The notes beneath the pieces were generated by a model. It searched no databases. It was not told the origin of the DNA and was given only the letters and a program-made list of their open reading frames with translations. Source: Cystobacter fuscus (GTDB lineage: Bacteria; Myxococcota; Myxococcia; Myxococcales; Myxococcaceae). Taken from it: DNA of 64,000 nt. Below, in pieces: positions 1-64,000 of the stretch. The position numbers and the translations under genes are program-made. The DNA is taken from NCBI RefSeq assembly GCF_002305875.1, contig NZ_CP022098.1, positions 806,001 to 870,000 on the forward strand, given 5' to 3'. The stretch's first letter is position 1. Each line of letters begins with the position of its first letter.

Positions 1-2055
<2,055 letters not shown>

Positions 2056-2189
2056 GCGCTCCTCCTCGCGGGTCCAGGACAGGGACTACGGCGGACCCAG
2101 GGAGTTGGAAGTCTACCGCTCCCAGCGTGGCGCGAAGAGGCTTGCCCGCCTGGCTGGCAGGAGCGGTTTCCCGGCCCATCAGCGTGTCT

Positions 2190-2768
2190 TCACCAGCCCC
2201 ACCCTTTCTTGAAATGAAGACCCACGTCAGGACAGACAAGGTGCCCACTGATGAGCGTCGTGAGCTTCCAGACGGCGCCCTGGTAGAGCGACTCCTCGCG
2301 AGAGAAAAACACGTCGGTCTCGGGTGAGTACCTCCTGCCTCGCGACTGGCCCTGTCCCCGAAACCAGCGGGCGAATTCGTAGCGGCGCCAAGGCTCCACT
2401 TCGTCCAGTCCAAGCAGGGCCCGAAGATCTTCGAAGAGGCCGATCAACTCAGCCCCCCGCCTGGAGGCCACCTCTTTGGATGAAACCTGGTTGAGGTCGC
2501 TCGCGACAATCTCCTCCAGGAGTCCATCAATGAAATTGCCCTCACACGGCAAGAGCCACTCGCGGTTGACAAGGCTCACGCTGTCTGTCCATCCCGACAA
2601 CGACAACCATTGCTCCAGCTCCAGTGGCGAGCCGCTCGCGCATGGCGAGTGATGGGATGTTGAAACATCGAGCCAATACTTGCCCGAAACCTCCGTCTTG
2701 CTCCACTGCCCCCACTCTCGTGCCACCCGCGCCTCCATTCTCTCGTAGGGAGAAGAGACTGCTCCCAC
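2190..2768 (-). CDS. hypothetical protein, 5' end uncertain
   Basis: A 192-residue acidic, tryptophan-rich protein with a GTG start at 2768 and no recognised domain. The frame stays open upstream to 2912 without an ATG. That extension reads protein-like (WGKRVLLKLDLQDF), whereas between about 2806 and 2735 a second frame reads MLNPRQAEQLETRWEQSLLP, which also looks coding. Two compensating frameshifts, or a longer protein starting at a CTG or in a damaged 5' end, are therefore possible. The gene lies between the oxidoreductase and the divergent nfi. Function cannot be given; size and composition would suit a small cytoplasmic immunity-type protein, but that is only a guess. Confidence 0.55.
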   Translation of the reverse strand: MGAVSSPYERMEARVAREWGQWSKTEVSGKYWLDVSTSHHSPCASGSPLELEQWLSLSGWTDSVSLVNREWLLPCEGNFIDGLLEEIVASDLNQVSSKEVASRRGAELIGLFEDLRALLGLDEVEPWRRYEFARWFRGQGQSRGRRYSPETDVFFSREESLYQGAVWKLTTLISGHLVCPDVGLHFKKGWGW

Positions 2769-2960
2769 CGCGTCTCGAGCTGCTCTGCCTGCCGCGGGTT
2801 GAGCATGCGCGGAGAAGTCCTGGAGGTCGAGCTTGAGCAGGACGCGCTTGCCCCAGTTGGGGGCGAATGGGGGCTCGCTGGCGAAGACGGCTGTGCTCCG
2901 GCGGGGGAAGGACTAATCTGGGAGGTAGTGCGAGCGGGTTGACCTCAAGAGGAGGGTGGA

Positions 2961-3665
2961 ATGGAACGGCATTCCCTGCATGGCTGGGACCTGACGCCGG
3001 CCCAGGCGGTGGCGCTGCAGCGGGAGTTGAAGGAGCGCGTGGTGCTGCGTCCGCCGGAGGGACTGAAGGTGGAGAGGGTGGCGGGGGCGGACATCTCCAT
3101 GAGCCGGGGGGAGGACTGGGCGTCCGGGGGCTTCGTGGTGCTGGACGCGGAGACCCGGGCGCCGGTGGCCCGGGCGAGCGCGGTGACGCGGCTGGGCTTT
3201 CCCTACGTGCCGGGGCTCTTGTCCTTCCGGGAGCTGCCCGTGCTGATGGAGGCGTGGGCTCGGCTGGAGGTGCGGCCGGATGTGATCATCTTCGATGGCC
3301 AGGGCACGGCGCACCCCCGGCGCCTGGGGCTGGCGTGTCACGGGGGCCTGCTGTTCGGGGTGCCCTCCATCGGCTGCGCCAAGTCCCTGCTGGTGGGCGA
3401 GCATGGGCCCCTGGGCGAGGAGCGCGGCGCGGTGGCGGACATCCTCCATCAGGGCGAGGTGGTGGGTCGGGCGGTGCGCACGCGGCGCGGCGTGTTGCCC
3501 GTCTACGTGTCGCCGGGACATCTGATGGATCTGCCCACGGCGGTGGAGTGGGTATTGCGGATGACGTCGCGCTACCGGGAGCCGGAGACGACGCGGCACG
3601 CGCACCGGCTGGTGAACGAGGTGCGGCGCGAGGCGCTCGCGGCGCGGGCGTCCTCCCGCGAGTGA
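2961..3665 (+). CDS. nfi: endonuclease V
   Basis: A 234-residue endonuclease V, the repair nuclease that cleaves the second phosphodiester 3' to deoxyinosine. Visible family motifs are GADIS (Asp44, metal ligand), YVPGLLSFRE (Glu91 with the PYxxG DNA-wedge motif), FDGQGTAHPRR (Asp112), and GCAKS in the C-terminal half. Length matches bacterial Nfi (about 225). The ATG follows AGAGGAGGG. The stop lies inside the left 44-bp repeat (3658–3701), whose other half is a copy of the 3' end of the HD-domain gene now 6.5 kb away, so this gene probably once faced that gene convergently. Confidence 0.95.
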   Translation: MERHSLHGWDLTPAQAVALQRELKERVVLRPPEGLKVERVAGADISMSRGEDWASGGFVVLDAETRAPVARASAVTRLGFPYVPGLLSFRELPVLMEAWARLEVRPDVIIFDGQGTAHPRRLGLACHGGLLFGVPSIGCAKSLLVGEHGPLGEERGAVADILHQGEVVGRAVRTRRGVLPVYVSPGHLMDLPTAVEWVLRMTSRYREPETTRHAHRLVNEVRREALAARASSRE

Positions 3666-3701
3666 GCCCCATCCCTCAGCGGGCGGGCCGCAGGGTCTCC
3701 A
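3658..3701. repeat. left copy of 44-bp direct repeat (attL-like)
   Basis: This stretch begins at the nfi stop region (gcgagtgagcccc) and runs through cagcgggcgggccgcagggt to ctcca. It matches 10222–10265 in the same orientation with a single difference (A at 3671, G at 10235). The right half encodes the last codons of the HD-domain gene on the minus strand (LETLRPAR-stop), here without the rest of that gene. Sequence outside the repeats differs. The arrangement is what site-specific integration of a 6.5-kb element leaves behind. Confidence 0.75.
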
Positions 3702-3796
3702 GCACGGCGCGGTGTTCTAGGCGTCGAGCATACAAAGTGCGGGAGAGCCACAAAACCGGGGCAGGCTCACACCCCTTCTCTTCTTCTTATGCTCGG

Positions 3797-4057
3797 TCAA
3801 CGCCAGGCGGCCCGCCACGACTGGCTGATGCTGATCCACACCTGGTCGTGGCCAGGGTCGGAACTCACGGGCCCCTCCGACGCGCCATCGTCCGGACGAC
3901 TCCATCCGGCGATCCCGAAGGTAAGGCCGTTCGCGTCACTGGCCGGTTGAGGCGAAAGCGAATCCGGAACCAAAGTGAGGGGAGACAGGAGATTCGCGAC
4001 AGCGGGCACCACAACGCACGCTGAGCCGACGAGGAACGTTCTGCGGTCGATCATCAT
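3797..4057 (-). CDS. small Tat-signal protein
   Basis: An 86-residue protein starting at ATG 4057, whose first bases overlap the stop of the upstream TPR gene (ATGA), so it is translationally coupled. The N-terminus MMIDRRTFLVGSA carries a twin-arginine motif followed by a hydrophobic stretch (VVVPAVANLL), indicating Tat export, normal for proteins that fold or bind cofactors before export. The mature part is short and ends in a basic aromatic tail (SWRAAWR). It is the last gene of the operon containing the di-heme cytochrome and lies nearest the left repeat. It may be a small accessory subunit; no named family is recognised. Confidence 0.6.
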   Translation of the reverse strand: MMIDRRTFLVGSACVVVPAVANLLSPLTLVPDSLSPQPASDANGLTFGIAGWSRPDDGASEGPVSSDPGHDQVWISISQSWRAAWR

Positions 4058-5190
4058 GCGGACTCTCCACGCGCCAGCGGCGAGAGCTGGAACGCCTGGG
4101 TGCGGCCCCAGCGGTTCGTCGCGTCCCAACGAATCTCCTCTGCAGCGGCCGCTTCACCTGCGCCGACCGCGATCGCGTAGGCCTGCTCGAGCGCTCGCAG
4201 CGTCGGCCGATTCGCGACGTTGATGCGGGCGAGGTCGAGTGCCTTCCGGGCGTCGTTGCCGCGGCCGGAATAGAACTCCGCGCCGTGGTCCGCGAAAGCG
4301 AGGAGGTGCCTCTCCAGCAGACGTTCGAACCCGGACCGCGCCGCCTCCAGGTGCGCCTCTGCCTCGACGAGCCTCCCGTCCGCGGTCAACGCGTCGGCGA
4401 GTCGCCATCGCACCTCCGGGTCGCCGCTCGCCACCGCCGGAACCAGCAGCGCTTCCGCGTCGAGCACCTGGCCAGCGCTCGAAAGGATCTCCGCGAGGTG
4501 CACGCGCGCCTTCACGTAGCAGGGAAGGTAGGAGATGGCTCTTCGGTACCACTGTGCTGCCCGGTTCGGCTGTCGATCGGGGACGAGTTCCCCCCACAGC
4601 ACTCCGAGCTGGAAGCAGGCCCATGAGACCGCGAATGGCGAGACCTCCCGGTACTCACGCAGGGCGCGCCGATACAGCGCGTCGGCCTCCGTGAACTCGC
4701 GCAGATCGGCGAGCAGCGCGGCCAGGGGCACCAGCTCGTCCAGGCGCCCGGACGCCGCAGCCAACCGCCGCCTGCTCTCCAGCACTTGCTCCTGGCGCGT
4801 TCCGCAGGCCTGGTCGATGCTCAACGCGAGCCGGTTGACTGCCTCCGGCGGCGCTCCTCGGCGCGCGGCCGCGGACAGGTGCTCTCTGGCTTCCTCAAAC
4901 CGATGCGTCAGCGAGGAAAACTGGGCGTGGATCAGCGCCGTTCGACCGGAGCCTGGATCTGCTTCATCGAGCTGGCTCACCATCGTCTCGAGTCGGTCGA
5001 TTGAACCCGCATCGCCCAGGAACTGCGCCGTCAGCTGTTCCTGCTCGAACAGGCCCTCGGCGATTCCCTCTCGATTCGGGTCGCGCGAGAACCGCTCCCA
5101 GGCACGCCGACGGGCGCTCTCCAGGTTGATCAGGGCGATCGCGCCGTCGGTCACAGGGACGAGATCGGTCTCATTGTCCGGATCGATCAC
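4054..5190 (-). CDS. TPR-type helical repeat protein
   Basis: A 378-residue protein rich in alpha-helical repeats with tetratricopeptide character (AQWYRRAISYLPCYVKARVHLAEIL, then LVEAEAHLEAA). The start is taken as GTG 5190 because it overlaps the TGA of the preceding gene (GTGA); longer reading in this frame only mirrors the neighbouring coding sequence. No signal peptide or membrane segment is evident, so it is probably a cytoplasmic scaffold or regulator. It sits third in a four-gene operon behind the di-heme cytochrome and DUF4331–SRPBCC genes and overlaps the Tat-signal gene downstream. The biochemical role is unknown. Confidence 0.75.
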   Translation of the reverse strand: MIDPDNETDLVPVTDGAIALINLESARRRAWERFSRDPNREGIAEGLFEQEQLTAQFLGDAGSIDRLETMVSQLDEADPGSGRTALIHAQFSSLTHRFEEAREHLSAAARRGAPPEAVNRLALSIDQACGTRQEQVLESRRRLAAASGRLDELVPLAALLADLREFTEADALYRRALREYREVSPFAVSWACFQLGVLWGELVPDRQPNRAAQWYRRAISYLPCYVKARVHLAEILSSAGQVLDAEALLVPAVASGDPEVRWRLADALTADGRLVEAEAHLEAARSGFERLLERHLLAFADHGAEFYSGRGNDARKALDLARINVANRPTLRALEQAYAIAVGAGEAAAAEEIRWDATNRWGRTQAFQLSPLARGESA

Positions 5191-6692
5191 TTCGACGCTC
5201 CAAAGCGCGGCTTCAGGCTCTCGAGCCCTGTCTTCAGCAAGGTGGAGACGATGGTCCTCACCACAATGTCGGGTTGTCCATTTGCGAGGAACTGCGCGCG
5301 CCATGCGACGGAGCTGCCGGTGCCGCTCGGCTTGACCTCGATCGTCCCCGTGTAATCCGAAGCGGGAATCCCACTGACGTTCGAGTAGCGATAGGTCCGC
5401 TTCGCCTCGTCGATGGCCTCGAGGCGTTCGATGATCTGCTTGCCGTCGATCGTCTCGATGGTACGCAGCTGCCCGATCCCCTTCCCGGCAAGCTGGATGC
5501 TGGCGATCAGGGGATGCCACATCCCGCCGAACTGCCCGATCACCGCCCAGACCTTCTCCGGCGCGGCGGCGAGGTCCACTCGCTCCGCCACCGTCTGCAG
5601 CTCCGTGTTCGGCTGGGCGAAGTACGGGAAGGCCTTGGTGCCGGGCTTGGTCGCGCCGGTCGCTCCCCCTTGCAAGAACTCGCGGTCGTGGTTCACCAAC
5701 CAGGTGAGCAGGATGTCGATCACGTTGGCATTGACGGTGCGACCGCCGCCGGTCTGGTAGGGCCGCCCCAGGAGCGTGCTCTTCTCGATCTCCAGGTGGC
5801 TCTTGTCGGTGGTCGGCTTGGCGACGTCGAACACCAGGAAGTCGTCGAGGAAGACGTTGGCATTTGCCGCCAGCGCCTCCGGAGTCCAGTCCGCCTTCCC
5901 GTCGCGCAGGTCCCAGTTCGCGATGCTCTGCTTGAGGCGGTTGAGGAAGAGGGGCTGGAGGTCAGCGGGGATCGCGAAGGGCGTCTGCTGGTTCCAGAGG
6001 TCGCGCAGGTCGTCCGTTCCGGCGAGCCCCGGATTGTTGAGCCGCATGTTGGTGTGCTCCGGCCGCCCGATCCAGTCGATGCGCGGGGGCGGATGGCCGA
6101 TCAGACCTCCCGGCTGCGGGATCGGGACCGTCTCGGCGATGGCTCCGAACAGCGAGCCGCTCGCGCTGTCGAGGACCTTCTGCGTGTCGAACTCCACCAC
6201 CATGCAGAGCACATTGTCGTGCTGGAGGAGGTTGGGGGACTTCTTCAGCGTCGCCGGCAGCCACGCGAGGAAGAACGGGTCGGAGCGCAGCCCCGCGAAG
6301 ACGCGGAAGACGCCATCCGGAGTGGAGGCCCCCTTCTCGTCATTGACCGTCAACTTCAGCGCCCGACCGTCGGGCAGGGAGCAGGTTCCGCGTTGCACGG
6401 GCTTCCCGCCCGAGGCGCTTTTTTCGAGCACGTCGAAGCGGAAGCTGAAGCGAACCTCCTTCTCGTCCGCCTTGAACTTCGCCGCATTTCCGATGCCGGC
6501 GACGGTCACCCGGCGAACGACGAGCGAGTGATTGATCGCGTTGGAGAACACCGCCTCCGCGCCAGCCGACGGAAAGACGTTCGCGGCCAGCACCGTCCGG
6601 CCCGCGTTCTCAGGGCTGGTGAACGCGAACAGATCGGTGAGGTCCCCCGCGGGGTCTCCGATCGATCGCGGCCCGTCCACGTGGTCTGACAT
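5187..6692 (-). CDS. DUF4331 domain fused to SRPBCC (polyketide cyclase-like) domain
   Basis: A 501-residue protein. Residues 1 to about 345 match the DUF4331 type: it opens with SDHVDGPRSIGDPAGDLTDL and continues with AFTSPENAGRTVLAANVFPS and conserved Asn/Asp clusters. Residues about 355 to 495 have the SRPBCC pattern (VAERVDLAAAPEKVWAVIGQFGGMWHPLI, then RTIETIDG, IIERLEAID, YRYSNVSGIPASDYTGTIEV), the hydrophobic-pocket fold of START/PYR-like proteins. No signal peptide is seen. It follows the di-heme cytochrome by 18 bp and overlaps the TPR gene by 4 bp. Both domains normally occur singly; the fusion and the operon suggest handling of a hydrophobic or halogenated/peroxidised small molecule, which is inference. 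Confidence 0.8.
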   Translation of the reverse strand: MSDHVDGPRSIGDPAGDLTDLFAFTSPENAGRTVLAANVFPSAGAEAVFSNAINHSLVVRRVTVAGIGNAAKFKADEKEVRFSFRFDVLEKSASGGKPVQRGTCSLPDGRALKLTVNDEKGASTPDGVFRVFAGLRSDPFFLAWLPATLKKSPNLLQHDNVLCMVVEFDTQKVLDSASGSLFGAIAETVPIPQPGGLIGHPPPRIDWIGRPEHTNMRLNNPGLAGTDDLRDLWNQQTPFAIPADLQPLFLNRLKQSIANWDLRDGKADWTPEALAANANVFLDDFLVFDVAKPTTDKSHLEIEKSTLLGRPYQTGGGRTVNANVIDILLTWLVNHDREFLQGGATGATKPGTKAFPYFAQPNTELQTVAERVDLAAAPEKVWAVIGQFGGMWHPLIASIQLAGKGIGQLRTIETIDGKQIIERLEAIDEAKRTYRYSNVSGIPASDYTGTIEVKPSGTGSSVAWRAQFLANGQPDIVVRTIVSTLLKTGLESLKPRFGASK

Positions 6693-6710
6693 CTGGGTTC
6701 CCCCCCTGCC

Positions 6711-8447
6711 TCAGCGAGCCGGGCTCGCCGGCGGGCCACCGAAGGGCGTGACCCGCCCGGCCTGCTCGGGAATAGACTTCAGGTACTCGATGATCGCCCA
6801 GCGCTGCTCGTCAGACAAGCGCGGGCCGATCACGCCGTTCCCGAGAGGACCGTCCTCGAAGGAGTGGCCGGCGTTCGAGTTCCCCCTCAAGGTTGTGTCC
6901 AGGAGGAAGGTGCCCGACCGGGTGTCGAGCCCCACCTTCACCGGATCGAACTCGCGCCCGACGTAGAACTTCTTGGTGCGCTCGCTGGCGGGGAGCAGCA
7001 GCTCGTAGAGGTTGGGGACCGAGCCGTTGTGCAGGAAGGGCGGAGTGGCCCACACCCCGTCCCGCGGAGCCGCCTTGTAGACGGCCATCGGCTTCGGCGG
7101 CAGCGGGAACTCGCGGTATCCATGCAGATCCGCGGCCTGGGCATCAGTCAGCTTGAGCTTCGAGAGCGCCTTCGCGAGGACCGCCTCCTGAAGAGCTTCG
7201 TAGAGCTGGTCGGTCGGAATCACCTTCTCGCCTTTGAGCGGCGGCGGCAGTTGGTCGCTGAGCTGACCGGTGATCGCATAGGGGCGCAGAGCGTCGAACT
7301 GTCCCTTATCGGTGCCCACGTAGGACTGAGGCACCAGCCCCACCAGGAGGAAGCGCTTGCCGTGCTTGTTCGGCTCCGTCCAGGTGTAGGGCCAGGCGTT
7401 GTGGCAGTCCGCGCAGATGGAGATGAAGAGCGCCTTGCCAGCTTCTGCCTTCTTGCGGTCGATCTTGCCGAACACCTCCTCCGGCCATTGGGGGGGCGCG
7501 AGGCGGGTCAGCAGGTTCTCGATCTGCTGGAGATTCGAGATCGCGGCGTTCGAGTCGAAGAGCCCCTCCGAGGGACTCTTCGACTGAAGGTCGACGTCGA
7601 GGAACACCCCCATCGTCTCGGTCAGGTTGCGTTGAATCGGGTCCTGTTGCACCCCGCGCCACTGTGTCCACGTCGCCTGAGGGGCGTTCCAGAGAAACGG
7701 AGGCTTGGTGGGCGCGAGGGGGGTGGACGTGTTCTCGGGAATGCCGGTCAGCGTCGCGGTGAGGCGATTCACGATCATCGCGATCGCGTCGATCCGCGCG
7801 GGCCCCCAGGTAATGGCCGAGGCCAGGGTGCGGGTGCGGTACTCGTGGACCCGAGCGGCTTCTCTCTCGAAGCGCTTGCGCAAGTCGGTCTTTGCCTCCG
7901 GGCTGGAGGCTTTGAGGCGCCCCGCGAGCCGGCCGAACTTGGCTGAGTCGGCCAGGGTTGCCTGCAGCGCGTCATCGAGGGCCTGGACGTAGGCCATCAT
8001 GTCGAAGGTGTTGCCGACGCCTCCATCGACGCGGATGCGCTTGCCCTTGAAGTTCAACTGGGTGTTGTGACAGGCCGCGCAGGTGATGCCGACGTAAGTC
8101 CCCTTCGAGCGACCCTCGGTGACCACCGTCTTCGCTAGGCCGATCGGCAATCCGTCGGGGTTGTTTCGGGGGTTCGCGGCCTGGGTGATCAACCCGTAGC
8201 GGTCGCTGTTGGCATCCGACCGGAAGAGGTCCTGGCCGGTGGCGACCTCCAGGTTCAGGAAGAGGTCATACGAGAGCGCCGTCGAGCCCTGCGAGACCTG
8301 ATAGTACCACTCGCGGTCCTCCTTCGACCATCCCTGGTCGAGGTAGATGACAGGAGCAGGCTGGGCGGTCGCAGGTGCCGCGAGCAACAAGATCAACACC
8401 GGAAGCGCCGCAACGGAGGACGAAGGACTGCTGACGCGTCTTTGCAT
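6711..8447 (-). CDS. secreted di-heme cytochrome c (RoxA/peroxidase-like)
   Basis: A 578-residue protein with a Sec signal peptide (MQRRVSSPSSSVAALPVLILLLAAPATAQ at the start). Two c-type heme attachment motifs are visible, CAACH near residue 124 and CADCH near residue 345. The region between them contains FLWNAPQATWTQWRG and RNLTETMGV, and the C-terminal part has PPFLHNGSVPNLYELL, a signature of the MauG/bacterial cytochrome c peroxidase superfamily. Size and motif order resemble the RoxA group of di-heme rubber oxygenases and their uncharacterised myxobacterial relatives, but polyisoprene cleavage cannot be inferred from this alone. The start ATG 8447 is chosen because the signal peptide begins there. 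First gene of a four-gene operon inside the repeat-flanked block. Confidence 0.85.
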   Translation of the reverse strand: MQRRVSSPSSSVAALPVLILLLAAPATAQPAPVIYLDQGWSKEDREWYYQVSQGSTALSYDLFLNLEVATGQDLFRSDANSDRYGLITQAANPRNNPDGLPIGLAKTVVTEGRSKGTYVGITCAACHNTQLNFKGKRIRVDGGVGNTFDMMAYVQALDDALQATLADSAKFGRLAGRLKASSPEAKTDLRKRFEREAARVHEYRTRTLASAITWGPARIDAIAMIVNRLTATLTGIPENTSTPLAPTKPPFLWNAPQATWTQWRGVQQDPIQRNLTETMGVFLDVDLQSKSPSEGLFDSNAAISNLQQIENLLTRLAPPQWPEEVFGKIDRKKAEAGKALFISICADCHNAWPYTWTEPNKHGKRFLLVGLVPQSYVGTDKGQFDALRPYAITGQLSDQLPPPLKGEKVIPTDQLYEALQEAVLAKALSKLKLTDAQAADLHGYREFPLPPKPMAVYKAAPRDGVWATPPFLHNGSVPNLYELLLPASERTKKFYVGREFDPVKVGLDTRSGTFLLDTTLRGNSNAGHSFEDGPLGNGVIGPRLSDEQRWAIIEYLKSIPEQAGRVTPFGGPPASPAR

Positions 8448-8901
8448 AGAGGTGCCCCCGATCGCGGGTAACCGCGGGTCGGCAGCGTATTGCGTGCGAC
8501 CTTCCGCCGTACCTGTCCTCACGCCTGAGGGGATTGAGCAGTAGGTGACAGGAAGCGGAGGTTGTAGCTCCGGGCGATGCCCGCGAGGGCTTCGCAGCGC
8601 CCTACTCGTACAGCCCCTTGTGGAGAAGTCTCACAGCCCCTTGGGGTACACGTCGGCCCAGGCCGCCCTCCCATGAGGTGCGCGGCAGGGGCCTGGCTTT
8701 CTTGGTCCTGGCGGCTTGAGCCTCAACACCCCGTGGCCTGGGGTGGCCCTCTCTCCTGAGCACACCCTCGCCGTCCGGGAGGCGCGCCACTGCGCGGGGG
8801 CCGTCAAAAGGTGCGTCGAGATGCCCATCATCACCGGCGGGGTGAAGGGCCTGGGGGCGCATCGCGACTGGGCGGCGTGCCCTGGAGATCGCCGCGGGAC
8901 G
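8448..8901. other. intergenic stretch, 454 bp
   Basis: This holds the upstream region of the di-heme cytochrome operon and the downstream region of the cysteine-rich gene. The minus strand stays open in two frames down to about 8602, one ending in ADVYPKGL, but neither has a convincing start or recognised domain. A short direct repeat (cagccccttg at 8612 and 8635) is present. No clear promoter, terminator or RNA gene was seen. Confidence 0.4.
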
Positions 8902-9801
8902 CTACGGCGGGCTCTGATCGGCGACATCCGGCGCGCAGACCGCGGGCTGGTTCGGGTGGCTCGTGCACTCGAACCTCTCCGCGCAGGGGGCTCCGCCGTC
9001 AGGCGAGCAGACGGGGCGGCAGCGGTGAACGGCACAGGCGGTGCCTTCGGGGCACGGCGGCTTGCCCTCCAACTCGCATGTCTGGGAGCACTGCATCCAC
9101 ACCTCTCCAGGCGCCCAGGGATAGGTCCGCGCCGAGCAGTCCTGTCCCGGACCACAGGCGACGGCCTGGCAATCCGTCCCATGGACCTGAGCGCAGACGG
9201 AACGCTTGCCGCCCACGTCGATGCAGCGCTGCCCGTCGGGACAGGCCCGTCCCTCGCAGGTGGGTTGACACACCGCTCCCTCTCGGGACGCATGGCAGAA
9301 GAAGCCCTCGGGACAGGTGGCGGGGCTGCCGGGCGTGCAGGGTCGGCCACACCAGCCCTGGCACAACAACCCCCGTTCGCAACCCGAGTCCGACTCGACG
9401 GTCAGGACCTCGCACTCCTCCCCTTCCTTCCGGTCTCCCACCCGAGAGCAGGCCTTGAGCAGCGCTCGTTCATCATCCGCCGTGTAGGTCTGGCAGGAAA
9501 AACCTTCCGGACATTCTTTGTCCGTCATGCAGCGGCTGTCCGTGCAGTAGCTGGACTGGAGCACCATGCTGAAGAAACAACGGAGTCGGGGATCGCAGTC
9601 GCTGTCGTTCTGGCATTCCCGGCCATAGGTGAGCGTGCCTTCCCGTTCCACGGGGTGGAGCATGGGGATGACCACAGGCTCCTGAACGCGGGACGTCTCC
9701 TGAAGGGTTTTCATCAGCATGAGGGCGCAGAGCCCCAACAAGGGAAGGGGGAGGAGCAGCGTTCCCAGCACCGCGAGCCCGGTTCGGAGGCGTCCTTTCA
9801 T
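8902..9801 (-). CDS. membrane-anchored cysteine-rich protein (EB/EGF-like modules)
   Basis: A 299-residue protein beginning MKGRLRTGLAVLG with one hydrophobic segment (about residues 7–30, LLLPLPLLGLCALMLM), acting either as an uncleaved anchor or a signal. The remainder contains roughly two dozen cysteines in repeated CxxxxxCPxGxxC patterns (CMTDKECPEGFSC, CTPGSPATCPEGFFC, CEGRACPDGQRC, CGPGQDC, CPEGTAC, CAERFEC). This is the disulfide-rich module type common on myxobacterial surface proteins, probably facing the periplasm or cell exterior. ATG 9801 lies 8 bp after the stop of the small lipoprotein gene upstream, implying one transcript. Ligand and role are unknown. Confidence 0.8.
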   Translation of the reverse strand: MKGRLRTGLAVLGTLLLPLPLLGLCALMLMKTLQETSRVQEPVVIPMLHPVEREGTLTYGRECQNDSDCDPRLRCFFSMVLQSSYCTDSRCMTDKECPEGFSCQTYTADDERALLKACSRVGDRKEGEECEVLTVESDSGCERGLLCQGWCGRPCTPGSPATCPEGFFCHASREGAVCQPTCEGRACPDGQRCIDVGGKRSVCAQVHGTDCQAVACGPGQDCSARTYPWAPGEVWMQCSQTCELEGKPPCPEGTACAVHRCRPVCSPDGGAPCAERFECTSHPNQPAVCAPDVADQSPP

Positions 9802-9809
9802 GTTCGAGT

Positions 9810-10043
9810 CTAGTCCCTGCAACTGGGAGGGCATCGGGTGGAAGGCAACGTGCCTTCGGCGAAGTCACATCGCTCCGCCCATTCCTTGTCGGACATCTGG
9901 CAGGCCGGTGGCCGCCGCCGTGAGCGCAACCCGTCCTGGATGTCCTTCGCCATCGCCCGGTCGATGGTCCCCCCTTCCCGCCACGTCTCCGGGCAGGCCG
10001 TGCACAGGGCGAGTATGAGGGACATCAGCGACCAGCGCGTCAT
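9810..10043 (-). CDS. small putative lipoprotein
   Basis: A 77-residue protein whose N-terminus (MTRWSLMSLILALCTAC) is a signal peptide ending in cysteines that could serve as a lipobox. The mature part is hydrophilic and has several more cysteines (CQMSDKEWAERC, then RCPPSC). It begins after a purine-rich GGGGG about 5 bases upstream and is followed 8 bp later by the cysteine-rich anchored protein gene, so the two are probably co-expressed and disulfide-rich partners at the envelope. No family is recognised. Confidence 0.6.
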   Translation of the reverse strand: MTRWSLMSLILALCTACPETWREGGTIDRAMAKDIQDGLRSRRRPPACQMSDKEWAERCDFAEGTLPSTRCPPSCRD

Positions 10044-10125
10044 GGAGACCCCCCCTTCGGCTCCAGCTTCTCATGGTGTCGGCCATACGGCGCTCCTTCC
10101 GATGCCCTCCCAGGTGGGGAGGGGC

Positions 10126-10230
10126 GTGCCAGTCCTCCGGGACCCGGAGGGCCGCGTAGACTCGGATGTGGGCATTCGAGTTGCGCTGGGCGATGAGCCC
10201 CTTGTTCTCCGCGAGGGCGAAGCGAGTGAG
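10126..10230 (-). pseudogene. fragment of FAD-dependent (TetX-like) monooxygenase
   Basis: Reading the minus strand from the right repeat gives a 30-residue stretch including FALAENKGLIAQRN, then HIRVYAALRVPEDW. This resembles the substrate-domain strands of TetX-like flavin monooxygenases (a GLIxQRN strand followed by IRVYxAxRVPEDW). There is no start, no Rossmann motif and no remaining length: the reading is cut off at the repeat on one side and runs into unrelated sequence on the other. It appears to be a relic trimmed by whatever event created the right boundary of the block. Confidence 0.55.
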
Positions 10231-10265
10231 CCCCGTCCCTCAGCGGGCGGGCCGCAGGGTCTCCA
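10222..10265. repeat. right copy of 44-bp direct repeat (attR-like)
   Basis: Identical to 3658–3701 except one base. It spans the last 26 bases of the HD-domain gene and 18 bases beyond its stop. The first bases (gcgagtgagcccc) equal the last codons and stop of nfi, although nfi is 6.5 kb away. This suggests the repeat is the original nfi/HD-gene junction, duplicated at both ends of the inserted block. Confidence 0.75.
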
Positions 10266-10836
10266 ACTCGGCGAGCAGCGCCTGGAGTTCGGGCGTCTCC
10301 AGCACCTTGTGCACCGAGGCGAAGAACTGCGACAAATCCCCAGCGCCCTGGTGCTCGTAGACGGTGGCCTGTAGACCCATCTCCAGCCGGTCCACCTGGC
10401 GCACGAGCCGGGCCTCGAAGGACGTGCCCTGCTCGTACTCCTCCCACAGGGCGAGGGAGTCGGCGCCGCGGGGCAGCTCGGAGAAGATGCGCTGGACGGC
10501 CTCGCGCTCGCGCCGCTGCTTCTCCTCGCGGCTCACGCCGTCATGGGGGGTGATGTCTCCGGCGCGCGCCTCGCCCACGTCGTGCAGGAGCGCCATGCGC
10601 ACCAGCTTCGAGGCATCGGCCTCGGGAAAGCAGGTGTCGGCGAGGAACAGGCACAAGAGCGCCACGAAGAAGGAGTGCTCGGCCACGCTCTCGCAGGTGG
10701 CCCGGGGGATGCCCACGCGCAGCCAGCCCTGGCGGTAGAGCTGCTTGAGGTGGTGCAGCTCGAAGTAGGCCTCGAGCAGGGGCAGGGTGCGCCGGCCCTG
10801 GAGCAGCGCGATGGAAGGAGCGGCCTTGGTGTGCAT
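10240..10836 (-). CDS. HD-domain phosphohydrolase (YfbR/HDDC2-like)
   Basis: A 198-residue protein with the HD metal-binding set: ESVAEHSFFVALL (His54), LLHDVGEARAGDI (His85-Asp86 followed by the catalytic Glu/Asp run) and RQVDRLEMGLQA (distal Asp). This is the arrangement of 5'-deoxynucleotidase YfbR and HDDC2, which remove phosphate from dNMPs; substrate here is inferred only. Cytoplasmic, no signal. Its final codons lie in the right 44-bp repeat and are duplicated downstream of nfi, so the gene remains intact although its 3' flank has been replaced by the inserted block. Confidence 0.85.
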   Translation of the reverse strand: MHTKAAPSIALLQGRRTLPLLEAYFELHHLKQLYRQGWLRVGIPRATCESVAEHSFFVALLCLFLADTCFPEADASKLVRMALLHDVGEARAGDITPHDGVSREEKQRREREAVQRIFSELPRGADSLALWEEYEQGTSFEARLVRQVDRLEMGLQATVYEHQGAGDLSQFFASVHKVLETPELQALLAELETLRPAR

Positions 10837-10930
10837 GGGCGCCGAGGCTAGCCGCGCGCCGGAAGCGGTGTGGGGAAAGGAGGAACGAGCCTTTCGGCAC
10901 CCCGGGGGGACCCTTCTTGCCCTTCCTCCC

Positions 10931-10958
10931 TTGAATTACTTTCTATTCTGGGTAGAAT
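10931..10958 (+). promoter_or_regulatory. candidate sigma70-type promoter
   Basis: In an AT-rich gap, TTGAAT (10931–10936) and TAGAAT (10953–10958) are spaced by 16 bases, 38 bp before the ATG of the downstream secreted-protein gene. The spacer and -10 contain a small inverted repeat (ttcta…tagaa). Assignment is by consensus only. Confidence 0.45.
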
Positions 10959-10995
10959 TTGATTCCGGTGTTGAACTCCCCAGAGGGACGGCGGC

Positions 10996-11442
10996 ATGAA
11001 AGACATTCGGCTCATGGTGGTGCTCGCGTGTGTGGGTGTATCGGGCGTGGCGCAGGCCCAGCTCGCCCTCCGTTGCACTTCGGATGACCGGCTGACGACG
11101 TTGGCGCAGAAGAAGGGCCGCAACGCCTGGGCGCGCAAGTGCGGCTACATCAGCACGACCCGGGAGGCCAATCTCAACAGCTTCAGCGAGTACCAGGTGT
11201 TCGCCAACGGCTGCTTCACCCAGCCGTGCGCGCCGACGGCCAACAACTGTGTGTACTTCGTTCCCGCCTCGGAGTACGCGCCCTGCATCGGGGGACTGAC
11301 ACCGGTCGGCTCGTGCGATGCCCGCCTGGAGGGTGCGCCATCCGATACCATGCTCGCGGACATTGCCTCTCCGGCCACGCGCTACCTCTGGGCCGCCGCG
11401 CCGAGCCTGGACACCCTGCTCGGCGCGCGTCCCACTTCCTGA
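10996..11442 (+). CDS. secreted GRNAW(A/S)RKCG-family protein, Hint-less
   Basis: A 148-residue secreted protein: signal peptide (MKDIRLMVVLACVGVSGVAQAQ), then a domain of about 85 residues with the family signature GRNAWARKCGYI, EANLNSFSEYQVF and ordered cysteines. It is a paralogue of the gene at 11448–11921 and of the N-terminal halves of the two Hint proteins at 14685 and 15637. Similarity stops at VGSC, the residue pair just before the Hint domain in the longer relatives; a different 40-residue tail (ending LGARPTS) follows. GAGGGA lies upstream of the ATG. The conserved domain has an unknown role; even cysteines suggest a disulfide-stabilised extracellular fold. Confidence 0.75.
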   Translation: MKDIRLMVVLACVGVSGVAQAQLALRCTSDDRLTTLAQKKGRNAWARKCGYISTTREANLNSFSEYQVFANGCFTQPCAPTANNCVYFVPASEYAPCIGGLTPVGSCDARLEGAPSDTMLADIASPATRYLWAAAPSLDTLLGARPTS

Positions 11443-11447
11443 GCGTG

Positions 11448-11921
11448 CTACAGCTCCCGGACGTTGGCCTCCTCACGCACGAGGAGGCGGCGGTGGAGGT
11501 AGGCCCACAGGGCCTGGGGGAGGGAGTCCGCGGTGAGTTCTCCGTGCTGCTCCTCGAGGTTCTCCCCCGGGGCCGCCGGCGCGAAGGCATTCACGCAGAC
11601 GCCAATCTTGGTGAGTTGATCGAGCGGGACACAGGCCGCTGACTCCGAGATCGGCACGTGGACGTAGCAGCTCGAGCCCGGTGCGACGTTCGGGTACGCG
11701 TAGCAGCCCTGGAAGAAGACCAGGTACTCGCCTTCCGCGTTGTAGTACGCCTCCTTCGCGGGGGTGATGAAGCCGCACTTGCGTGCCCAGGCATTGCGCC
11801 CGAGCCTCACGGTCTCATTCAAGAGGACATCATCCACCCGACAGCGCTCGTAGATCTGCGCCATCGCGGTGGAGGACATGCCCACGAGGGTGAGCAGGAC
11901 GGCGGAAAACAATGCCTTCAT
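11448..11921 (-). CDS. secreted GRNAW(A/S)RKCG-family protein, Hint-less but with Hint-protein tail
   Basis: A 157-residue protein with a signal peptide (MKALFSAVLLTLVGMSSTAMAQ) and the family domain (GRNAWARKCGFI, EAYYNAEGEYLVF, paired cysteines). Alignment with the two long paralogues holds to Gly-x-Cys-Val. There the Hint proteins continue TGCLTP, whereas this one reads NAFAPA, losing the nucleophilic cysteine and the whole Hint domain. After a linker of about 25 residues it ends LWAYLHRRLLVREEANVREL, clearly related to the final 20 residues of the Hint proteins (EWADIHYRLATREEADVQGL). It therefore looks like a Hint-excised version with both flanks retained. AGGAAG precedes the ATG. Convergent with the preceding paralogue, 5 bp apart. 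Confidence 0.75.
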   Translation of the reverse strand: MKALFSAVLLTLVGMSSTAMAQIYERCRVDDVLLNETVRLGRNAWARKCGFITPAKEAYYNAEGEYLVFFQGCYAYPNVAPGSSCYVHVPISESAACVPLDQLTKIGVCVNAFAPAAPGENLEEQHGELTADSLPQALWAYLHRRLLVREEANVREL

Positions 11922-12044
11922 GGTGACTTCCTTTCTTTTGATCCGGCTTTACTGAGATTTCCATTATAAAGGATTTTTCTGTCCTGGTTTATTTTTCCAG
12001 CCATTCTGAGGTACAGAATATCCACCACATTGCAGGAGGTACGC

Positions 12045-12770
12045 ATGAAGGCGTGGCTCGCGGTGACACCGGCCCGGAATTCTCATTCACGCTCCCCATT
12101 CAAGAAGGTGTCGGTCTCGGGCGGGCTCGTGCTCGCGTTGACGGGCCTGCTCCTGGGGGGATGTGGTCCCAACCTGCCAGGAGAGGCTTTGGAGCCGGAG
12201 GGCCTGGCGCGCTCCCGCGACGCGCTGGTGGAGATGTGCCCCGCCATTCCGCTCGCGGCGGATGAGCAGAACCTGCTGCCGTCGTACTGCTACTACTGCG
12301 GTGACGGCCTGTGCTACGGGGAGACCCAGAACAGCTGCCCGGAGGACTGCGGCTACCCCTCGTACTGTGGAGATGGGGTGTGCAGCCCCGCGGCCGGCGA
12401 GAGCGATTTGAACTGCGCCTCGGACTGTTACTGCGGCGACAACCTCTGCAATGGCAGCGAGACCGTCAACACGTGCCCGCGCGATTGTGGCTGCCCCAAT
12501 CAGTGTGGCAACGGGGTATGCAACAACAACGAGTCGACGGTGACGTGCTGGACGGATTGCGGCACCCGGTGCGGTGACGGGGTGTGCAACGGTGGGGAGA
12601 ACGGGAGCAACTGCGCCCAGGACTGCAGCTATTGCGGCGATGGCATCTGCCGCTCCCCGGAGACGCGCTACAACTGCCCGGATGACTGCGGCGGCGTCTA
12701 TTGCCTGTCGGGCCGTGAGGTGAACGGCATGTTGCCCATGTGCCCGTTGGAGCCGGTACCGGCACAGTAG
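12045..12770 (+). CDS. lipoprotein with six CGDGxC cysteine repeats
   Basis: A 241-residue lipoprotein. ATG 12045 follows AGGAGG at good spacing. A basic N-terminus and hydrophobic stretch end in LLLGGC, a lipobox. From about residue 88 there are six tandem modules of 18–22 residues with the pattern CG(D/N)xxC…E…CxxDC (for example YCGDGLCYGETQNSCPEDC and RCGDGVCNGGENGSNCAQDC). The acidic residues plus cysteines in each repeat resemble small metal-binding or disulfide EGF-like modules seen on many myxobacterial surface proteins. Probably outer-membrane anchored; ligand unknown. A strong hairpin follows the stop. Confidence 0.8.
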   Translation: MKAWLAVTPARNSHSRSPFKKVSVSGGLVLALTGLLLGGCGPNLPGEALEPEGLARSRDALVEMCPAIPLAADEQNLLPSYCYYCGDGLCYGETQNSCPEDCGYPSYCGDGVCSPAAGESDLNCASDCYCGDNLCNGSETVNTCPRDCGCPNQCGNGVCNNNESTVTCWTDCGTRCGDGVCNGGENGSNCAQDCSYCGDGICRSPETRYNCPDDCGGVYCLSGREVNGMLPMCPLEPVPAQ

Positions 12771-12781
12771 TGGGCCGGGCC

Positions 12782-12809
12782 CCGGCCCCGGCGTTCGCGC
12801 CGGGGCCGG
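12782..12809. terminator. GC-rich hairpin with TTCG loop
   Basis: A perfect 12-bp stem (ccggccccggcg / cgccggggccgg) closed by a TTCG tetraloop sits between two convergent genes, 12 bp from each. There is no T-tract. The same stem core recurs at 15593–15620. Confidence 0.65.
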
Positions 12810-12821
12810 TCCTTGGGAGGA

Positions 12822-14582
12822 CTACAGCCTCCAGCGGATGGGCTCGGGCTCCGCAACGAGGCCCATGAGCTTGCTGTTGACGAACTTGTTGTAGGGGTCC
12901 ACCACGAAGCCCGAGGGCTCCCAGCCGTCACCGATGGCCACCTCCACCGACACCTCCTTGTTCTGTCCCGTGAGCTCGAACTTCGCCAGTCCGATCCTCT
13001 TGTCGGTGCGGTCGTGGAACGACACCTCGACCTCCACGTAGCCGGGGTAGTAGATGTCGGATTGCTGCAGCACCTTGAAGGTCAGCTTGCCATTGGTGCG
13101 CTTCCAGCCGTTGTCCACGTAATAGGGCCAGTTCGGCTCGCCGCTCCGCTTCACCCAGGCGTTGAAGTAGGGCGTGAGGTCCTTTCCCGACGCGTTCTGC
13201 ATGGCCACGCGCAGATCGTCGATGCTCCGGGCCGCGGACGCGGACAGGAAGCTCTTGATGCCGGCGAGCACCTTGTCCTTGCCAATCAGCGGCTCCAGTT
13301 GCAGGAAGAGGATCATCGGCCCCGAGCCGTACGTGCTGTTGACGAAGGTGATGTAGTTGGGGGCGGGGTTGTCTTGCGGCTGCAGGTAGTAGGTCGCCGA
13401 CCGGGCCAGGCGGTCCCAGTACGCGCGCGTCTGCCCGGCCTCGCCACCGCGGTATTGCTCCTCATAGAGGTACGTCATGTAATCGGCCAGGGCTTCCTTC
13501 CAGGCGAAGTCCCACTTGCTGGACAGCGTGGTCCGGTTGCCCGCCCACTGATGCACCACCTCGTGCATGAGCGTGTGCATGGTCATGTTGGCGTAGTCCT
13601 TGCGCAACAGGGGCAGATCGTCGCGAAGGATGATGTTGGCCGGGTGCTCCATGCCCAACCACTCCGTGGGCCCGCTCGCGATCCGCAGCTCCGAGCCGTA
13701 GGGCAGTGCACCCAACTGCTCGGTGATCCACCCGAGGAAGTGCGAGACGTCGTTCCGGTTGAGCGCGGGGATGAGCCGGCCGTTGGGGACCTCATAGAAC
13801 TTCACGTTCACGGGTGAGGTCAGGAACTGGGTTTCCACCCAGTTCGGGTTGGAGGCGACGGCGAAGGACGAGTAGGTGGGGGCTTTGGTATTCGCCGGCA
13901 GGTCGCACCGGGTCTGACGGTTGCTCGGCGTGGTGCGCACTCCGGGACAGAGCACGAGCTGATTCTCCGGGTGATCCACGGTGAAGGAGACGCGCGTGAG
14001 TTGATCCGCGGCGTCGTCGCACGGCCCGAACAGGTCGCACGACTCCACCCATCCCAGCAGGTACGTGAACTGGCCTCCCGAGAAGTCCTGGCGCCTGGAG
14101 AAGCCGACCTGGCTGTAGTCGTACGTCGCCTCGGGGACGGTGTAGGTGCTCTTGATGATCGACGGCCCCCGGGTGCCGTCCACATCCGAAGTGGAGCAGA
14201 TGTTCAAGTGCTCATTGGACCAGTTGAAGCCCTGCAGCACGGAGGTGCCACCCCATTGCCAGGAGACGTTCTGGACGCTGGCGGGCCCGGGAATGCTGAG
14301 GCAGTCGATGGTCTCACTCGGTTGGACCACGAGTTCCGAGCTGGCCTGCCGGCTCGTGAGATCGATGCCATATTTATATTGGAGGACGTTGTACTGGCGA
14401 TCGCCGATGATGTCCTGTCCTTGGACGCTGGGCTCGCAGGTCGTGTTGGAACACCCATCTCCAGGAGTGGGCTCCGTGTCTGGAGCTCCGCAACCCGAGC
14501 CCAGCACGCCGCCGAGGAAGAGAACGGTGGAAAGACGTCCCCGTGCGCGGGGCTTGTAATCAGTGCTGGCAACGACCCTCAT
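12822..14582 (-). CDS. M1-like metallopeptidase lipoprotein (copy 1)
   Basis: A 586-residue lipoprotein: signal ending LGGVLGSGC, then a beta-rich N-terminal region, and a catalytic domain with GMEHPANIIL (the GxMEN-like exopeptidase motif), HEVVHQWAGN near residue 337 and KEALADYM 18 residues later, giving the full HExxH-x18-E zinc site of gluzincin M1 peptidases. The C-terminal 90 residues are beta-rich as in aminopeptidase domain III. It should be displayed on the envelope and degrade extracellular peptides. ATG 14582 is preferred over an upstream in-frame ATG because it is preceded by AGGA and the signal peptide. A close paralogue lies at 19251–21056. Confidence 0.88.
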   Translation of the reverse strand: MRVVASTDYKPRARGRLSTVLFLGGVLGSGCGAPDTEPTPGDGCSNTTCEPSVQGQDIIGDRQYNVLQYKYGIDLTSRQASSELVVQPSETIDCLSIPGPASVQNVSWQWGGTSVLQGFNWSNEHLNICSTSDVDGTRGPSIIKSTYTVPEATYDYSQVGFSRRQDFSGGQFTYLLGWVESCDLFGPCDDAADQLTRVSFTVDHPENQLVLCPGVRTTPSNRQTRCDLPANTKAPTYSSFAVASNPNWVETQFLTSPVNVKFYEVPNGRLIPALNRNDVSHFLGWITEQLGALPYGSELRIASGPTEWLGMEHPANIILRDDLPLLRKDYANMTMHTLMHEVVHQWAGNRTTLSSKWDFAWKEALADYMTYLYEEQYRGGEAGQTRAYWDRLARSATYYLQPQDNPAPNYITFVNSTYGSGPMILFLQLEPLIGKDKVLAGIKSFLSASAARSIDDLRVAMQNASGKDLTPYFNAWVKRSGEPNWPYYVDNGWKRTNGKLTFKVLQQSDIYYPGYVEVEVSFHDRTDKRIGLAKFELTGQNKEVSVEVAIGDGWEPSGFVVDPYNKFVNSKLMGLVAEPEPIRWRL

Positions 14583-14629
14583 GGGTGAGTCCTTTTGAGA
14601 TGGGGCAAGGTTCAGGGACTTCAAAACAG

Positions 14630-14664
14630 CCCACCCGCCCGGGAAGGCGCACCGGGCGGGTGGG
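14630..14664 (-). terminator. intrinsic terminator after Hint protein 1
   Basis: A 13-bp stem (cccacccgcccgg / ccgggcgggtggg) with a 9-base loop is followed on the minus strand by CTGTTTTG. It lies 20 bp beyond the stop of the Hint gene at 14685. Confidence 0.7.
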
Positions 14665-14684
14665 GGAATGGAACAGGGATGGGA

Positions 14685-15527
14685 CTAGAGGCCCTGGACG
14701 TCGGCTTCCTCGCGGGTGGCGAGGCGGTAGTGGATGTCGGCCCACTCGTTCTGGAAGCGCACGGAGCCGGTGAGCAGGCCTTCCACGTCGAAGATGTTCT
14801 CGGCCTTGTCGTGGCTGGAGGGCTGGACGTTCCAGACGTAGCCCTTGAAGCGGAAGACGTTGATGTCGGAGATGGCGACCTTCTGGCCATCGGAGGCGAG
14901 GAGGAACTCACCGGGCTTGAGGGACTTGGCCTTCACGACATTGCCCTCGCCGTCGACCATGGGGTGCTCGGAGGTGACCTCGAGGGTGACGCCATTGGCG
15001 AGGTGGAGGGAGAAGACATCCTCGATGGTGTCGCCGGCGATATAGGCCCGGATGGGCTGCTCGGAGAAGGTGGGGGCGAGCAGCGTGGCCGCGGGGGTGA
15101 GGGCGGTGACGGTGGGCGCACCGGACTCGAGGGCCTCGGGGATGGGCATGTGCTTGCCGCCGAAGGACACCTTCTGGGTGGGGGTGAGGCAGCCGGTGAC
15201 GCAGGTGCCCAGCTTGCTGATCTCATTCAGGCCAATGCAGGCGGCATTGGCGTCGGCGGGGATGAACCTGGCGCAGGAGGAGCCGGCGATGACGCTGGGG
15301 TAGGCGTAGCAGCCCTCGAGGAAGACCTGATACTCGCCCTCGGAGTTGAGATAGGCCTCCTTGGCCGCGGAGATGAAGCCGCACTTGCGTGCCCAGGCGT
15401 TGCGGCCCTGGGCGAGGGTGGCGTTGGTGAGCTGGTCGTCCAGGGTGCAGCGGGTGGCGAGCTGGGCCATCGCGGGAGAGGAGATGCCCACGAAGGCGAA
15501 CACAGCGACGAACATCGATGCTCTCAT
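14685..15527 (-). CDS. secreted GRNAW(A/S)RKCG-family protein with Hint domain (1)
   Basis: A 280-residue protein. Signal peptide at residues 1–22, family domain at 23–108 (GRNAWARKCGFI, EAYLNSEGEYQVF, four or more cysteines), then a Hint autoprocessing domain from Cys113 (GCLTPTQKVSF) to about Asn260. The Hint block-B motif is TSEHPM (Thr185, His188), followed by VVKAKSLKPGEFLL and GYVWNVQP. A final tail of 20 residues (ending REEADVQGL) is shared with paralogues. Hint domains cleave or splice through an N–S acyl shift at the first Cys; the C-terminal junction here lacks the usual His-Asn pair (Gln-Asn-Glu), so cleavage rather than splicing is more likely. AAGGAGAT precedes the ATG. Confidence 0.8.
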   Translation of the reverse strand: MRASMFVAVFAFVGISSPAMAQLATRCTLDDQLTNATLAQGRNAWARKCGFISAAKEAYLNSEGEYQVFLEGCYAYPSVIAGSSCARFIPADANAACIGLNEISKLGTCVTGCLTPTQKVSFGGKHMPIPEALESGAPTVTALTPAATLLAPTFSEQPIRAYIAGDTIEDVFSLHLANGVTLEVTSEHPMVDGEGNVVKAKSLKPGEFLLASDGQKVAISDINVFRFKGYVWNVQPSSHDKAENIFDVEGLLTGSVRFQNEWADIHYRLATREEADVQGL

Positions 15528-15592
15528 CTTGTATCTCCTTTGTTACGAATTACTCGATTTACTGTTTTATGTTTTTTGAGACGGGGAAGGTG

Positions 15593-15620
15593 CCGGCCCC
15601 GGCGGCGAGGCCGGGGCCGG
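15593..15620 (-). terminator. GC hairpin after Hint protein 2
   Basis: An 11-bp perfect stem (ccggccccggc / gccggggccgg) with a 6-base loop, 16 bp beyond the stop of the gene at 15637. The stem matches that of the hairpin at 12782. It also lies upstream of the 14685 gene, insulating the two. Confidence 0.6.
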
Positions 15621-15636
15621 TGGACGGGGCGGTGGA

Positions 15637-16473
15637 CTACAGGCCGCCGACCTCGAACTCGTCACGCAGGGACAGACGGTAGTCGTCCGCCGCCCACTCG
15701 TTCTGGAAGCGCACCGAGCCGGTGAGGAAGCCCTCGGCGCTCATGACGTTCTCCGCCTTGTCGGTGCTCTGCGGACGCACGTTCCAGACCTGGCCCTTGA
15801 AGTTGAACACGGTCACGTTGGAGAGGGTGAGCGCCTTGCCATCCGCGCCCATCAGCGTGTCGCCCACCTTCAGGGTCCGCGCCTTCACCATGGTGCCATC
15901 GTTCAGGAGCATGGGGTGCTCGGCGGTGACCTCGAGGCTGCGCCCCTCGCGGGTCTTGAGCAGGAAGATGTCCTCCTGCGTGTCACCCGCGACGTAGGCG
16001 CGGATGGTCTGGTTGGCGAAGGACAGCAGGCCCGGCTGCGCCGCGGGCGTGAGGGCCGTCACTTCCTTCATGCCGTTGGCGTAGGCCTCCGGCACGGGCA
16101 GCTGGCGGCCCGCGAAGTCCACGCGCTGCGAGGGGGTGAAGCAGCCGGTCACGCAGCTGCCCAGCTTGACGAGGCCGGCGATGCACGCCGCGGCCTCGTT
16201 GTCGGGCACGTACTGGGCACACGTGGAGCCGGGCTGCACCGTGGGGTAGCTGGCGCAGGCGTTGGTGTAGACCTGATACTCGTTCTCCGAGTTGAGGTAC
16301 GCCTCGCGCGAAGCGGAGATGTAGCCGCACTTGCGCGACCAGGCATTGCGGCCCTGCGCCGAGGTGGTGGTGGTGAGCTGGTCATCCAGCGAGCAGCGGG
16401 CGCTGAGCTGGGCCACGGCGGAGGTCGAAACGCCCGTGACGACGAGCATGAGCGCGGGAATGATGTTCTTCAT
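15637..16473 (-). CDS. secreted GRNAW(A/S)RKCG-family protein with Hint domain (2)
   Basis: A 278-residue paralogue of the gene at 14685: signal peptide (residues 1–22), family domain (GRNAWSRKCGYI, EAYLNSENEYQVY), Hint domain from Cys111 (GCFTPSQRVDF) with block-B motif TAEHPM (Thr183, His186), MVKARTLKVGDTL and GQVWNVRP. It ends with the shared tail EWAADDYRLSLRDEFEVGGL. Conservation of the nucleophilic Cys and the TxxH motif in both copies implies the Hint activity is selected. The product is presumably exported and then processed outside the cytoplasm. It lies between the other Hint gene and an M4 protease gene, each with its own short promoter gap. Confidence 0.8.
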   Translation of the reverse strand: MKNIIPALMLVVTGVSTSAVAQLSARCSLDDQLTTTTSAQGRNAWSRKCGYISASREAYLNSENEYQVYTNACASYPTVQPGSTCAQYVPDNEAAACIAGLVKLGSCVTGCFTPSQRVDFAGRQLPVPEAYANGMKEVTALTPAAQPGLLSFANQTIRAYVAGDTQEDIFLLKTREGRSLEVTAEHPMLLNDGTMVKARTLKVGDTLMGADGKALTLSNVTVFNFKGQVWNVRPQSTDKAENVMSAEGFLTGSVRFQNEWAADDYRLSLRDEFEVGGL

Positions 16474-16530
16474 GTCTCTTCCTTGTATGGGTGTTGGGTG
16501 TGGGGTGTTGCACTTCGTCCGAGGCGCCGC

Positions 16531-18099
16531 CTACTGCACGCCCACGGCGCTCCAGGCATCGCGCACGGCCTGCACCACCGTGGCGTCGTAGCGGTCCTGC
16601 GCCGCCTGGACGGTCCAGGCGCGCGCCTGGGACATGGTGGTGGTGGAGGTGAAGTAGTTGGCGTTCGCGTGGTACCAGGTCTGCGCCGCGCGGTTCATGC
16701 CCACGCCGGTCACGTTGACGCCCGTCTTGCCGCGCGGGTGCGTGCCACCGGTGACCAGCAGCTTGAACACCAGGTTGGGGATGCCGGAGTTCCAGTGCAC
16801 GCCCCCGTTGTCGGAGGTGCCCGTGTAGCGCTCGGGGTAGTAATCCTTCGACGAGCCGTCCTGCGTGGGGTTGTTCATGTAGCGCAGCGCGTCCCCGCCG
16901 ATGCCCGGCGTCCAGATGTACTCGCCGATCTTCCAGATGTCCGCGTCGACGGCGCCCCCGCGCGACCAGCTCGAGCAGAAGGCCGCGGCGACGTCCGACA
17001 GGCTCTCGTTGAGCGCGCCCGACTCGTTGCGGTAGGCGAGCCCCGACTCGTACTGCGTCACGGCGTGGGTGAACTCGTGCGCGACCACGTCCAGGTCCCG
17101 GCCCAGCTCGCCCGAGTTGGCGTTGTCGCCGTCCCCGAAGGTGATCTGCACGCCATCCCAGTACGCGTTGACGTAGGCCTGGCCGTAGTGGACGGTGCTC
17201 TGGATGCGCCCGCCGCGGTCGTCGAACGAGTCACGCCCGAACAGGGTGTCGTAGCAGTTGTAGGTCGTCCCGATGAGGTTGTAGTTGGTGTCGACGTGGT
17301 TGTCGCCCGTGGCGCCGCCGCCCTCGCTGCGGCGCAGCGTGCCCGGCGTGCTCCAATCGTTGTTGGCCGAGTAGAGGGCCCGGTTGATGGAGTGCAGCTG
17401 CGGGCGCACGTCGAGCACCTCGCCGGACAGGGCGCTCACATAGACCAGGTCGCGCGCGGGCTCGCCCTCGCGCGTTCCCACCACCGTCACCTCATAGGCC
17501 GGGGACAGCTCGCCCTGGGCGCTCAGGAAGTAGACCGGGCCGGGCGTGCCCTGCGCCGTGAGGCCCGTCTCCGAGCCCACGGCGGCCCGGGCGGCGGCCT
17601 CGAGGGACACCCGCTTGAGGGTCGTCGGCTCGCTGGCGCCGCGCGCGTTGCCATTGGCCGCGAACACCTCTCCCGCCTTGTTGACGTGGAGGAGGAGCTC
17701 TCCGCCCACCACGCGCAGGCCGTTGCGCGTCTGGTCATAGCGCACGTGGGTGAAACCGAGGTCATCCGTGCGCACCGACCGGAGGCTCAGCTCCTTCGTG
17801 CTCAGGCGGAACGCCGGGGCGACCCGGTCGAGCACGGGCCGCAGCGCCTGGTGGGCGAGCTCACCCGAGACGCGCAGCCCCGGGGCGGTGAAGGAGGTGT
17901 CCACCTTGCCGAAGCTGCCGCGGATGAAGGTGGGCACGTTGCCCGGACCCATGTCCACCAGCTCCACCTTGCCCAGCGCGCTCAGGGCCGCCTGCACGTC
18001 GTCGCCCGCCTGCTGCTGCGTCTCCGGGGCGTCCCCACACGCCGCGCCGAAAGCCACACAGCAAGCTCCGATGAGTCCCTGCTTCCAATTCTGGATCAC
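16531..18099 (-). CDS. M4 (thermolysin-like) metallopeptidase
   Basis: A 522-residue secreted zinc protease. The start is GTG 18099, preceded by AAGGAGA at good spacing. A signal segment ending AFGAACGD contains a possible lipobox. Residues about 60–220 form the FTP/PepSY-type propeptide (GLRVVGGELLLHVNKAGEV and YEVTVVG). The mature catalytic domain has HEFTHAVTQ near residue 338, NESLSD (third zinc ligand Glu) and GGVHWNSGIPN with the catalytic-site His. This is the full M4 set of the thermolysin/pseudolysin type, an extracellular endopeptidase fitting a predatory or proteolytic lifestyle. Confidence 0.92.
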   Translation of the reverse strand: MIQNWKQGLIGACCVAFGAACGDAPETQQQAGDDVQAALSALGKVELVDMGPGNVPTFIRGSFGKVDTSFTAPGLRVSGELAHQALRPVLDRVAPAFRLSTKELSLRSVRTDDLGFTHVRYDQTRNGLRVVGGELLLHVNKAGEVFAANGNARGASEPTTLKRVSLEAAARAAVGSETGLTAQGTPGPVYFLSAQGELSPAYEVTVVGTREGEPARDLVYVSALSGEVLDVRPQLHSINRALYSANNDWSTPGTLRRSEGGGATGDNHVDTNYNLIGTTYNCYDTLFGRDSFDDRGGRIQSTVHYGQAYVNAYWDGVQITFGDGDNANSGELGRDLDVVAHEFTHAVTQYESGLAYRNESGALNESLSDVAAAFCSSWSRGGAVDADIWKIGEYIWTPGIGGDALRYMNNPTQDGSSKDYYPERYTGTSDNGGVHWNSGIPNLVFKLLVTGGTHPRGKTGVNVTGVGMNRAAQTWYHANANYFTSTTTMSQARAWTVQAAQDRYDATVVQAVRDAWSAVGVQ

Positions 18100-18159
18100 T
18101 GACTTCTCCTTGCGTCGAGAGGTACAACGTTGCCTTGCCGCCACGACGAACTCGTGAAA

Positions 18160-18201
18160 CGGGCGCACCCGTGCCGTTCCGGCCCGACCGGTGTGCGCCC
18201 G
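18160..18201 (-). terminator. hairpin terminator
   Basis: Arms cgggcgcaccc and ggtgtgcgcccg flank a GC-rich loop; on the minus strand the hairpin is followed by GTTTC. It lies downstream of the gene at 18325 and just upstream of the M4 protease start, separating the two. Confidence 0.5.
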
Positions 18202-18324
18202 GGTGTTTTCAAGGGGGATTCCGGTGCATGTCTCCCTTTCGCCCCGGACCGGGGCGGACGAGCGGAGACAAGAGGGGACCGGCTTACAGCTGCGTCTACA
18301 CGACTTCGACTGCCAGATGCGTCC

Positions 18325-19197
18325 TCAGAGGTGCCGCGTCAGCCGCTTCACCTCGTCCATGCTCGCGCCCGACTCGGACAGTCCCGCGAGGAGGGCCTCG
18401 CGCAGGAGGCTCTTCAACTTCGGGTTGTCGAGCTGGGCGTAGGAGTCCACCGCGAGCTGCCGATCCAACTGGGCCAGCCGGAAGAGCAGATCGAACTTCT
18501 CCCCCACCAGCCCCTTCTTCGCGGTGTCGGACAGCGAGCTGTCCACCGGCTCCATCAACAACGCCACCATGGTATCGCGCGCGCTGGGATCCTTGGGGGC
18601 CAGCGAGTGGAGCATGTCGATCATCGACATGCGCTCGAGCACCGCCTCTGGCTTTCCATGCATGAAGGAGGTGCCCGCGGGCAGCTCGGACAGGGACGTG
18701 GGGTCCGTCAGCTCCTCCTTCAGCGCGGCGAGCTGCGCCGGGCCGCCCTGCGCGAACTCCTCCAGGAACTTCTCCTCGCGGAAGAAGGCATTGAAGCGCC
18801 CGTGGCGGAACTTGTTCGCCGCCTGGCGCACCTCCTCGCGGCGCTGGGCCATCGTCGGCTCCTGCCCCGCTGCCACCTCCGCCGTCGGGGACGGAGCGGC
18901 CGGTGGGAGGACGGTGGTTCCCGGGGAGGAGGCGCTCGCCGCGGAGGTGGCCGGCGAGGCTGGGGTAGAGCGGGCTCCCGCGGCCGTGCCCCTGGCGGCG
19001 TTCGTGGCCCGTGCGCCGGGGGTGGACGGCGTGCCGGACTCTCCGGCGGCCGGAAGCTCTCCGGACGTCGGAGCCGACCGGGTGAAGAGGGCATAGGAGC
19101 CCGCGCCCGCGAGGACGAGGATCGCGAGGCCCGGACCGCCCCAGCGGCTCCAGCGCAAGCGTGGCGTGGCGTTCTGGTTGTCGTGTCGTGCGTTCAC
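18325..19197 (-). CDS. single-pass membrane protein with helical C-terminal domain, unknown
   Basis: A 290-residue protein starting at GTG 19197, which follows AAGGAG at good spacing; longer reading only overlaps the preceding gene. One membrane helix (about residues 20–40, GPGLAILVLAGAGSYALF) is followed by a Pro/Ala/Ser/Thr linker of about 75 residues and an all-helical C-terminal domain of about 160 residues (REEVRQAANKFRHGRFNAFF to DEVKRLTRHL). The layout suggests a periplasmic helical domain tethered to the inner membrane by a flexible stalk. It lies 53 bp after an M1-like peptidase gene and before the M4 peptidase gene. No family is recognised. Confidence 0.75.
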   Translation of the reverse strand: MNARHDNQNATPRLRWSRWGGPGLAILVLAGAGSYALFTRSAPTSGELPAAGESGTPSTPGARATNAARGTAAGARSTPASPATSAASASSPGTTVLPPAAPSPTAEVAAGQEPTMAQRREEVRQAANKFRHGRFNAFFREEKFLEEFAQGGPAQLAALKEELTDPTSLSELPAGTSFMHGKPEAVLERMSMIDMLHSLAPKDPSARDTMVALLMEPVDSSLSDTAKKGLVGEKFDLLFRLAQLDRQLAVDSYAQLDNPKLKSLLREALLAGLSESGASMDEVKRLTRHL

Positions 19198-19250
19198 CTG
19201 GACAACTCCTTCTTCAATGGCTCGAGCGCGGGGAGGGAGTCGCGTGGAAG

Positions 19251-21056
19251 TCAGAAGTGCCAACGGGGCGGCGCGGCCTCTTTGATCGCGCCGAAGAACC
19301 TGCGATTGACCACCCGGTTCTCGGGATCCACCGTCACCTGGATCACGGGCTCGGGGAAGGGCTCCGGGGGGGTGACGAGCGTGGCGCTGGTGGGCGCGAG
19401 CCCGTAGTCGACGAGGATGTCCCGGGTCTGCGTGGCGCCCTGGACCCGCACCTTCACCTTCACCGGGTAGATGCCTCCCTCGTAGGTCTGCTGGGTGACG
19501 GCGAGGGTGAGATGTCCCGTTTCTTCATCCAGCGTCGGTTCCACGTCGAAGTAGGGCCAGTCCGGCTCGTTGCTGCCGTGGATCCACGCGTCGAAATAGG
19601 AGTCCAGCGAGCCCGGTGCCAGGTGGGCGCCCTGCTCCAGGGATTCGTGCAGGTGCTGGGTGGTGCGCGCGCCGGGCACCGCGAGGAAGTGCTGGATGCC
19701 GCGCAGGACGTCCTCCTGGCCCCCGGGCAGCAGCTCCTCGAGTTGCAGGAAGAGGAGCATCGGCCCGGTGCCATACACGTCCGCGGCGAACGTCAGGAAG
19801 GGGGCGGGACGGTCCTCCGGCCGCGGATAGAACATGGCCGAGCGGGCCATCCGGTCCCAGTAGGCGCGCGTCTTGGCGGCGTCCTGGGGCCAGTGCCGCG
19901 CCTCATAGACATAGGCCAGGTACTCGGCGATGGCCTCCTTCCAGGCGAAGTCATAGGCCTCCGCCATGGTCGTGCGGTTGCCCGCCCACTGGTGGGCGAT
20001 CTCGTGCATCAGCGTGTGCCGGGTCTGGTCGGCGTACTCGCTGCGCAGCACGGGCAGCTCCTCGGACAGGATGATGTTGCCCGGGTGCTCCATTCCGAGG
20101 AACTCCGTGGGGGCTCCCGCGACACGCAGGGTGTCTCCGTACGGCAGCGGGCCCAGCAGTCCGGTGATCCACTCCAGGTAGTCCGCGAAGACGGCCGACT
20201 GGAGCGCGGGGGCCAGCAAGCCCCCGGGCCCCTCGAAGAACTCGAGCCGGTAGGGGCCGGCTTCCGCGAACGTCGTACGCACCCAGGAGGGATTGGAGGC
20301 GATGGCGAAGGAGGAATAGGTGGGGGCCTGCTGCAGGTAGCTCCCGCAGCGCGTCTGGGTGTCACTGACGTTCAGCCGCGTGCCCGGGCACAGGACGACG
20401 TCGGCGGCGTCGTGCTCCACCTCGTAGCTGAAGGTCGCGAGCTGGCCGGGGGCGTCGTCACACAGCCCCAGCCGGTCACACTGCTCGACCCAGCTCATGA
20501 GGTACGAAGCGAGCTGGCCCTTGCGGTCCCTCCGCTGGGAGAAGCCCACCTGCGTATAGTCATACGTCGCCACCGGGACGCTGATGTCCGCCTCGATGAC
20601 GAGCGGTTGATTCGGGAGCGAGGGGCCGCAGATGCGCCAGGCGCCGGTGAGCTCCTCGACGCGGGTGGCGGCGGCCCCATTCCACTTCACCTGGGTGATG
20701 CCTGGCGGACCCTTCAGGACGGTGCAGTCACCGCCCGTGGCGGGCACCTTCAAGTACAGGCGCGAGTGGGCCGGGTGCGGCGTGTTGCCCGTGGGCCGCA
20801 GGTCGAAGCCATAGTGGTAATGGAGCACCCGCGCGGCGAAGTCGACGGAGGAGGGCGGCGGGGGCTCGGTGCTCCCCGGCTCCGTGGGCGGGGGCTCGCC
20901 GGGCGGCTCGGGAGGGGTCGTCTGGGGCTGCTCGTTCCCATGCTGAATCGTCCCGGGCTCGGTGACGGACGGGGCGGGCTCCTCGCAGCCACCCAGGAAC
21001 CCCGTGGTCCCCAACACCAAACCCACCAGACAGACAGATGCCTTTCCCTGACGCAT
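19251..21056 (-). CDS. M1-like metallopeptidase lipoprotein (copy 2)
   Basis: A 601-residue paralogue of the gene at 12822–14582. Signal peptide ending GFLGGC (lipobox), a Pro/Glu/Thr-rich linker, then the same beta-rich N-terminal region (YDYTQVGFSQRRDRKG against YDYSQVGFSRRQDFSG in copy 1). The catalytic motifs are GMEHPGNIIL, HEIAHQWAGN near residue 351 and KEAIAEYL 18 residues on, so the zinc site is complete. The C-terminal beta domain ends VNRRFFGAIKEAAPPRW, close to VNSKLMGLVAEPEPIRW in copy 1. ATG 21056 is used because the lipoprotein signal begins there. Two family members within 5 kb bracket the Hint and M4 genes. Confidence 0.88.
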   Translation of the reverse strand: MRQGKASVCLVGLVLGTTGFLGGCEEPAPSVTEPGTIQHGNEQPQTTPPEPPGEPPPTEPGSTEPPPPSSVDFAARVLHYHYGFDLRPTGNTPHPAHSRLYLKVPATGGDCTVLKGPPGITQVKWNGAAATRVEELTGAWRICGPSLPNQPLVIEADISVPVATYDYTQVGFSQRRDRKGQLASYLMSWVEQCDRLGLCDDAPGQLATFSYEVEHDAADVVLCPGTRLNVSDTQTRCGSYLQQAPTYSSFAIASNPSWVRTTFAEAGPYRLEFFEGPGGLLAPALQSAVFADYLEWITGLLGPLPYGDTLRVAGAPTEFLGMEHPGNIILSEELPVLRSEYADQTRHTLMHEIAHQWAGNRTTMAEAYDFAWKEAIAEYLAYVYEARHWPQDAAKTRAYWDRMARSAMFYPRPEDRPAPFLTFAADVYGTGPMLLFLQLEELLPGGQEDVLRGIQHFLAVPGARTTQHLHESLEQGAHLAPGSLDSYFDAWIHGSNEPDWPYFDVEPTLDEETGHLTLAVTQQTYEGGIYPVKVKVRVQGATQTRDILVDYGLAPTSATLVTPPEPFPEPVIQVTVDPENRVVNRRFFGAIKEAAPPRWHF

Positions 21057-21529
21057 GGCCTCGCTGCACCCTCGCGCGAATCGCATCGATGGTGCCCTTC
21101 AAGAAAGACAAAACGCAGTGGCGAGCCCACCCGGTGGGCCCTCCAAGAGACGATGCTCTCACCCGCTGTTCAGGACCTGGTCATGAAAGGTTACCGCCAC
21201 CGCCAGCTCCCCCCCTCATGAGCCATGTCCTACCCGGGTTGAAAACTTGAAAGCCGGGTTAAATGTGTTCTCTCTTCTACACCATTAGAATTGTAAATCA
21301 AGACTCTCCGGGCTTTTTTCTTACTTTCCAGTGGAGTTGAATTCCCAGCCCTGCTTCCCGGGCGGCGGGCTGTGGACTGGGAAGCAACACTTCGCGCGCG
21401 AGCAGGCGTCAGCTGGATGAGAGGGCTTTCGCCACGGAAGGACTCACGCGGCGGCGCAGCCTCGTGCTCGAGGCCGCCGCGCCCCCTCCCAGCATGGACG
21501 GGGCGCGGCGAGCCGGGTGAAGCGGGGAC
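21057..21529. other. intergenic stretch, 473 bp
   Basis: Contains the upstream region of the M1-like gene and the downstream region of the next gene. The interval 21235–21345 is markedly AT-rich for this genome (aaaacttgaaagccgggttaa; attgtaaatcaagactc) and probably holds the promoter of the M1-like gene. No gene, RNA or repeat was recognised. Confidence 0.4.
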
Positions 21530-22690
21530 TCAGCTGCAGATGCCCAGCGGCTGGGAGCCGCCGAGGTCGAGCAGCGACCAGTTGCGCGTGATGCCCGACC
21601 AGCTCGCGATCGTCACCCACCAGGTCTTCTTGATGAAGAGGATCTTCAGCTTGGCGAACAGCTTCAGGGTGCCCGAGAGCGTGTTCAGCTCGAGGTTCGA
21701 CTTGAGCTTCCAGTCCAGCGTGCAGATGGGCCAGAACACCTCACCCGAGGAGGGCAGGCTGGCGTTGATGAGGGACAGGGCGCCCTCGAGGCCGAACGCG
21801 AGGATGACGACATCCACGGCGGCGGAGGCGTTGACGTTGGCCCAGCCGCCCGGAATCGCGCTGAGCTTGGCGACCGTCGGACCGATCTGGCCGAGCACGG
21901 TGAGCTTGACGCCGCCGGCGAGCGAGGCCTTCACCGAGATGGGCACGGGGCCCACCATGAAGCGCTTGGTCGCGGAGAAGAAGGTGCGGCTCCAGTTGAT
22001 GGGCGTCGGCGAGTAGGTGGCGTAGAGGCTGGTGGACCAGATCTGCTGGCCCAGCGCATACAGCGCCGCGGTACCGCTGTTGTCGCCGCCCTGCTGCCCG
22101 GAGATGTTGGCCCGGCCCAGCACGAGCTCCTTCTCGTACGAGAACGCGGTACCGAAGACCTTGCCCTCGGCCACCGCGTCGATCTTCTTGTCCCGGTTCG
22201 TCGTCGCCGTATCGGCGGTGACCGTCGCGTTCAGCGCATAGCCCGCGCCGAACACGCTGTTGCCGAACCGCTCGATGCGCGTGTAGGTCTTGTTGAACGT
22301 CTGGTTGGGATTGGTCCAGGGCAGGAACTCCAGCGGCCCCGGCACCATGTGCTGGTTGGCCTCGGGGATCAGCCCCTGCTCGACGGTCACCTCGTACGAG
22401 TAGTCGCTCGGGTCATAGCTGAGCGTGCCTCCCGTACGGTTGCGCTCGTCCACGGCGATCGCGTTCTGCTGACCGGGCGAGTACGTCGCGTTGACGTCGA
22501 ACCCGACCACCGTGGACTCCCACGGGTAGGCGGGGTTGTCGTTCATGATGTAGCCCGGCGCCAGCGTCGTGGCCGGGTACTTCTGCGGCTGGATGGTATA
22601 GGTGGTGGGGTCCGTGAAGCTCTGGGCGGCGGCGATACCGGGAGCAGCAACGGCGACCAACGCGAGGGTGCGCAGCTTTTTCATGCTCAT
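21530..22690 (-). CDS. secreted beta-rich protein, unknown
   Basis: A 386-residue secreted protein. ATG 22690 is chosen because AAGGA lies 6 bases upstream; ATG codons 6 bp up- and downstream are alternatives. Signal peptide MSMKKLRTLALVAVAAPGIAAAQ. The mature protein is rich in Thr, Asn, Tyr and Trp with alternating hydrophobic strands (YALNATVTADTATTNRDKKIDAVAEG, then VPISVKASLAGGVKLTVLGQIGP) and only two cysteines (WPICTLDW and the penultimate residue). The alternating strands of the second half could form a beta-barrel or beta-sandwich. No family is recognised. It follows the vitellogenin-like gene at a distance of about 200 bp. Confidence 0.7.
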   Translation of the reverse strand: MSMKKLRTLALVAVAAPGIAAAQSFTDPTTYTIQPQKYPATTLAPGYIMNDNPAYPWESTVVGFDVNATYSPGQQNAIAVDERNRTGGTLSYDPSDYSYEVTVEQGLIPEANQHMVPGPLEFLPWTNPNQTFNKTYTRIERFGNSVFGAGYALNATVTADTATTNRDKKIDAVAEGKVFGTAFSYEKELVLGRANISGQQGGDNSGTAALYALGQQIWSTSLYATYSPTPINWSRTFFSATKRFMVGPVPISVKASLAGGVKLTVLGQIGPTVAKLSAIPGGWANVNASAAVDVVILAFGLEGALSLINASLPSSGEVFWPICTLDWKLKSNLELNTLSGTLKLFAKLKILFIKKTWWVTIASWSGITRNWSLLDLGGSQPLGICS

Positions 22691-22825
22691 GGGCATCCTT
22701 CAATGTGTGGGTGGAGAGGACTACGCCTTCGAGTGAAAGCCGCCCGCCTATTACTTCATTTATTAGAAAATAACAATTACCTGAATAGACAATTTTTTCC
22801 AGACCCCTGGAGATTCCCCGCATCG

Positions 22826-22866
22826 GAGTCCAGGCCCGGAAGTCCAGGCCCGGAAGTCCGGGCCGG
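22826..22866. repeat. three tandem 14-bp units
   Basis: Units gagtccaggcccg, gaagtccaggcccg and gaagtccgggccgg are directly repeated just beyond the stop of the gene at 22888. They may form part of its transcript end; no hairpin with T-tract is evident. Confidence 0.6.
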
Positions 22867-22887
22867 GGGTGCTCCGCGCCATGGGGG

Positions 22888-24876
22888 TCAGTGGGAGGGG
22901 GAGTCTGATGGGAGGGGTGAGGGGGCCGTGGAGGGATTGAGGAAGACCGAGGCCATCCGCCGGAGTTCGGGATGGGGATCGTTCTGGCTGGCCCATTGCA
23001 ACAACAGCAGGGCTTCCGGCGCGGCGCCCCGCACGGTGCCCAGCAGATTGATGATGTCGGAGCGGACTCCGTCCGAGACATCCTTCTGGAGGGCCTGCCT
23101 CAGCGCGAGCAGCAGCGTGCCGAGGGGACGGAAACCACAGGCGAAGACGGCGCCGCGGCGCACCTGGGTGGCGGGATCCGCGAGGAGCCGCTCGGACAGG
23201 AGCTGGTCGGCCTCGGGCCCGGGGATGTTGCGCAGTGCTTCCATGGCGGCCACGCGGACCTGGATGGCATTGGAGCGGAGCGCCTCCCGGATCGTGTCCA
23301 GGGCTTCGGGGGCCCGGGTGTTGCCGATGGCCCGCAGGGCCAGGGCCTGTTGTTCCGGGGTGGTGGCCGAGCGGTAGTTGTTCTTCATCTCCTGGACGAG
23401 CGCCTCCGCGCCGCGCGCGTCGTCATCCGTCATCTGGTACGCCGCGTTGCCAAACGCCAGGGACGCGGTGTCCCGCAGCATCGTGTCCTGGTTGCGCGTC
23501 AGCTGGCGCAAGGCATCCACCCCCTCGCGGTTGGGCTCGCCCGCCATGCCCAGGGCGGACACCGCGTCCATCCGGACATCATGGGCGAGGGACTGATCTC
23601 CACTCGCGGTCGCCAGGGAATGGATGGCCTCCGGGGTGCTGGCCGCCGAGAGGGCACCCAGCATGGGACTGGCGGCGAGCTGGGGCATTCCCGAGCGCAG
23701 GATGTCGGGAACCTTCAATGCCTCGCCGGGCTGGAGCATGAAGAGGGCCCGGAGCTGCTCCATCACCTGGGTGCGCGCGTCGTCCCGCGCCTTCTCGTCG
23801 GTGGGCAGCGAGCGCAGGGCCTGGATGAGTTCATCGAAGGTTCGGTTGCCGAGGATCTGCCGGTAGTGCTCCAGGGGATCCTGCGCGCGGCCCTGGAAGG
23901 TGGCCATGGTGGCGGTGCTCAACAGGCCCTGGCGGGCCTCGAGCGAGCCCTTCAGCGTCGCGTCCATCCGGCGCTCCAGCAGTCGCAGGCTCAGCTCGAG
24001 ATCGTTGAACACCCGGGGCATGCCCTCGCCCGTGTCCACCTCCAGGTGCTCCTTGTCCTGGAGGGATTGGGTCCAGACATCCTCGCCCAGCTCGAACACC
24101 GCGCTCGTATATGTGGTGGTGTGGACGTCCGAGCCGATGGGCTGGAGTCCCTGGGGCGTGGTCAGGTGCGTGTACACCTGCTTCTTCTTCTCGACGCGGT
24201 TGTTCGTCTGACGCACGTACACCGCCACGTACTGGCCCGTGGTGTCGAGCTCGTCGTTGCGCCAGGCCTGGGTGAGCTGTCCCCGCACCACGAACTGCGA
24301 GGAGGCCACGAGCGTGCGGAGGATGCCGCGCGTCAGGTCATCCACCGGCTCCTCGAAGTGGGTGAGCTCCACCGTCCCCGACTTGTCGAGCGTCAGGAAG
24401 AAGGGCAGCTCCAGCGCGGCGGTCATCGTGCGCCGCACATCGGGGGGAAGCGCGTCGTTGCCCTCGACGCTCAGCTGGAACGTGGACGTCTGGAGATTCA
24501 CCCGGACGTGGACGCGCTCGGCCTCCACCGCGACGACCCCCACGCTCCACTCTCCCTGGATCGTCAGGTGCATTCCGGGAAGGGTGGGCGCGCCCGCCGG
24601 CTGCTTGCTGTTGCCGAAGGACACCTTCTGTTCCGTGCTCAGCGCGTAGCGGTAGAGCATTCCGGGGGTCCACACACGCAGTCCATCTGCCTTCGGCGCG
24701 GCGAGGCCCGCGACGACGGTGGGCTGGGCGGGCAATGCGGCGGACGCGGTGGCCTTTTCCACCCGCGGCGCTGGCGCGTCACTCTCGGGCTGCCGCCACC
24801 AGACCACCCCCACCCCCATCAGGATGAGGATGACGGCGACCGACGACACCAGAGCACGTCGATGCTTCCACTGCAT
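22888..24876 (-). CDS. membrane-anchored protein with vitellogenin-like beta region and HEAT-like helical region
   Basis: A 662-residue protein. Residues 8–25 form one membrane helix (ALVSSVAVILILMGVGVVWW). Residues about 70–260 are beta-rich: PGMLYRYALSTEQKVSF, then LELPFFLTLDKSGTVELTHF and DDLTRGILRTLVASSQF. This pattern (short strand, charged turn, then a 'N-x-xRGI' helix) resembles the N-terminal beta-barrel of vitellogenin/apolipoprotein-B type lipid transfer proteins. Residues about 330–640 are paired helices with HEAT character (VRMDAVSALGMAG, ALRAIGNTRAPEALDTIREAL, VRVAAMEALRNIPG), the counterpart of the animal alpha-helical domain. It probably faces the periplasm. Lipid binding is inference from architecture. 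Confidence 0.75.
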   Translation of the reverse strand: MQWKHRRALVSSVAVILILMGVGVVWWRQPESDAPAPRVEKATASAALPAQPTVVAGLAAPKADGLRVWTPGMLYRYALSTEQKVSFGNSKQPAGAPTLPGMHLTIQGEWSVGVVAVEAERVHVRVNLQTSTFQLSVEGNDALPPDVRRTMTAALELPFFLTLDKSGTVELTHFEEPVDDLTRGILRTLVASSQFVVRGQLTQAWRNDELDTTGQYVAVYVRQTNNRVEKKKQVYTHLTTPQGLQPIGSDVHTTTYTSAVFELGEDVWTQSLQDKEHLEVDTGEGMPRVFNDLELSLRLLERRMDATLKGSLEARQGLLSTATMATFQGRAQDPLEHYRQILGNRTFDELIQALRSLPTDEKARDDARTQVMEQLRALFMLQPGEALKVPDILRSGMPQLAASPMLGALSAASTPEAIHSLATASGDQSLAHDVRMDAVSALGMAGEPNREGVDALRQLTRNQDTMLRDTASLAFGNAAYQMTDDDARGAEALVQEMKNNYRSATTPEQQALALRAIGNTRAPEALDTIREALRSNAIQVRVAAMEALRNIPGPEADQLLSERLLADPATQVRRGAVFACGFRPLGTLLLALRQALQKDVSDGVRSDIINLLGTVRGAAPEALLLLQWASQNDPHPELRRMASVFLNPSTAPSPLPSDSPSH

Positions 24877-25091
24877 GGAACCCCCAGGATATCTGCGGAG
24901 TGCTGTTTAGCACGGATACCTGGAGTATTACTGTTCCTTTTCGTTTTCATTGCACTGGTCGGCTCCGCGAGGCAGCGCGGCCAGGGCTCGCGGGAGTGTT
25001 CGCCCGTCAGGGTATGTCACGGAAGGATGGTGATATTGGAATCCTGCCGTGACACTTGAACCCAGGTGCCCTTGGCTTCAGGAGAGGCGAA

Positions 25092-25589
25092 TCAGGCACT
25101 TGCCTTCGTGTCACCCTCGTGCGTGCCCTTGACGAGGATGCGCTTGGGCTGCACCTCTGGCTTCTTGGGCACCACCACGTTCAGCACGCCGTCCTTGAGT
25201 TCGGCCTGGACGTGTTCCGCATCGATGCCCTCCGGCAGGGAGAAGGAGCGTGAGAAGGAGCCGAAGCCGCGCTCATGGACGTAATGCGTTTCACCCTCGT
25301 CCCTCTTCTCCTCGTTGCGCTGGCCGGAGAGGGTCAGCCGGTTGCCGGTGAGGGAGATGTTGAGGTCCTCCTGCTTGACCCCGGGGAGGTCCGCCTTGAA
25401 GACATACGAGTCCTTCGTCTCCTTCACTTCGAAGGAGGGGAGGAAGCCCGTCACGGCTCCACCGGCCACGCCACGGGGCAGCTCACGGAAGGGATCCCAC
25501 TGCAGCAAGTCCCTCATCACCTCGAAGGGATCCACACCACGGTTCTGGACGAGACCCCGGTCACTGTTGTTCCTGCGAATGAGCGACAT
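25092..25589 (-). CDS. small heat-shock protein (Hsp20/alpha-crystallin family)
   Basis: A 165-residue chaperone of the Hsp20 family. N-terminal DPFEVMRDLLQWDPFREL is followed by the alpha-crystallin domain from about residue 52 (FEVKETKDSYVFKADLPGV, then LTLSGQRNEEK, FGSFSRSFSLPEGID, ELKDGVLNVVVPK) and the C-terminal anchoring motif KRILVKG. It resembles SP21/HspA of Stigmatella, a stress and fruiting-body protein. ATG 25589 is preferred to an in-frame TTG 6 bp upstream because AGGAGG is 9 bases before the ATG but only 3 before the TTG. Binds unfolded proteins in the cytoplasm without ATP. Confidence 0.93.
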   Translation of the reverse strand: MSLIRRNNSDRGLVQNRGVDPFEVMRDLLQWDPFRELPRGVAGGAVTGFLPSFEVKETKDSYVFKADLPGVKQEDLNISLTGNRLTLSGQRNEEKRDEGETHYVHERGFGSFSRSFSLPEGIDAEHVQAELKDGVLNVVVPKKPEVQPKRILVKGTHEGDTKASA

Positions 25590-25691
25590 ATCCAAGTACC
25601 TCCTGGATTGAATACGGTTGATTGTTGATGGAGGAGGGAGTCCGAGAAGGTCTTCCCGGCCGCCCTCGCGGAAGAACTCTCTCTTGCACCT

Positions 25692-25718
25692 AATCTAACC
25701 AGCTCGCGGTGTTGTCCA
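25692..25718 (-). promoter_or_regulatory. weak candidate promoter for the Hsp20 gene
   Basis: On the minus strand TGGACA and TAGATT are separated by 15 bases, roughly 100 bp before the Hsp20 start. Spacing is short for sigma70, so this is only a candidate. No CIRCE inverted repeat was seen. Confidence 0.25.
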
Positions 25719-25747
25719 GTCTCCCCGTCGAGCCAATCTTTCTCACT

Positions 25748-25843
25748 TCAGGCAACGGCCGTGCGGTGCATGAGGACAATCCCCTGCGGACCGACGGCCA
25801 TTCTCGGCTGGGACAAACGACGGCAGCTCGGGCAGTAGCCCAT
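25748..25843 (-). CDS. 31-residue CxxC mini-protein (candidate)
   Basis: A short frame beginning MGYCPSCRRLSQPRMAVGP and ending with a TGA at 25748. The ATG is preceded by GTAGGAGGTACCC, a near-ideal ribosome binding site for this genome. The CPSC pair could bind zinc or form a redox site. It lies between the Hsp20 gene and a SUKH fragment, on the same strand as the Hsp20 gene and upstream of it. Reality rests on the ribosome binding site and the CxxC alone. Confidence 0.4.
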   Translation of the reverse strand: MGYCPSCRRLSQPRMAVGPQGIVLMHRTAVA

Positions 25844-26052
25844 GGGTACCTCCTACGCCATCAGCAGTAACGCAGCGCCGAGGTCTGGCAACTGTCCACG
25901 TGCTGACAGGAGCAGGTGTTCCGGGCGGGGTGGTACCGAGTGGAGGAGGGCTGTCTGTCCGTAGGGCGTCCGTACAGGCGAGCGGCGCTCCATCGCCTTA
26001 CCAGGTATCCTGTCAGTTCGAGCACGGCCCTGACCCGCGCGGATTGAAGCCC

Positions 26053-26282
26053 ATGTCTCTTCAGTCCCTTCTCGAAGAGATCTCGCGCCACCACTTCCCG
26101 AATCCTCCCGCTACTCCTGAAGAGATCGAGGAGTTCGAGCGGAGGGTGGGTTGGAGGTTGGATTCCGCTCTTCGCACTTTCTATCTGCATTGCAACGGGG
26201 GGACTTTGTATGGCTGGCATGAGGCGTGGCCCAACCCGAAGCATTGCAAGCAGATCGCCCGCTCCTTCGAGGACAGGCGGGT
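26053..26282 (+). pseudogene. truncated SUKH (SMI1/KNR4) immunity-type gene
   Basis: The frame starts MSLQSLLEEISRHHF and contains PATPEEIEEFERRVGWRLDSALRTFYLHCNGG. This is the conserved N-terminal helix plus 'P.. ..F....NGG' motif of SUKH-superfamily immunity proteins, usually 130–180 residues. After GGTLYGWHEAW similarity is lost; the frame then runs into the StyA-like gene as its shadow. Only the first 60–75 residues remain, so the gene is a remnant of a polymorphic-toxin immunity gene. Confidence 0.6.
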
Positions 26283-27578
26283 ATGCTCTCGCGCATGGCG
26301 AACATCGCGATCGTTGGCGCGGGTCAGGCCGGGCTCTTCCTCGGCTTTGGCCTGCTCGAGGATGGACACGAAGTCACCCTGTTCTCGGATCAGACTCCCG
26401 ACGAGATCCTCCACGGCCGGCTCCCCTCGGGTATGGGGCTCTTCGAGGACGCGGTGAAGAAGGAAGCCGCGCTGGGGCTCACCTTCTGGGAAGACGTGAT
26501 GACGCGGGGAGAAGGCGCCATCCTCGAGCTGATCAACCCCGATGGCTCGGTCGGACTGCACATCGCTCCTCCCGTCCCACGGCCCCATCGCAGTGTGGAT
26601 CAACGGCTGAAGAACTCACGGTGGATGCGGGAGCTGGAGCGCCGCGGCGCATCCGTTCGCGTCGTTTCCCTGGCGAATCCGGAGCAGCTCGATGCACACG
26701 TGGCTGGCTTCGACCTCGTGCTGGTCGCTACTGGCAAGGGTGCGCTCTCCTCCCTGTTCCCGCGAGATGCGAGGCGGAGCCCTTTCGACAAGCCCCAGCG
26801 CCACATCACCTGCTTCCTCGTGAAGAACTTCCGGCCCGAGGTGCGCAGCGGGACCATCCGGATCCTCCCGGGCCTGGGCGAGGTGGTCATCACCCCGTTC
26901 TACAGCCGGGAGAACCTCAAGGCGCGCATCCTCCTCATCGAGGGTATCCCGGGAGGGCCGCTCGACTATCTCTCGCGGGCGCTGTCGGGCCGCGAGCTGC
27001 TGGAAGAGTGCAAGCAGACCCTCTTCAAACTGCTCCCCGGGCAGCTCGAGGATCTGCGGGAGGCGGAGCTGTCCTCCGAGCAATGCTGGCTTCGCGGCTC
27101 CCTCACGCCCACCGTTCGCGAACCGGTGGGCCGGCTGGCCTCGGGCAGGGTGGTGCTTGGCCTGGGCGACGCCCTCATGCTGCATGATCCACTGGCCGCT
27201 CAAGGCGGCAACAACGCGACCCACATGGCGGACTTCTACCGGACCCGCATCCGCGAGCACGCCGAGCGGCCCTTCACCGCGGAGTGGATGCAGCGGACCT
27301 TCGAGGACTTCTGGCTCGCCTATGGCCAGTACTCCATGGGCGTGACGGCTGGCCTGCTCATGCCTCCGGCACCCCACCAGCAGGCGGTGCTCGTCTCGGC
27401 GCACCAAGTGCCCGCGGTGGCCGCGGCGTTGATCGACGGCTTGTACGATCCGAGGGCTCTCTTCCCCTGGTTCGTGGACCCCGCCGTCACCCGCGACTTC
27501 CTGCACTCCAAGGGCGTCCCACCGGCGCTGCTGGAGCAGTTCTGGAATCTATTCGCTGAGGATGGGGGCTTAAAGTAG
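26283..27578 (+). CDS. StyA-like FAD-dependent monooxygenase
   Basis: A 431-residue flavoprotein. The N-terminus has the Rossmann motif IAIVGAGQAGLFLGFGLLEDGHEVTLF and continues SDQTPDEILHGRLPSG, characteristic of the styrene/indole monooxygenase (StyA) group. The second FAD motif region reads VVLGLGDALMLHDPLAAQGGNNA, corresponding to the GD/DP pyrophosphate and ribityl site. StyA enzymes use FADH2 supplied by a separate reductase and epoxidise aromatic alkenes or indole; no reductase gene is adjacent. ATG 26283 has GAGGA upstream; ATG 26295 is an alternative. It directly abuts the truncated SUKH gene, so its promoter may have been acquired with a rearrangement. Confidence 0.8.
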   Translation: MLSRMANIAIVGAGQAGLFLGFGLLEDGHEVTLFSDQTPDEILHGRLPSGMGLFEDAVKKEAALGLTFWEDVMTRGEGAILELINPDGSVGLHIAPPVPRPHRSVDQRLKNSRWMRELERRGASVRVVSLANPEQLDAHVAGFDLVLVATGKGALSSLFPRDARRSPFDKPQRHITCFLVKNFRPEVRSGTIRILPGLGEVVITPFYSRENLKARILLIEGIPGGPLDYLSRALSGRELLEECKQTLFKLLPGQLEDLREAELSSEQCWLRGSLTPTVREPVGRLASGRVVLGLGDALMLHDPLAAQGGNNATHMADFYRTRIREHAERPFTAEWMQRTFEDFWLAYGQYSMGVTAGLLMPPAPHQQAVLVSAHQVPAVAAALIDGLYDPRALFPWFVDPAVTRDFLHSKGVPPALLEQFWNLFAEDGGLK

Positions 27579-27590
27579 AATTTTCCAATA

Positions 27591-27636
27591 AAACGACTAT
27601 AACGGTCTTGGCGGCATAAACCGTTATTGGTCGTTT
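27591..27636 (+). terminator. inverted repeat after StyA-like gene
   Basis: Arms aaacgactataacggt and accgttattggtcgttt are near-perfect inverted repeats separated by 13 bases, 12 bp after the stop. It is AT-rich in an otherwise GC-rich region. It may act as terminator or as a protein-binding site ahead of the astacin gene. Confidence 0.5.
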
Positions 27637-27742
27637 GACCCGGTTGCGCCAATTGTTGCCTCTGTAGTGGCAAATGGTTCGAGAAGGTGCGTGGCCTGCA
27701 ATCGAGGCGGCGCGCCGTATCGCACGACTTGAAGGAGGCGAA

Positions 27743-28879
27743 ATGTTCAACCGTGGAATGCGTCACGCGGCTTTTCTTGCCTTGGGTTTGTTGAGCACCG
27801 CGTGTGGAGAGCAGGCGGCAACGGAGCACGAGCGCGAGCTGGAAAACGACGCCGTGTACAACTCACAGTACCCCAAAGGCCAGTCTTTCCAGGTGCGGCT
27901 GGCCGGCCTGAAAGACCCCGTCACGGCGGTGCTCAAGAGCGACCATGTCTTTGTCGGCGACCAGGTGATCGGTCAAGTCTCTGGCACGCAGGTGCTCAGC
28001 GCGGACAAGCAGGTGCTGTTGCAGTTGGATGGCGACGCGCGAGTCAGGGCCATGGGCTCTGGCATCGTCAACGCCACCGGTCAAAAGTGGCCGGGGGGTG
28101 TGATTCCGTACGAGATCGATCCCGCCGCGTCCGCGGCAACGCGTACGGCCTTCGAGGGCGCCAAGGCCGACTACGACGCGAAGACCTCCATCCGCTGGGT
28201 GCCCCGAACCAACCAGGCCGATTACGTTCGGATCATCACCGGCGACGGATGTTGGAGCTACGTCGGCAAGATCGGGGGACGGCAGGACTTGTCGCTGGGC
28301 AACGGCTGCGGTGTGAATCCCGCCAGGCACGAGCTCGGCCACGCTGTCGGGCTGGCGCACGAGCAAGTGCGTCAAGACCGCGATTCATGGGTCATTGTCA
28401 ACGCGGGCGGCAGCCAGAACGCCATTGACTGGGGGTCGGCGGGCACACCCATCGGATCGTACGACTTCGAGTCGATGATGCACTACCGCAATTACTTCGT
28501 GAATGGCCGTTGGGATTACGTTCCCAAGAATGGTTTTCCTCCCGAGTGGGTCGGCAACGACCGCGTCAACACCTTTACCGCTGGCGACCTCGGAGCCATT
28601 CGCGCCATCTACGGTGGTGGCACGACCACTGGAGTCTGCTTCTATGCTGACATCGACTACAAGGGAGAGAGCTTCTGTGCGACCAGCGACAGCTCCTGGG
28701 TAGGGGAGCAATGGAACGACCGCATCTCCTCTGTCAAGGTGAGCCCCGGCTTCGAGTTCACGTTGTTCAACGACATCAATTTCGCCGGAAGTGGTCTGGG
28801 GTGTGCTTGTGATGTCCCGAACCTGGTGCAGTACAACTTCAACGATCTCACCTCTTCGTTCCGGATCAAACGGAAGTAA
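27743..28879 (+). CDS. astacin-type (M12A) metalloprotease lipoprotein with C-terminal I36/crystallin-like domain
   Basis: A 378-residue lipoprotein: signal MFNRGMRHAAFLALGLLSTAC ends in a lipobox. A pro-region of about 90 residues precedes GGVIPYEIDP, the mature astacin start pattern. The zinc site is HELGHAVGLAHEQVRQDRD near residue 196, and the Met-turn is SMMHYRNY, both diagnostic for astacins. Residues about 300–378 (VCFYADIDYKGESFCA to FRIKRK) form a module like betagamma-crystallin or the I36 inhibitor family (short strands with FYxxxxYxG). ATG 27743 follows AAGGAGG. An extracellular endopeptidase; the C-terminal module may bind calcium or surfaces. Confidence 0.88.
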   Translation: MFNRGMRHAAFLALGLLSTACGEQAATEHERELENDAVYNSQYPKGQSFQVRLAGLKDPVTAVLKSDHVFVGDQVIGQVSGTQVLSADKQVLLQLDGDARVRAMGSGIVNATGQKWPGGVIPYEIDPAASAATRTAFEGAKADYDAKTSIRWVPRTNQADYVRIITGDGCWSYVGKIGGRQDLSLGNGCGVNPARHELGHAVGLAHEQVRQDRDSWVIVNAGGSQNAIDWGSAGTPIGSYDFESMMHYRNYFVNGRWDYVPKNGFPPEWVGNDRVNTFTAGDLGAIRAIYGGGTTTGVCFYADIDYKGESFCATSDSSWVGEQWNDRISSVKVSPGFEFTLFNDINFAGSGLGCACDVPNLVQYNFNDLTSSFRIKRK

Positions 28880-28894
28880 CGAGACCCCTCGTCC

Positions 28895-28921
28895 GCTCCC
28901 GGGCAGCGAGCGCCCGGGAGC
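28895..28921. terminator. bidirectional hairpin between convergent genes
   Basis: A perfect 10-bp stem (gctcccgggc / gcccgggagc) with a 7-base loop is followed by TTCAT. It separates the astacin gene from the end of the giant kinase gene. Confidence 0.65.
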
Positions 28922-28942
28922 TTCATGGGATCAGATTTCGGG

Positions 28943-31900
28943 CTAGGAGAGAGGGAGCTCCAGGGTGGTGACGGCGCCCTTTCCCGGTCCCTCGCTCTCG
29001 ATGGTCAGGCGGCCATGGAGGAGCTGTGCCGCCAGCGCGCTGGAGTGCAGTCCGAAGCCATGGCCGTTCTTGCGCGTGGTGAAGCCGTGGGAGAACAGCT
29101 TGCCCTTCACCTCGGGGGCAATGCCCACGCCATCATCCACCACCTGGATGCGGACCACCGGCCCCTCCGCCTTCATCCTCACCCACAGGTTGCGCTGGCC
29201 CTCGGGCTTCGGATCCAGCGCCTGTTTGGCGTTGCTGATGAGGTTGATGAGGATTTGCAGCACCTTGTGCTTGTCCGCCCTCACCCGTGGCACCCTCGAT
29301 AGCTCCCGGTGCACGGTGACGCCATGGCGCTGCAAGGCCGCCATCTGGATGCGCAGCGCGTCGTCGACGAGCTGGGGTAGCTCGCACTCCTCCGTCAGCA
29401 GCGACCGCTTCGCATACGTCTGTTGCACCTGGATGATGGCGCGGATGTGCTCGATGTGCCGGTTCATCGCCTCCAGGTCCTCCATCAGGCGCGTCTGCTC
29501 CTTCATCAACTCCTCGCCCAGCGCGGTGAGGTAGCCCGGCAGGTGGCTGCCGCGGGGGTTGTTCGTCAGGAAGTCCACCAGGTTGTCGCGCTGTTGCTCG
29601 AGGAGCGTCCCCGCCTGCTTCACGCGGCCCACGCGCAGCGAGCCCACGGCCTTGCGCATCATCTCGAGGTTGACGACGGCGCTGGTGAGCACGTTGCCCA
29701 CGTTGTGCAGCACGTTGGAGGCCACCTCCGCCATGCCCACCTCGCGCGCCGTATCCACCAACCGGGCCTGGGCCTGCTTGAGCTCGTAGGTGCGCGCCTC
29801 CACCCGCTGCTCCAGCTCTTCATTCGCCCGGTGTAGCTCCGTCCTGGCGCGTTGGACGTCCTCATAGAGCCGGGCGTTCTCGATGGAGATGGCCGCCTGG
29901 GAAGCCAGGTGTCCCAGCAACACCATCCGCATTGGATTGAAGGCATTGGCCGCCAGGTTGTTCTCCAGGTACAGCGCTCCGGAGAACCGCTCCTGCCTCA
30001 ACAGGGGCAGGCACAACACCGACCGCGTCCTGCCGTGCGCCAGGTACTCATCGGACGAGAAGGGATGCGGCCTGGTGGCATCGCCGATGAGCACGTGCTC
30101 CCGGGTGCGCCGGACATAGGCGAGGAGCGTCCACGGAAGCTCGGAGGACGCTTCCTCCGATGACGTCTCGGAGATGGCGGCCACCGAGAGCGAGTCCCCG
30201 TCTGGTAGCAGCAGGGCGCCTCGCTGGGCGCCCGCGTTCTCCATGGCCGCGCGCAGCAGCGTGGTGACCAGACGCTCCAGCTCGATTTCACTGGAGACGG
30301 CCTGCTGGGCCTTGACGACGGTGAGCGCGTCGATGCGGGTGGAGTCCGTGCTGCTGGTGGTCTGCTCGTCCCGGGGGGCCGCGGAAGAGGGGAGGTGGGG
30401 CCAGAGGGACTCCAGGTGCTGCACCTTGCCCAGGGCGCCCCACTGCTGGTACGCCGCCCGGGCCTCGCGCGCGAAGGCATGGGCGACGATGGGCGCCTCC
30501 CGGGTGTGCCAGAAGTTCGCGGCGAGCTCGCTGGCGAGTCCGACGCAGTGGGTGGCACCGTTCTCCCGAGCCGAGCGGATGGCTTGCTCATAGGCGCGTG
30601 TGGCCTCCTCGGATCGTCCCTCGAGGCGGGCCAGCTCCGCGGAGACCAGTCGCTCGAGCGCGTGGAAGTTCTCGGGGCAATGCTCCGCCCACTCCGCGAG
30701 CTGCCGCTGGTGTCCCTGGATGGCCTCGAGCCACCGCCGCTGCTCCTCGGGCGTGGCCTCCTCGAAGCACGCCGCCAGGGTCAGGGCGCGGTAGAAGTGG
30801 AAGGTGCAGTGGGGGAGCGTGCCCCGCATGACCCACTGGGCCTCGACCACCTTGTCCGCCGCCTCCCGCGCCTCTCCGTAGGCACCGCACATGAATCGCG
30901 ATTGGAGTTTGGCGATCCAATAGTTGCCCTTCAGGGCCGCATGGCGTTTGGGGAGCTGAGCCTCGAAGGCCTGCTCATCGAAGCCGTCCCCGTTCAGCGT
31001 GCCGAACGAGTGGGTGGACCCGCGCAGGTGCTGCACGTAGCGCTGCTGCAGCAGGATATAGTCCTGAGGCTCCTTGATCCCCGTCTTGCTCAAGAACTCG
31101 CCGCGCACGAGCGTCTCCCGGTAGACCTCATCCAGGTGATGTCCCATGCAGAGACGGTTGTAGACGATGTACCAGTTGCTGTAGGCGGCGGCCAGGATGT
31201 CTCCCACCTGAAGCGCGTGGTGGAGTGCCTTGGTGACGAGCTCCTGCGCTTGGGACAGGGGCTGGTTCCAACAGCTGCAGAACTGCATGCTGTAGAGAAC
31301 CCTTCCCCGGTGGGCGGACAGGCTGTACCGCTCGACGAATCCGAGGGCGAGCCTGGAGAAGGCAAGACCTTCCCGGTACCGCTTGAAGTATGAGCAGGCG
31401 ATGAAGCCAAACCAGCTGTATCCGGGCGTGGCGGCATCCACGAAACCGTGGCGGATGGAGAGGGACACAATCCGGCTCACGATGATGATGAACAGGTGCT
31501 GGTTGGTGGCGTGCGCGGTCGGGTAGAACTCCAGGAGGGTGCTGACGGCCAGCTTCACGTCCGGGTCGGTCATGAGTGGCAGCTCGATGAGGCTTTCGAT
31601 GGTGCGCTCCCCCAGCAAGGTCCACACCTCGTCATGGGCGGCCACCGCCTCCTCCCAGGTGGGGTTCCGCGAAAGCGGGATGCCCAGCAAGGCCAGGCAC
31701 TCCCGGATGCAGGTCAGCCCCTGTTGGCTTTCGCTCATGGCGAAGTGGATGCTCACCCTCAGGAGGTAGACGGCCACGGAGTCCGCGCGGGTGCGAGCCC
31801 GGGCGGGGAGCGCATCGATCTGACGGCGCGCCTCGGCGATGTTGCCGTCCATGAATTCGCAGCGCGCCTGGGTGAGTCGCAGTTCGAAGGCCAGCGCGGG

Positions 31901-34210
31901 GTCCGTCTCCCAGGGGTCTCCCGGAATGAGCGCGAAGGCCGTCGAGAAGTAGGTGATGGCGGGGCGGAGCGCCATCGCGGCCCTGGCCTTGTCACCCGCC
32001 TCGATGTTCAGCCGCGCGAGCTGACGGCGCTCCGCAGGGTCCTCGATGAGCTCCAACCCGGTGTTGAGCTGGCTCACCACGTCGAAGAGCGACTCGCGCA
32101 GCTTCTCCGGGGAGAGGCTCTCGAGCAGCAGGCGGCCGATGCGCAGGTGGACGGCCTTGCTCTCGGCCTCGGAGAGGAGGCAATGGGCCGCCTGCTGGAT
32201 GCGGTCATGTTGGAAGCGGTATTTCTCCGGGCCGGCGCGCACCAGCATGCCTTCCTGGAGCGCGGGCTCGATTCCCTGCTCGACCTCTCCTTCCGCGGAC
32301 AGCCCGGCGAGGGTGCTCAACATCTGGAGGGAGAAGACATTGCCCACACACGCCGCCAGCCGAAGCAGATGCTGCGTGTCCGAGGGGAACTGGCGCAGCT
32401 TGCCCACCATGAAGTCGACGATGTTCTCCGAATAGCCCCGGGCCCGCGCCCCTTCGGAGTCCCATCGCCAGCCTCCTCCGGGTTTCCGCGCCAGCAGGCC
32501 ATCCTGGTGGAGGGCCACCAGCAGTTGCAGCAGGAAGAAGGGGTTGCCCCCCGTCTTGTCGTGCAGCAGTGCCGACAGGGGGGCGACCACCTCCCGTTTC
32601 GCTCCAGGCAGCGTGTCGGCCACCAGGTGCTCCACCTGCTCCGTGCTCAGCGGTCCCAGGTGGAGGTCCGTCATTCTCGCCCCCTGCTTGCGTGCCTCCT
32701 CCAACACCTGCATCAACGAGTGCGCGGGGCTCACCTCGTTGTCCCGGTAGGCGCCAATCCATAGCACCGGGAGGAGTTCGGGCTGGGACAGCATTCGAGC
32801 GAGCCATTGCAGACTGGCCAGGTCCGCCCACTGCAGGTCATCCAGGAACACCACCATGGGGTGCTCCGGGGTGGCGAACACCGAGAGGAATTGACGGGCG
32901 ACCCGATGGAAGCGCCGCTGTGCTTCGCCAGGGGGCACCTCCTGGAGCGCGGGCTGGGGGCCCACCAGCACTTCCAACTGGGGCACCAGATTCACGAGGG
33001 CCTGGCCTTCTTCTTCCCAGGCCCGGTTCACCTGATCCCTCCACCTGCCGATCTCCTCCTCACTGCCCGCCAGCAACTGCTGCACCAGGCCTCGGAGCGT
33101 CTGGGCCGGGGTGGCATAGGGAATGTCCCGCTGGAACTGGTCGAACTTGCCACTCAGGAAGAAGCCGCGGCGCTCGACCACGGGCTTGTGCAGCTCGTTC
33201 ACCACCGAGGACTTGCCAATGCCCGAGTAGCCGCTGACGAGGAGCAACTCCGGCTGGCCTGTTCGCGCCACCCGCTCGAAACCCTCGAGCAGGGTGGCCA
33301 CCTGCGCCTCGCGTCCGTAGAGCCGTTGCGGCAGTTGGAAGTGGGTGGGGGTGTCCCGCGTGCCCAGCGTGAAGACCTCTTGCTCGCCCTGGCTCAGCGC
33401 CTCGTGGCAGTGTTCCAGGTCCGCCAGGAGTCCCTCGGCGCTCTGGTAGCGCTCCTCGGCCACCTTCGCCAGGAGCTTGAGGACGATGGCGGACAAGGCG
33501 GGGGGCACCCGCGGGTTCAGCTCGTGCGGAGGTCTGGGCGCGTGCGCCATGTGGGCGTGGAACCACTCGAGCGCGTCCTTGCCCTGGAAGGGGCGCTGCC
33601 CCGTGAGCAGCTCGTAGAAGGTGACGCCCAGCGAGTAGAAGTCCGTGCGGTAGTCCACCACCCGGTTCATCCGCCCCGTCTGCTCGGGCGACATGTACGC
33701 CAGCGTCCCTTCGACCAGGTGGGTCGGGGCGGCGTCCAGGTGCTCCACCTTGTGCAGCGTGGCCACACCGAAGTCGATGATTCGGGCTTCACCCGAGGGC
33801 ATCTCGATGATGTTGGAGGGTTTGATGTCCTTGTGGATGATGTTGCGGCAGTGGAGTTCCCCCAGGGTGGAGGTCAGCGAGAGGGCCAGGCTCATGAACC
33901 GGGAGCGTTCCAGGGGCTGGCCCGTGCACTCGGACAGGGTCTGGCCCTGCACCTGCTCCAGCACGAGCAGGGGCCGCTCATGGAGCCGCTCGCAGGCATA
34001 GGCCCTGGCCACGCCGCGCACGTCCCGCAGACGCTGCAGGATGGCGAACTCCCGCCGGTACCGCTCGCTCTCCCTGGCGCCGGGTGATGGCGCCATGGGC
34101 GTCTTGATGAGGACGGGCAGGCCATCGGCCTCGCGCACCGCCTGGAACAGGACGTTCGAGCCCGTGGCTCGGAGGGTGCCAAGTACCTTGTACCCCGGAA
34201 TCTCCAACAT
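28943..34210 (-). CDS. Ser/Thr kinase – AAA ATPase – GAF – histidine kinase giant sensor
   Basis: A 1755-residue cytoplasmic multidomain signalling protein. Residues 1–270 are a protein kinase domain (LIKTP lysine, HKDIKPSNI catalytic loop, IDFGVAT, SPEQ). From about 300 an AAA_16/STAND ATPase (RLYGREAQVATLLEGF; P-loop GYSGIGKSS near 328; VFLDDLQWAD Walker B). Residues about 800–1250 are helical TPR-like. A GAF domain lies near 1300–1450. A histidine kinase follows with H-box EVASNVLHNVGNVL near 1503 and HATPase (NLISNAKQAL, DDGVGI, GHGFGLHSSA). The kinase glycine loop is degenerate (LRATGSNVLF). ATG 34210 is used because the kinase fold starts there. Such proteins are frequent in myxobacteria; the cognate regulator is unknown. 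Confidence 0.92.
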   Translation of the reverse strand: MLEIPGYKVLGTLRATGSNVLFQAVREADGLPVLIKTPMAPSPGARESERYRREFAILQRLRDVRGVARAYACERLHERPLLVLEQVQGQTLSECTGQPLERSRFMSLALSLTSTLGELHCRNIIHKDIKPSNIIEMPSGEARIIDFGVATLHKVEHLDAAPTHLVEGTLAYMSPEQTGRMNRVVDYRTDFYSLGVTFYELLTGQRPFQGKDALEWFHAHMAHAPRPPHELNPRVPPALSAIVLKLLAKVAEERYQSAEGLLADLEHCHEALSQGEQEVFTLGTRDTPTHFQLPQRLYGREAQVATLLEGFERVARTGQPELLLVSGYSGIGKSSVVNELHKPVVERRGFFLSGKFDQFQRDIPYATPAQTLRGLVQQLLAGSEEEIGRWRDQVNRAWEEEGQALVNLVPQLEVLVGPQPALQEVPPGEAQRRFHRVARQFLSVFATPEHPMVVFLDDLQWADLASLQWLARMLSQPELLPVLWIGAYRDNEVSPAHSLMQVLEEARKQGARMTDLHLGPLSTEQVEHLVADTLPGAKREVVAPLSALLHDKTGGNPFFLLQLLVALHQDGLLARKPGGGWRWDSEGARARGYSENIVDFMVGKLRQFPSDTQHLLRLAACVGNVFSLQMLSTLAGLSAEGEVEQGIEPALQEGMLVRAGPEKYRFQHDRIQQAAHCLLSEAESKAVHLRIGRLLLESLSPEKLRESLFDVVSQLNTGLELIEDPAERRQLARLNIEAGDKARAAMALRPAITYFSTAFALIPGDPWETDPALAFELRLTQARCEFMDGNIAEARRQIDALPARARTRADSVAVYLLRVSIHFAMSESQQGLTCIRECLALLGIPLSRNPTWEEAVAAHDEVWTLLGERTIESLIELPLMTDPDVKLAVSTLLEFYPTAHATNQHLFIIIVSRIVSLSIRHGFVDAATPGYSWFGFIACSYFKRYREGLAFSRLALGFVERYSLSAHRGRVLYSMQFCSCWNQPLSQAQELVTKALHHALQVGDILAAAYSNWYIVYNRLCMGHHLDEVYRETLVRGEFLSKTGIKEPQDYILLQQRYVQHLRGSTHSFGTLNGDGFDEQAFEAQLPKRHAALKGNYWIAKLQSRFMCGAYGEAREAADKVVEAQWVMRGTLPHCTFHFYRALTLAACFEEATPEEQRRWLEAIQGHQRQLAEWAEHCPENFHALERLVSAELARLEGRSEEATRAYEQAIRSARENGATHCVGLASELAANFWHTREAPIVAHAFAREARAAYQQWGALGKVQHLESLWPHLPSSAAPRDEQTTSSTDSTRIDALTVVKAQQAVSSEIELERLVTTLLRAAMENAGAQRGALLLPDGDSLSVAAISETSSEEASSELPWTLLAYVRRTREHVLIGDATRPHPFSSDEYLAHGRTRSVLCLPLLRQERFSGALYLENNLAANAFNPMRMVLLGHLASQAAISIENARLYEDVQRARTELHRANEELEQRVEARTYELKQAQARLVDTAREVGMAEVASNVLHNVGNVLTSAVVNLEMMRKAVGSLRVGRVKQAGTLLEQQRDNLVDFLTNNPRGSHLPGYLTALGEELMKEQTRLMEDLEAMNRHIEHIRAIIQVQQTYAKRSLLTEECELPQLVDDALRIQMAALQRHGVTVHRELSRVPRVRADKHKVLQILINLISNAKQALDPKPEGQRNLWVRMKAEGPVVRIQVVDDGVGIAPEVKGKLFSHGFTTRKNGHGFGLHSSALAAQLLHGRLTIESEGPGKGAVTTLELPLS

Positions 34211-34433
34211 GGATGAACACACTCGCTGGCGACAAGCGGTCCCCATGACGCCGTCGCACCAACACCCTAGATTGTACGCATTCGCATGTGAACAGGTGTC
34301 TTGCCTGGGTTGTTTACCCTCGGAGCCTCGCCTGCTCGCCGCTGTGGAATCACATGAAGTCAGACACTCTCCAGGAGAGATGCGCCGTTCACGAGCGCTG
34401 CCCATGGGATTGCGAGCCCACGTGAGAGCAAAG

Positions 34434-34464
34434 AAAAAACCCAGCCACCTGGGTGACTGGGTTT
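34434..34464 (-). terminator. intrinsic terminator of glnS
   Basis: On the minus strand AAACCCAG and CTGGGTTT form the outer stem around an inner CACCCAGGTG, followed by a run of six T. It lies about 24 bp beyond the glnS stop, a textbook rho-independent terminator. Confidence 0.85.
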
Positions 34465-34487
34465 CAGGACTTCCGTGACGTCTGGGT

Positions 34488-36194
<1,707 letters not shown>

Positions 36195-36478
36195 GCTGGA
36201 ATCGGTCTCCTGAGGAGCGAACACTCGCCCAACGGCTCCGGGACGTCCAGGGCCGAGGCAGGGGGCTCCCTGGAAAAGTCTCCCCGCGCGGGCGCTATTC
36301 CCAGCGGGCGGGTGGACGGGCGTCCGGTGGAATTCCACGAGGGGCCCCCCTCCCGAGGAGGGACGGGCGGCGGCGCTCTCCCCGTGTGCGCGGTGCGTCT
36401 CATACCTGGGGGTGGTCGCGACGGCGAACCCTCCATGTCATCGTTCCCACCGCTTCCCAGCGCGAGGAACGTCCGTCC

Positions 36479-36928
36479 ATGCAACTGCGGCTCAAGTACC
36501 CCCCCACGCCCGAAGCGGCGCCCCGGCACGCGGCCCTGTGTGTCTCCGCCGCCCTGCTCCTCAACGACATCGACCTGGACTACTCCGTCGACAGCGTGAT
36601 GCGGCTGGACGGCCTGCTCGAGTACCTGCGTCAGGGGGGCCTGACGTCGGAGCGGATGGCCGAGGTCGTCTTCGCGTTCGGCTGTTACATGGGGGAGGTC
36701 TTCGTGCGCCGGGCGGGTGGTGCGTGGTGCGCCACCGTGGGCTCGCCAATGGAAGGAATCACCGGCTTCCCGCTCGTCATCCAGCTCGGTGGCCACAGGT
36801 ACTGCAATCCCATCGGCAAGGTGTTCAAGCGGCTGGATCAGGGCTCGGCCCACGCGCTGCCGGCCTTCTACCGGCTCTACACCCGGCGGGACGCGCCCGC
36901 CCTGGGGCCCGACCCCGCCGTGCACTGA
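36479..36928 (+). CDS. hypothetical protein
   Basis: A 149-residue cytoplasmic protein starting at ATG 36479. Recognisable stretches are NDIDLDYSVDSVMRLDGLLEYL, then FAFGCYMGEVFVRRAGGAW and NPIGKVFKRLDQG followed by LPAFYRLY. The order (start helix, GEVxVRxxGGxW, P..KV.KRL, FY) is shared by a widespread uncharacterised family of small bacterial proteins, which I recall as DUF3806-like without certainty. It is convergent with the ketopantoate reductase-like gene, 9 bp apart, and divergent from glnS. No function can be assigned. Confidence 0.7.
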   Translation: MQLRLKYPPTPEAAPRHAALCVSAALLLNDIDLDYSVDSVMRLDGLLEYLRQGGLTSERMAEVVFAFGCYMGEVFVRRAGGAWCATVGSPMEGITGFPLVIQLGGHRYCNPIGKVFKRLDQGSAHALPAFYRLYTRRDAPALGPDPAVH

Positions 36929-36937
36929 GCGGCCGCT

Positions 36938-37900
36938 TCAGCCCTGGAACTCCTGGAGGTAGCGCACCGGCTGCCCCGCGCTCTTGCCCAGCGTGATGTA
37001 GGTGCGCAGGATGGCCCGGCCCTGGTCGCCCACCTTGGTGAAGTGGACGCGCAGGTAGGTCTCCAGGTCGATGGGCACGACCCGGGAGGCCACCGGCAGG
37101 AGCGCCTTGAACAGGGTGGGCCGGAGCAGCGGCAGTACGAAAGAGGCCTTCGCCCCCGTGTGCCGGGCGACGATGCGCACGGCTTCCCGTGCGGCGCGAT
37201 GCACCCGCTCCAGTGAGTCTGGCTGGAGGAAGCGCTCGAAGCGCCACCCCGCCGCCTCCAGCCCGGCCACCGTCACGGTCAGCACCGCGGTGGGAAGGGC
37301 CGCCGCGCGGGTGGCATCCCCGGTGGCGCGCGCCGGATAGCCCCCGGCCCGGAGCGTGCGCAGCACGGCCTCGAGGCGCTCCGGTGGGCCGCTGAACAGT
37401 CCCCGCGCCAGGGGCGGGAACCAGAAGGCCGTGCCGGAAGGTGGGAAGGTGTCTTCCGGCCGCAGGGGGGCGTGGAAGCTCAGGAAGGGAATCATCCCGG
37501 AGACGAGCCGCTCGGGGGGGATGAACCGCAGGAGGAAGTCGCGGTCATCGAGCGCGGGCTGGAGCATCACCCAGGTGGCCTCCCCGGTGTGTCGGGCGAG
37601 CTGCTCCACCCAGTCTCCCGCGCGCAGGGCCGTGGAGGAGACGCACAGCCACACCTGATCGAAGCGCCGTCGCGCGGCCTCCGGCGCCGACACGAGGATG
37701 TCGAAGCCAGACAGGAGGGTGGGCTCGGGTGCGCGCTGGCGGGAGCCCAGCTCGTACAGCGTGTAGCCCCGTCGGGCCTCCTCCGCGTATTTCTCCTTCA
37801 CGAGGAAGGACAGCTCACAGCCCGCCGCCCGCAGGTACTTGCCGAACACCTGGCCCACGGCTCCGGCTCCCACGAGCAGGACTCGAGGTTTGTCGTTCAT
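36938..37900 (-). CDS. ketopantoate reductase-like (ApbA/PanE family) oxidoreductase
   Basis: A 320-residue NAD(P)-dependent enzyme. RVLLVGAGAVGQVFGKYL at the N-terminus is the dinucleotide-binding motif, followed by the ApbA-type WLCVSSTALR segment and a mainly helical C-terminal half containing the usual Lys/Glu/Ser region at reduced conservation. Ketopantoate reductases make pantoate for CoA, but many paralogues act on other 2-oxo acids, and this one diverges in the C-terminal domain. AGGAGG precedes the ATG. It lies 41 bp after the gene at 37942 and may be the last gene of the ABC transporter operon. Confidence 0.75.
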   Translation of the reverse strand: MNDKPRVLLVGAGAVGQVFGKYLRAAGCELSFLVKEKYAEEARRGYTLYELGSRQRAPEPTLLSGFDILVSAPEAARRRFDQVWLCVSSTALRAGDWVEQLARHTGEATWVMLQPALDDRDFLLRFIPPERLVSGMIPFLSFHAPLRPEDTFPPSGTAFWFPPLARGLFSGPPERLEAVLRTLRAGGYPARATGDATRAAALPTAVLTVTVAGLEAAGWRFERFLQPDSLERVHRAAREAVRIVARHTGAKASFVLPLLRPTLFKALLPVASRVVPIDLETYLRVHFTKVGDQGRAILRTYITLGKSAGQPVRYLQEFQG

Positions 37901-37941
37901 GGGCCCCTCCTACCGCGCCTCTCAAGGGGGCGCACCTCTTC

Positions 37942-38517
37942 TCAGCCCAGGCTCCTGTCGTGCTCCAGGCCGAAGTGGGCGAGGAGCGAGAGGCTCCCGG
38001 TGTCGAGTCCGGACTGCCGCATCTGGGCCGAGATCCAGGGCAGTGCATCGGACACCCGGGGGAAGATGGCATGGGGCATGGCGAGGGGGCGCACGTGTTG
38101 GATGACGCTCAACAGCAGCCGCAGCGGCACGGAGTCGGTGACGAAGGCGATGCCCACCACCCACTGGCGCAACCGCGCGTCCTCCTGCTTCATCCACTCC
38201 ACCTGGAGGCGGCGCTGCTCTGTCGAGTTCATGTTGCTCGACTGGCTCATGTCATGGAGGATCAGGTGCCGCTCGTGGCGATCGAGGTACCGGCTCCTCG
38301 CGGCGAGCAGCTGCGCGTATTGCGGAGTCGTCGTGATGCCCCTGTACCGGATGGTGAGCAGGGGCCAGAGCGACTCGTCGATTTCGATGGAACGGGACGC
38401 GGGCAAGGGGGACCCCCTCCTCCTTCCGGGCCATTCCGGGTGGATGGGCGGGCTCTCCCTGACGAGCATAGGTGAAATGTTCACGAGTCGACCAGCCATG
38501 CGGACGGGCTGTCTCAT
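37942..38517 (-). CDS. STAS/SpoIIAA-like small protein (tentative)
   Basis: A 191-residue protein with GAGGGGAC before ATG 38517. After a 40-residue variable leader, the pattern IEIDESLWPLLTIRYRG, LILHDMSQSSNMN, VVGIAFVTDSVPLRLLLSVI and PHAIFPRVSDALPWI gives alternating strands and helices as in the STAS/SpoIIAA-like fold that occurs in many myxobacterial orphan proteins. There is no obvious phosphorylatable serine motif. It sits 18 bp after the substrate-binding protein gene and is probably co-transcribed with the sulfonate-type transporter. Function unknown. Confidence 0.6.
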   Translation of the reverse strand: MRQPVRMAGRLVNISPMLVRESPPIHPEWPGRRRGSPLPASRSIEIDESLWPLLTIRYRGITTTPQYAQLLAARSRYLDRHERHLILHDMSQSSNMNSTEQRRLQVEWMKQEDARLRQWVVGIAFVTDSVPLRLLLSVIQHVRPLAMPHAIFPRVSDALPWISAQMRQSGLDTGSLSLLAHFGLEHDRSLG

Positions 38518-38535
38518 GTCCCCTCACCCGGTGGC

Positions 38536-39540
38536 TCAGGGCGTCGGGCTCTCGCGCAGCACCTCCTCCAGCAGCGAGGTGTCCACCATGCCCGAGAGGT
38601 CCGAGCTGGAGATGAATTGCAGTTGCCGGGCGTGCTCGGCGGCCTGGTGGAGCTGATCCGGCATGACGTCCATCGCGGGTTCGAGCCGGGAGAAGGCGTC
38701 GCGCAGGATGTTCTCGGCCAGCGGCTTGCTGGTCACCTTGCCGAAGGCCGCGTTGACACGGGGGATGAAGGACTCGGGCTCTCGTTGCCACTGCCGGGTG
38801 AGCTCCACGTGGATGCGCAGCAGCTTCTTGAGGGGCTCGCGCTGCTGCTCGAGCGCCTGGCGTGTCGTCACGAGCACGGTGGTATGGAAGCGCCGCTGGG
38901 GCCACACCTGGCGCTCGTCCAGGAGGATGTGGCCCCCGCCCTCGGCGACCATGCGCGCGCCCCACGGCTCGGGCACCCACGCGCCCTCGAGCTTGCCGTG
39001 GATGAACAGGCTGAGGATGTCCGGATTGGACAGGGGGGTGACGGTGACGTCGCTGTTGACCTTCATTCCTTGCTGGCCCAACCAGTGCCTGAGCGCGATG
39101 TCCTGGGTGTTGCCGAGCTGGGGGCTGGCGAGCGTCTTGCCCTTGAGTTCCGCGGGGGTGCGCGCCGTCTTCGTCACCAGCACCGCGCCGGAGTCCACCG
39201 CCACGGCGATGAGGCGCAGCTCCCGTCCGCCCTTGAGGAAGGTGTTGATGGCGGGCCCCGTGCCCACGTACGAGGCGTCGAGCGAGCCGGCGGTGAGCGC
39301 CTCCATGGCGGCGGGGCCCGCGTTGAACATCTTCATCTCCAGGCCCGGCACGGCCCGCTGGAAGGCCCCCGAGTCATTGCCCACCAGGGCCTGGGCATGG
39401 GTGATGTTGGGGAAGAAGCCCACCCGGAGCGGATGCTCCGCGTCCTGCTTCGCCGCCGCCCGTGCCGGCTGCTCCTTCTTGCAACCGGCCGCCGCCACAC
39501 ACAGCACCGAGAGACCCACCGCCAGAAGTCCACCGCGCAT
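38536..39540 (-). CDS. ABC transporter substrate-binding lipoprotein (SsuA/TauA type)
   Basis: A 334-residue lipoprotein. The signal ends CVAAAGC. The mature part has LRVGFFPNITHAQALVG, AGPAAMEALTAGSLDASYVG, and LKGKTLASPQLGNTQDIALRHWL followed by HGKLEGAWVPEPWGARM. These are the conserved motifs of the SsuA/TauA/NMT1 family that binds sulfonates, taurine, nitrate or thiamine precursors. ATG 39540 begins the signal peptide. The neighbouring permease and ATPase complete the transporter, and the ATPase being fused to cysteine dioxygenase favours an organosulfur ligand, but the ligand is not determined by sequence. Confidence 0.88.
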   Translation of the reverse strand: MRGGLLAVGLSVLCVAAAGCKKEQPARAAAKQDAEHPLRVGFFPNITHAQALVGNDSGAFQRAVPGLEMKMFNAGPAAMEALTAGSLDASYVGTGPAINTFLKGGRELRLIAVAVDSGAVLVTKTARTPAELKGKTLASPQLGNTQDIALRHWLGQQGMKVNSDVTVTPLSNPDILSLFIHGKLEGAWVPEPWGARMVAEGGGHILLDERQVWPQRRFHTTVLVTTRQALEQQREPLKKLLRIHVELTRQWQREPESFIPRVNAAFGKVTSKPLAENILRDAFSRLEPAMDVMPDQLHQAAEHARQLQFISSSDLSGMVDTSLLEEVLRESPTP

Positions 39541-39598
39541 ATGCCTCCGAGCGTGGAGCGGGCTTGAAGGCCCCTCCACGGAGAACCACCGCGAGCGC

Positions 39599-40363
39599 TC
39601 ACTCCGAGACCAGACCCCAGCGGCGCCGCACGCGCGTCTCCACGGTCTGGAAGAGGACCCGGTCGATGAGGGTGCCCACGAGGATGATGCACACCATCAC
39701 CGCCATCACCTGGGCCGTTTCCATCAGCTCGCGTCCCATGGTGAGCAATTGGCCGAGGCCCCCGGAGACGTACAGCAGCTCTCCGGCCATGAGCGCCCTC
39801 CAGGCGAAGCTCCAGCCCAGCTTGAGTCCGGTGACGATGCCCGGCAGGGCCGCGGGCAGCAGCACGCCGCCGTAGAAGCGCGCGCCGCGGATGCCGTACG
39901 TGGAGGCCACGCGCAGGAGCAGCGGGTCCACGCTCATCACCCCGTCCTCCACCGCGATGGAGATGGCCAGCACCGAGCCCATCACCACCACGAAGATGAT
40001 GGAGGTCTCCGTCAGGCCGAACCACAGGAGCGCCAGCGGCAGCCAGCAGATGGAGGGCAGGGCCTGCAGGCCCACCACCAGCGGCCGCAGGGTGCGCCGC
40101 ACGAGCGCGATGCGTCCCATGGCGAGCCCCAGGGGAACCCCGATGAGCACGGAGATGCCATAGCCCTTCGCGAGCCGGCCCATGGAGCGCACGAGCGCGT
40201 CCCACAGCCGTCCATCTCGCGCCATCGCCCAGAGGCTGTCAGCGACCGCCCTCGGGCCCGGGAAGAGGTGGTGCGGCCAGGGTCCGACGTGGGCCAGCAG
40301 CGCCCACGCTCCCAACAACCCCACGAGGACCATCAGCTTTTGTCCCAGGTGCCACGCCTTCAT
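39599..40363 (-). CDS. ABC transporter permease (SsuC/TauC type)
   Basis: A 254-residue inner-membrane permease with about six hydrophobic segments and the BPD_transp_1 EAA loop (VASTYGIRGARFYGGVLLPAALPGIVTGLKLG). AWRALMAGELLYVSGGLG is the family's typical late segment. ATG 40363 matches the usual permease N-terminus. Its first 125 bp overlap the 3' end of the ATPase fusion gene in a different frame, far more than the common 4-bp overlap. It is followed 58 bp later by the substrate-binding gene. Confidence 0.88.
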   Translation of the reverse strand: MKAWHLGQKLMVLVGLLGAWALLAHVGPWPHHLFPGPRAVADSLWAMARDGRLWDALVRSMGRLAKGYGISVLIGVPLGLAMGRIALVRRTLRPLVVGLQALPSICWLPLALLWFGLTETSIIFVVVMGSVLAISIAVEDGVMSVDPLLLRVASTYGIRGARFYGGVLLPAALPGIVTGLKLGWSFAWRALMAGELLYVSGGLGQLLTMGRELMETAQVMAVMVCIILVGTLIDRVLFQTVETRVRRRWGLVSE

Positions 40364-41921
40364 GGTGCACTCCCCGTTCTCCCGGAGCGCCCGGGCCATT
40401 CATGGACTCGCTCGCCTTGAGCATCACGCGGATGCGCCGCGCCAGCTCCACCAGGGCGGGATCGTCCGGGCCCCGGGGCATGGGCAGCCGCACCTCCAGG
40501 TCCTGGAGGATGCGTCCCGGCCGGGGCGCCATCACCACCACCCGGTTGGCCAGCATCAGTGCCTCGGTGACGTCGTGCGTGACGAAGACGATCGTCTTGT
40601 GCGTCTCCATCCACACGCGCTGCAGCAGCTCGTGCATGTGCTGGCGCGTCTGCGCGTCCAACGAGCCGAAGGGCTCGTCCATCAGCATCACCTGCGAGTT
40701 GACCGCCAGCGCCCGGGCGAGCGCCGTGCGCATCCTCATTCCGCCCGACAGCTCATGGGGCAGGGTGTTCTCGAAGCCCTCGAGCTGGACATAGCGGATG
40801 AAGCGCTGGGCGCGCTCGGAGCGCTCGGCCTTGGACAGGCCCCGGGCGGCGAGCACGAACTCCAGGTTCTGCCGCACCGTGAGCCACGGGAAGAGCGCCG
40901 CCTCCTGGAACATCAGCAGGCGGTCCGGTCCGGGGCCCTGGATTTCCTTGCCATCCAGGCGCACGTGGCCGCCGGTGGGGCGGATGTGGCCCGCCAGCGC
41001 GTACAGCAGGGTGGACTTGCCGCAGCCCGAGGGGCCCAGGAGGCAGACGAACTCGCCCGAGCGGATGTTGAGATTGACGTCCTGGAGCGCCACCACCTTG
41101 TTGCCATAGCGGTGCTGCATGCCCTTGACGGCGATCTTCGCCGAGTCCTCGCCCACGCGGGCGGGGACCAGGGTTTCCTTCACGGTCTCCTTCACCTGGC
41201 GCATGCCCCGGAACAGGGTGCGCCACAGGCGGGAGAGGGGTCCTGGGGTGGGCTGGACCGCCTGGGAGGGAGACGTACGCGAGGAGGCCGGGTCGGCGAG
41301 GCTCATGGCGCGGTCGTAGCGCAACTGGCGCAGTTCACAGTGGGAGTGGAGGGGGTCATAGACGAGGCACGCATCGATGGGACGGCAGTAGACGTGCAGC
41401 GAGATGGCCTGGCCGCTGCGCGCGCCCGGGCGCACCGCGTGCAGATCCTGGAGGGCGTCACGGGAGTCCAGGGCCCCGGGCAGCAGGGTCCGGCGTGGAC
41501 CCACGCGCTCGACGAGGGCGTAGCCCGGCGCCTTGCCTCCCGCCACGAGCCGGTAGTCCTCTACCTCCAGCTCGCCGGCCACCGTCATCAGGCAGCAGTC
41601 CTGGCCGTCATGCCCATGCACGGGCGCACGCGAACCGCGGCCCCACCCGAGCACGAGCACCTCCATGTCCTCGTCCCGGTACACGAGCGTGCGCGTGTAG
41701 CGGCCCGGTTGCAGCAGGGCATAGGGCTCCACCAGGGCGCGCGGCAGGCGGCCCTCGCGCATCACCTGCTCGATGGCCCGGATGCCTCCCCGGGCGTGGG
41801 CCTGCCGAAGCCGGTGGACGTAGTGCGCGAGGGATGAATGCGCGGTGGCGAGGGTGTTGTCGTGCCGTCTGGTCGAGAGCGCGTCCCGGGTCTGCCACGG
41901 ACCGCTGAGGCTTTCGTTCAT
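40239..41921 (-). CDS. cysteine dioxygenase fused to ABC transporter ATPase (SsuB/TauB type)
   Basis: A single 560-residue frame with two enzymes. Residues about 30–205 are a cupin cysteine dioxygenase: YTRTLVY (Arg77, substrate carboxylate), VHGHDGQDC (iron ligands His102 and His104; Cys109 in the thioether position), third ligand His161, and Ser174-His176-Tyr178 exactly 13 residues later, as in mammalian CDO. After a 60-residue linker, residues about 262–500 are an ABC ATPase with Walker A GPSGCGKST, signature LSGGM, Walker B VMLMDEPF and switch His (FVTHD). CDO converts cysteine to cysteine sulfinate. A start at the internal Met206 lacks a ribosome binding site, supporting a true fusion. 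AAGGAG precedes ATG 41921. The last 41 codons overlap the permease gene. Confidence 0.88.
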   Translation of the reverse strand: MNESLSGPWQTRDALSTRRHDNTLATAHSSLAHYVHRLRQAHARGGIRAIEQVMREGRLPRALVEPYALLQPGRYTRTLVYRDEDMEVLVLGWGRGSRAPVHGHDGQDCCLMTVAGELEVEDYRLVAGGKAPGYALVERVGPRRTLLPGALDSRDALQDLHAVRPGARSGQAISLHVYCRPIDACLVYDPLHSHCELRQLRYDRAMSLADPASSRTSPSQAVQPTPGPLSRLWRTLFRGMRQVKETVKETLVPARVGEDSAKIAVKGMQHRYGNKVVALQDVNLNIRSGEFVCLLGPSGCGKSTLLYALAGHIRPTGGHVRLDGKEIQGPGPDRLLMFQEAALFPWLTVRQNLEFVLAARGLSKAERSERAQRFIRYVQLEGFENTLPHELSGGMRMRTALARALAVNSQVMLMDEPFGSLDAQTRQHMHELLQRVWMETHKTIVFVTHDVTEALMLANRVVVMAPRPGRILQDLEVRLPMPRGPDDPALVELARRIRVMLKASESMNGPGAPGERGVHHEGVAPGTKADGPRGVVGSVGAAGPRRTLAAPPLPGPEGGR

Positions 41922-41949
41922 GGCCGCTCTCCTTCCGCCCGCGTACTTG

Positions 41950-42050
41950 CCCCGGAGTCGGGGTGATTCGTCTCGTTGAAGGTGTGTCTTCCACCTTCAG
42001 CCGCCAAGGCTGGGAGGATCCCAAAATGGGATTTCCCCTGGTTTTGGGGA
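41950..42050 (-). promoter_or_regulatory. structured 5' leader of the CDO–ABC operon
   Basis: Four inverted repeats are packed into about 100 bp upstream of the fusion gene: ccccg/cgggg (41950–41963), gaaggtg/caccttc (41978–41998), the 15-bp palindrome atcccaaaatgggat (42018–42032) and tcccc/gggga (42034–42050). The innermost lies about 20 bp from the ribosome binding site. They could be operators or a regulatory RNA leader for sulfur control; no known riboswitch was recognised. No other gene is visible in the 334-bp gap to the divergent hydrolase. Confidence 0.4.
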
Positions 42051-42255
42051 GAGGCCGTCGCCCGCCCGAGTGGTCTTGTCTGTCCGGATTGTCCGTCCCC
42101 TGACCCTCCCGGGGGCTCCGAGGGAGGACTCCGGGAAGCGCTCGCCCGCCAGGCCGGGTCCGGGCGGTGAAAAGTGCGGGGCCCCACACAACTCCTTCTC
42201 GTTTTCAGAGAGAATCAAGAGACGCATTTCTCAGCGGATTCCGCAGGAGCCCCCC

Positions 42256-43206
42256 GTGTCGAGCATCGATCGCAACCGCAACCTCTCCTCTCCGATTGGA
42301 ACGGGTGCCCGCCAGGGGCTCGAGAAGACGCCTTCACCGGTGACGCCCACGCCGTCGAACACGGTGAAGCCCCCGGTGGCCGGTACCGCCAAGGGGCTGG
42401 CCGCGAAGTCGGACGCCTTCCTCGCGCCGGCGGCGCAGCCCCTGTCCCTGTCGGGGACGGGCAAGCCCAAGGAGAAGGACCTGGACGGCATGCTCGTGGG
42501 CGCCGGGGGCCAGGTCTTCCCGCCCGGCACGCCGCTGAGCCAGGTTCCGGGCGTCACGCCGCGCAACAACCCCAACCCGGACAAGACCGTCATCTACGTC
42601 AACGGCATCCTCACGCCGTTGGCCAACCAGTCCAGTGACTTGCAGGCCATCGCCGACAAGTCGGGCGCGAAGGCGATCGGCATCCACAACTCCACCGAGG
42701 GCTTCATCTCGGACCTGGCGCAGTGCGTGAAGGACAAGCTGGACAAGGGCAAGAACCCGGCCGTGGACACGCTGGCGGACACCGTCTACTCGGAGCTCAA
42801 GGCGGGCCGGCAGGTGCACCTCATGGGCTACAGCCAGGGGGGCCTCATCACCGCGCGGGCCTTGTTCGACGTGCAGAACCGGCTGCGCATCGAAGATGGG
42901 ATGAGCAAGGCCGACGTCGAGAAGACGATGGGCCGCGTGAACGTGGAGACCTTCGGGGCGGCTTCGACGAAGTATCCGGACGGGCCCCAGTACGTGCACT
43001 ACGTCAACAACCGCGACGCCGTGCCCACGCTCACCGGGCTCGGGGGGAGCTTCGATCCGCTGAGCTTCCTCAAGGACGCGGGCAAGGGCGCGGTGGTGCA
43101 CCGCTTCGGTGACGGGGGCCTCAACCTCGTGAAGAACCACAGCCTCCAGGAGACGTACCTGGATCACCGCGTGCCCTTCGAGCAGGCACGCGCCAACAAG
43201 TTCTGA
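42256..43206 (+). CDS. alpha/beta-hydrolase-like protein
   Basis: A 316-residue protein starting at GTG 42256, preceded by CAGGAG at 7 bases. The first 95 residues are a low-complexity Pro/Ser/Ala/Lys region without a signal peptide. The catalytic part has KTVIYVNGILTPL (strand and oxyanion region), HLMGYSQGGLITARALF (GxSxG nucleophile Ser), VETFGAASTKYPDGPQYVHYVNNRDAVP (acid region) and a late LVKNHSLQETYLDH with the candidate catalytic His. This fits lipase/esterase fold proteins. The disordered N-terminus without export signal could suggest delivery by a non-Sec secretion system, which is inference. Myxobacterial relatives are expected but uncharacterised. Confidence 0.75.
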   Translation: MSSIDRNRNLSSPIGTGARQGLEKTPSPVTPTPSNTVKPPVAGTAKGLAAKSDAFLAPAAQPLSLSGTGKPKEKDLDGMLVGAGGQVFPPGTPLSQVPGVTPRNNPNPDKTVIYVNGILTPLANQSSDLQAIADKSGAKAIGIHNSTEGFISDLAQCVKDKLDKGKNPAVDTLADTVYSELKAGRQVHLMGYSQGGLITARALFDVQNRLRIEDGMSKADVEKTMGRVNVETFGAASTKYPDGPQYVHYVNNRDAVPTLTGLGGSFDPLSFLKDAGKGAVVHRFGDGGLNLVKNHSLQETYLDHRVPFEQARANKF

Positions 43207-43240
43207 GGTTGTCCGAGCCCGTCGTCCAGGCGTCGGTCGC

Positions 43241-43714
43241 TCAGGACTTCTTGTTGTTCTTCTGCGCGCGCTCGAGCCGCTCGAGCCGCTGCGTGGGGAC
43301 GTCGTCGCCCAGCTTCTGGGAGACATAGGCGGTCGCCGAGGCGAGCTTGCGCATCAGCCCGCTGGGCGGAGGTGGCGCTTGCCTCGGCATCGAGAAGAAG
43401 TCGGAGCCCACCTGGAGCAGCGCGCGCGCCATGTCCTGCTCGTCCGGTGAGGCATGGGGATAGAAGAGCGCGGCGAGCAGGCGGTGGCCGTGGGCGGCGG
43501 CCTTGGTGAGGGCGGACTCGCCCAGGCGGTCCGTGAGGGTGGGATCCGCGCCCCCGGCGAGCAGCACCCGAGCGAGCTGCTCCTCGCCCCGCTCGGCGGC
43601 GAGCATGAGGGGGGTGCGGCCCTCGGAGTCGAAGGGGTTGGGATCGGCGCCCCCGGCGAGCAGGGCCTCCACGCGCGACACGTCTCCCGCCACCACGGCA
43701 TCGAAGAGGGACAT
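43241..43714 (-). CDS. ankyrin-repeat protein
   Basis: A 157-residue protein with three ankyrin repeats in its first 90 residues (LFDAVVAGDVSRVEALLAGGADPN, then SEGRTPLMLAAERGEEQLARVLLAGGADP and LGESALTKAAAHGHRLLAALF). The C-terminal 65 residues are helical and end in a lysine/asparagine-rich tail (RAQKNNKKS). GGAGG precedes ATG 43714. Ankyrin repeats bind protein partners; none is indicated by the neighbours. It is convergent with the hydrolase gene. Confidence 0.85.
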   Translation of the reverse strand: MSLFDAVVAGDVSRVEALLAGGADPNPFDSEGRTPLMLAAERGEEQLARVLLAGGADPTLTDRLGESALTKAAAHGHRLLAALFYPHASPDEQDMARALLQVGSDFFSMPRQAPPPPSGLMRKLASATAYVSQKLGDDVPTQRLERLERAQKNNKKS

Positions 43715-43774
43715 GAACGACCTCCAGGGCGCGGAGCATGGCGCGTTCCCCCGCGCCGCGCCACCGGGAGGGCG

Positions 43775-45181
43775 CTAGCGCCCGGGGTTACGTGCGGGGG
43801 GCTGGGCCTTGGCGGGTGGGGGAGCGCTCGCCTGGAGGTCCGCGAAGCGCCCCTCGCGCTCCAGGCGGAGGAGATCCTCGTCGGTGACGAACTCCTGGTG
43901 GAGCAGCTCGCGCGCGCGTTTGACCTTGGCGAGCAGCACGGGGTTGGTGATCGGTGCGCTGTTGTCGCGGGTGGGGCGGGGCGGAGGCCGCATGAGGGAG
44001 AAGGTGCCGCGGGCGGGGTGGCCGTCGGCGCTCACGCCCTCCAGGGCGTAGGTGAGGGAGAAGACGCCGGGCTCGGCCTGGGTGTCGAAGGTGAGCTTCA
44101 CCTCGGTGCCCGGGCCCTCGGGGATCTCCGACACGGAGAGGGTCGCGGGCTCCACCTGCTCCGGGGGCGGCGGAGCATTCTTGTCGCCGATGAAGGCGCG
44201 GATGGCGGTGACGCGGGTGAGGCGCACGGTTCCGCGGAAGTGGTGGGAGAGGCGGAAGGTCTGCCGCACCACGCCGTCCGCGTCGAGCACGGGGAAGCGC
44301 GGCGTGCCGGCGGCGAACAGGGTGACGATGCCCTTCTTGTCGAAGTTCTCGAAGGAGGTGTTGAGCACCTGGAGCGAGGAGCGGCCCGTCTCCTTGCGGC
44401 CCGAGGCATCGAAGACCTCCACGCGCACGAGGTGCTGCGTGTACTGGCCGCCGAGGCCCGGGCCCGGGGCGAGGGCATGCGAGACGAGGGGCCCCGAGGT
44501 GGTCTCGGTGGCGGAGTCGTCGAAGGTCCACACGTAGCGCGTGGGGACGAAGGGCTTGGGGGCGGGCTGTCCGGGGGCGGTGGGCTTGTCCACCACGCGG
44601 GCGAAGAACTCGTAGTCGGCCTCGGAGTTGGGCAGGCGCCGGGACATGACGTGCACGAGCCGCTCGGGCTCGCAGTCCTTCACCCGGTAGGCGGGGACGG
44701 GCACGGTGACGGACACGTTGTCCTTGGTGAAGACGGTGACGCGGGGCAGCTCGTAGGCGCCGGAGTCATCGCGCCACACGCGCACGGGGATGCGCTGACC
44801 GGTGCCGTCGCCCACGGTGTAGTGCAGGTAGGCGTCGTTGCCGTCCGGGGTGTGGGCGCGAACGGAGACGAGGTTCTCCTCGCCCGAGCACACCTCCTCC
44901 TTCTCCACGCGCACCTCGTCGACGATGGGGGGCGCGGGCGTGGGCGCCTGGGGCGTCGGGGCCGCGGCCAGGGGCGCCGCCGGGGCCGTGGCGGTGGCCG
45001 GAGCGGCCGGGTTGGTGGGGGACGGCGAGGCGCGGGTGCTCGCCTGGGTCACGGCGGGCGGCGCGTCCGGCTCCGCGCGCGACAACCACCAGCCCACGGC
45101 GACTCCGAGGGCGAGCAGCACGAGCAGCACCCACGTCGGGCGTCCGGGGCGCCGGGAATGGTTCTCGGAGGTCGAGGTCAT
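43775..45181 (-). CDS. membrane-anchored beta-sandwich protein, unknown
   Basis: A 468-residue protein with a basic N-terminus and one membrane helix (WVLLVLLALGVAVGWWL, residues about 17–33). A Pro/Ala/Thr-rich stalk of about 50 residues follows. The rest alternates beta-strands typical of Ig/PKD-like modules: VRAHTPDGNDAYLHYTVGDG, RYVWTFDDSATETTSGPLVSHAL (a PKD-like signature) and EVKLTFDTQAEPGVFSLTYAL. The last 60 residues are charged helix plus a Pro-rich tail. It is probably periplasmic and tethered to the inner membrane. No family name is certain. It follows the permuted-papain-like gene at 34 bp, so the two may be co-transcribed. Confidence 0.7.
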   Translation of the reverse strand: MTSTSENHSRRPGRPTWVLLVLLALGVAVGWWLSRAEPDAPPAVTQASTRASPSPTNPAAPATATAPAAPLAAAPTPQAPTPAPPIVDEVRVEKEEVCSGEENLVSVRAHTPDGNDAYLHYTVGDGTGQRIPVRVWRDDSGAYELPRVTVFTKDNVSVTVPVPAYRVKDCEPERLVHVMSRRLPNSEADYEFFARVVDKPTAPGQPAPKPFVPTRYVWTFDDSATETTSGPLVSHALAPGPGLGGQYTQHLVRVEVFDASGRKETGRSSLQVLNTSFENFDKKGIVTLFAAGTPRFPVLDADGVVRQTFRLSHHFRGTVRLTRVTAIRAFIGDKNAPPPPEQVEPATLSVSEIPEGPGTEVKLTFDTQAEPGVFSLTYALEGVSADGHPARGTFSLMRPPPRPTRDNSAPITNPVLLAKVKRARELLHQEFVTDEDLLRLEREGRFADLQASAPPPAKAQPPARNPGR

Positions 45182-45215
45182 CTCGGGGGGAGCGTCCTGT
45201 CCGCGGCGGGGGGAG

Positions 45216-46238
45216 CTACTGCCAGCACCCGTAGACGTTGCCGCCCGAGTTCCATTGGAGCTCGTGCGTGTAGTCCACGCCCCAGATGGTGTTCCTCATG
45301 GGGTGCACGCCCCAGCCGCCGATGCGATCCGGGCTGATGGAGGTGGCGGTGGCGTTGGGATCATCGCGCACGCTCTTCCAGTAGCGGCCATCCGTGTTGT
45401 CGCACAGGTTGGTGGACATGCAGTTGGCGGCCTGGTTTCCGGCGTTGCCACACACGTTGTAGAAGGGGCAGGCGACGGTGAGCGCCGCGTTGATGAACCA
45501 GCCGAGCGACTGTTTGCACTGGTTGTAGACGCCCGTGTAGAGCGAGTTGGAGGCGTTGGCGATCGCCTCGTGCGAGTACGTGTGGGGCGTCACCTGTCCG
45601 CGGCCCGCGTAGTTGTGCGCGTAGGCGAGGAAGGTGGAACACACCATGCCGTTGTTCACCGAGTCACCCGGCACCTGGTTGGAGGCCTGCATGTCCCGGT
45701 ATTGGAAGAGGGAGTAGCTGACGCGCTGCCCATGGCGCAGGGGCCGGTCGATGGCCTGGTCGGGATCCACGTGGGACACGTCACTGACGTAGGGGTGGTT
45801 GTACCAGATGGCGTCGCCGATGATGGCGGCCTGGGTGGGATCTCCCTGCTGCCAGCCGGCCCACTCGGTGCCGTCATTCGTGTACATGTAGTTGTAGATG
45901 CCGCCCTGGTTGATCTGCTCCAGGCCCGGGTAGCCGTACTGCAGTTGCTGGCCATTCATCGGCTTGGTGCACACGCCCGGCCAGTCCGTCTGCTTGGGGG
46001 TGGCCATGGTGGCGTGTGTCACGCCCGCGCCGGGCCCATGGGAGAGCATCGAGTGGGTGCGGTATTCGCCAATCGCATCCAGCACGGAGCGGATGGGACC
46101 GGGGCCCCGGTTGAACACCACCGCTCCATTGGGCGCGTTCCATCCGGCGGCGGTCGCGCCACACCCCTCCTCCGCCAGGGCACCGGCCCCCCACAACAAC
46201 GTGGACACCGCGACACTCCCTGCGAGCAGTTGACGCAT
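45216..46238 (-). CDS. secreted protein with possible permuted papain-like (YiiX-type) fold
   Basis: A 340-residue secreted protein: signal MRQLLAGSVAVSTLLWGAGALA, with GGAAGG upstream of ATG 46238. An early His region (EYRTHSMLSHGPGAGVTHATM) is followed about 150 residues later by SVNNGMVCSTFLAYAH. A His-before-Cys order with N-x-x-x-x-CS is the pattern of permuted NlpC/P60-like amidases such as YiiX. Several additional cysteines (CPFYNVCGNAGNQAANC) suggest disulfides. Peptidoglycan or lipid amidase activity is inference; the gene could be a non-enzymatic relative. Confidence 0.6.
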   Translation of the reverse strand: MRQLLAGSVAVSTLLWGAGALAEEGCGATAAGWNAPNGAVVFNRGPGPIRSVLDAIGEYRTHSMLSHGPGAGVTHATMATPKQTDWPGVCTKPMNGQQLQYGYPGLEQINQGGIYNYMYTNDGTEWAGWQQGDPTQAAIIGDAIWYNHPYVSDVSHVDPDQAIDRPLRHGQRVSYSLFQYRDMQASNQVPGDSVNNGMVCSTFLAYAHNYAGRGQVTPHTYSHEAIANASNSLYTGVYNQCKQSLGWFINAALTVACPFYNVCGNAGNQAANCMSTNLCDNTDGRYWKSVRDDPNATATSISPDRIGGWGVHPMRNTIWGVDYTHELQWNSGGNVYGCWQ

Positions 46239-46509
46239 GACGACACCTTCCGGATTGGGCACGGGGCTTGGCGTGATCGCGCCCGGATGCATGGTTCCCA
46301 GGGCGATGGGGCACCGGATCACACCGAACGAGCGGGAACGGAACCTGGGCCGCTCTTTCTTATTCCTCCCATGCGCGGATGACCAGAGAGCCCCGGAAGA
46401 ATCCCTTGACAAGGTGTGTCAAATGACTCCCGGACAACGTCCTGGGTTGCAAGGAGTGCAAGCGGCTGGACGGGCGCGCGATGGTCTGCCCAGGGGGCGG
46501 GAGGGGAAC

Positions 46510-48642
46510 TCAGCCCTGACGTGGTCCCTGGGGCTCGGGGGCGGCGGGGAGTTCCAACCGGAAGGTGGTGCCGCCGGTGGCGGGAAAGTCGATGGAGATC
46601 TGTCCGCCATGGGCATCCAGGTTGCGCCGGACGATGGCGAGGCCCAGGCCGGTGCCGGTGGCCTTGGTGGTGAAGAAGGGCTCGAAGAGGCGCGCGCGCA
46701 GGTGGGGGGGGATGCCGGGGCCGGTGTCGGTGAACTCCACGGTGGCGCCGGAGCCCTCGGCGCGGCGGCGCGCGGAGACGCGCAGCGTGCCGCCCTGGGG
46801 CATGGCCTGCACGGCGTTGAGGGCGAGGTTGAGGAATGCCTGGCGCATCATCCGCTCGTCCACGGGGATGGGGGGCACGTCTGGCGCCAGCGCCCACTCC
46901 ACCTGGACGTGGGCCTGGGCGGGGGAGGCCGCGTTGACGGCTTCCTCCAGCAGGTGCGCCAGGGGGATGGGCTGGGGGTGGGGCTGGGCGGGACGGGCGA
47001 AGTCGAGCAGGTCATCCACGAGCCGGTTGAGGCGGTGGGCCTCCTCCGAGACGATGCCCACCAGCAGGTGCCCCGGGCTGTCGGGCTCCTGGTAGCGGCG
47101 CAGGGCGGCCAGGGCGTTGAAGATGGCGCCCAGGGGATTGCGCACCTCGTGGGCGAGCACGGCGGACAGCTCGCCGAGCGCGGCGAGCCGCTCGCGCTCC
47201 ACGAGCTGGCGCTGGGTGCGCTGCAACTCCTCGTGCAGGCGCGCGAGCTCCTCGGCGCGTCCGCGCACCTCCTGGAGCAGCCGGTGGGACTCGATGGCGG
47301 CGGCGAAGTGGACGCCCATGGCCCGCAGGGTTTCCTGCTCCAGGTGGGACAGGGCGCGCCGCTCCTTGAAGATGAGCACGAGCGTGCCCACCATGCGCGA
47401 GCCTGTCTTCAGGGGCACCATGCCCACCGAGGCCCGCTGCGCCTCGCGCAAGTGGGTACGCAGGGGCTCGGGGAAGTCCTCGGTGCTTCGCAACTGGGGG
47501 ATGCCCTGGAGCATCACTTCCTCGGCCATGGTCCCGTATTGCGAGAAGCGTTGGTAGCGCTCCACCGTCCGCGCGGTGAGGCCCCGGTGCCAGACGAGCT
47601 CCATCTCGTGGCTCTTCTCGAGCCACAACATGAAGGCCACGGCCTCGCAGCGCAGCAGGGCGAAGAGCTCCGTGGCGCCCGGCTCGAAGATGTCCCGGGG
47701 TTCCGGGGCGGTGGCGGCCACCGCGGCCAGGCGGTTGAGCGCGGCGAGCGCGGTGTTGTGCGCGGACAGGCGCGAGATGATGCGCGCGGAGGCGAGGGCG
47801 GCGGACACCTGGGCGGCGAAGAGGTGCACGGCGGGCAGTTCCTCTTCGCTGAGCCACCGCGCGGCCACCGTCAGCAGGGCCTGCCCTTCCCTCTCTCCAT
47901 CGATGCGGGCGCACACGGCGGGCAGGGGCGCGAGGAGCCGGAGGAAGGCCCGTACCGGCTCGTCCCGGTCCCCGCCCACGAACTGGTCCGCCTCCCAGGC
48001 GAGGCTCTCCGCATGGGCAGCGCCCTCCCGCCAGGCGCGCTGGAGGAGGGGACTCCACGCGCCCTGGGCATCGACGAGGTGCTGTCCGGTGAACCGGGTC
48101 TTCTGGGAGGTGGTGTGCTCGGCCACGAACGCGTGGGCCAGCCGCACCCGCTCTCCTTCTGGGACCAGGTAGCCATGGGACAGCCCCAGCTCGGCGAGCC
48201 CCTCGAAGACGCGGTGGAGCACCTCCTGCTCGGAGTGGATGCCCGGCAGCGAGGCGCCCAGGGCGGCCATTCGCTGCAGGACCTGGCGCTGGAGCAGGCG
48301 GTCCGACAGGTCCCGCACCAGCACCAGCGTGTCCGGCCCGGACAGGGACACGTTCAGCTCCACGCGCAGCTCGCCCCGGGCGGAGCGCAGCGCCGTCTCG
48401 TAGATTTCCGGGACGCGCTCGCCGCGCATCCGGCGATGGTGCCGCTCGGTCATGAGCGGGGCCGCGTGGGTGGAGAACTTCTCGATGCTCGCGCCCACCA
48501 CCTGTTCGCGCGGGTAGCCCATCAAGGAGAGGAACGCCGGGTTGGCGTGGATGATGTGGCTTTCGCGGACCACGACCATGGCGTAGGGCAGGGCATCCAG
48601 ATGGTGATAGGTGCCCCCCCGGGCCGTTTCAGGCGTCGTCAC
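46510..48642 (-). CDS. PAS–GAF–GAF sensor histidine kinase
   Basis: A 710-residue cytoplasmic histidine kinase with a GTG start. Residues about 10–120 form a PAS domain (ALPYAMVVVRESHIIHANPAFLSLMGY), followed by one poorly conserved and one clear GAF-like region (about 130–290 and 310–460). A coiled-coil leads to the H-box LAHEVRNPLGAIFNAL (His near 500), then HATPase with N-box NLALNAVQAM, DTGPGI, TKATGTGLGLA. This is an NtrB/ZraS-type arrangement, usually paired with an NtrC-type regulator, but no regulator is adjacent. It is divergent from the ATP synthase operon. Confidence 0.9.
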   Translation of the reverse strand: MTTPETARGGTYHHLDALPYAMVVVRESHIIHANPAFLSLMGYPREQVVGASIEKFSTHAAPLMTERHHRRMRGERVPEIYETALRSARGELRVELNVSLSGPDTLVLVRDLSDRLLQRQVLQRMAALGASLPGIHSEQEVLHRVFEGLAELGLSHGYLVPEGERVRLAHAFVAEHTTSQKTRFTGQHLVDAQGAWSPLLQRAWREGAAHAESLAWEADQFVGGDRDEPVRAFLRLLAPLPAVCARIDGEREGQALLTVAARWLSEEELPAVHLFAAQVSAALASARIISRLSAHNTALAALNRLAAVAATAPEPRDIFEPGATELFALLRCEAVAFMLWLEKSHEMELVWHRGLTARTVERYQRFSQYGTMAEEVMLQGIPQLRSTEDFPEPLRTHLREAQRASVGMVPLKTGSRMVGTLVLIFKERRALSHLEQETLRAMGVHFAAAIESHRLLQEVRGRAEELARLHEELQRTQRQLVERERLAALGELSAVLAHEVRNPLGAIFNALAALRRYQEPDSPGHLLVGIVSEEAHRLNRLVDDLLDFARPAQPHPQPIPLAHLLEEAVNAASPAQAHVQVEWALAPDVPPIPVDERMMRQAFLNLALNAVQAMPQGGTLRVSARRRAEGSGATVEFTDTGPGIPPHLRARLFEPFFTTKATGTGLGLAIVRRNLDAHGGQISIDFPATGGTTFRLELPAAPEPQGPRQG

Positions 48643-48715
48643 GGGGGGGACGATGACACTCCGGCCCGGAGGAGGGAAGCGGAGGCGGAGCGGGAGGGGG
48701 GGCCTGGACTCCGGC

Positions 48716-48746
48716 TTGACCCAGGCATTTGCCTTCCTTCTAGACC
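48716..48746 (+). promoter_or_regulatory. weak candidate promoter for the atp genes
   Basis: TTGACC (48716–48721) and TAGACC (48741–48746) are separated by 19 bases in the gap between the histidine kinase and the ATP synthase genes, about 125 bp before the first start. Spacing is long, so the call is tentative. Confidence 0.3.
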
Positions 48747-48871
48747 TGGACCCCGCGGCGCGTCTGAGTTGCGCGGTGCGCGCCTTCAGTGCTAAGCGGC
48801 GCCCGCGTGTGAGGACGGCGGGGTGGGCGAGGGCAGGCGAACCCGTGGTTTTCCCGAGGCTGGTCGAGGCG

Positions 48872-49135
48872 ATGGCGGAGAAGGAGCCCGGGAAAGAGAC
48901 GAAGGACGGCGAGTTGTCGGAGACGGCCCGGCAGATGCGGGCGGCCGAGCCCTATATCGCCGCGGTGTGGAAGCTGGTGGGTGGAGCGGTGGTCGGGGTG
49001 CTGGGTGGCTACTTCCTGGACAAGGGGTTGGGGACGGGGCCGTGGGGGATGCTGGGGTTGAGCCTGGTGGGTATCTCCGCGGGCTTCTACGGGTTCCTGC
49101 ACGAGATGGCCCGGCTGGGAAAGAGGAAGCAGTGA
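48872..49135 (+). CDS. AtpZ/AtpI-like ATP synthase accessory protein
   Basis: An 87-residue protein with a charged N-terminus and two membrane helices (VWKLVGGAVVGVLGGYFLD and GMLGLSLVGISAGFYGFLHEM). The GGAxxGxxGGYxLD pattern identifies the AtpZ-type family encoded at the head of many F-ATPase operons, implicated in Mg/Ca transport or c-ring assembly. GAGG precedes ATG 48872. Its stop overlaps the next start (GTGA), coupling it to atpI. Confidence 0.8.
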   Translation: MAEKEPGKETKDGELSETARQMRAAEPYIAAVWKLVGGAVVGVLGGYFLDKGLGTGPWGMLGLSLVGISAGFYGFLHEMARLGKRKQ

Positions 49136-49530
49136 GCGGCGGCGGCGAGCGGTCCTTTCGCACCTACGCGGGGTTGTCGGCGGGGGTGGCGGTGCTGGCG
49201 GTGGGCCTGGCGCTCTGGGTGCCGGGGCAGGTGGGATGGGGACGGGGCGCGTTGTTGGGCGCGCTGTTCGCGGTGGGGACGGGGGCGGTGGGGTTGTGGC
49301 TCAAGCGGCGGGCGTTGCGGCGGGACATGGTGGCCGCGCTGAAGGTGGTAGCGGTGGTGTTCGGGCTGAGGGCGGCCCTGGTGGTGGTGGGGCTGGTCTG
49401 GGTGGTGCGGCGGGAGTGGGACGTGGTGGCGTTCGTGGCGGGGTTCTTCGGGACCTACTTCGTGCTGCAGTGGATTGAACTGAGCTATGTCATGGCCGCG
49501 TCGCGGAACGCGGCGGGCGGAGACGAGTGA
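49132..49530 (+). CDS. atpI: ATP synthase protein I
   Basis: A 132-residue hydrophobic protein with four predicted membrane helices ([87 protein letters not shown]). It starts at GTG 49132, overlapping the upstream TGA, and its stop overlaps the ATG of atpB. Size, topology and position between atpZ and atpB fit subunit I, which helps assemble the c-ring. Sequence conservation in this family is low, so position carries most weight. Confidence 0.75.
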
Positions 49531-50588
49531 TGCGCAAGGCAATGGTTCTTCTCGCCAGCCTGATGGCGGGCATGGCGTTCGCCGCTCCCACGGAGGGCGA
49601 GCACGCGGCGCCCCAGTCGCACCTGGAGAAGGAAGAGCAGGACGTGGCGGGCTACATCCTCCACCACGTCTCCGACTCGAACGAGTACGAGTTCGAGATT
49701 CCCCTGAGCGACAACCACATCTCCATCCACCTGCCGCAGTTCGGCATTCCGCTGCGCGCGGGCGTCTCCTGTGAGCCGCGCCCCACGCCGGACGGGCACG
49801 GCAAGGCCGTTCCCGGCTGGAGCGAGGGCTGCCTGGACCTGTCCATCACCAAGCACACGGTGATGATGTGGCTGGCGGCGGTGCTGCTCATCGGCTCGCT
49901 GCTGCTCTTCAGCAACCGCGACAAGTCCAAGCTGGTGCCCCGGGGCGCGTCGGCCAACCTCTTCGAGATGCTCGTGCTCTTCGTGCGCGACGAGCTGGCC
50001 ATCAAGAACATCGGCAAGGAGGAGGGCCCGCGCTACACGCCCTACCTGCTCACCGCGTTCTTCTTCATCCTCTTCATGAACCTGCTGGGCCTGTTCCCCT
50101 GGATGGCGACGGCCACGGGCAACATCGGCGTCACGGTGGCGCTCGCCGTGTGCACCTTCGTCCTCACGCAGATCGCCGGCATTCGCGCCGCGGGCCTGGG
50201 CGGCTACCTGGCGCACCTCACCGGCGGCGTGGCCCCGTGGCTCTGGCCCATCATGATTCCGGTGGAAGTGCTCGGCCTGTTCACCAAGCCCTTCGCGCTC
50301 ACCATCCGTCTGTTCGCCAACATGCTGGCGGGCCACATCGTCATCTTCTTCCTGCTCGGCCTCATCTTCATGCTCGGCCACCCCGCGGTGGCCCTGGTCA
50401 GCGTGCCCTTCGCCATGGGCATCTACCTGCTGGAGCTGTTCGTGGCCTTCGTGCAGGCATACGTCTTCACCATGCTCTCCGCGCTCTTCATCGGAATGGG
50501 TGTCGCCATGGCGCACCACCATGACGACCACGGCGCCGAGGGCAAGGAGCTGGGCCACAGCCACGACCACGGCCGTGCCCACATGTAA
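49530..50588 (+). CDS. atpB: ATP synthase subunit a
   Basis: A 352-residue subunit a of the membrane Fo sector, forming the proton half-channels. The N-terminus has a hydrophobic signal-like segment ([18 protein letters not shown]) and an extra extramembrane region of about 90 residues, longer than the E. coli protein (271). The core has [27 protein letters not shown] and the essential-Arg helix [16 protein letters not shown] (Arg in TIRLFAN), then [24 protein letters not shown] His-rich tail ([23 protein letters not shown]) may bind metal. ATG 49530 overlaps the atpI stop. Confidence 0.95.
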
Positions 50589-50687
50589 AGAACCTGGCGG
50601 TTCGAAAGGCCGCCGGAGGTAGTCCCCAGGGCCGTCACGACCCCCCCAATAAGTGGGTCCCCTTCGCAAGAAAGAAGAAGCACTCCC

Positions 50688-50918
50688 ATGACCAACTTCG
50701 CGCTCGCCTTCCTCGCCGCCGGTATCGGTGCCGGCCTCTCCATCATCGGTGCCGGCCTGGGCATCGGTAAGCTCGCCGCCGCCGCCATGGACGCCACGGG
50801 CCGTCAGCCGGCCGCCGGTGGCGACATCCGCACCACCATGATCATCGCCGCGGCCCTCATCGAAGGCGCCACGCTGTTCGCGCTGGTCGTGTGCATCCTG
50901 CTCGCCATCAAGGCCTGA
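50688..50918 (+). CDS. atpE: ATP synthase subunit c
   Basis: A 76-residue proteolipid of two membrane helices joined by the polar loop ATGRQPAAGGDIRTTM. Helix 1 carries the Gly-rich GAGLSIIGAGLGIGKLA motif and helix 2 the proton-binding carboxylate Glu in AALIEGATLFALVV. The surrounding residues lack the Q/ES/T set of Na+-type rings, so proton coupling is likely. It lies 100 bp after atpB. Confidence 0.96.
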   Translation: MTNFALAFLAAGIGAGLSIIGAGLGIGKLAAAAMDATGRQPAAGGDIRTTMIIAAALIEGATLFALVVCILLAIKA

Positions 50919-51013
50919 GCCGGGCGCGTTGAAGCAGTTCCTGGTCTGGCGCCTCTCCGCCTCGCGCGGGGGGCGCCGGCCGCCACCCTGACGCCGTACC
51001 CCTGAAGGCCGCC

Positions 51014-51556
51014 ATGTTCCTGCCCAACGTTCTCGCCGCCAGCAGCTTCGTGGAGGTCCGCCCGGGCCTCATCTTCTGGACGCTCGTCACCTTCATCATC
51101 GTCGCCATCATCCTGCGCTGGAAGGCCTGGGGTCCCATCCTCTCGCTCGTGGAGGAGCGCGAGAAGCAGATCGCCAGCTCCATCGAGGCCGCCAAGCGTG
51201 AGCGCGCCGAGGCCGAGAAGCTGCTCGCCGAGCAGAAGACGGCCATCGCCGAGGCCCGCCGCGAGGCCCAGGAGCTGCTGCGCCGCAACCAGCAGGAAGT
51301 GGAGAAGTTCCGCGAGGACCTGATGGCCAAGAGCCGCAAGGAGGCCGATGCCTTCAAGGCGTCCGCCCAGCGCGAGATCGAGGAGCAGAAGTCCAAGGCC
51401 ATCGCGGAGGTGAAGGCCATGACGGTGGACCTGGCCATGGAAGTGGCCGGCAAGCTGCTCAACGAGCGGCTGGACGAGACCAAGCACCGCGCCCTGGCCG
51501 AGCAGTTCGTGCAGGGTCTGCCGCCCGCCAAGGGCGGGGCCGAGCGCCGCTCGTAG
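51014..51556 (+). CDS. atpF: ATP synthase subunit b
   Basis: A 180-residue peripheral stalk subunit. One membrane helix (LIFWTLVTFIIVAIILRWKAWGPI) is followed by a long charged coiled coil rich in Glu/Lys/Ala (EEREKQIASSIEAAKRERAEAEKLLAEQKT onwards) with no Pro or Gly interruptions. This is the last Fo gene; atpH and the F1 genes (A, G, D, C) do not follow, so the operon is split. A GC-rich inverted repeat (ggcgcc…ggcgcc, about 50949–50978) lies between atpE and atpF. Confidence 0.93.
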   Translation: MFLPNVLAASSFVEVRPGLIFWTLVTFIIVAIILRWKAWGPILSLVEEREKQIASSIEAAKRERAEAEKLLAEQKTAIAEARREAQELLRRNQQEVEKFREDLMAKSRKEADAFKASAQREIEEQKSKAIAEVKAMTVDLAMEVAGKLLNERLDETKHRALAEQFVQGLPPAKGGAERRS

Positions 51557-51588
51557 TCCCCTTCAGTCAGGAAGTATAGGAGTCCACC

Positions 51589-52698
51589 ATGGCGCTCTCC
51601 ATCGGCATCGTCGGTCTGCCCAACGTGGGCAAGTCCACCCTGTTCAACGCGGTGTCCGCAGCGGGGGCCCAGGCGGCCAACTACCCGTTCTGCACCATCG
51701 AGCCCAACGTGGGCGTGGTGCCAGTGCCCGACGAGCGCCTGGACAAGCTGACGGCGCTGGTGAAGCCGCTCAAGAAGATCCCCACGTCGCTGGAGTTCGT
51801 GGACATCGCGGGCCTGGTGCGCGGCGCCTCCAAGGGCGAGGGCCTGGGCAACCAGTTCCTCGCCAACATCCGCCAGGTGGACGCGGTGCTGCACGTGCTG
51901 CGCTGCTTCGAGGACGACAACGTCACCCACGTGGAGGGGGGCGTCAATCCGGTGCGCGACCGGGACGTGGTGGACACGGAGCTGTGTCTCAAGGACATGG
52001 AGACCGTGGAGAAGCGTCGCGAGCGCACCCAGAAGAACACGAAGATGGGCGGCAAGGCGGCCGAGGAGGCCAAGGCCGAGCTCGCGCTGCTCGATCGCAT
52101 CAAGGCGGGGCTGGACGCGGGCACGACGGTGCGCGCGCAGAAGCTCACCGACGACGAGCGCGCCGTCATCCGCGATCTCTTCCTGCTGACGGACAAGCCG
52201 GTGCTGTACGTGGCCAACATCGGCGAGAAGCAGATCGGCAAGGAGGACTCCGACCCCTACGTGAAGCAGGTGCGCGACATGGCCGCCAAGGAGGGCGCGG
52301 GCGTGGTGGTGCTGGCGGCCGCCATGGAGTCGGAGATCCAGCAGCTTCCCGAGGAGGAGCGTCCGGGCTTCCTGGAGAGCGCGGGCCTCACCGAGCCGGG
52401 CCTGCACAAGGTGGTGCGCGAGGGCTACAAGCTCCTGGGCCTGCAGACCTACTTCACCGTGGGAGAGCAGGAGTGCCGCGCGTGGACCATCCACAAGGGC
52501 GACAAGGCGCCGCAGGCGGCGGGCGTCATCCACTCGGACTTCGAGCGCGGCTTCATCAAGGCCGAGGTCATGCGGTGGGAAGACCTCATCAAGTACGGCA
52601 GTGAGTCGTCGGTGAAGGAGAAGGGTCTGCTGCGCGTGGAAGGCAAGGAGTACGTGGTGCAGGACGGCGACTGCATGCACTTCCGCTTCAACGTCTGA
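51589..52698 (+). CDS. ychF: redox-regulated ATPase/GTPase YchF
   Basis: A 369-residue OBG-family P-loop protein, near-universal and ribosome-associated. G1 is IVGLPNVGKSTLFNAV, followed by ANYPFCTIEPNVG, G3 FVDIAGLVRGASKGEGLGNQFL and the coiled-coil insertion (KRRERTQKNTKMGGKA). YVANIGE replaces the canonical NKxD, explaining the ATP preference of the family. The C-terminal TGS domain ends with GLLRVEGKEYVVQDGDCMHFRFNV. It is 32 bp after atpF on the same strand and may be read from the atp transcript. Confidence 0.96.
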   Translation: MALSIGIVGLPNVGKSTLFNAVSAAGAQAANYPFCTIEPNVGVVPVPDERLDKLTALVKPLKKIPTSLEFVDIAGLVRGASKGEGLGNQFLANIRQVDAVLHVLRCFEDDNVTHVEGGVNPVRDRDVVDTELCLKDMETVEKRRERTQKNTKMGGKAAEEAKAELALLDRIKAGLDAGTTVRAQKLTDDERAVIRDLFLLTDKPVLYVANIGEKQIGKEDSDPYVKQVRDMAAKEGAGVVVLAAAMESEIQQLPEEERPGFLESAGLTEPGLHKVVREGYKLLGLQTYFTVGEQECRAWTIHKGDKAPQAAGVIHSDFERGFIKAEVMRWEDLIKYGSESSVKEKGLLRVEGKEYVVQDGDCMHFRFNV

Positions 52699-52721
52699 GC
52701 GGCTCGCCCCTCGAGGGCAGG

Positions 52722-52764
52722 AGAGGGTGCCGGATGGACCGATGCTCGGGTCCCGGCACCCTCT
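52722..52764. terminator. bidirectional terminator between ychF and citrate synthase gene
   Basis: A 12-bp stem (agagggtgccgg / ccggcaccctct) with a 19-base loop is followed by gtcattt. It ends just before the stop of the convergent citrate synthase-like gene. Confidence 0.7.
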
Positions 52765-52765
52765 G

Positions 52766-54064
52766 TCATTTCGATGCTTCTGGCGTGCCCGGTGTCCCCA
52801 CGTAGCGGGCCCGTGGTCGCAACAGCTCTCCCTGCTCGCGCTGCTCCAGCACGTGCGCCACCCAGCCCGCCGCGCGCCCCACCGCGAACAGCGCCGCCGC
52901 CGCGCCTGCCGGCAGCCCCAGCGCCGAGGCCAGCGCCACCAGGCCGAAGTCCACGGTGGGCGCCGGGTAGCCCGCTTCCCGCATCGTCTCCTCCACCCCT
53001 CGCAACACCCGCACGGCCACGGGCTCCGGGCGCAGCGCGTACACCACCTCCAACAGCGGCGGAGTGCGCGGGTCTCCCTCCGGGTAGAGCCGGTGACCGA
53101 AGCCCGGCACGCTCTCTCCCCGTCGCAGCCGCTCGAGCACTCCCTGGCGCGCCCGTTGAGGGGTGCCCACCTCGTTGAGCAGGGCCTCGATGCGATCGCT
53201 CGCGCCGCCATGCCGGGGCCCCGACACCGCTGCCAGCGCGGCGCTCATGCACGCGTAGAGATCCGCCCCCGACGAGGCCGTCACCCGCGCCGCGAAGGTG
53301 GACACGTTCAGCTCGTGATCCGCGCACAACACCAGGGCACGGTTCAGCAGCTCGGGCGCGCGCTTCTCCGTGACGCCCCAGGCCATCGCCAGTGAGTCCG
53401 CCACGCTCCGCTCCTTCAGCGCCCGGCCCACCCTCGACGGCGCATGTCCTCCTCCCACCCAGGCCGCCAGGTGCCGCAGCAGGCGCCGGGCCCGGAGTCG
53501 TTCCTGCTCCGCGGGAGCCGCGAAGCGCACGGCGTCCCACGCGCCCAGCAGCGGAGTCACCGTCAGCAGCACCACCAGCGGAGGCGAGTCCTTGGGAAGC
53601 AGCGCCGCCACCGAGGCGGGTGGCAGGGGCGGCTCGGGCGACGGCCAGTGCACGGGGCTCTCCGGGAGGCCTCCCGTCCAGAGCAGCTCCGCCACGTCCT
53701 CCAGGCTCCGGCCCTCCACCGCGAGCCGCACCGCCGAGTGCCCCCGGTAGGCGAGTCCCTCCGCGCCCACCCGCGACACCGCCGAGTCGATGACGGGCTC
53801 GCCCCAGCGCAGCGCGCCCGCCGCCACCGCCGCGTGCCCCGCGCGCGCGTCATGCCGGACCTTCAACCGCGCCAGGTCCGCTCTTACGTAACGCTTCTCC
53901 TTCGTCCCGGGCTCGGGCACGCACCGCACCAGGCCCCGGCTCACGTAGGTGTAGAGCGTGGCCCGCTTCACCCCGAGCAGCTCCGCCGCCTGCTGCGCGG
54001 ACACCAGCTCCTCATGTCGACTGTCGAATCGAGATTGAGCCGGTGTGGCTCTCGCCTTAACCAT
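52766..54064 (-). CDS. HTH-domain citrate synthase-family protein
   Basis: A 432-residue protein. Residues about 18–70 form a MerR/excisionase-type DNA-binding helix-turn-helix (VSAQQAAELLGVKRATLYTYVSRGLV). The remainder is a citrate synthase fold with CADHELNVSTF, GPRHGGASD (His), GFGHRLYPEGDPR (His) and TVDFGLVALASALGLP (catalytic Asp), plus a late RPRARYVG arginine cluster. All catalytic positions look present, so it may be both enzyme (acyl-CoA plus oxo-acid condensation) and regulator. Citrate synthases with this HTH are known in several bacteria but are little studied. GAGGAG precedes ATG 54064. Divergent from the cupin gene. Confidence 0.88.
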   Translation of the reverse strand: MVKARATPAQSRFDSRHEELVSAQQAAELLGVKRATLYTYVSRGLVRCVPEPGTKEKRYVRADLARLKVRHDARAGHAAVAAGALRWGEPVIDSAVSRVGAEGLAYRGHSAVRLAVEGRSLEDVAELLWTGGLPESPVHWPSPEPPLPPASVAALLPKDSPPLVVLLTVTPLLGAWDAVRFAAPAEQERLRARRLLRHLAAWVGGGHAPSRVGRALKERSVADSLAMAWGVTEKRAPELLNRALVLCADHELNVSTFAARVTASSGADLYACMSAALAAVSGPRHGGASDRIEALLNEVGTPQRARQGVLERLRRGESVPGFGHRLYPEGDPRTPPLLEVVYALRPEPVAVRVLRGVEETMREAGYPAPTVDFGLVALASALGLPAGAAAALFAVGRAAGWVAHVLEQREQGELLRPRARYVGTPGTPEASK

Positions 54065-54120
54065 GTCTCGTCGCTCCTCGCGGGGAGTGTCGACTCGACT
54101 GGACCGGCTGTCGAGTCATG
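54012..54120. promoter_or_regulatory. repeated TGTCGA(C/G)TC motifs near the HTH–citrate synthase start
   Basis: Related sequences occur as tcgactgtcgaatcga (around 54017–54032, within the first codons of the gene), tgtcgactcgac (54088–54099) and tgtcgagtcatg (54110–54121). Two of the three lie in the divergent promoter gap with the cupin gene. They are good candidates for operators of the HTH domain encoded next to them (autoregulation). Confidence 0.4.
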
Positions 54121-54198
54121 TTCGGAGTTCGGTTCCATGCAGGTCGAGCTCTCCGCGTCTTCGCCCTCGTCGCCACCCGTTGCTGAACAGGAGGAGCC

Positions 54199-54702
54199 AT
54201 GTCCCCCCCGCACGTCGTCCACTCGAACGACATCCCCTGGTCCGACATCGTCCAGGGCTCTCGCGTCGCCATCCGGCGCAAGCAGCTCGGCGCCGCCGCG
54301 CACGGACAGAAGCTCGGATGCAGTCTGCTGGAACTGCTCCCGGGCAAGCAGTCCTGGCCCTTCCACTACCACCTGGCCAACGAGGAGGCGCTCTTCGTCC
54401 TCGAGGGCTCCGGCACGCTGCGGCTCGGCGACGAGCGCATCTCCGTGACCGCCGGGGACTACGTCGCGTTGCCCCCGGGGCCCGCGTGCGCGCACCAGCT
54501 CCTCAACGAGGGCACCCAGCCGCTGCGCTACCTCGCCTTCTCCACCCAGCTCGAGCCCGATGTCCTCGTCTACCCGGACTCCCAGAAGATCGGAGTGCTC
54601 GCCGGCTCCGCGCCGGGAGGCGCCAAGGCCGCCCGCACCCTGGAGGCCTACCTCCCCCTGGCCGCCAAGGTGGGGTACTGGGACGGAGAGTCCACCGACT
54701 GA
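54199..54702 (+). CDS. cupin-domain protein
   Basis: A 167-residue single-cupin protein. Cupin motif 1 reads PFHYHLANEEALFVLEGSGTLRLG (His, His, Glu and the usual Gly), motif 2 GDYVALPPGPACAHQLLNEG (His). The three His and one Glu suggest a bound metal. It begins with ATG 54199 after AGGAGG. The C-terminal third (LVYPDSQKIGVLAG to YLPLAAKVGYWDGE) matches the tail seen in the DUF861-like/EutQ-like group loosely. It is divergent from the citrate synthase-like gene, sharing its putative operators. Substrate unknown. Confidence 0.85.
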   Translation: MSPPHVVHSNDIPWSDIVQGSRVAIRRKQLGAAAHGQKLGCSLLELLPGKQSWPFHYHLANEEALFVLEGSGTLRLGDERISVTAGDYVALPPGPACAHQLLNEGTQPLRYLAFSTQLEPDVLVYPDSQKIGVLAGSAPGGAKAARTLEAYLPLAAKVGYWDGESTD

Positions 54703-54743
54703 CGCCGCGTCCAGGGGAGCGGTGAGGTAGGCTGGCACGGCTC

Positions 54744-55244
54744 ATGGCCTCACTCCTGGATTCGCTCGACCGTGCGCGCCTCCTCAAGGATCGCGAGGCG
54801 GCGCGCGACGTGCTCCGCTCCGACGAACCGCCCCACCTCACCCTCTTGCGGCTGTCGGACGCGGGCCTGCTCGCCGGTGGGCTCGCCGTGTCGTTCGGAG
54901 TGCGGCCCGAGGAGCTCATCGCGCCCCTCACGCTCGCCATGGGTGGTGCCGCCCGGCGCTTCAAGGTCATCGACGTGCGCGAGCGCCCCTTCCTGGAGCT
55001 CCACATCCTCGCCGGAGACGTGTCCGAGCGCTGGGAGGTGGAGGACCTCGCCGCGCTCGTGCACAACCTCAACGACCTCTACCGGGAGGCTCCGGACGTG
55101 CGCGCCATCGCCGTGCTCGGGGAGTGGAACGATGCGCTCCACCTGCTGTGCGTGAGCAGGTCCTCCCTGCCTCGGCTCCTGCGCGAGCCCTTCTTCGCCC
55201 CGCGCAACCGGGATGTCCTGGAGCGCCTCGTCCCGCGGCGCTGA
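54744..55244 (+). CDS. hypothetical protein
   Basis: A 166-residue soluble protein starting at ATG 54744 with GAGG upstream, 41 bp after the cupin gene and probably co-transcribed with it. Prominent segments are LLRLSDAGLLAGGLAVSFGV, RFKVIDVRERPFLELHILAGD, LAALVHNLNDLYREAPDVRAIAVLGEWNDALHLLCV. The alternating strand–helix pattern suggests a compact alpha/beta domain. No family is recognised, and its stop abuts the Rieske gene end. Confidence 0.65.
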   Translation: MASLLDSLDRARLLKDREAARDVLRSDEPPHLTLLRLSDAGLLAGGLAVSFGVRPEELIAPLTLAMGGAARRFKVIDVRERPFLELHILAGDVSERWEVEDLAALVHNLNDLYREAPDVRAIAVLGEWNDALHLLCVSRSSLPRLLREPFFAPRNRDVLERLVPRR

Positions 55245-55245
55245 C

Positions 55246-56256
55246 TCAGACCGCGAGCGGCGTGGTCGCCGGCTCGTCCTGGGCCGCACGCGCGAGCTGC
55301 TTCTTGCGCTCGTGGTACCAGCGGCGGAAGGCGAGGGTGGCCCGGTCCGTCGCCACGCTGCGCTCCTCGGAGACCGGAGGGGCCTCGACTGGGTGGCTCG
55401 ACTCCACGATGGCCCGGTCCTCGTGGAGGATGCGCGTGTTGTAGCGGTCCACCAGGGCCGCCAGCGGCTGCATGCGCACGAAGTCGCGCGCACCCGCCAG
55501 CAGCATCCGCGTGTGGCTCGCGTCCACCGGGATGCACCACATGTGCAACTGCATGAGGCGTCCGGGAATGGGGATGTTCAGCCGCATGCCATTGGGGCGC
55601 AGCCAGTCCAGCGAGCCCTGGGGCGGGACTCCATCCATGCTGGAGTGGGTTCGAAACCCCGTGGGCGTGGGCTCGACCTCCACCTCCATCGTCGACTCCG
55701 GTTTCATCCTCCGGCGCAGCGCCCGGCCGATGGTGCTCTGGTGCACGAAGGGCAGGTGGGGCGAGTCCAGCATGTTCTCCATCGCCCGCGTCCAGTGCGC
55801 GTTCCACGTCTCCGCGTAGAACCCCACGTGCACCCCCGGCTTCTCCAGGGCCTCGGGGACGTAGGGCTCGTCGGGGGCCTCGCCGCCCGGGCGCGTGTAG
55901 AGCCAGATGAGCCCCCCGCGCTCGCGCACCGGAAAGGCCGTGACGGCGTAGCGCTGGCGCTTCTCCTCGGACAGCGCGTTGAGGGGGATGTGCGTGCACG
56001 AGCCGCTCGTGTTGAAGCGCCATCCGTGGAAGGGACACTCCAGGCACCCGTCCGCCCCCACCTTGCCCAGCGACAGCTTCACCCCCCGGTGCGGGCACTG
56101 GTCCTTCAGCGCCGCCAGCGTGCCCCGCCCATCCCGGAACAGGGCGATGCGCTCCCCGGCCAGCGTCAACCCCAGGGGCTTGCTTCCCACCTCGCGTGCC
56201 ATCGCCACGGGCGTCCACACCTCCGCGAGGCCCTCCTGGGCGAATCCGTCCAACAT
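55246..56256 (-). CDS. Rieske 2Fe-2S aromatic ring-hydroxylating oxygenase
   Basis: A 336-residue oxygenase alpha subunit. The N-terminal Rieske domain has CPHRGVKLSLG (Cys-x-His) and CPFHGWRFNTSG (Cys-x-x-His), binding the 2Fe-2S cluster. The catalytic domain has NMLDSPHLPFVH, giving the Asp and two His of the mononuclear iron site, and a distal acidic ligand further on. Length fits the VanA/pheophorbide-a-oxygenase group rather than the longer naphthalene dioxygenase type. GGAGGA precedes ATG 56256. Reductase genes are not adjacent. Divergent TetR gene suggests ligand-dependent control. Confidence 0.9.
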   Translation of the reverse strand: MLDGFAQEGLAEVWTPVAMAREVGSKPLGLTLAGERIALFRDGRGTLAALKDQCPHRGVKLSLGKVGADGCLECPFHGWRFNTSGSCTHIPLNALSEEKRQRYAVTAFPVRERGGLIWLYTRPGGEAPDEPYVPEALEKPGVHVGFYAETWNAHWTRAMENMLDSPHLPFVHQSTIGRALRRRMKPESTMEVEVEPTPTGFRTHSSMDGVPPQGSLDWLRPNGMRLNIPIPGRLMQLHMWCIPVDASHTRMLLAGARDFVRMQPLAALVDRYNTRILHEDRAIVESSHPVEAPPVSEERSVATDRATLAFRRWYHERKKQLARAAQDEPATTPLAV

Positions 56257-56289
56257 CGTTCCTCCCGCGCCAGTCTCTCTGGATAGAAT

Positions 56290-56301
56290 ATCACGAGTGA
56301 T
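56290..56301. promoter_or_regulatory. palindromic operator candidate between Rieske and TetR genes
   Basis: Perfect 12-bp palindrome atcacgagtgat in an AT-rich spot of the 136-bp divergent promoter region. Location and symmetry suit binding of the adjacent TetR-family repressor. Confidence 0.5.
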
Positions 56302-56392
56302 TTATTCAATTTCAAGCCGGACATGAAGGGGGCGTGCGTCACGAGTGGAGGAAGGTTGGATTCCGTACGACATCCGGCTTATTCAAAGGGCC

Positions 56393-57061
56393 ATGGCCCG
56401 GGTGAAGGGAAGCCGCAACGCGGACTACGAGAAGGAGCGGGCGCGCCTGCTGGAAGCCTCGCGCCTGCGGCTGCTCGCGCCGGACGGAGCCCAGGCGAGC
56501 TTCCGGGAACTCGCCGAGGCGGCCGAGGTGAGCGTGGCCACGCTGCGCCACTACTTCGGCTCTCGCGAGGCGCTGGTGCTGGAGGTGATGGCGGACATGC
56601 ACCGGCGGGGACTGCCCTACCTGCTCGCCTCGGCCACCGAGCCGCATGGCCCGGTGCGCGAGTCGCTCCAGTGGTTCCTCCAGACCCTGCTCGCCGGCTG
56701 GCGTCTGGGCGTGGGCGCGGTGCACGCCTTTGGCCTGTCCGCGGGTCTGGGCCATGCGACGCTGGGGCCGGCGTACGTGAAGGAGTTGCTCGAGCCCACG
56801 CTCCAGGCCGCCGAGGCCCGTCTGGCCCGCCACATCGCCGATGGGGAGCTGCGCCGCTGTGACGTGCGCCATGCCGCGCTGGAGCTGGTGTGCCCGGTGG
56901 TGCTCGGCCTGCTGCACCAGTTGCAGTTGTCGGGGGCGAGCTGCCGCCCGCTCGACGTGGAGCGCTTCCTGGAGGACCACCTGGACACCTTCCTCCGGGC
57001 CCATGCCGTGGCCGCGGAGCCTCCCGCTCCCCCGCGCTCCGGAGCGGGCCGCCGGGCCTAG
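56393..57061 (+). CDS. TetR-family transcriptional regulator
   Basis: A 222-residue regulator. Residues about 15–60 are the TetR helix-turn-helix (ASFRELAEAAEVSVATLRHYFGSREALVLEVM), the remainder an all-helical ligand-binding domain (SLQWFLQTLLAGWRLGVG, AALELVCPVVLGLLHQLQL). ATG 56393 is preferred with AAAGGG upstream; a GTG at 56345 would add 16 residues. It is divergent from the Rieske oxygenase gene and probably represses it through the palindrome at 56290. Its stop overlaps the stop region of the next, convergent gene by 4 bp. Confidence 0.88.
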   Translation: MARVKGSRNADYEKERARLLEASRLRLLAPDGAQASFRELAEAAEVSVATLRHYFGSREALVLEVMADMHRRGLPYLLASATEPHGPVRESLQWFLQTLLAGWRLGVGAVHAFGLSAGLGHATLGPAYVKELLEPTLQAAEARLARHIADGELRRCDVRHAALELVCPVVLGLLHQLQLSGASCRPLDVERFLEDHLDTFLRAHAVAAEPPAPPRSGAGRRA

Positions 57062-57618
57062 GCGTTGCCCAGCAGGATCGCGAGGGTGGTCAGGGTCATC
57101 GCGGGCCCCTGCTGGGTGAGGGCCGGTGGCAGGGAGAGGACCACGGGCCGCTGGGGCATGCCCCCACAACTGCGCGAGCCCTGGTACGTCCCCTCCGGGG
57201 TGACCTTCAGGTCGTACCCACAGCGGCCCACGCTGCCCGTGAGCGCCTGGGGCCCCAGGCTGAGGTTCATGAGCGTGCCGAGGAAGTTGCCGCGCGCCTG
57301 GGTGACGCCGTCCTGCTCCTGGAGGTGCAACCGGGTGAGCTGGCCTCCCACCGTGCCCCCCACCTCGTCGGCCTCGAGGTCGAGGAACACCACCCGGTCG
57401 AACATCCTGCCCCGCAGCTCCTGGCCCTGGCGGGTGAGCTGGATGTCGGGACTGGTGATGCTGTCCTCCGTTATCCGGGCGGTGATGGCGCTCTGGGGCG
57501 TGCGCAAGGTGAGGTACTGCTCCCGCGGCGGCTGGGCCGTGGCGGCCGTCCCCCACGCGAGCGCGGCGGCGGCCACCCCGAGAACCTGGCCCCTTCTCTT
57601 CCTGTTCGAGGCTTTCAT
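57058..57618 (-). CDS. secreted hypothetical protein
   Basis: A 186-residue protein with a Sec signal (MKASNRKRRGQVLGVAAAALAWGTAATA). The mature part is beta-rich and repetitive in character (YLTLRTPQSAITARITEDSI, then LRGRMFDRVVFLDLEADEVGGTVGG, LTGSVGRCGYDLKVTPEG) with two cysteines likely paired (GRCGYDL, SRSCGGM). ATG 57618 is the signal-peptide start. It overlaps the TetR gene's end tail-to-tail. Function unknown. Confidence 0.7.
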   Translation of the reverse strand: MKASNRKRRGQVLGVAAAALAWGTAATAQPPREQYLTLRTPQSAITARITEDSITSPDIQLTRQGQELRGRMFDRVVFLDLEADEVGGTVGGQLTRLHLQEQDGVTQARGNFLGTLMNLSLGPQALTGSVGRCGYDLKVTPEGTYQGSRSCGGMPQRPVVLSLPPALTQQGPAMTLTTLAILLGNA

Positions 57619-57814
57619 GTCGGAAGGATAAGGAGGCGGCGTGAGCCGTGCCCGGCGGGGGGTGTAACGCCGCGCGACATATTCTTCGTTCTCCAAATGT
57701 CGTGCTCTGGCAGGCGGCCGGACACACCGAGCGGGGAGGGACTGCGCACGCGCGCGCTCCACGTTAATGTGGCGACGCCGCCGAAGCCGTTCGGCCTGCG
57801 AAAAGTGGTGCACC

Positions 57815-58366
57815 GTGTCGTCGTGGTGGAAGCACGTGAAGAGGAAGCTGCGCCGGGCTCGGGTGCGGCTGCTGCGAAGCGCGGGTCAACCGGAACAGAT
57901 CGCCGGAGGCATGGCACTCGGCCTGTTCGTGGCGATGCTGCCCCTGCTGGGTCTGCAATTGCCGCTGGTCGTCCTCATCGCCGAGCTGCTGCGCCGCCTG
58001 GCGCATATCCACGTGTCACGAGTCGCCGCCCTCGCGGGCGTGTGGCTCACCAACCCGCTCACCGCCGCGCCGCTCTACGGCCTGTGCTACGTCGTCGGCC
58101 GTCCCCTGGCGCACTACCTGCTGCCCGCCTCGGTGCGGTCCGCGAACACCGAGCCCGCGGCGCTCGAGTTGTCCACGTTGTCGTTCTCCGGCCCCGATGC
58201 GCTGGAGGTGGTGCTGGGCCTCGTGCTCGGCAGTCTGATGCTGGGTGTGCCCACCGCCTGGCTCGGCTACCGCATCACCTACGGCATGGTGTCTCGGCAG
58301 CGCGCCCTGCGTGAGCAGCGCCGTGCCCGCAGGACCCGCGCCCCGGGGTTGGTCGCCAGGGCGTAG
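57815..58366 (+). CDS. DUF2062 membrane protein
   Basis: A 183-residue membrane protein. The conserved DUF2062 core is GQPEQIAGGMALGLFVAMLPLLGLQLPLVVLIA followed by NPLTAAPLYGLCYVVGRPL and VVLGLVLGSLMLGVPTAWLGY, giving three or four membrane helices. The start is taken as GTG 57815 (SSWWKHVKRKLRRARVRLL follows), though an ATG at 57767 is in frame and neither has a strong ribosome binding site. The family is found near cell-envelope and glycosyltransferase genes and its role is unknown. Confidence 0.75.
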   Translation: MSSWWKHVKRKLRRARVRLLRSAGQPEQIAGGMALGLFVAMLPLLGLQLPLVVLIAELLRRLAHIHVSRVAALAGVWLTNPLTAAPLYGLCYVVGRPLAHYLLPASVRSANTEPAALELSTLSFSGPDALEVVLGLVLGSLMLGVPTAWLGYRITYGMVSRQRALREQRRARRTRAPGLVARA

Positions 58367-58627
58367 CCGCCCACGGGGCGAGGGCCGTGGCCGCCTGCCC
58401 CACGAGCCGCCAGCAACGCGCATTTTCCGGGAGGGGAATGTGTCCTCCCGGGCATTCAATGCTCGGTTCTCGTTGCTCTCCACGTTCTCTTCGTGACCCG
58501 ACACGGGGATGATGCGAGGCACGGGAGTGGTGCGCGGATGCGCCGACGGACACACCCCGGTGTGTCCGGAAAGGAAATGCGTGATGGCGTGGACCGAGCA
58601 GCTTCCCGGCCGGCGGGCGGTGTCCCG

Positions 58628-61600
58628 ATGAAGACGTCCGTTGTCGAGGACTCCTCTCGCGATCGCACCTCCGCCGAGGAGGTCCTCTCGGGAGGAGGCG
58701 ACACGGGGGCTCTGATGCGTGCCCTGGACTGGTCGAAGACTCCCCTGGGTCCCGTCGAGTCCTGGCCCCAGAGCTTGCGCTCGGCCATCAGCATCTGCCT
58801 GGGCTCGGGCTTCCCCATCAACCTCTACTGGGGCCCGGAATACGTGATGCTGTACAACGATGGCTATGCCCCCATCGCCGGAGGCAAGCACCCATGGGCG
58901 CTCGGCAGGGGCGCGCGCGAGGTGTGGCCCGAGCTCTGGGACTCCATCGGGGAATCGTTCGCGCGGGTGTTAGCGACCGGCGAGGCGACGTACCTCGAGG
59001 ACAGCCTCCTGCTCATGCACCGCCATGGCTACACCGAGGAGTGCTACTTCAACTACACCCTCAGCCCCATCCGGGGCGAGAGCGGCCGGGTCGAGGGCAT
59101 CTTCAACGCGGTGATGGAGACGACCTACCGGGTCATCAACGCGCGGCGCAACCAGGTGCTGCGCGAGCTGGGAGAGCGGGTGGTCCTGGCTCGCTCGGCC
59201 CGGGACGCCTGCACCCTGGCCGCGAGCACGCTGGGCTCGTCCATCGCGGACGTGACCTTCTGCGCGCTCTACCTCGTGGAGGATGGGCACTCCGATGCGC
59301 GGCTCGTCGCGGAGGCGGGACTTTCCGCGGGCGCCTTCCCGGCGGGGCTCCCGCTGGAGGCCGGGCCACACGCTTCCTGGCCCCTGGCCGAGGCTCGGAG
59401 CTCGGGCCGTGTGCAGGAGGTGAGGGGACTGCCCGAGCGGCTCGGCTTCGCGCCCCCCGGCGGCAACTGGCCGGAGCCCACTCACGCGGCGCTGGTGGCG
59501 CCCTTCCTGCCGGCTGGAGCGGGCGAGGCGTCGGGGTTTCTCATCATGGGGGCCAGCCCCCGCCGGGCCATCGACGAGGACTACCTCCAGTTCGCCGAGC
59601 GCGCGGCGGCGCTCGTGGCCCGCGCCGTGTCGACCGCCACGGCGTTCGAGGTCGAGCGCAAGCGGGCCGAGGCGCTCGCGGAACTCGATCGCGCCAAGAC
59701 GGTCTTCTTCTCCAACGTGAGCCACGAGTTCCGCACGCCGCTCACGCTGATGCTCGGTCCCACCGAGGACGCGCTCGCGTCGCCGGACCCGGTGCTGCGC
59801 GGCCCGGCGCTGGAGATGGTCCACCGCAACGAGCTGCGGTTGTTGAAGCTGGTCAACACGCTGCTCGACTTCAGCCGCATCGAGGCGGGCCGCATCGAGG
59901 CCTCCTTCGTCCCCATGGACCTGGCGGAGCTGACGCGCGAGCTGGCGAGTACCTTCCGCTCGGCGGTGGAGCGCGCCGGACTGCGCCTGCGCGTGGAGTG
60001 CGCGCCGCTGCCCGTGCCCGTCTACGTCGACCGCGACATGTGGGAGAAGATCGTGCTCAATCTCCTCTCCAACGCGCTCAAGTTCACGTTCGCCGGGGAG
60101 ATCTCCGTGCGCCTGGAGGCCCGGGGCTCGCACGTGGAGCTCACCGTCCGCGACACGGGCACCGGCATCCCGCCCGAGGCGATGCCCAGGCTCTTCGAGC
60201 GCTTCCATCGCGTGCAGGGCGCGCGCTCGCGCACCCACGAGGGCAGCGGCATCGGCCTGGCGCTGGTGCGCGAGCTCGTGGCGCAGCATGGTGGCTCCGT
60301 CCGGGCCGAGAGCACCCTGGGCGAGGGCACCACCTTCTTCGTCTCGCTGCCCACCGGGCACGCGCACCTGCCGCCCGAGCGCCTCGGGACTCCCCGGGCG
60401 CTCGCCTCGACGGCCTCCCGGGCCGACGCCTATGTCGAGGAGGCGCTGCGCTGGGTGGGCGCCGAGGGCGGGCCGTCCTCCGTGCCGGTCAAGGCTTCCC
60501 CCGGGGAGCGTGCCCAGCCCCTGCCCGGTGAGGGCGCGCGCATCCTGCTCGCCGACGACAACGCGGACATGCGCGAGTACGTCTCCCGACTGCTGGGCGA
60601 GCGCTGGCGGGTGGAGGCGGTGGCGGATGGTCGGCGGGCCCTGGAAGCCGCGCTGCGCGAGCCGCCCGAGCTGGTCCTCACGGATGTGATGATGCCGGGA
60701 CTGGATGGCTTCGGGCTGCTGCGCGCGCTCCGGGCCGAGGAGCGCACGCGGTCGGTGCCCGTCATCATGTTGTCCGCCCGCGCCGGCGAGGAGGCGCACG
60801 TCGAGGGCCTGGAGGCGGGCGCCGATGACTACCTCATCAAGCCCTTCTCCGCGCGCGAGCTGCTGGCGCGCGTGGGCGCCCGGCTGGAGATCTCCCGGCT
60901 GCGCCGCGCCACCGAGGAGCAGATCCGTCAGCTCAACGCGCAGCTCGAGCTCAAGGTGCTCGAGCGCACCGCCCAGCTCCAGGAGTCCAACCAGGAGTTG
61001 GAGAGCTTCAGCTACTCGGTGAGCCACGACCTGCGCGCGCCGCTGCGTCACATCCTGGGCTTCGCCGAGCTGCTCGGCAAGAGCGCCGGGGGGAGCCTCG
61101 ACGACAAGTCGCGGCGCTACCTGCGCACCATCATGGAGTCGGCCCAGAAGGGCGGCCAGCTCGTGGATGATCTGCTCGCCTTCAGCCGCCTGGGGCGGGG
61201 CGAGCTCAAGCGCACCCGGGTGGATCTGGTACCTCTGGTGGACGACCTCCGCGCGGAGCTGGCTCCCGAGGCCGAGGGGCGTCGGGTGCTCTGGCACGTG
61301 GCGCCCCTGCCCCTGGTGCTGGGCGACCCCGCGCTCCTGCGGCTGGTCCTCAAGAACCTGCTGTCCAACTGCCTCAAGTACACGCGGCCCCGGAGCGAGG
61401 CCCTCATCGAGCTGTCCTCCGAGGAGTCCCCCCGCGAGGTGGTCATCCACGTGCGTGACAACGGCGTGGGCTTCGAGATGCAGTACGTGGACAAGCTCTT
61501 CGGCGTCTTCCAACGCCTGCACACGTCCGAGCAGTTCGAGGGAACGGGAATCGGCCTGGCGAACGTGCGACGCATCATCTCCCGACACGGCGGCCGCGTC

Positions 61601-61690
61601 TGGGCCGAAGGGGCCGTGGACGAGGGAGCCACCTTCCACTTCACCCTGCCCAAGGCGAGCCCGCCCGAAGCGGAGACCTCCACGACATGA
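58628..61690 (+). CDS. hybrid sensor kinase with two histidine kinase modules around a receiver (HK–REC–HK)
   Basis: A 1020-residue cytoplasmic hybrid. Residues about 20–190 form a PAS-like sensory domain (ALDWSKTPLGPVESWPQSLR, NLYWGPEYVMLYNDGYAPI), 190–350 a GAF domain. First kinase: H-box FSNVSHEFRTPLTLML (His near 370), N-box NLLSNALKFTFAG, HATPase DTGTGIP and GSGIGLALV. Receiver from about 638 (ILLADDNADMREYV, phospho-Asp in LTDVMMPGLDG near 685, IKPFSARELL). Second kinase: YSVSHDLRAPLRHILGF (near 798), HATPase DNGVGF and GTGIGLANV. ATG 58628 is chosen as it begins the conserved region; ATG 58577 is possible. Its stop overlaps the next ATG (ATGA). Confidence 0.9.
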   Translation: MKTSVVEDSSRDRTSAEEVLSGGGDTGALMRALDWSKTPLGPVESWPQSLRSAISICLGSGFPINLYWGPEYVMLYNDGYAPIAGGKHPWALGRGAREVWPELWDSIGESFARVLATGEATYLEDSLLLMHRHGYTEECYFNYTLSPIRGESGRVEGIFNAVMETTYRVINARRNQVLRELGERVVLARSARDACTLAASTLGSSIADVTFCALYLVEDGHSDARLVAEAGLSAGAFPAGLPLEAGPHASWPLAEARSSGRVQEVRGLPERLGFAPPGGNWPEPTHAALVAPFLPAGAGEASGFLIMGASPRRAIDEDYLQFAERAAALVARAVSTATAFEVERKRAEALAELDRAKTVFFSNVSHEFRTPLTLMLGPTEDALASPDPVLRGPALEMVHRNELRLLKLVNTLLDFSRIEAGRIEASFVPMDLAELTRELASTFRSAVERAGLRLRVECAPLPVPVYVDRDMWEKIVLNLLSNALKFTFAGEISVRLEARGSHVELTVRDTGTGIPPEAMPRLFERFHRVQGARSRTHEGSGIGLALVRELVAQHGGSVRAESTLGEGTTFFVSLPTGHAHLPPERLGTPRALASTASRADAYVEEALRWVGAEGGPSSVPVKASPGERAQPLPGEGARILLADDNADMREYVSRLLGERWRVEAVADGRRALEAALREPPELVLTDVMMPGLDGFGLLRALRAEERTRSVPVIMLSARAGEEAHVEGLEAGADDYLIKPFSARELLARVGARLEISRLRRATEEQIRQLNAQLELKVLERTAQLQESNQELESFSYSVSHDLRAPLRHILGFAELLGKSAGGSLDDKSRRYLRTIMESAQKGGQLVDDLLAFSRLGRGELKRTRVDLVPLVDDLRAELAPEAEGRRVLWHVAPLPLVLGDPALLRLVLKNLLSNCLKYTRPRSEALIELSSEESPREVVIHVRDNGVGFEMQYVDKLFGVFQRLHTSEQFEGTGIGLANVRRIISRHGGRVWAEGAVDEGATFHFTLPKASPPEAETSTT

Positions 61691-62145
61691 GTACCCTCAA
61701 GCGCATCCTTCTCGTCGAGGACAGTGACAACGACGTGCAATTGACCCTCGCCGCCCTCGAGGAGACGCACCTGGCCAACGAGGTGGACGTGGTCAAGGAC
61801 GGCCAGCAGGCGCTCGACTACCTCTTCCGCCGTGGGCCCTTCGTGGCTCGTGGCGAGGAGCACCCGGCGGTGGTGCTGCTGGACCTGAAGCTGCCCAAGT
61901 TGAATGGCCTCGAGGTGCTCGCCCGGCTCAAGGGCGATTCCGAGCTCAAGACGATTCCCGTGGTGATGCTCACCTCGTCCCGGGAGGAGCCGGACCTCAA
62001 GCGCGCCTATGGGCTGGGCGTCAACGCCTACGTGGTGAAGCCGGTGGGGTTCAACGCCTTCACCTCCGCGCTCAAGGAGCTGGGGCTGTTCTGGGCCATC
62101 CTCAACGAGCCTCCTCCAGGCACGGTGCGCAAGGACAGCCGCTGA
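61687..62145 (+). CDS. single-domain response regulator (Rcp1-like)
   Basis: A 152-residue CheY-type receiver with no output domain. ILLVEDSDNDVQLTLAAL contains the acidic pair, VVLLDLKLPKLNGLEVLARL the phospho-Asp, VVMLTSSREEPDL the Thr/Ser switch and YVVKPVGFNAF the conserved Lys. The LxLxPxxxGxExL pattern and C-terminal extension resemble Rcp1, the phytochrome partner. ATG 61687 overlaps the stop of the hybrid kinase; its own stop overlaps the next ATG (TGATG). It is therefore probably a phosphotransfer partner of the flanking kinases. Confidence 0.92.
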   Translation: MSTLKRILLVEDSDNDVQLTLAALEETHLANEVDVVKDGQQALDYLFRRGPFVARGEEHPAVVLLDLKLPKLNGLEVLARLKGDSELKTIPVVMLTSSREEPDLKRAYGLGVNAYVVKPVGFNAFTSALKELGLFWAILNEPPPGTVRKDSR

Positions 62146-64000
62146 TGCGCATCCCGGATCCGCTGGCCTCCGAGGTGGCTCCGTCCAGCACGGGGCGCCC
62201 GCTCTCCGTGCTGATGCTGGAGGACAGCGCGCTGGACGCCGAGCTCATCCACGCCCGCCTGCAGGACGGTGGCCTGACGGCGCACGTGGTGCGGGTGGAC
62301 ACCCAGGAGGCGTTCACCGCCGCGCTCGGCCGTGAGCGCTTCGATGTCATCCTCTGCGACTACAGCGTCCCGGGCTTTGGCGGCACCGCCGCGCTCGCCA
62401 CGGCGCGCCAGGCCTGTCCCGACACGCCCTTCCTCTTCGTCTCGGGCGCGCTGGGCGAGGACCGGGCCATCGAGCTGCTCAAGAGCGGCGCCACGGACTA
62501 CGTCCTCAAGGATCGGCTCGAGCGCCTGGTGCCCAGCGTCGAGCGCGCCCTGCGCGAGGCCCAGGGCGCCGCCGAGCGCGAGCGCGCCGAGGTGGCGCTG
62601 CGTCAGTCCGAGGAGCGCTACCGCCTGGCCACCCTGGCCACCTCGGATGCCGTCTGGGATTGGGACCTGCTCACCCACGTGGTGCAGTGGAACGACGCCG
62701 TGGAGACGCTCTTCGGCTACTCGAGGGAGGAGATCCGCCAGGATGCCTCCTGGTGGGAAAGGGCCATCCACCCCGAGGATCGCGAGCGCGTGAAGCGGGG
62801 CATCCAGACCGCCGTCTCCACGGGGGCGCGGCGCTGGCAGGAGCAGTTCCGCTTCCGCCGCAAGGATGGCCGCTACACCCACGTGGTGGACCGGGGCCAC
62901 GTCTCCCATGACGCCTCGGGCCGGCCGGTGCGCATGGTGGGCGTGATGCAGGACGTCTCCGCGCAGAAGGAGGTGGAGGCGGTGCTGTCGCGCCAGGCCC
63001 GCCTCAGCCAGTTGATGGCGGACGTGGGGCTGGCGCTCACCCGGGGCTCGCACCGGCGGGACATGCTGGGGCGGTGTGTCGAGGCCATGGTGCGGCACCT
63101 GGACGCGGCGTTTGCCCGGGTGTGGTTGCTCGAGGAGGCCGTGGCGTTGCTCGTGCCCGAGGCCAGCGCGGGCACGTCCGCTCCACCCGAGGAGCTGTTC
63201 GGCCAGGTGCCGCTCGGCTCGCCGCTGCTGGTGGGTCGTCTGGCCCGGACGCGCACGCCCGCCGTGCCCACTCCTCCTGGGGCGGACGCGCGGGAGGCGG
63301 AGCTGGAGTGGGTGGCGCGCGAGGGCCTGGGGGGCCTGGTGGGCCATCCGCTGCGCGTGGGGGACAAGACGCTGGGCGTGGTGGTGGTGGTGGCGCGAGC
63401 GCCCTTCACCCAGGGCTGCCTCGACACCCTCCAGCACGCCGCGGACAGCATCGCCCTGGGGCTGGAGCGGCTGCGCGCGGAGGAGGACGTCGCGCGCCTG
63501 CTCGAAGGCGAGAAGGCCGCGCGCACCGCCGCCGAGGAGGCCAGCCGCCTCAAGGACGAGTTCCTCGCCACGGTGAGCCATGAGCTGCGCACGCCCCTCA
63601 CCGCCATGCTCGGCTGGGTGCGCCTGTTGCGCATGGGCGGCCTGTCCGAGGACAAGCGCGAGCGCGCCCTGGAGACCGTGGAGCGCAACGCGCGCGCCCA
63701 GGCCCAGCTCATCGAGGATCTGCTCGATGTGAGCCGCATCATGGTGGGCAAGCTCAAGCTGGACGTGGTGCCGGTGGAGCTCTCGTCCGTGGTGGCGCAG
63801 GCGCTCGAGGTGGTGCGCCCCGCCGCGGATGCGAAGAACATCCAGGTGCGGCTCGTGCTCGACGCCTCGTGCCGGGTGATGGGGGACGCGCAGCGGCTGC
63901 AACAGGTGGCGTGGAACCTGCTCGCCAACGCGGTGAAGTTCACGCCCCAGTCGGGCCAGGTGCGGGTGGAGATGGCCCGGCGCGGCGCGCTCGTGCACCT
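62145..64000 (+). CDS. REC–PAS–GAF–histidine kinase (3' end outside window)
   Basis: An open frame of 618 codons to the window end, starting at ATG 62145 in a TGATG overlap. Residues about 18–140 are a receiver domain (VLMLEDSALDAELIHARL, ILCDYSVPGFGG with the phospho-Asp, YVLKDRLERL where Lys-Asp replaces Lys-Pro). Residues about 155–285 are a PAS domain with PAC (RYRLATLATSDAVWDWD, FRRKDGRYTHVVDRG). About 300–455 is a GAF domain. The kinase has H-box ATVSHELRTPLTAMLGW (near 478) and N-box NLLANAVKFTPQSG (near 591); the rest of HATPase and any further domains are cut off. Last visible gene of the three-gene signalling operon. Confidence 0.9.
   Translation, partial: MRIPDPLASEVAPSSTGRPLSVLMLEDSALDAELIHARLQDGGLTAHVVRVDTQEAFTAALGRERFDVILCDYSVPGFGGTAALATARQACPDTPFLFVSGALGEDRAIELLKSGATDYVLKDRLERLVPSVERALREAQGAAERERAEVALRQSEERYRLATLATSDAVWDWDLLTHVVQWNDAVETLFGYSREEIRQDASWWERAIHPEDRERVKRGIQTAVSTGARRWQEQFRFRRKDGRYTHVVDRGHVSHDASGRPVRMVGVMQDVSAQKEVEAVLSRQARLSQLMADVGLALTRGSHRRDMLGRCVEAMVRHLDAAFARVWLLEEAVALLVPEASAGTSAPPEELFGQVPLGSPLLVGRLARTRTPAVPTPPGADAREAELEWVAREGLGGLVGHPLRVGDKTLGVVVVVARAPFTQGCLDTLQHAADSIALGLERLRAEEDVARLLEGEKAARTAAEEASRLKDEFLATVSHELRTPLTAMLGWVRLLRMGGLSEDKRERALETVERNARAQAQLIEDLLDVSRIMVGKLKLDVVPVELSSVVAQALEVVRPAADAKNIQVRLVLDASCRVMGDAQRLQQVAWNLLANAVKFTPQSGQVRVEMARRGALVH

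Follow-up and report, generated by a model that had tools for sequence, protein, structure and literature searches.

Our findings point to a pair of secreted bacterial proteins, H1 and H2, that probably cut themselves after export, a C-terminal Hint domain freeing the N-terminal domain (N-domain) without splicing and a protein that we call N serving as its dedicated partner. Both are encoded in the window, by which we mean the whole 64,000-nucleotide stretch of the Cystobacter fuscus genome analysed here. The evidence consists of computed observations on fold, residue conservation, the ends of the domain-minus proteins and the co-occurrence of N with Hint genes, and from these we infer the cleavage itself and the role of N. 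H2 (278 aa; 15637-16473, minus strand) is composed of a signal peptide (residues 1-21), an N-domain (22-110), a Hint domain (111-253) and a tail (254-278). Its Hint domain, delimited by VIA alignment, runs from Cys111 to Ser253 (15715-16143, minus strand) and carries block B as T183-x-x-H186. H1 (280 aa; 14685-15527, minus strand) is a second protein of this kind, with a Hint domain from Cys113 to Ser255 (14763-15191, minus strand) and block B at T185-x-x-H188. Two further paralogues are Hint-less, namely S2 (157 aa; 11448-11921, minus strand) and S1 (148 aa; 10996-11442, plus strand), the latter with a variable short tail. The H2, S1 and S2 products align to H1 at 43-55% identity, and all four share six cysteines, the alignment starting at the signal peptide and reaching as far as the last of these. 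A sequence-only reading of this locus had credited all four genes with a signal peptide and a GRNAW(A/S)RKCG domain, which the alignment confirms, and the two long products with a GC(L/F)TP cysteine and a block-B motif, both of which are present, the motif reading TxEHPM. The contrast it drew between Hint-plus and Hint-minus members of one locus likewise holds for H1 and H2 on the one side and S1 and S2 on the other.

The C-terminal domain of H1 and H2, of ~145 residues, is confidently predicted to adopt the intein/hedgehog fold. Its Pfam neighbours are PT-HINT and the intein splicing domains, at sub-cut-off scores; for the two long products PT-HINT gave E=8.8e-6 and 5e-4, both under the Pfam cut-off. 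Mature H2 was modelled with AlphaFold2 and the model compared by VIA. Model confidence was a pLDDT of about 77-96 in the Hint part (block means) and low, about 33, in the tail. Against inteins, the bacterial intein-like (BIL) structure 2lwy and hedgehog 1at0, the Hint model gave VIA Z scores of 17-18 (17.2 for 1at0), with 131-137 residues aligned at an rmsd of about 2 A. Cys111 of H2 (model residue 90) coincides with intein residue 1 and hedgehog Cys258, and Ser253 (model residue 232) aligns to the last intein residue, normally Asn. Structure prediction had been suggested as a check that might reveal no Hint fold; what it returned was the intein/hedgehog fold at these scores.

Judging from its residues, a Hint of the H1/H2 type is able to form a thioester on its N-terminal side and unable to cyclise Asn or to splice. 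The retrieved loci of Myxococcota and Bdellovibrionota gave 113 distinct Hint sequences; the first cysteine (Cys1) and the block-B His are kept in every one and the block-B Thr in 112, in relatives that are ~30% identical across the two phyla. The residue before Cys1 (position -1) is Gly in 69 of these sequences, Ser in 34 and Ala in 10. The C-terminal His-Asn of splicing Hints occurs in none of the 113 relatives and is replaced by a G(S/D/T/A) dipeptide (GS 100, GD 7, GT 5, GA 1); the +1 residue after the Hint is Val in H1 and H2, and a Gln four residues past the Hint end is invariant in the set. Lacking the residues for cleavage and joining on the C-side, H1 and H2 are not expected to splice. 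Seven further sequences, from a lipoprotein subfamily, follow the same residue pattern. In-frame stops that the genome search reported inside some weak Hint matches do not mark pseudogenes: they are the ordinary stop codons that close the reading frame behind the tail in the lipoprotein subfamily. The number of cysteines in the N-domain is even in 100 of 107 distinct sequences (19 of the 107 have two only), and Hint plus tail hold no cysteine besides Cys1 in 105 of the 107. The RC cysteine and Cys(-4) are conserved, Cys(-4) being as invariant as Cys1. Disulfides can thus close within the N-domain and leave Cys1 free, so that Cys1, the odd cysteine, is likely outside any structural disulfide.

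The Hint-less relatives place the end of the N-domain at or near the predicted cut site. Cases were found by an N-domain search of Myxococcaceae genomes and then read individually, and in twelve stand-alone proteins a stop codon follows Cys(-4) by 2-4 residues. In six the last residue is precisely residue -1, the sequence before the stop being CITG, CIMG, CESN, CEPS, CEPV or CESA; others end one residue later (CESIY in two, CESVY, CSAIY and CEASP) and one ends a residue earlier (CVP). The gene ending in CIMG sits between two Hint genes. In other N-domain proteins (L161, L163, L164, L166, L168, L169 and L170), repeats that we call PPC-like by resemblance follow directly after the same point; such domains often sit at the C-terminus of secreted enzymes and can be removed from them. 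None of the twelve stand-alone forms or the PPC-like N-domain proteins keeps the Hint tail. The stand-alone ends and the PPC-like replacements argue that the N-domain is a unit ending at the predicted cut site and that the Hint is a C-terminal add-on. The twelve short proteins look like encoded pre-cut forms, though their ends could mark just a domain boundary at which the Hint was fused. The end is not strict in S1 proteins, which have tails of 25-45 residues past the conserved Cys.

The tail of S2 is, as its alignment reads, a deletion scar and not a C-extein. The C-terminal 38 residues of S2 (11451-11564, minus strand) match the C-terminal end of H1 without gaps, with a score of 69 compared to a best of 42 in 2000 shuffles, and the match starts at ENIFDVEGLLTGS, which is the last 13 residues of the Hint, before continuing through the 25-residue tail. 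An empty allele would resume after the domain; the match resumes inside it. The sequence-only reading had reported a 20-residue tail retained in S2: the tail is indeed kept, but the homology extends over 38 residues and begins within the Hint. Its statement that the Hint is gone at exactly the nucleophile did not survive, as S2 runs on for ten residues (VNAFAPAAPG) beyond the conserved Cys and the right edge is intra-Hint, and neither did its likening of the tail to a C-extein, the tail being co-conserved with the Hint and absent from stand-alone forms except S2. For the S1 tail, homology to the Hint tail was undetectable (p 0.18-0.6). The nearest relative, G033, lacks S2 and has about 150 bp at the place where about 570 bp stand here. 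In an N-domain tree built on few columns, and therefore uncertain in its details, S2 and a second Hint-less protein branch next to the H1 group; S1 proteins make up a conserved Hint-less clade of their own, and both Hint-less groups are nested within Hint-bearing proteins. The Hint-bearing state thus looks ancestral on this tree and the Hint-less state derived at least twice, loss being the simpler direction because distant relatives, including those in Bdellovibrionota, carry the Hint.

The putative membrane-anchored partner, N, is assigned to the gene at 18325-19263 (minus strand) on context and sequence, and profile-profile comparison identifies this gene as the N of the locus (E 3.6e-7, probability 93%). 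Sequence and model give N one N-terminal hydrophobic/TM segment, an Ala/Pro-rich linker and a helical domain. A profile search detected N in 39 of 96 Myxococcaceae genomes, the same 39 that have strong Hint matches. Each of the 52 Myxococcaceae copies has a Hint gene on its own strand no more than 2.8 kb away, and the search of the 96 genomes found no copy elsewhere. Every one of the 14 Bdellovibrionota genomes that encode N belongs to the 38 that have a Hint, and of the 17 N copies 14 are found downstream of the Hint gene, on the same strand and within 2.5 kb. The chance figures for this co-occurrence (1e-27 and 1e-11) are overstated, the profile having been made from Hint neighbours and the genomes being related; the absence of Hint-distant copies in Myxococcaceae is independent of them. 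Lipase-specific foldases (Lif) have a TM anchor, an Ala/Pro-rich linker and a helical periplasmic domain, and their gene lies directly downstream of that of their secreted client. N resembles Lif in architecture alone: it has no Pfam lipase-chaperone match and no fold match, its model being poor (pLDDT 67), and comparison to Pfam, PDB sequences and known folds gave no match. We regard N as a putative dedicated inner-membrane partner of the Hint proteins, a role that genome context suggests.

Proteases accompany these genes in the window. A secreted thermolysin-like M4 metalloprotease with an FTP propeptide (16531-18168, minus strand) is recognized by Peptidase_M4_C (E=1.9e-49) and synteny and is a conserved part of the cluster; M1b, a secreted M1-type peptidase and conserved cluster member (19251-21086, minus strand), is identified by BLAST synteny and as a paralogue of M1a, a second M1-type peptidase that adjoins H1 (12822-14624, minus strand; Pfam Peptidase_M1 E=7.1e-12). 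The Hint - M1 - N - M4 - Hint block is kept in 15 same-type relatives, most of which also have S1 and the Cys-rich gene alongside. This Cys-rich lipoprotein-like gene (12048-12770, plus strand) adjoins S1 in most relatives and is fused to it in three. The usual order elsewhere in Myxococcaceae is Hint gene, N and next an S8 subtilase and/or beta-propeller (SBBP) genes; we accordingly rejected the M4 protease as a universal partner, M4 and M1 accompanying the window type and S8 most others. The Hint family occurs in 63 of 195 Myxococcota and 38 of 192 Bdellovibrionota genomes, with one N-terminal module and one Hint type common to both phyla. M. xanthus AM003 has three members, Hint proteins of 918-950 aa occur in Bdellovibrionota genomes of 3.8-4.0 Mb, and distant family members are lipoproteins with the same Hint. 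A scan of genome contigs with a narrower alignment gave 14 named loci, and a plasmid search found the family on one Bdellovibrio plasmid and no other.

We propose that H1 and H2 are secreted precursors. Once the precursor has been exported by Sec and its N-domain has formed disulfides, the Hint would activate the bond before the free cysteine, which is Gly110-Cys111 in H2 and Gly112-Cys113 in H1. An N-to-S acyl shift, aided by the block-B Thr and His, would give a thioester, and its breakage by water (the default acceptor) or another nucleophile would separate the N-domain, with CVTG at its end, from the Hint and tail. The same N-domain would also be made directly, without the Hint, by S1, S2 and many relatives. 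The simplest role for N would be that of a chaperone or tether, holding or folding the precursor at the inner membrane during export, and the secreted M4/M1 protease (elsewhere S8) may act in the same process. Self-cutting outside the cytoplasm, which had been raised from the letters alone, is the likely activity given the Hint fold, the retained Cys1, Thr and His and the absent C-side splice residues.

One special case of this self-cleavage would follow hedgehog more closely: the tail would bind a specific small molecule, a lipid or a surface group that attacks the thioester and so becomes joined covalently to the C-terminal Gly of the N-domain, much as cholesterol is to hedgehog. The family keeps Cys1, Thr and His and lacks the C-terminal Asn, as hedgehog does, and its Hint model matches 1at0 at Z 17.2. 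A conserved tail of 25 residues with its invariant Gln stands in place of the hedgehog sterol-recognition region, and a bound acceptor would explain that conservation; the same Hint is found in the distant lipoprotein members. Yet nothing points to an acceptor, the short tail is of low confidence in the model (pLDDT about 33), and Hint-less forms end in a free C-terminus, so that modification is not essential in all, and we consider such transfer possible though rather unlikely. The fuller proposal of a bacterial counterpart to hedgehog processing, in which the tail chooses a cell-surface or prey acceptor with help from N and the secreted protease in a predator system of two phyla, is also unlikely on present evidence, any link to predation being conjectural.

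The remaining explanations depart further from self-cleavage. If the Hint were an intein-like insertion, with the tail as C-extein and the Hint-less genes as empty alleles, the alignment of the S2 tail to that of H1 would be expected; this intein/empty-allele reading, which the locus had initially suggested, is very improbable given that the splice residues are absent from all 113 relatives, +1 is Val in H1 and H2, the S2 homology begins inside the Hint, the twelve stand-alone forms are tail-less and Hint-less forms nest within Hint-bearing ones. A catalytically dead Hint, kept as a structural or binding domain, would fit the lost C-terminal catalytic residues and the sub-cut-off Pfam scores, but full retention of Cys1 and His and nearly full retention of Thr at ~30% identity in two phyla makes it improbable. 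As improbable is a redox trap, in which a Cys(-4)-Cys1 disulfide locks the Hint until it meets a reducing environment: Cys(-4) is as invariant as Cys1, and an intein with its N-extein in such a trap is known as structure 3nzm, but Cys(-4) is kept in Hint-less proteins without Cys1, and cysteine parity pairs it within the N-domain.

The favored reading of self-cleavage without splicing can be set beside several known systems. Burglin 2008 (PMC2362128) describes, in its passage on the group, bacterial proteins that are secreted, end in a divergent Hint and keep two cysteines upstream of it, with members from Myxococcus, Stigmatella and gammaproteobacteria (MXAN_6253, STIAU_1829, Reinekea, Photorhabdus, Serratia, Yersinia). 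The H1/H2 family matches the description of this group in its C-terminal Hint-like domain, signal peptide, two upstream cysteines and myxobacterial members; that passage mentions neither a partner gene nor Hint-less forms nor a cleavage logic. The family also probably corresponds to the C-type BILs with a PPS-1 domain described from predatory bacteria (Dori-Bachash et al. 2009, Funct Integr Genomics 9:153, as cited in PMC9185962 and PMC2797640); it too occurs in predatory phyla, with one N-terminal module and one Hint type in both. A-type BILs are alike in fold and bacterial origin but need a C-terminal His-Asn (PMC7765530), which the H1/H2 family lacks, and BILs are described as inserted in variable regions of proteins (PMC7765530) whereas this Hint is C-terminal. 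A Hint-less host of an intein should run on past the insert; here it stops at the Hint boundary, tail-less. PT-HINT of polymorphic toxins is the best Pfam match (E 2e-6 to 5e-4), but a toxin domain would be expected after that Hint, and here about 25 residues follow with no toxin domain. Hedgehog Hog (1at0) shares the fold, Cys1, Thr and His, the missing C-terminal Asn, a secreted N-domain and a post-Hint region, which is a sterol-recognition region there and a tail of about 25 residues here.

The Hint family itself has thus been noticed before, while N and the pre-cut gene versions, with their ends at the predicted cut site, are apparently new; we found no description in the literature of the N partner, the protease cluster, the pre-cut stand-alone forms or the cysteine parity. 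To our knowledge, extracytoplasmic Hint processing is well understood for hedgehog alone. The family reported here offers a testable case in laboratory strains of M. xanthus and Bdellovibrio, with a predicted cut site, natural pre-cut homologues to serve as controls and a partner gene. Should the thioester pass to an acceptor and not to water, hedgehog lipidation would have a bacterial relative.

The gene order around the Hint-bearing secreted protein H1 differs among the genomes that carry the cluster. The window genome shares with its nearest relative an arrangement in which the gene for H1 (14685-15527, minus strand) adjoins that of the second such protein, H2 (15637-16473, minus strand), and is accompanied by an additional M1-type peptidase gene (12822-14624, beside H1, versus the M1 gene at 19251-21086; both minus strand); in other genomes the M1 gene is single and H1 lies on its far side. 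The gene for the Hint-less paralogue S1 (10996-11442, plus strand) is fused in frame with the Cys-rich gene in three relatives (L018, L019 and L065), and the window counterpart of the latter is separate (12048-12770, plus strand). Among several Bdellovibrionota, the gap between the Hint gene and N, the putative membrane-anchored partner, is large enough to hold a gene like the 758-aa lipoprotein-like gene found there in a Bacteriovoracaceae locus (L120:5491-7767), for which comparison with Pfam returned no match.

Further Hint domains were found in other protein and replicon contexts. Genes arranged in tandem in one genome (L177-L182) encode a distinct lipoprotein subfamily, whose Hint domains carry CKCGCFE...NHGM...GVLVGDLAWQ. 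In Bdellovibrio sp. HAGR004, a Hint family member is encoded on a plasmid of 48 kb (AP029178.1, 35033-35623). Outside the window, the Cystobacter fuscus genome holds two more Hint domains, of the PT-HINT type (G000:C1:4569499-4569885 and 5591138-5591437), in reading frames of 1565 aa and 649 aa. At seven loci (L161, L163, L164, L166, L168, L169 and L170), PPC-like repeats stand in place of the Hint domain, joined to the same N-domain at the same boundary. The Hint family also extends to small genomes of 1.3-1.8 Mb in the same phylum as the window, Myxococcota (G172, G173, G175, G178 and G179; family f22).
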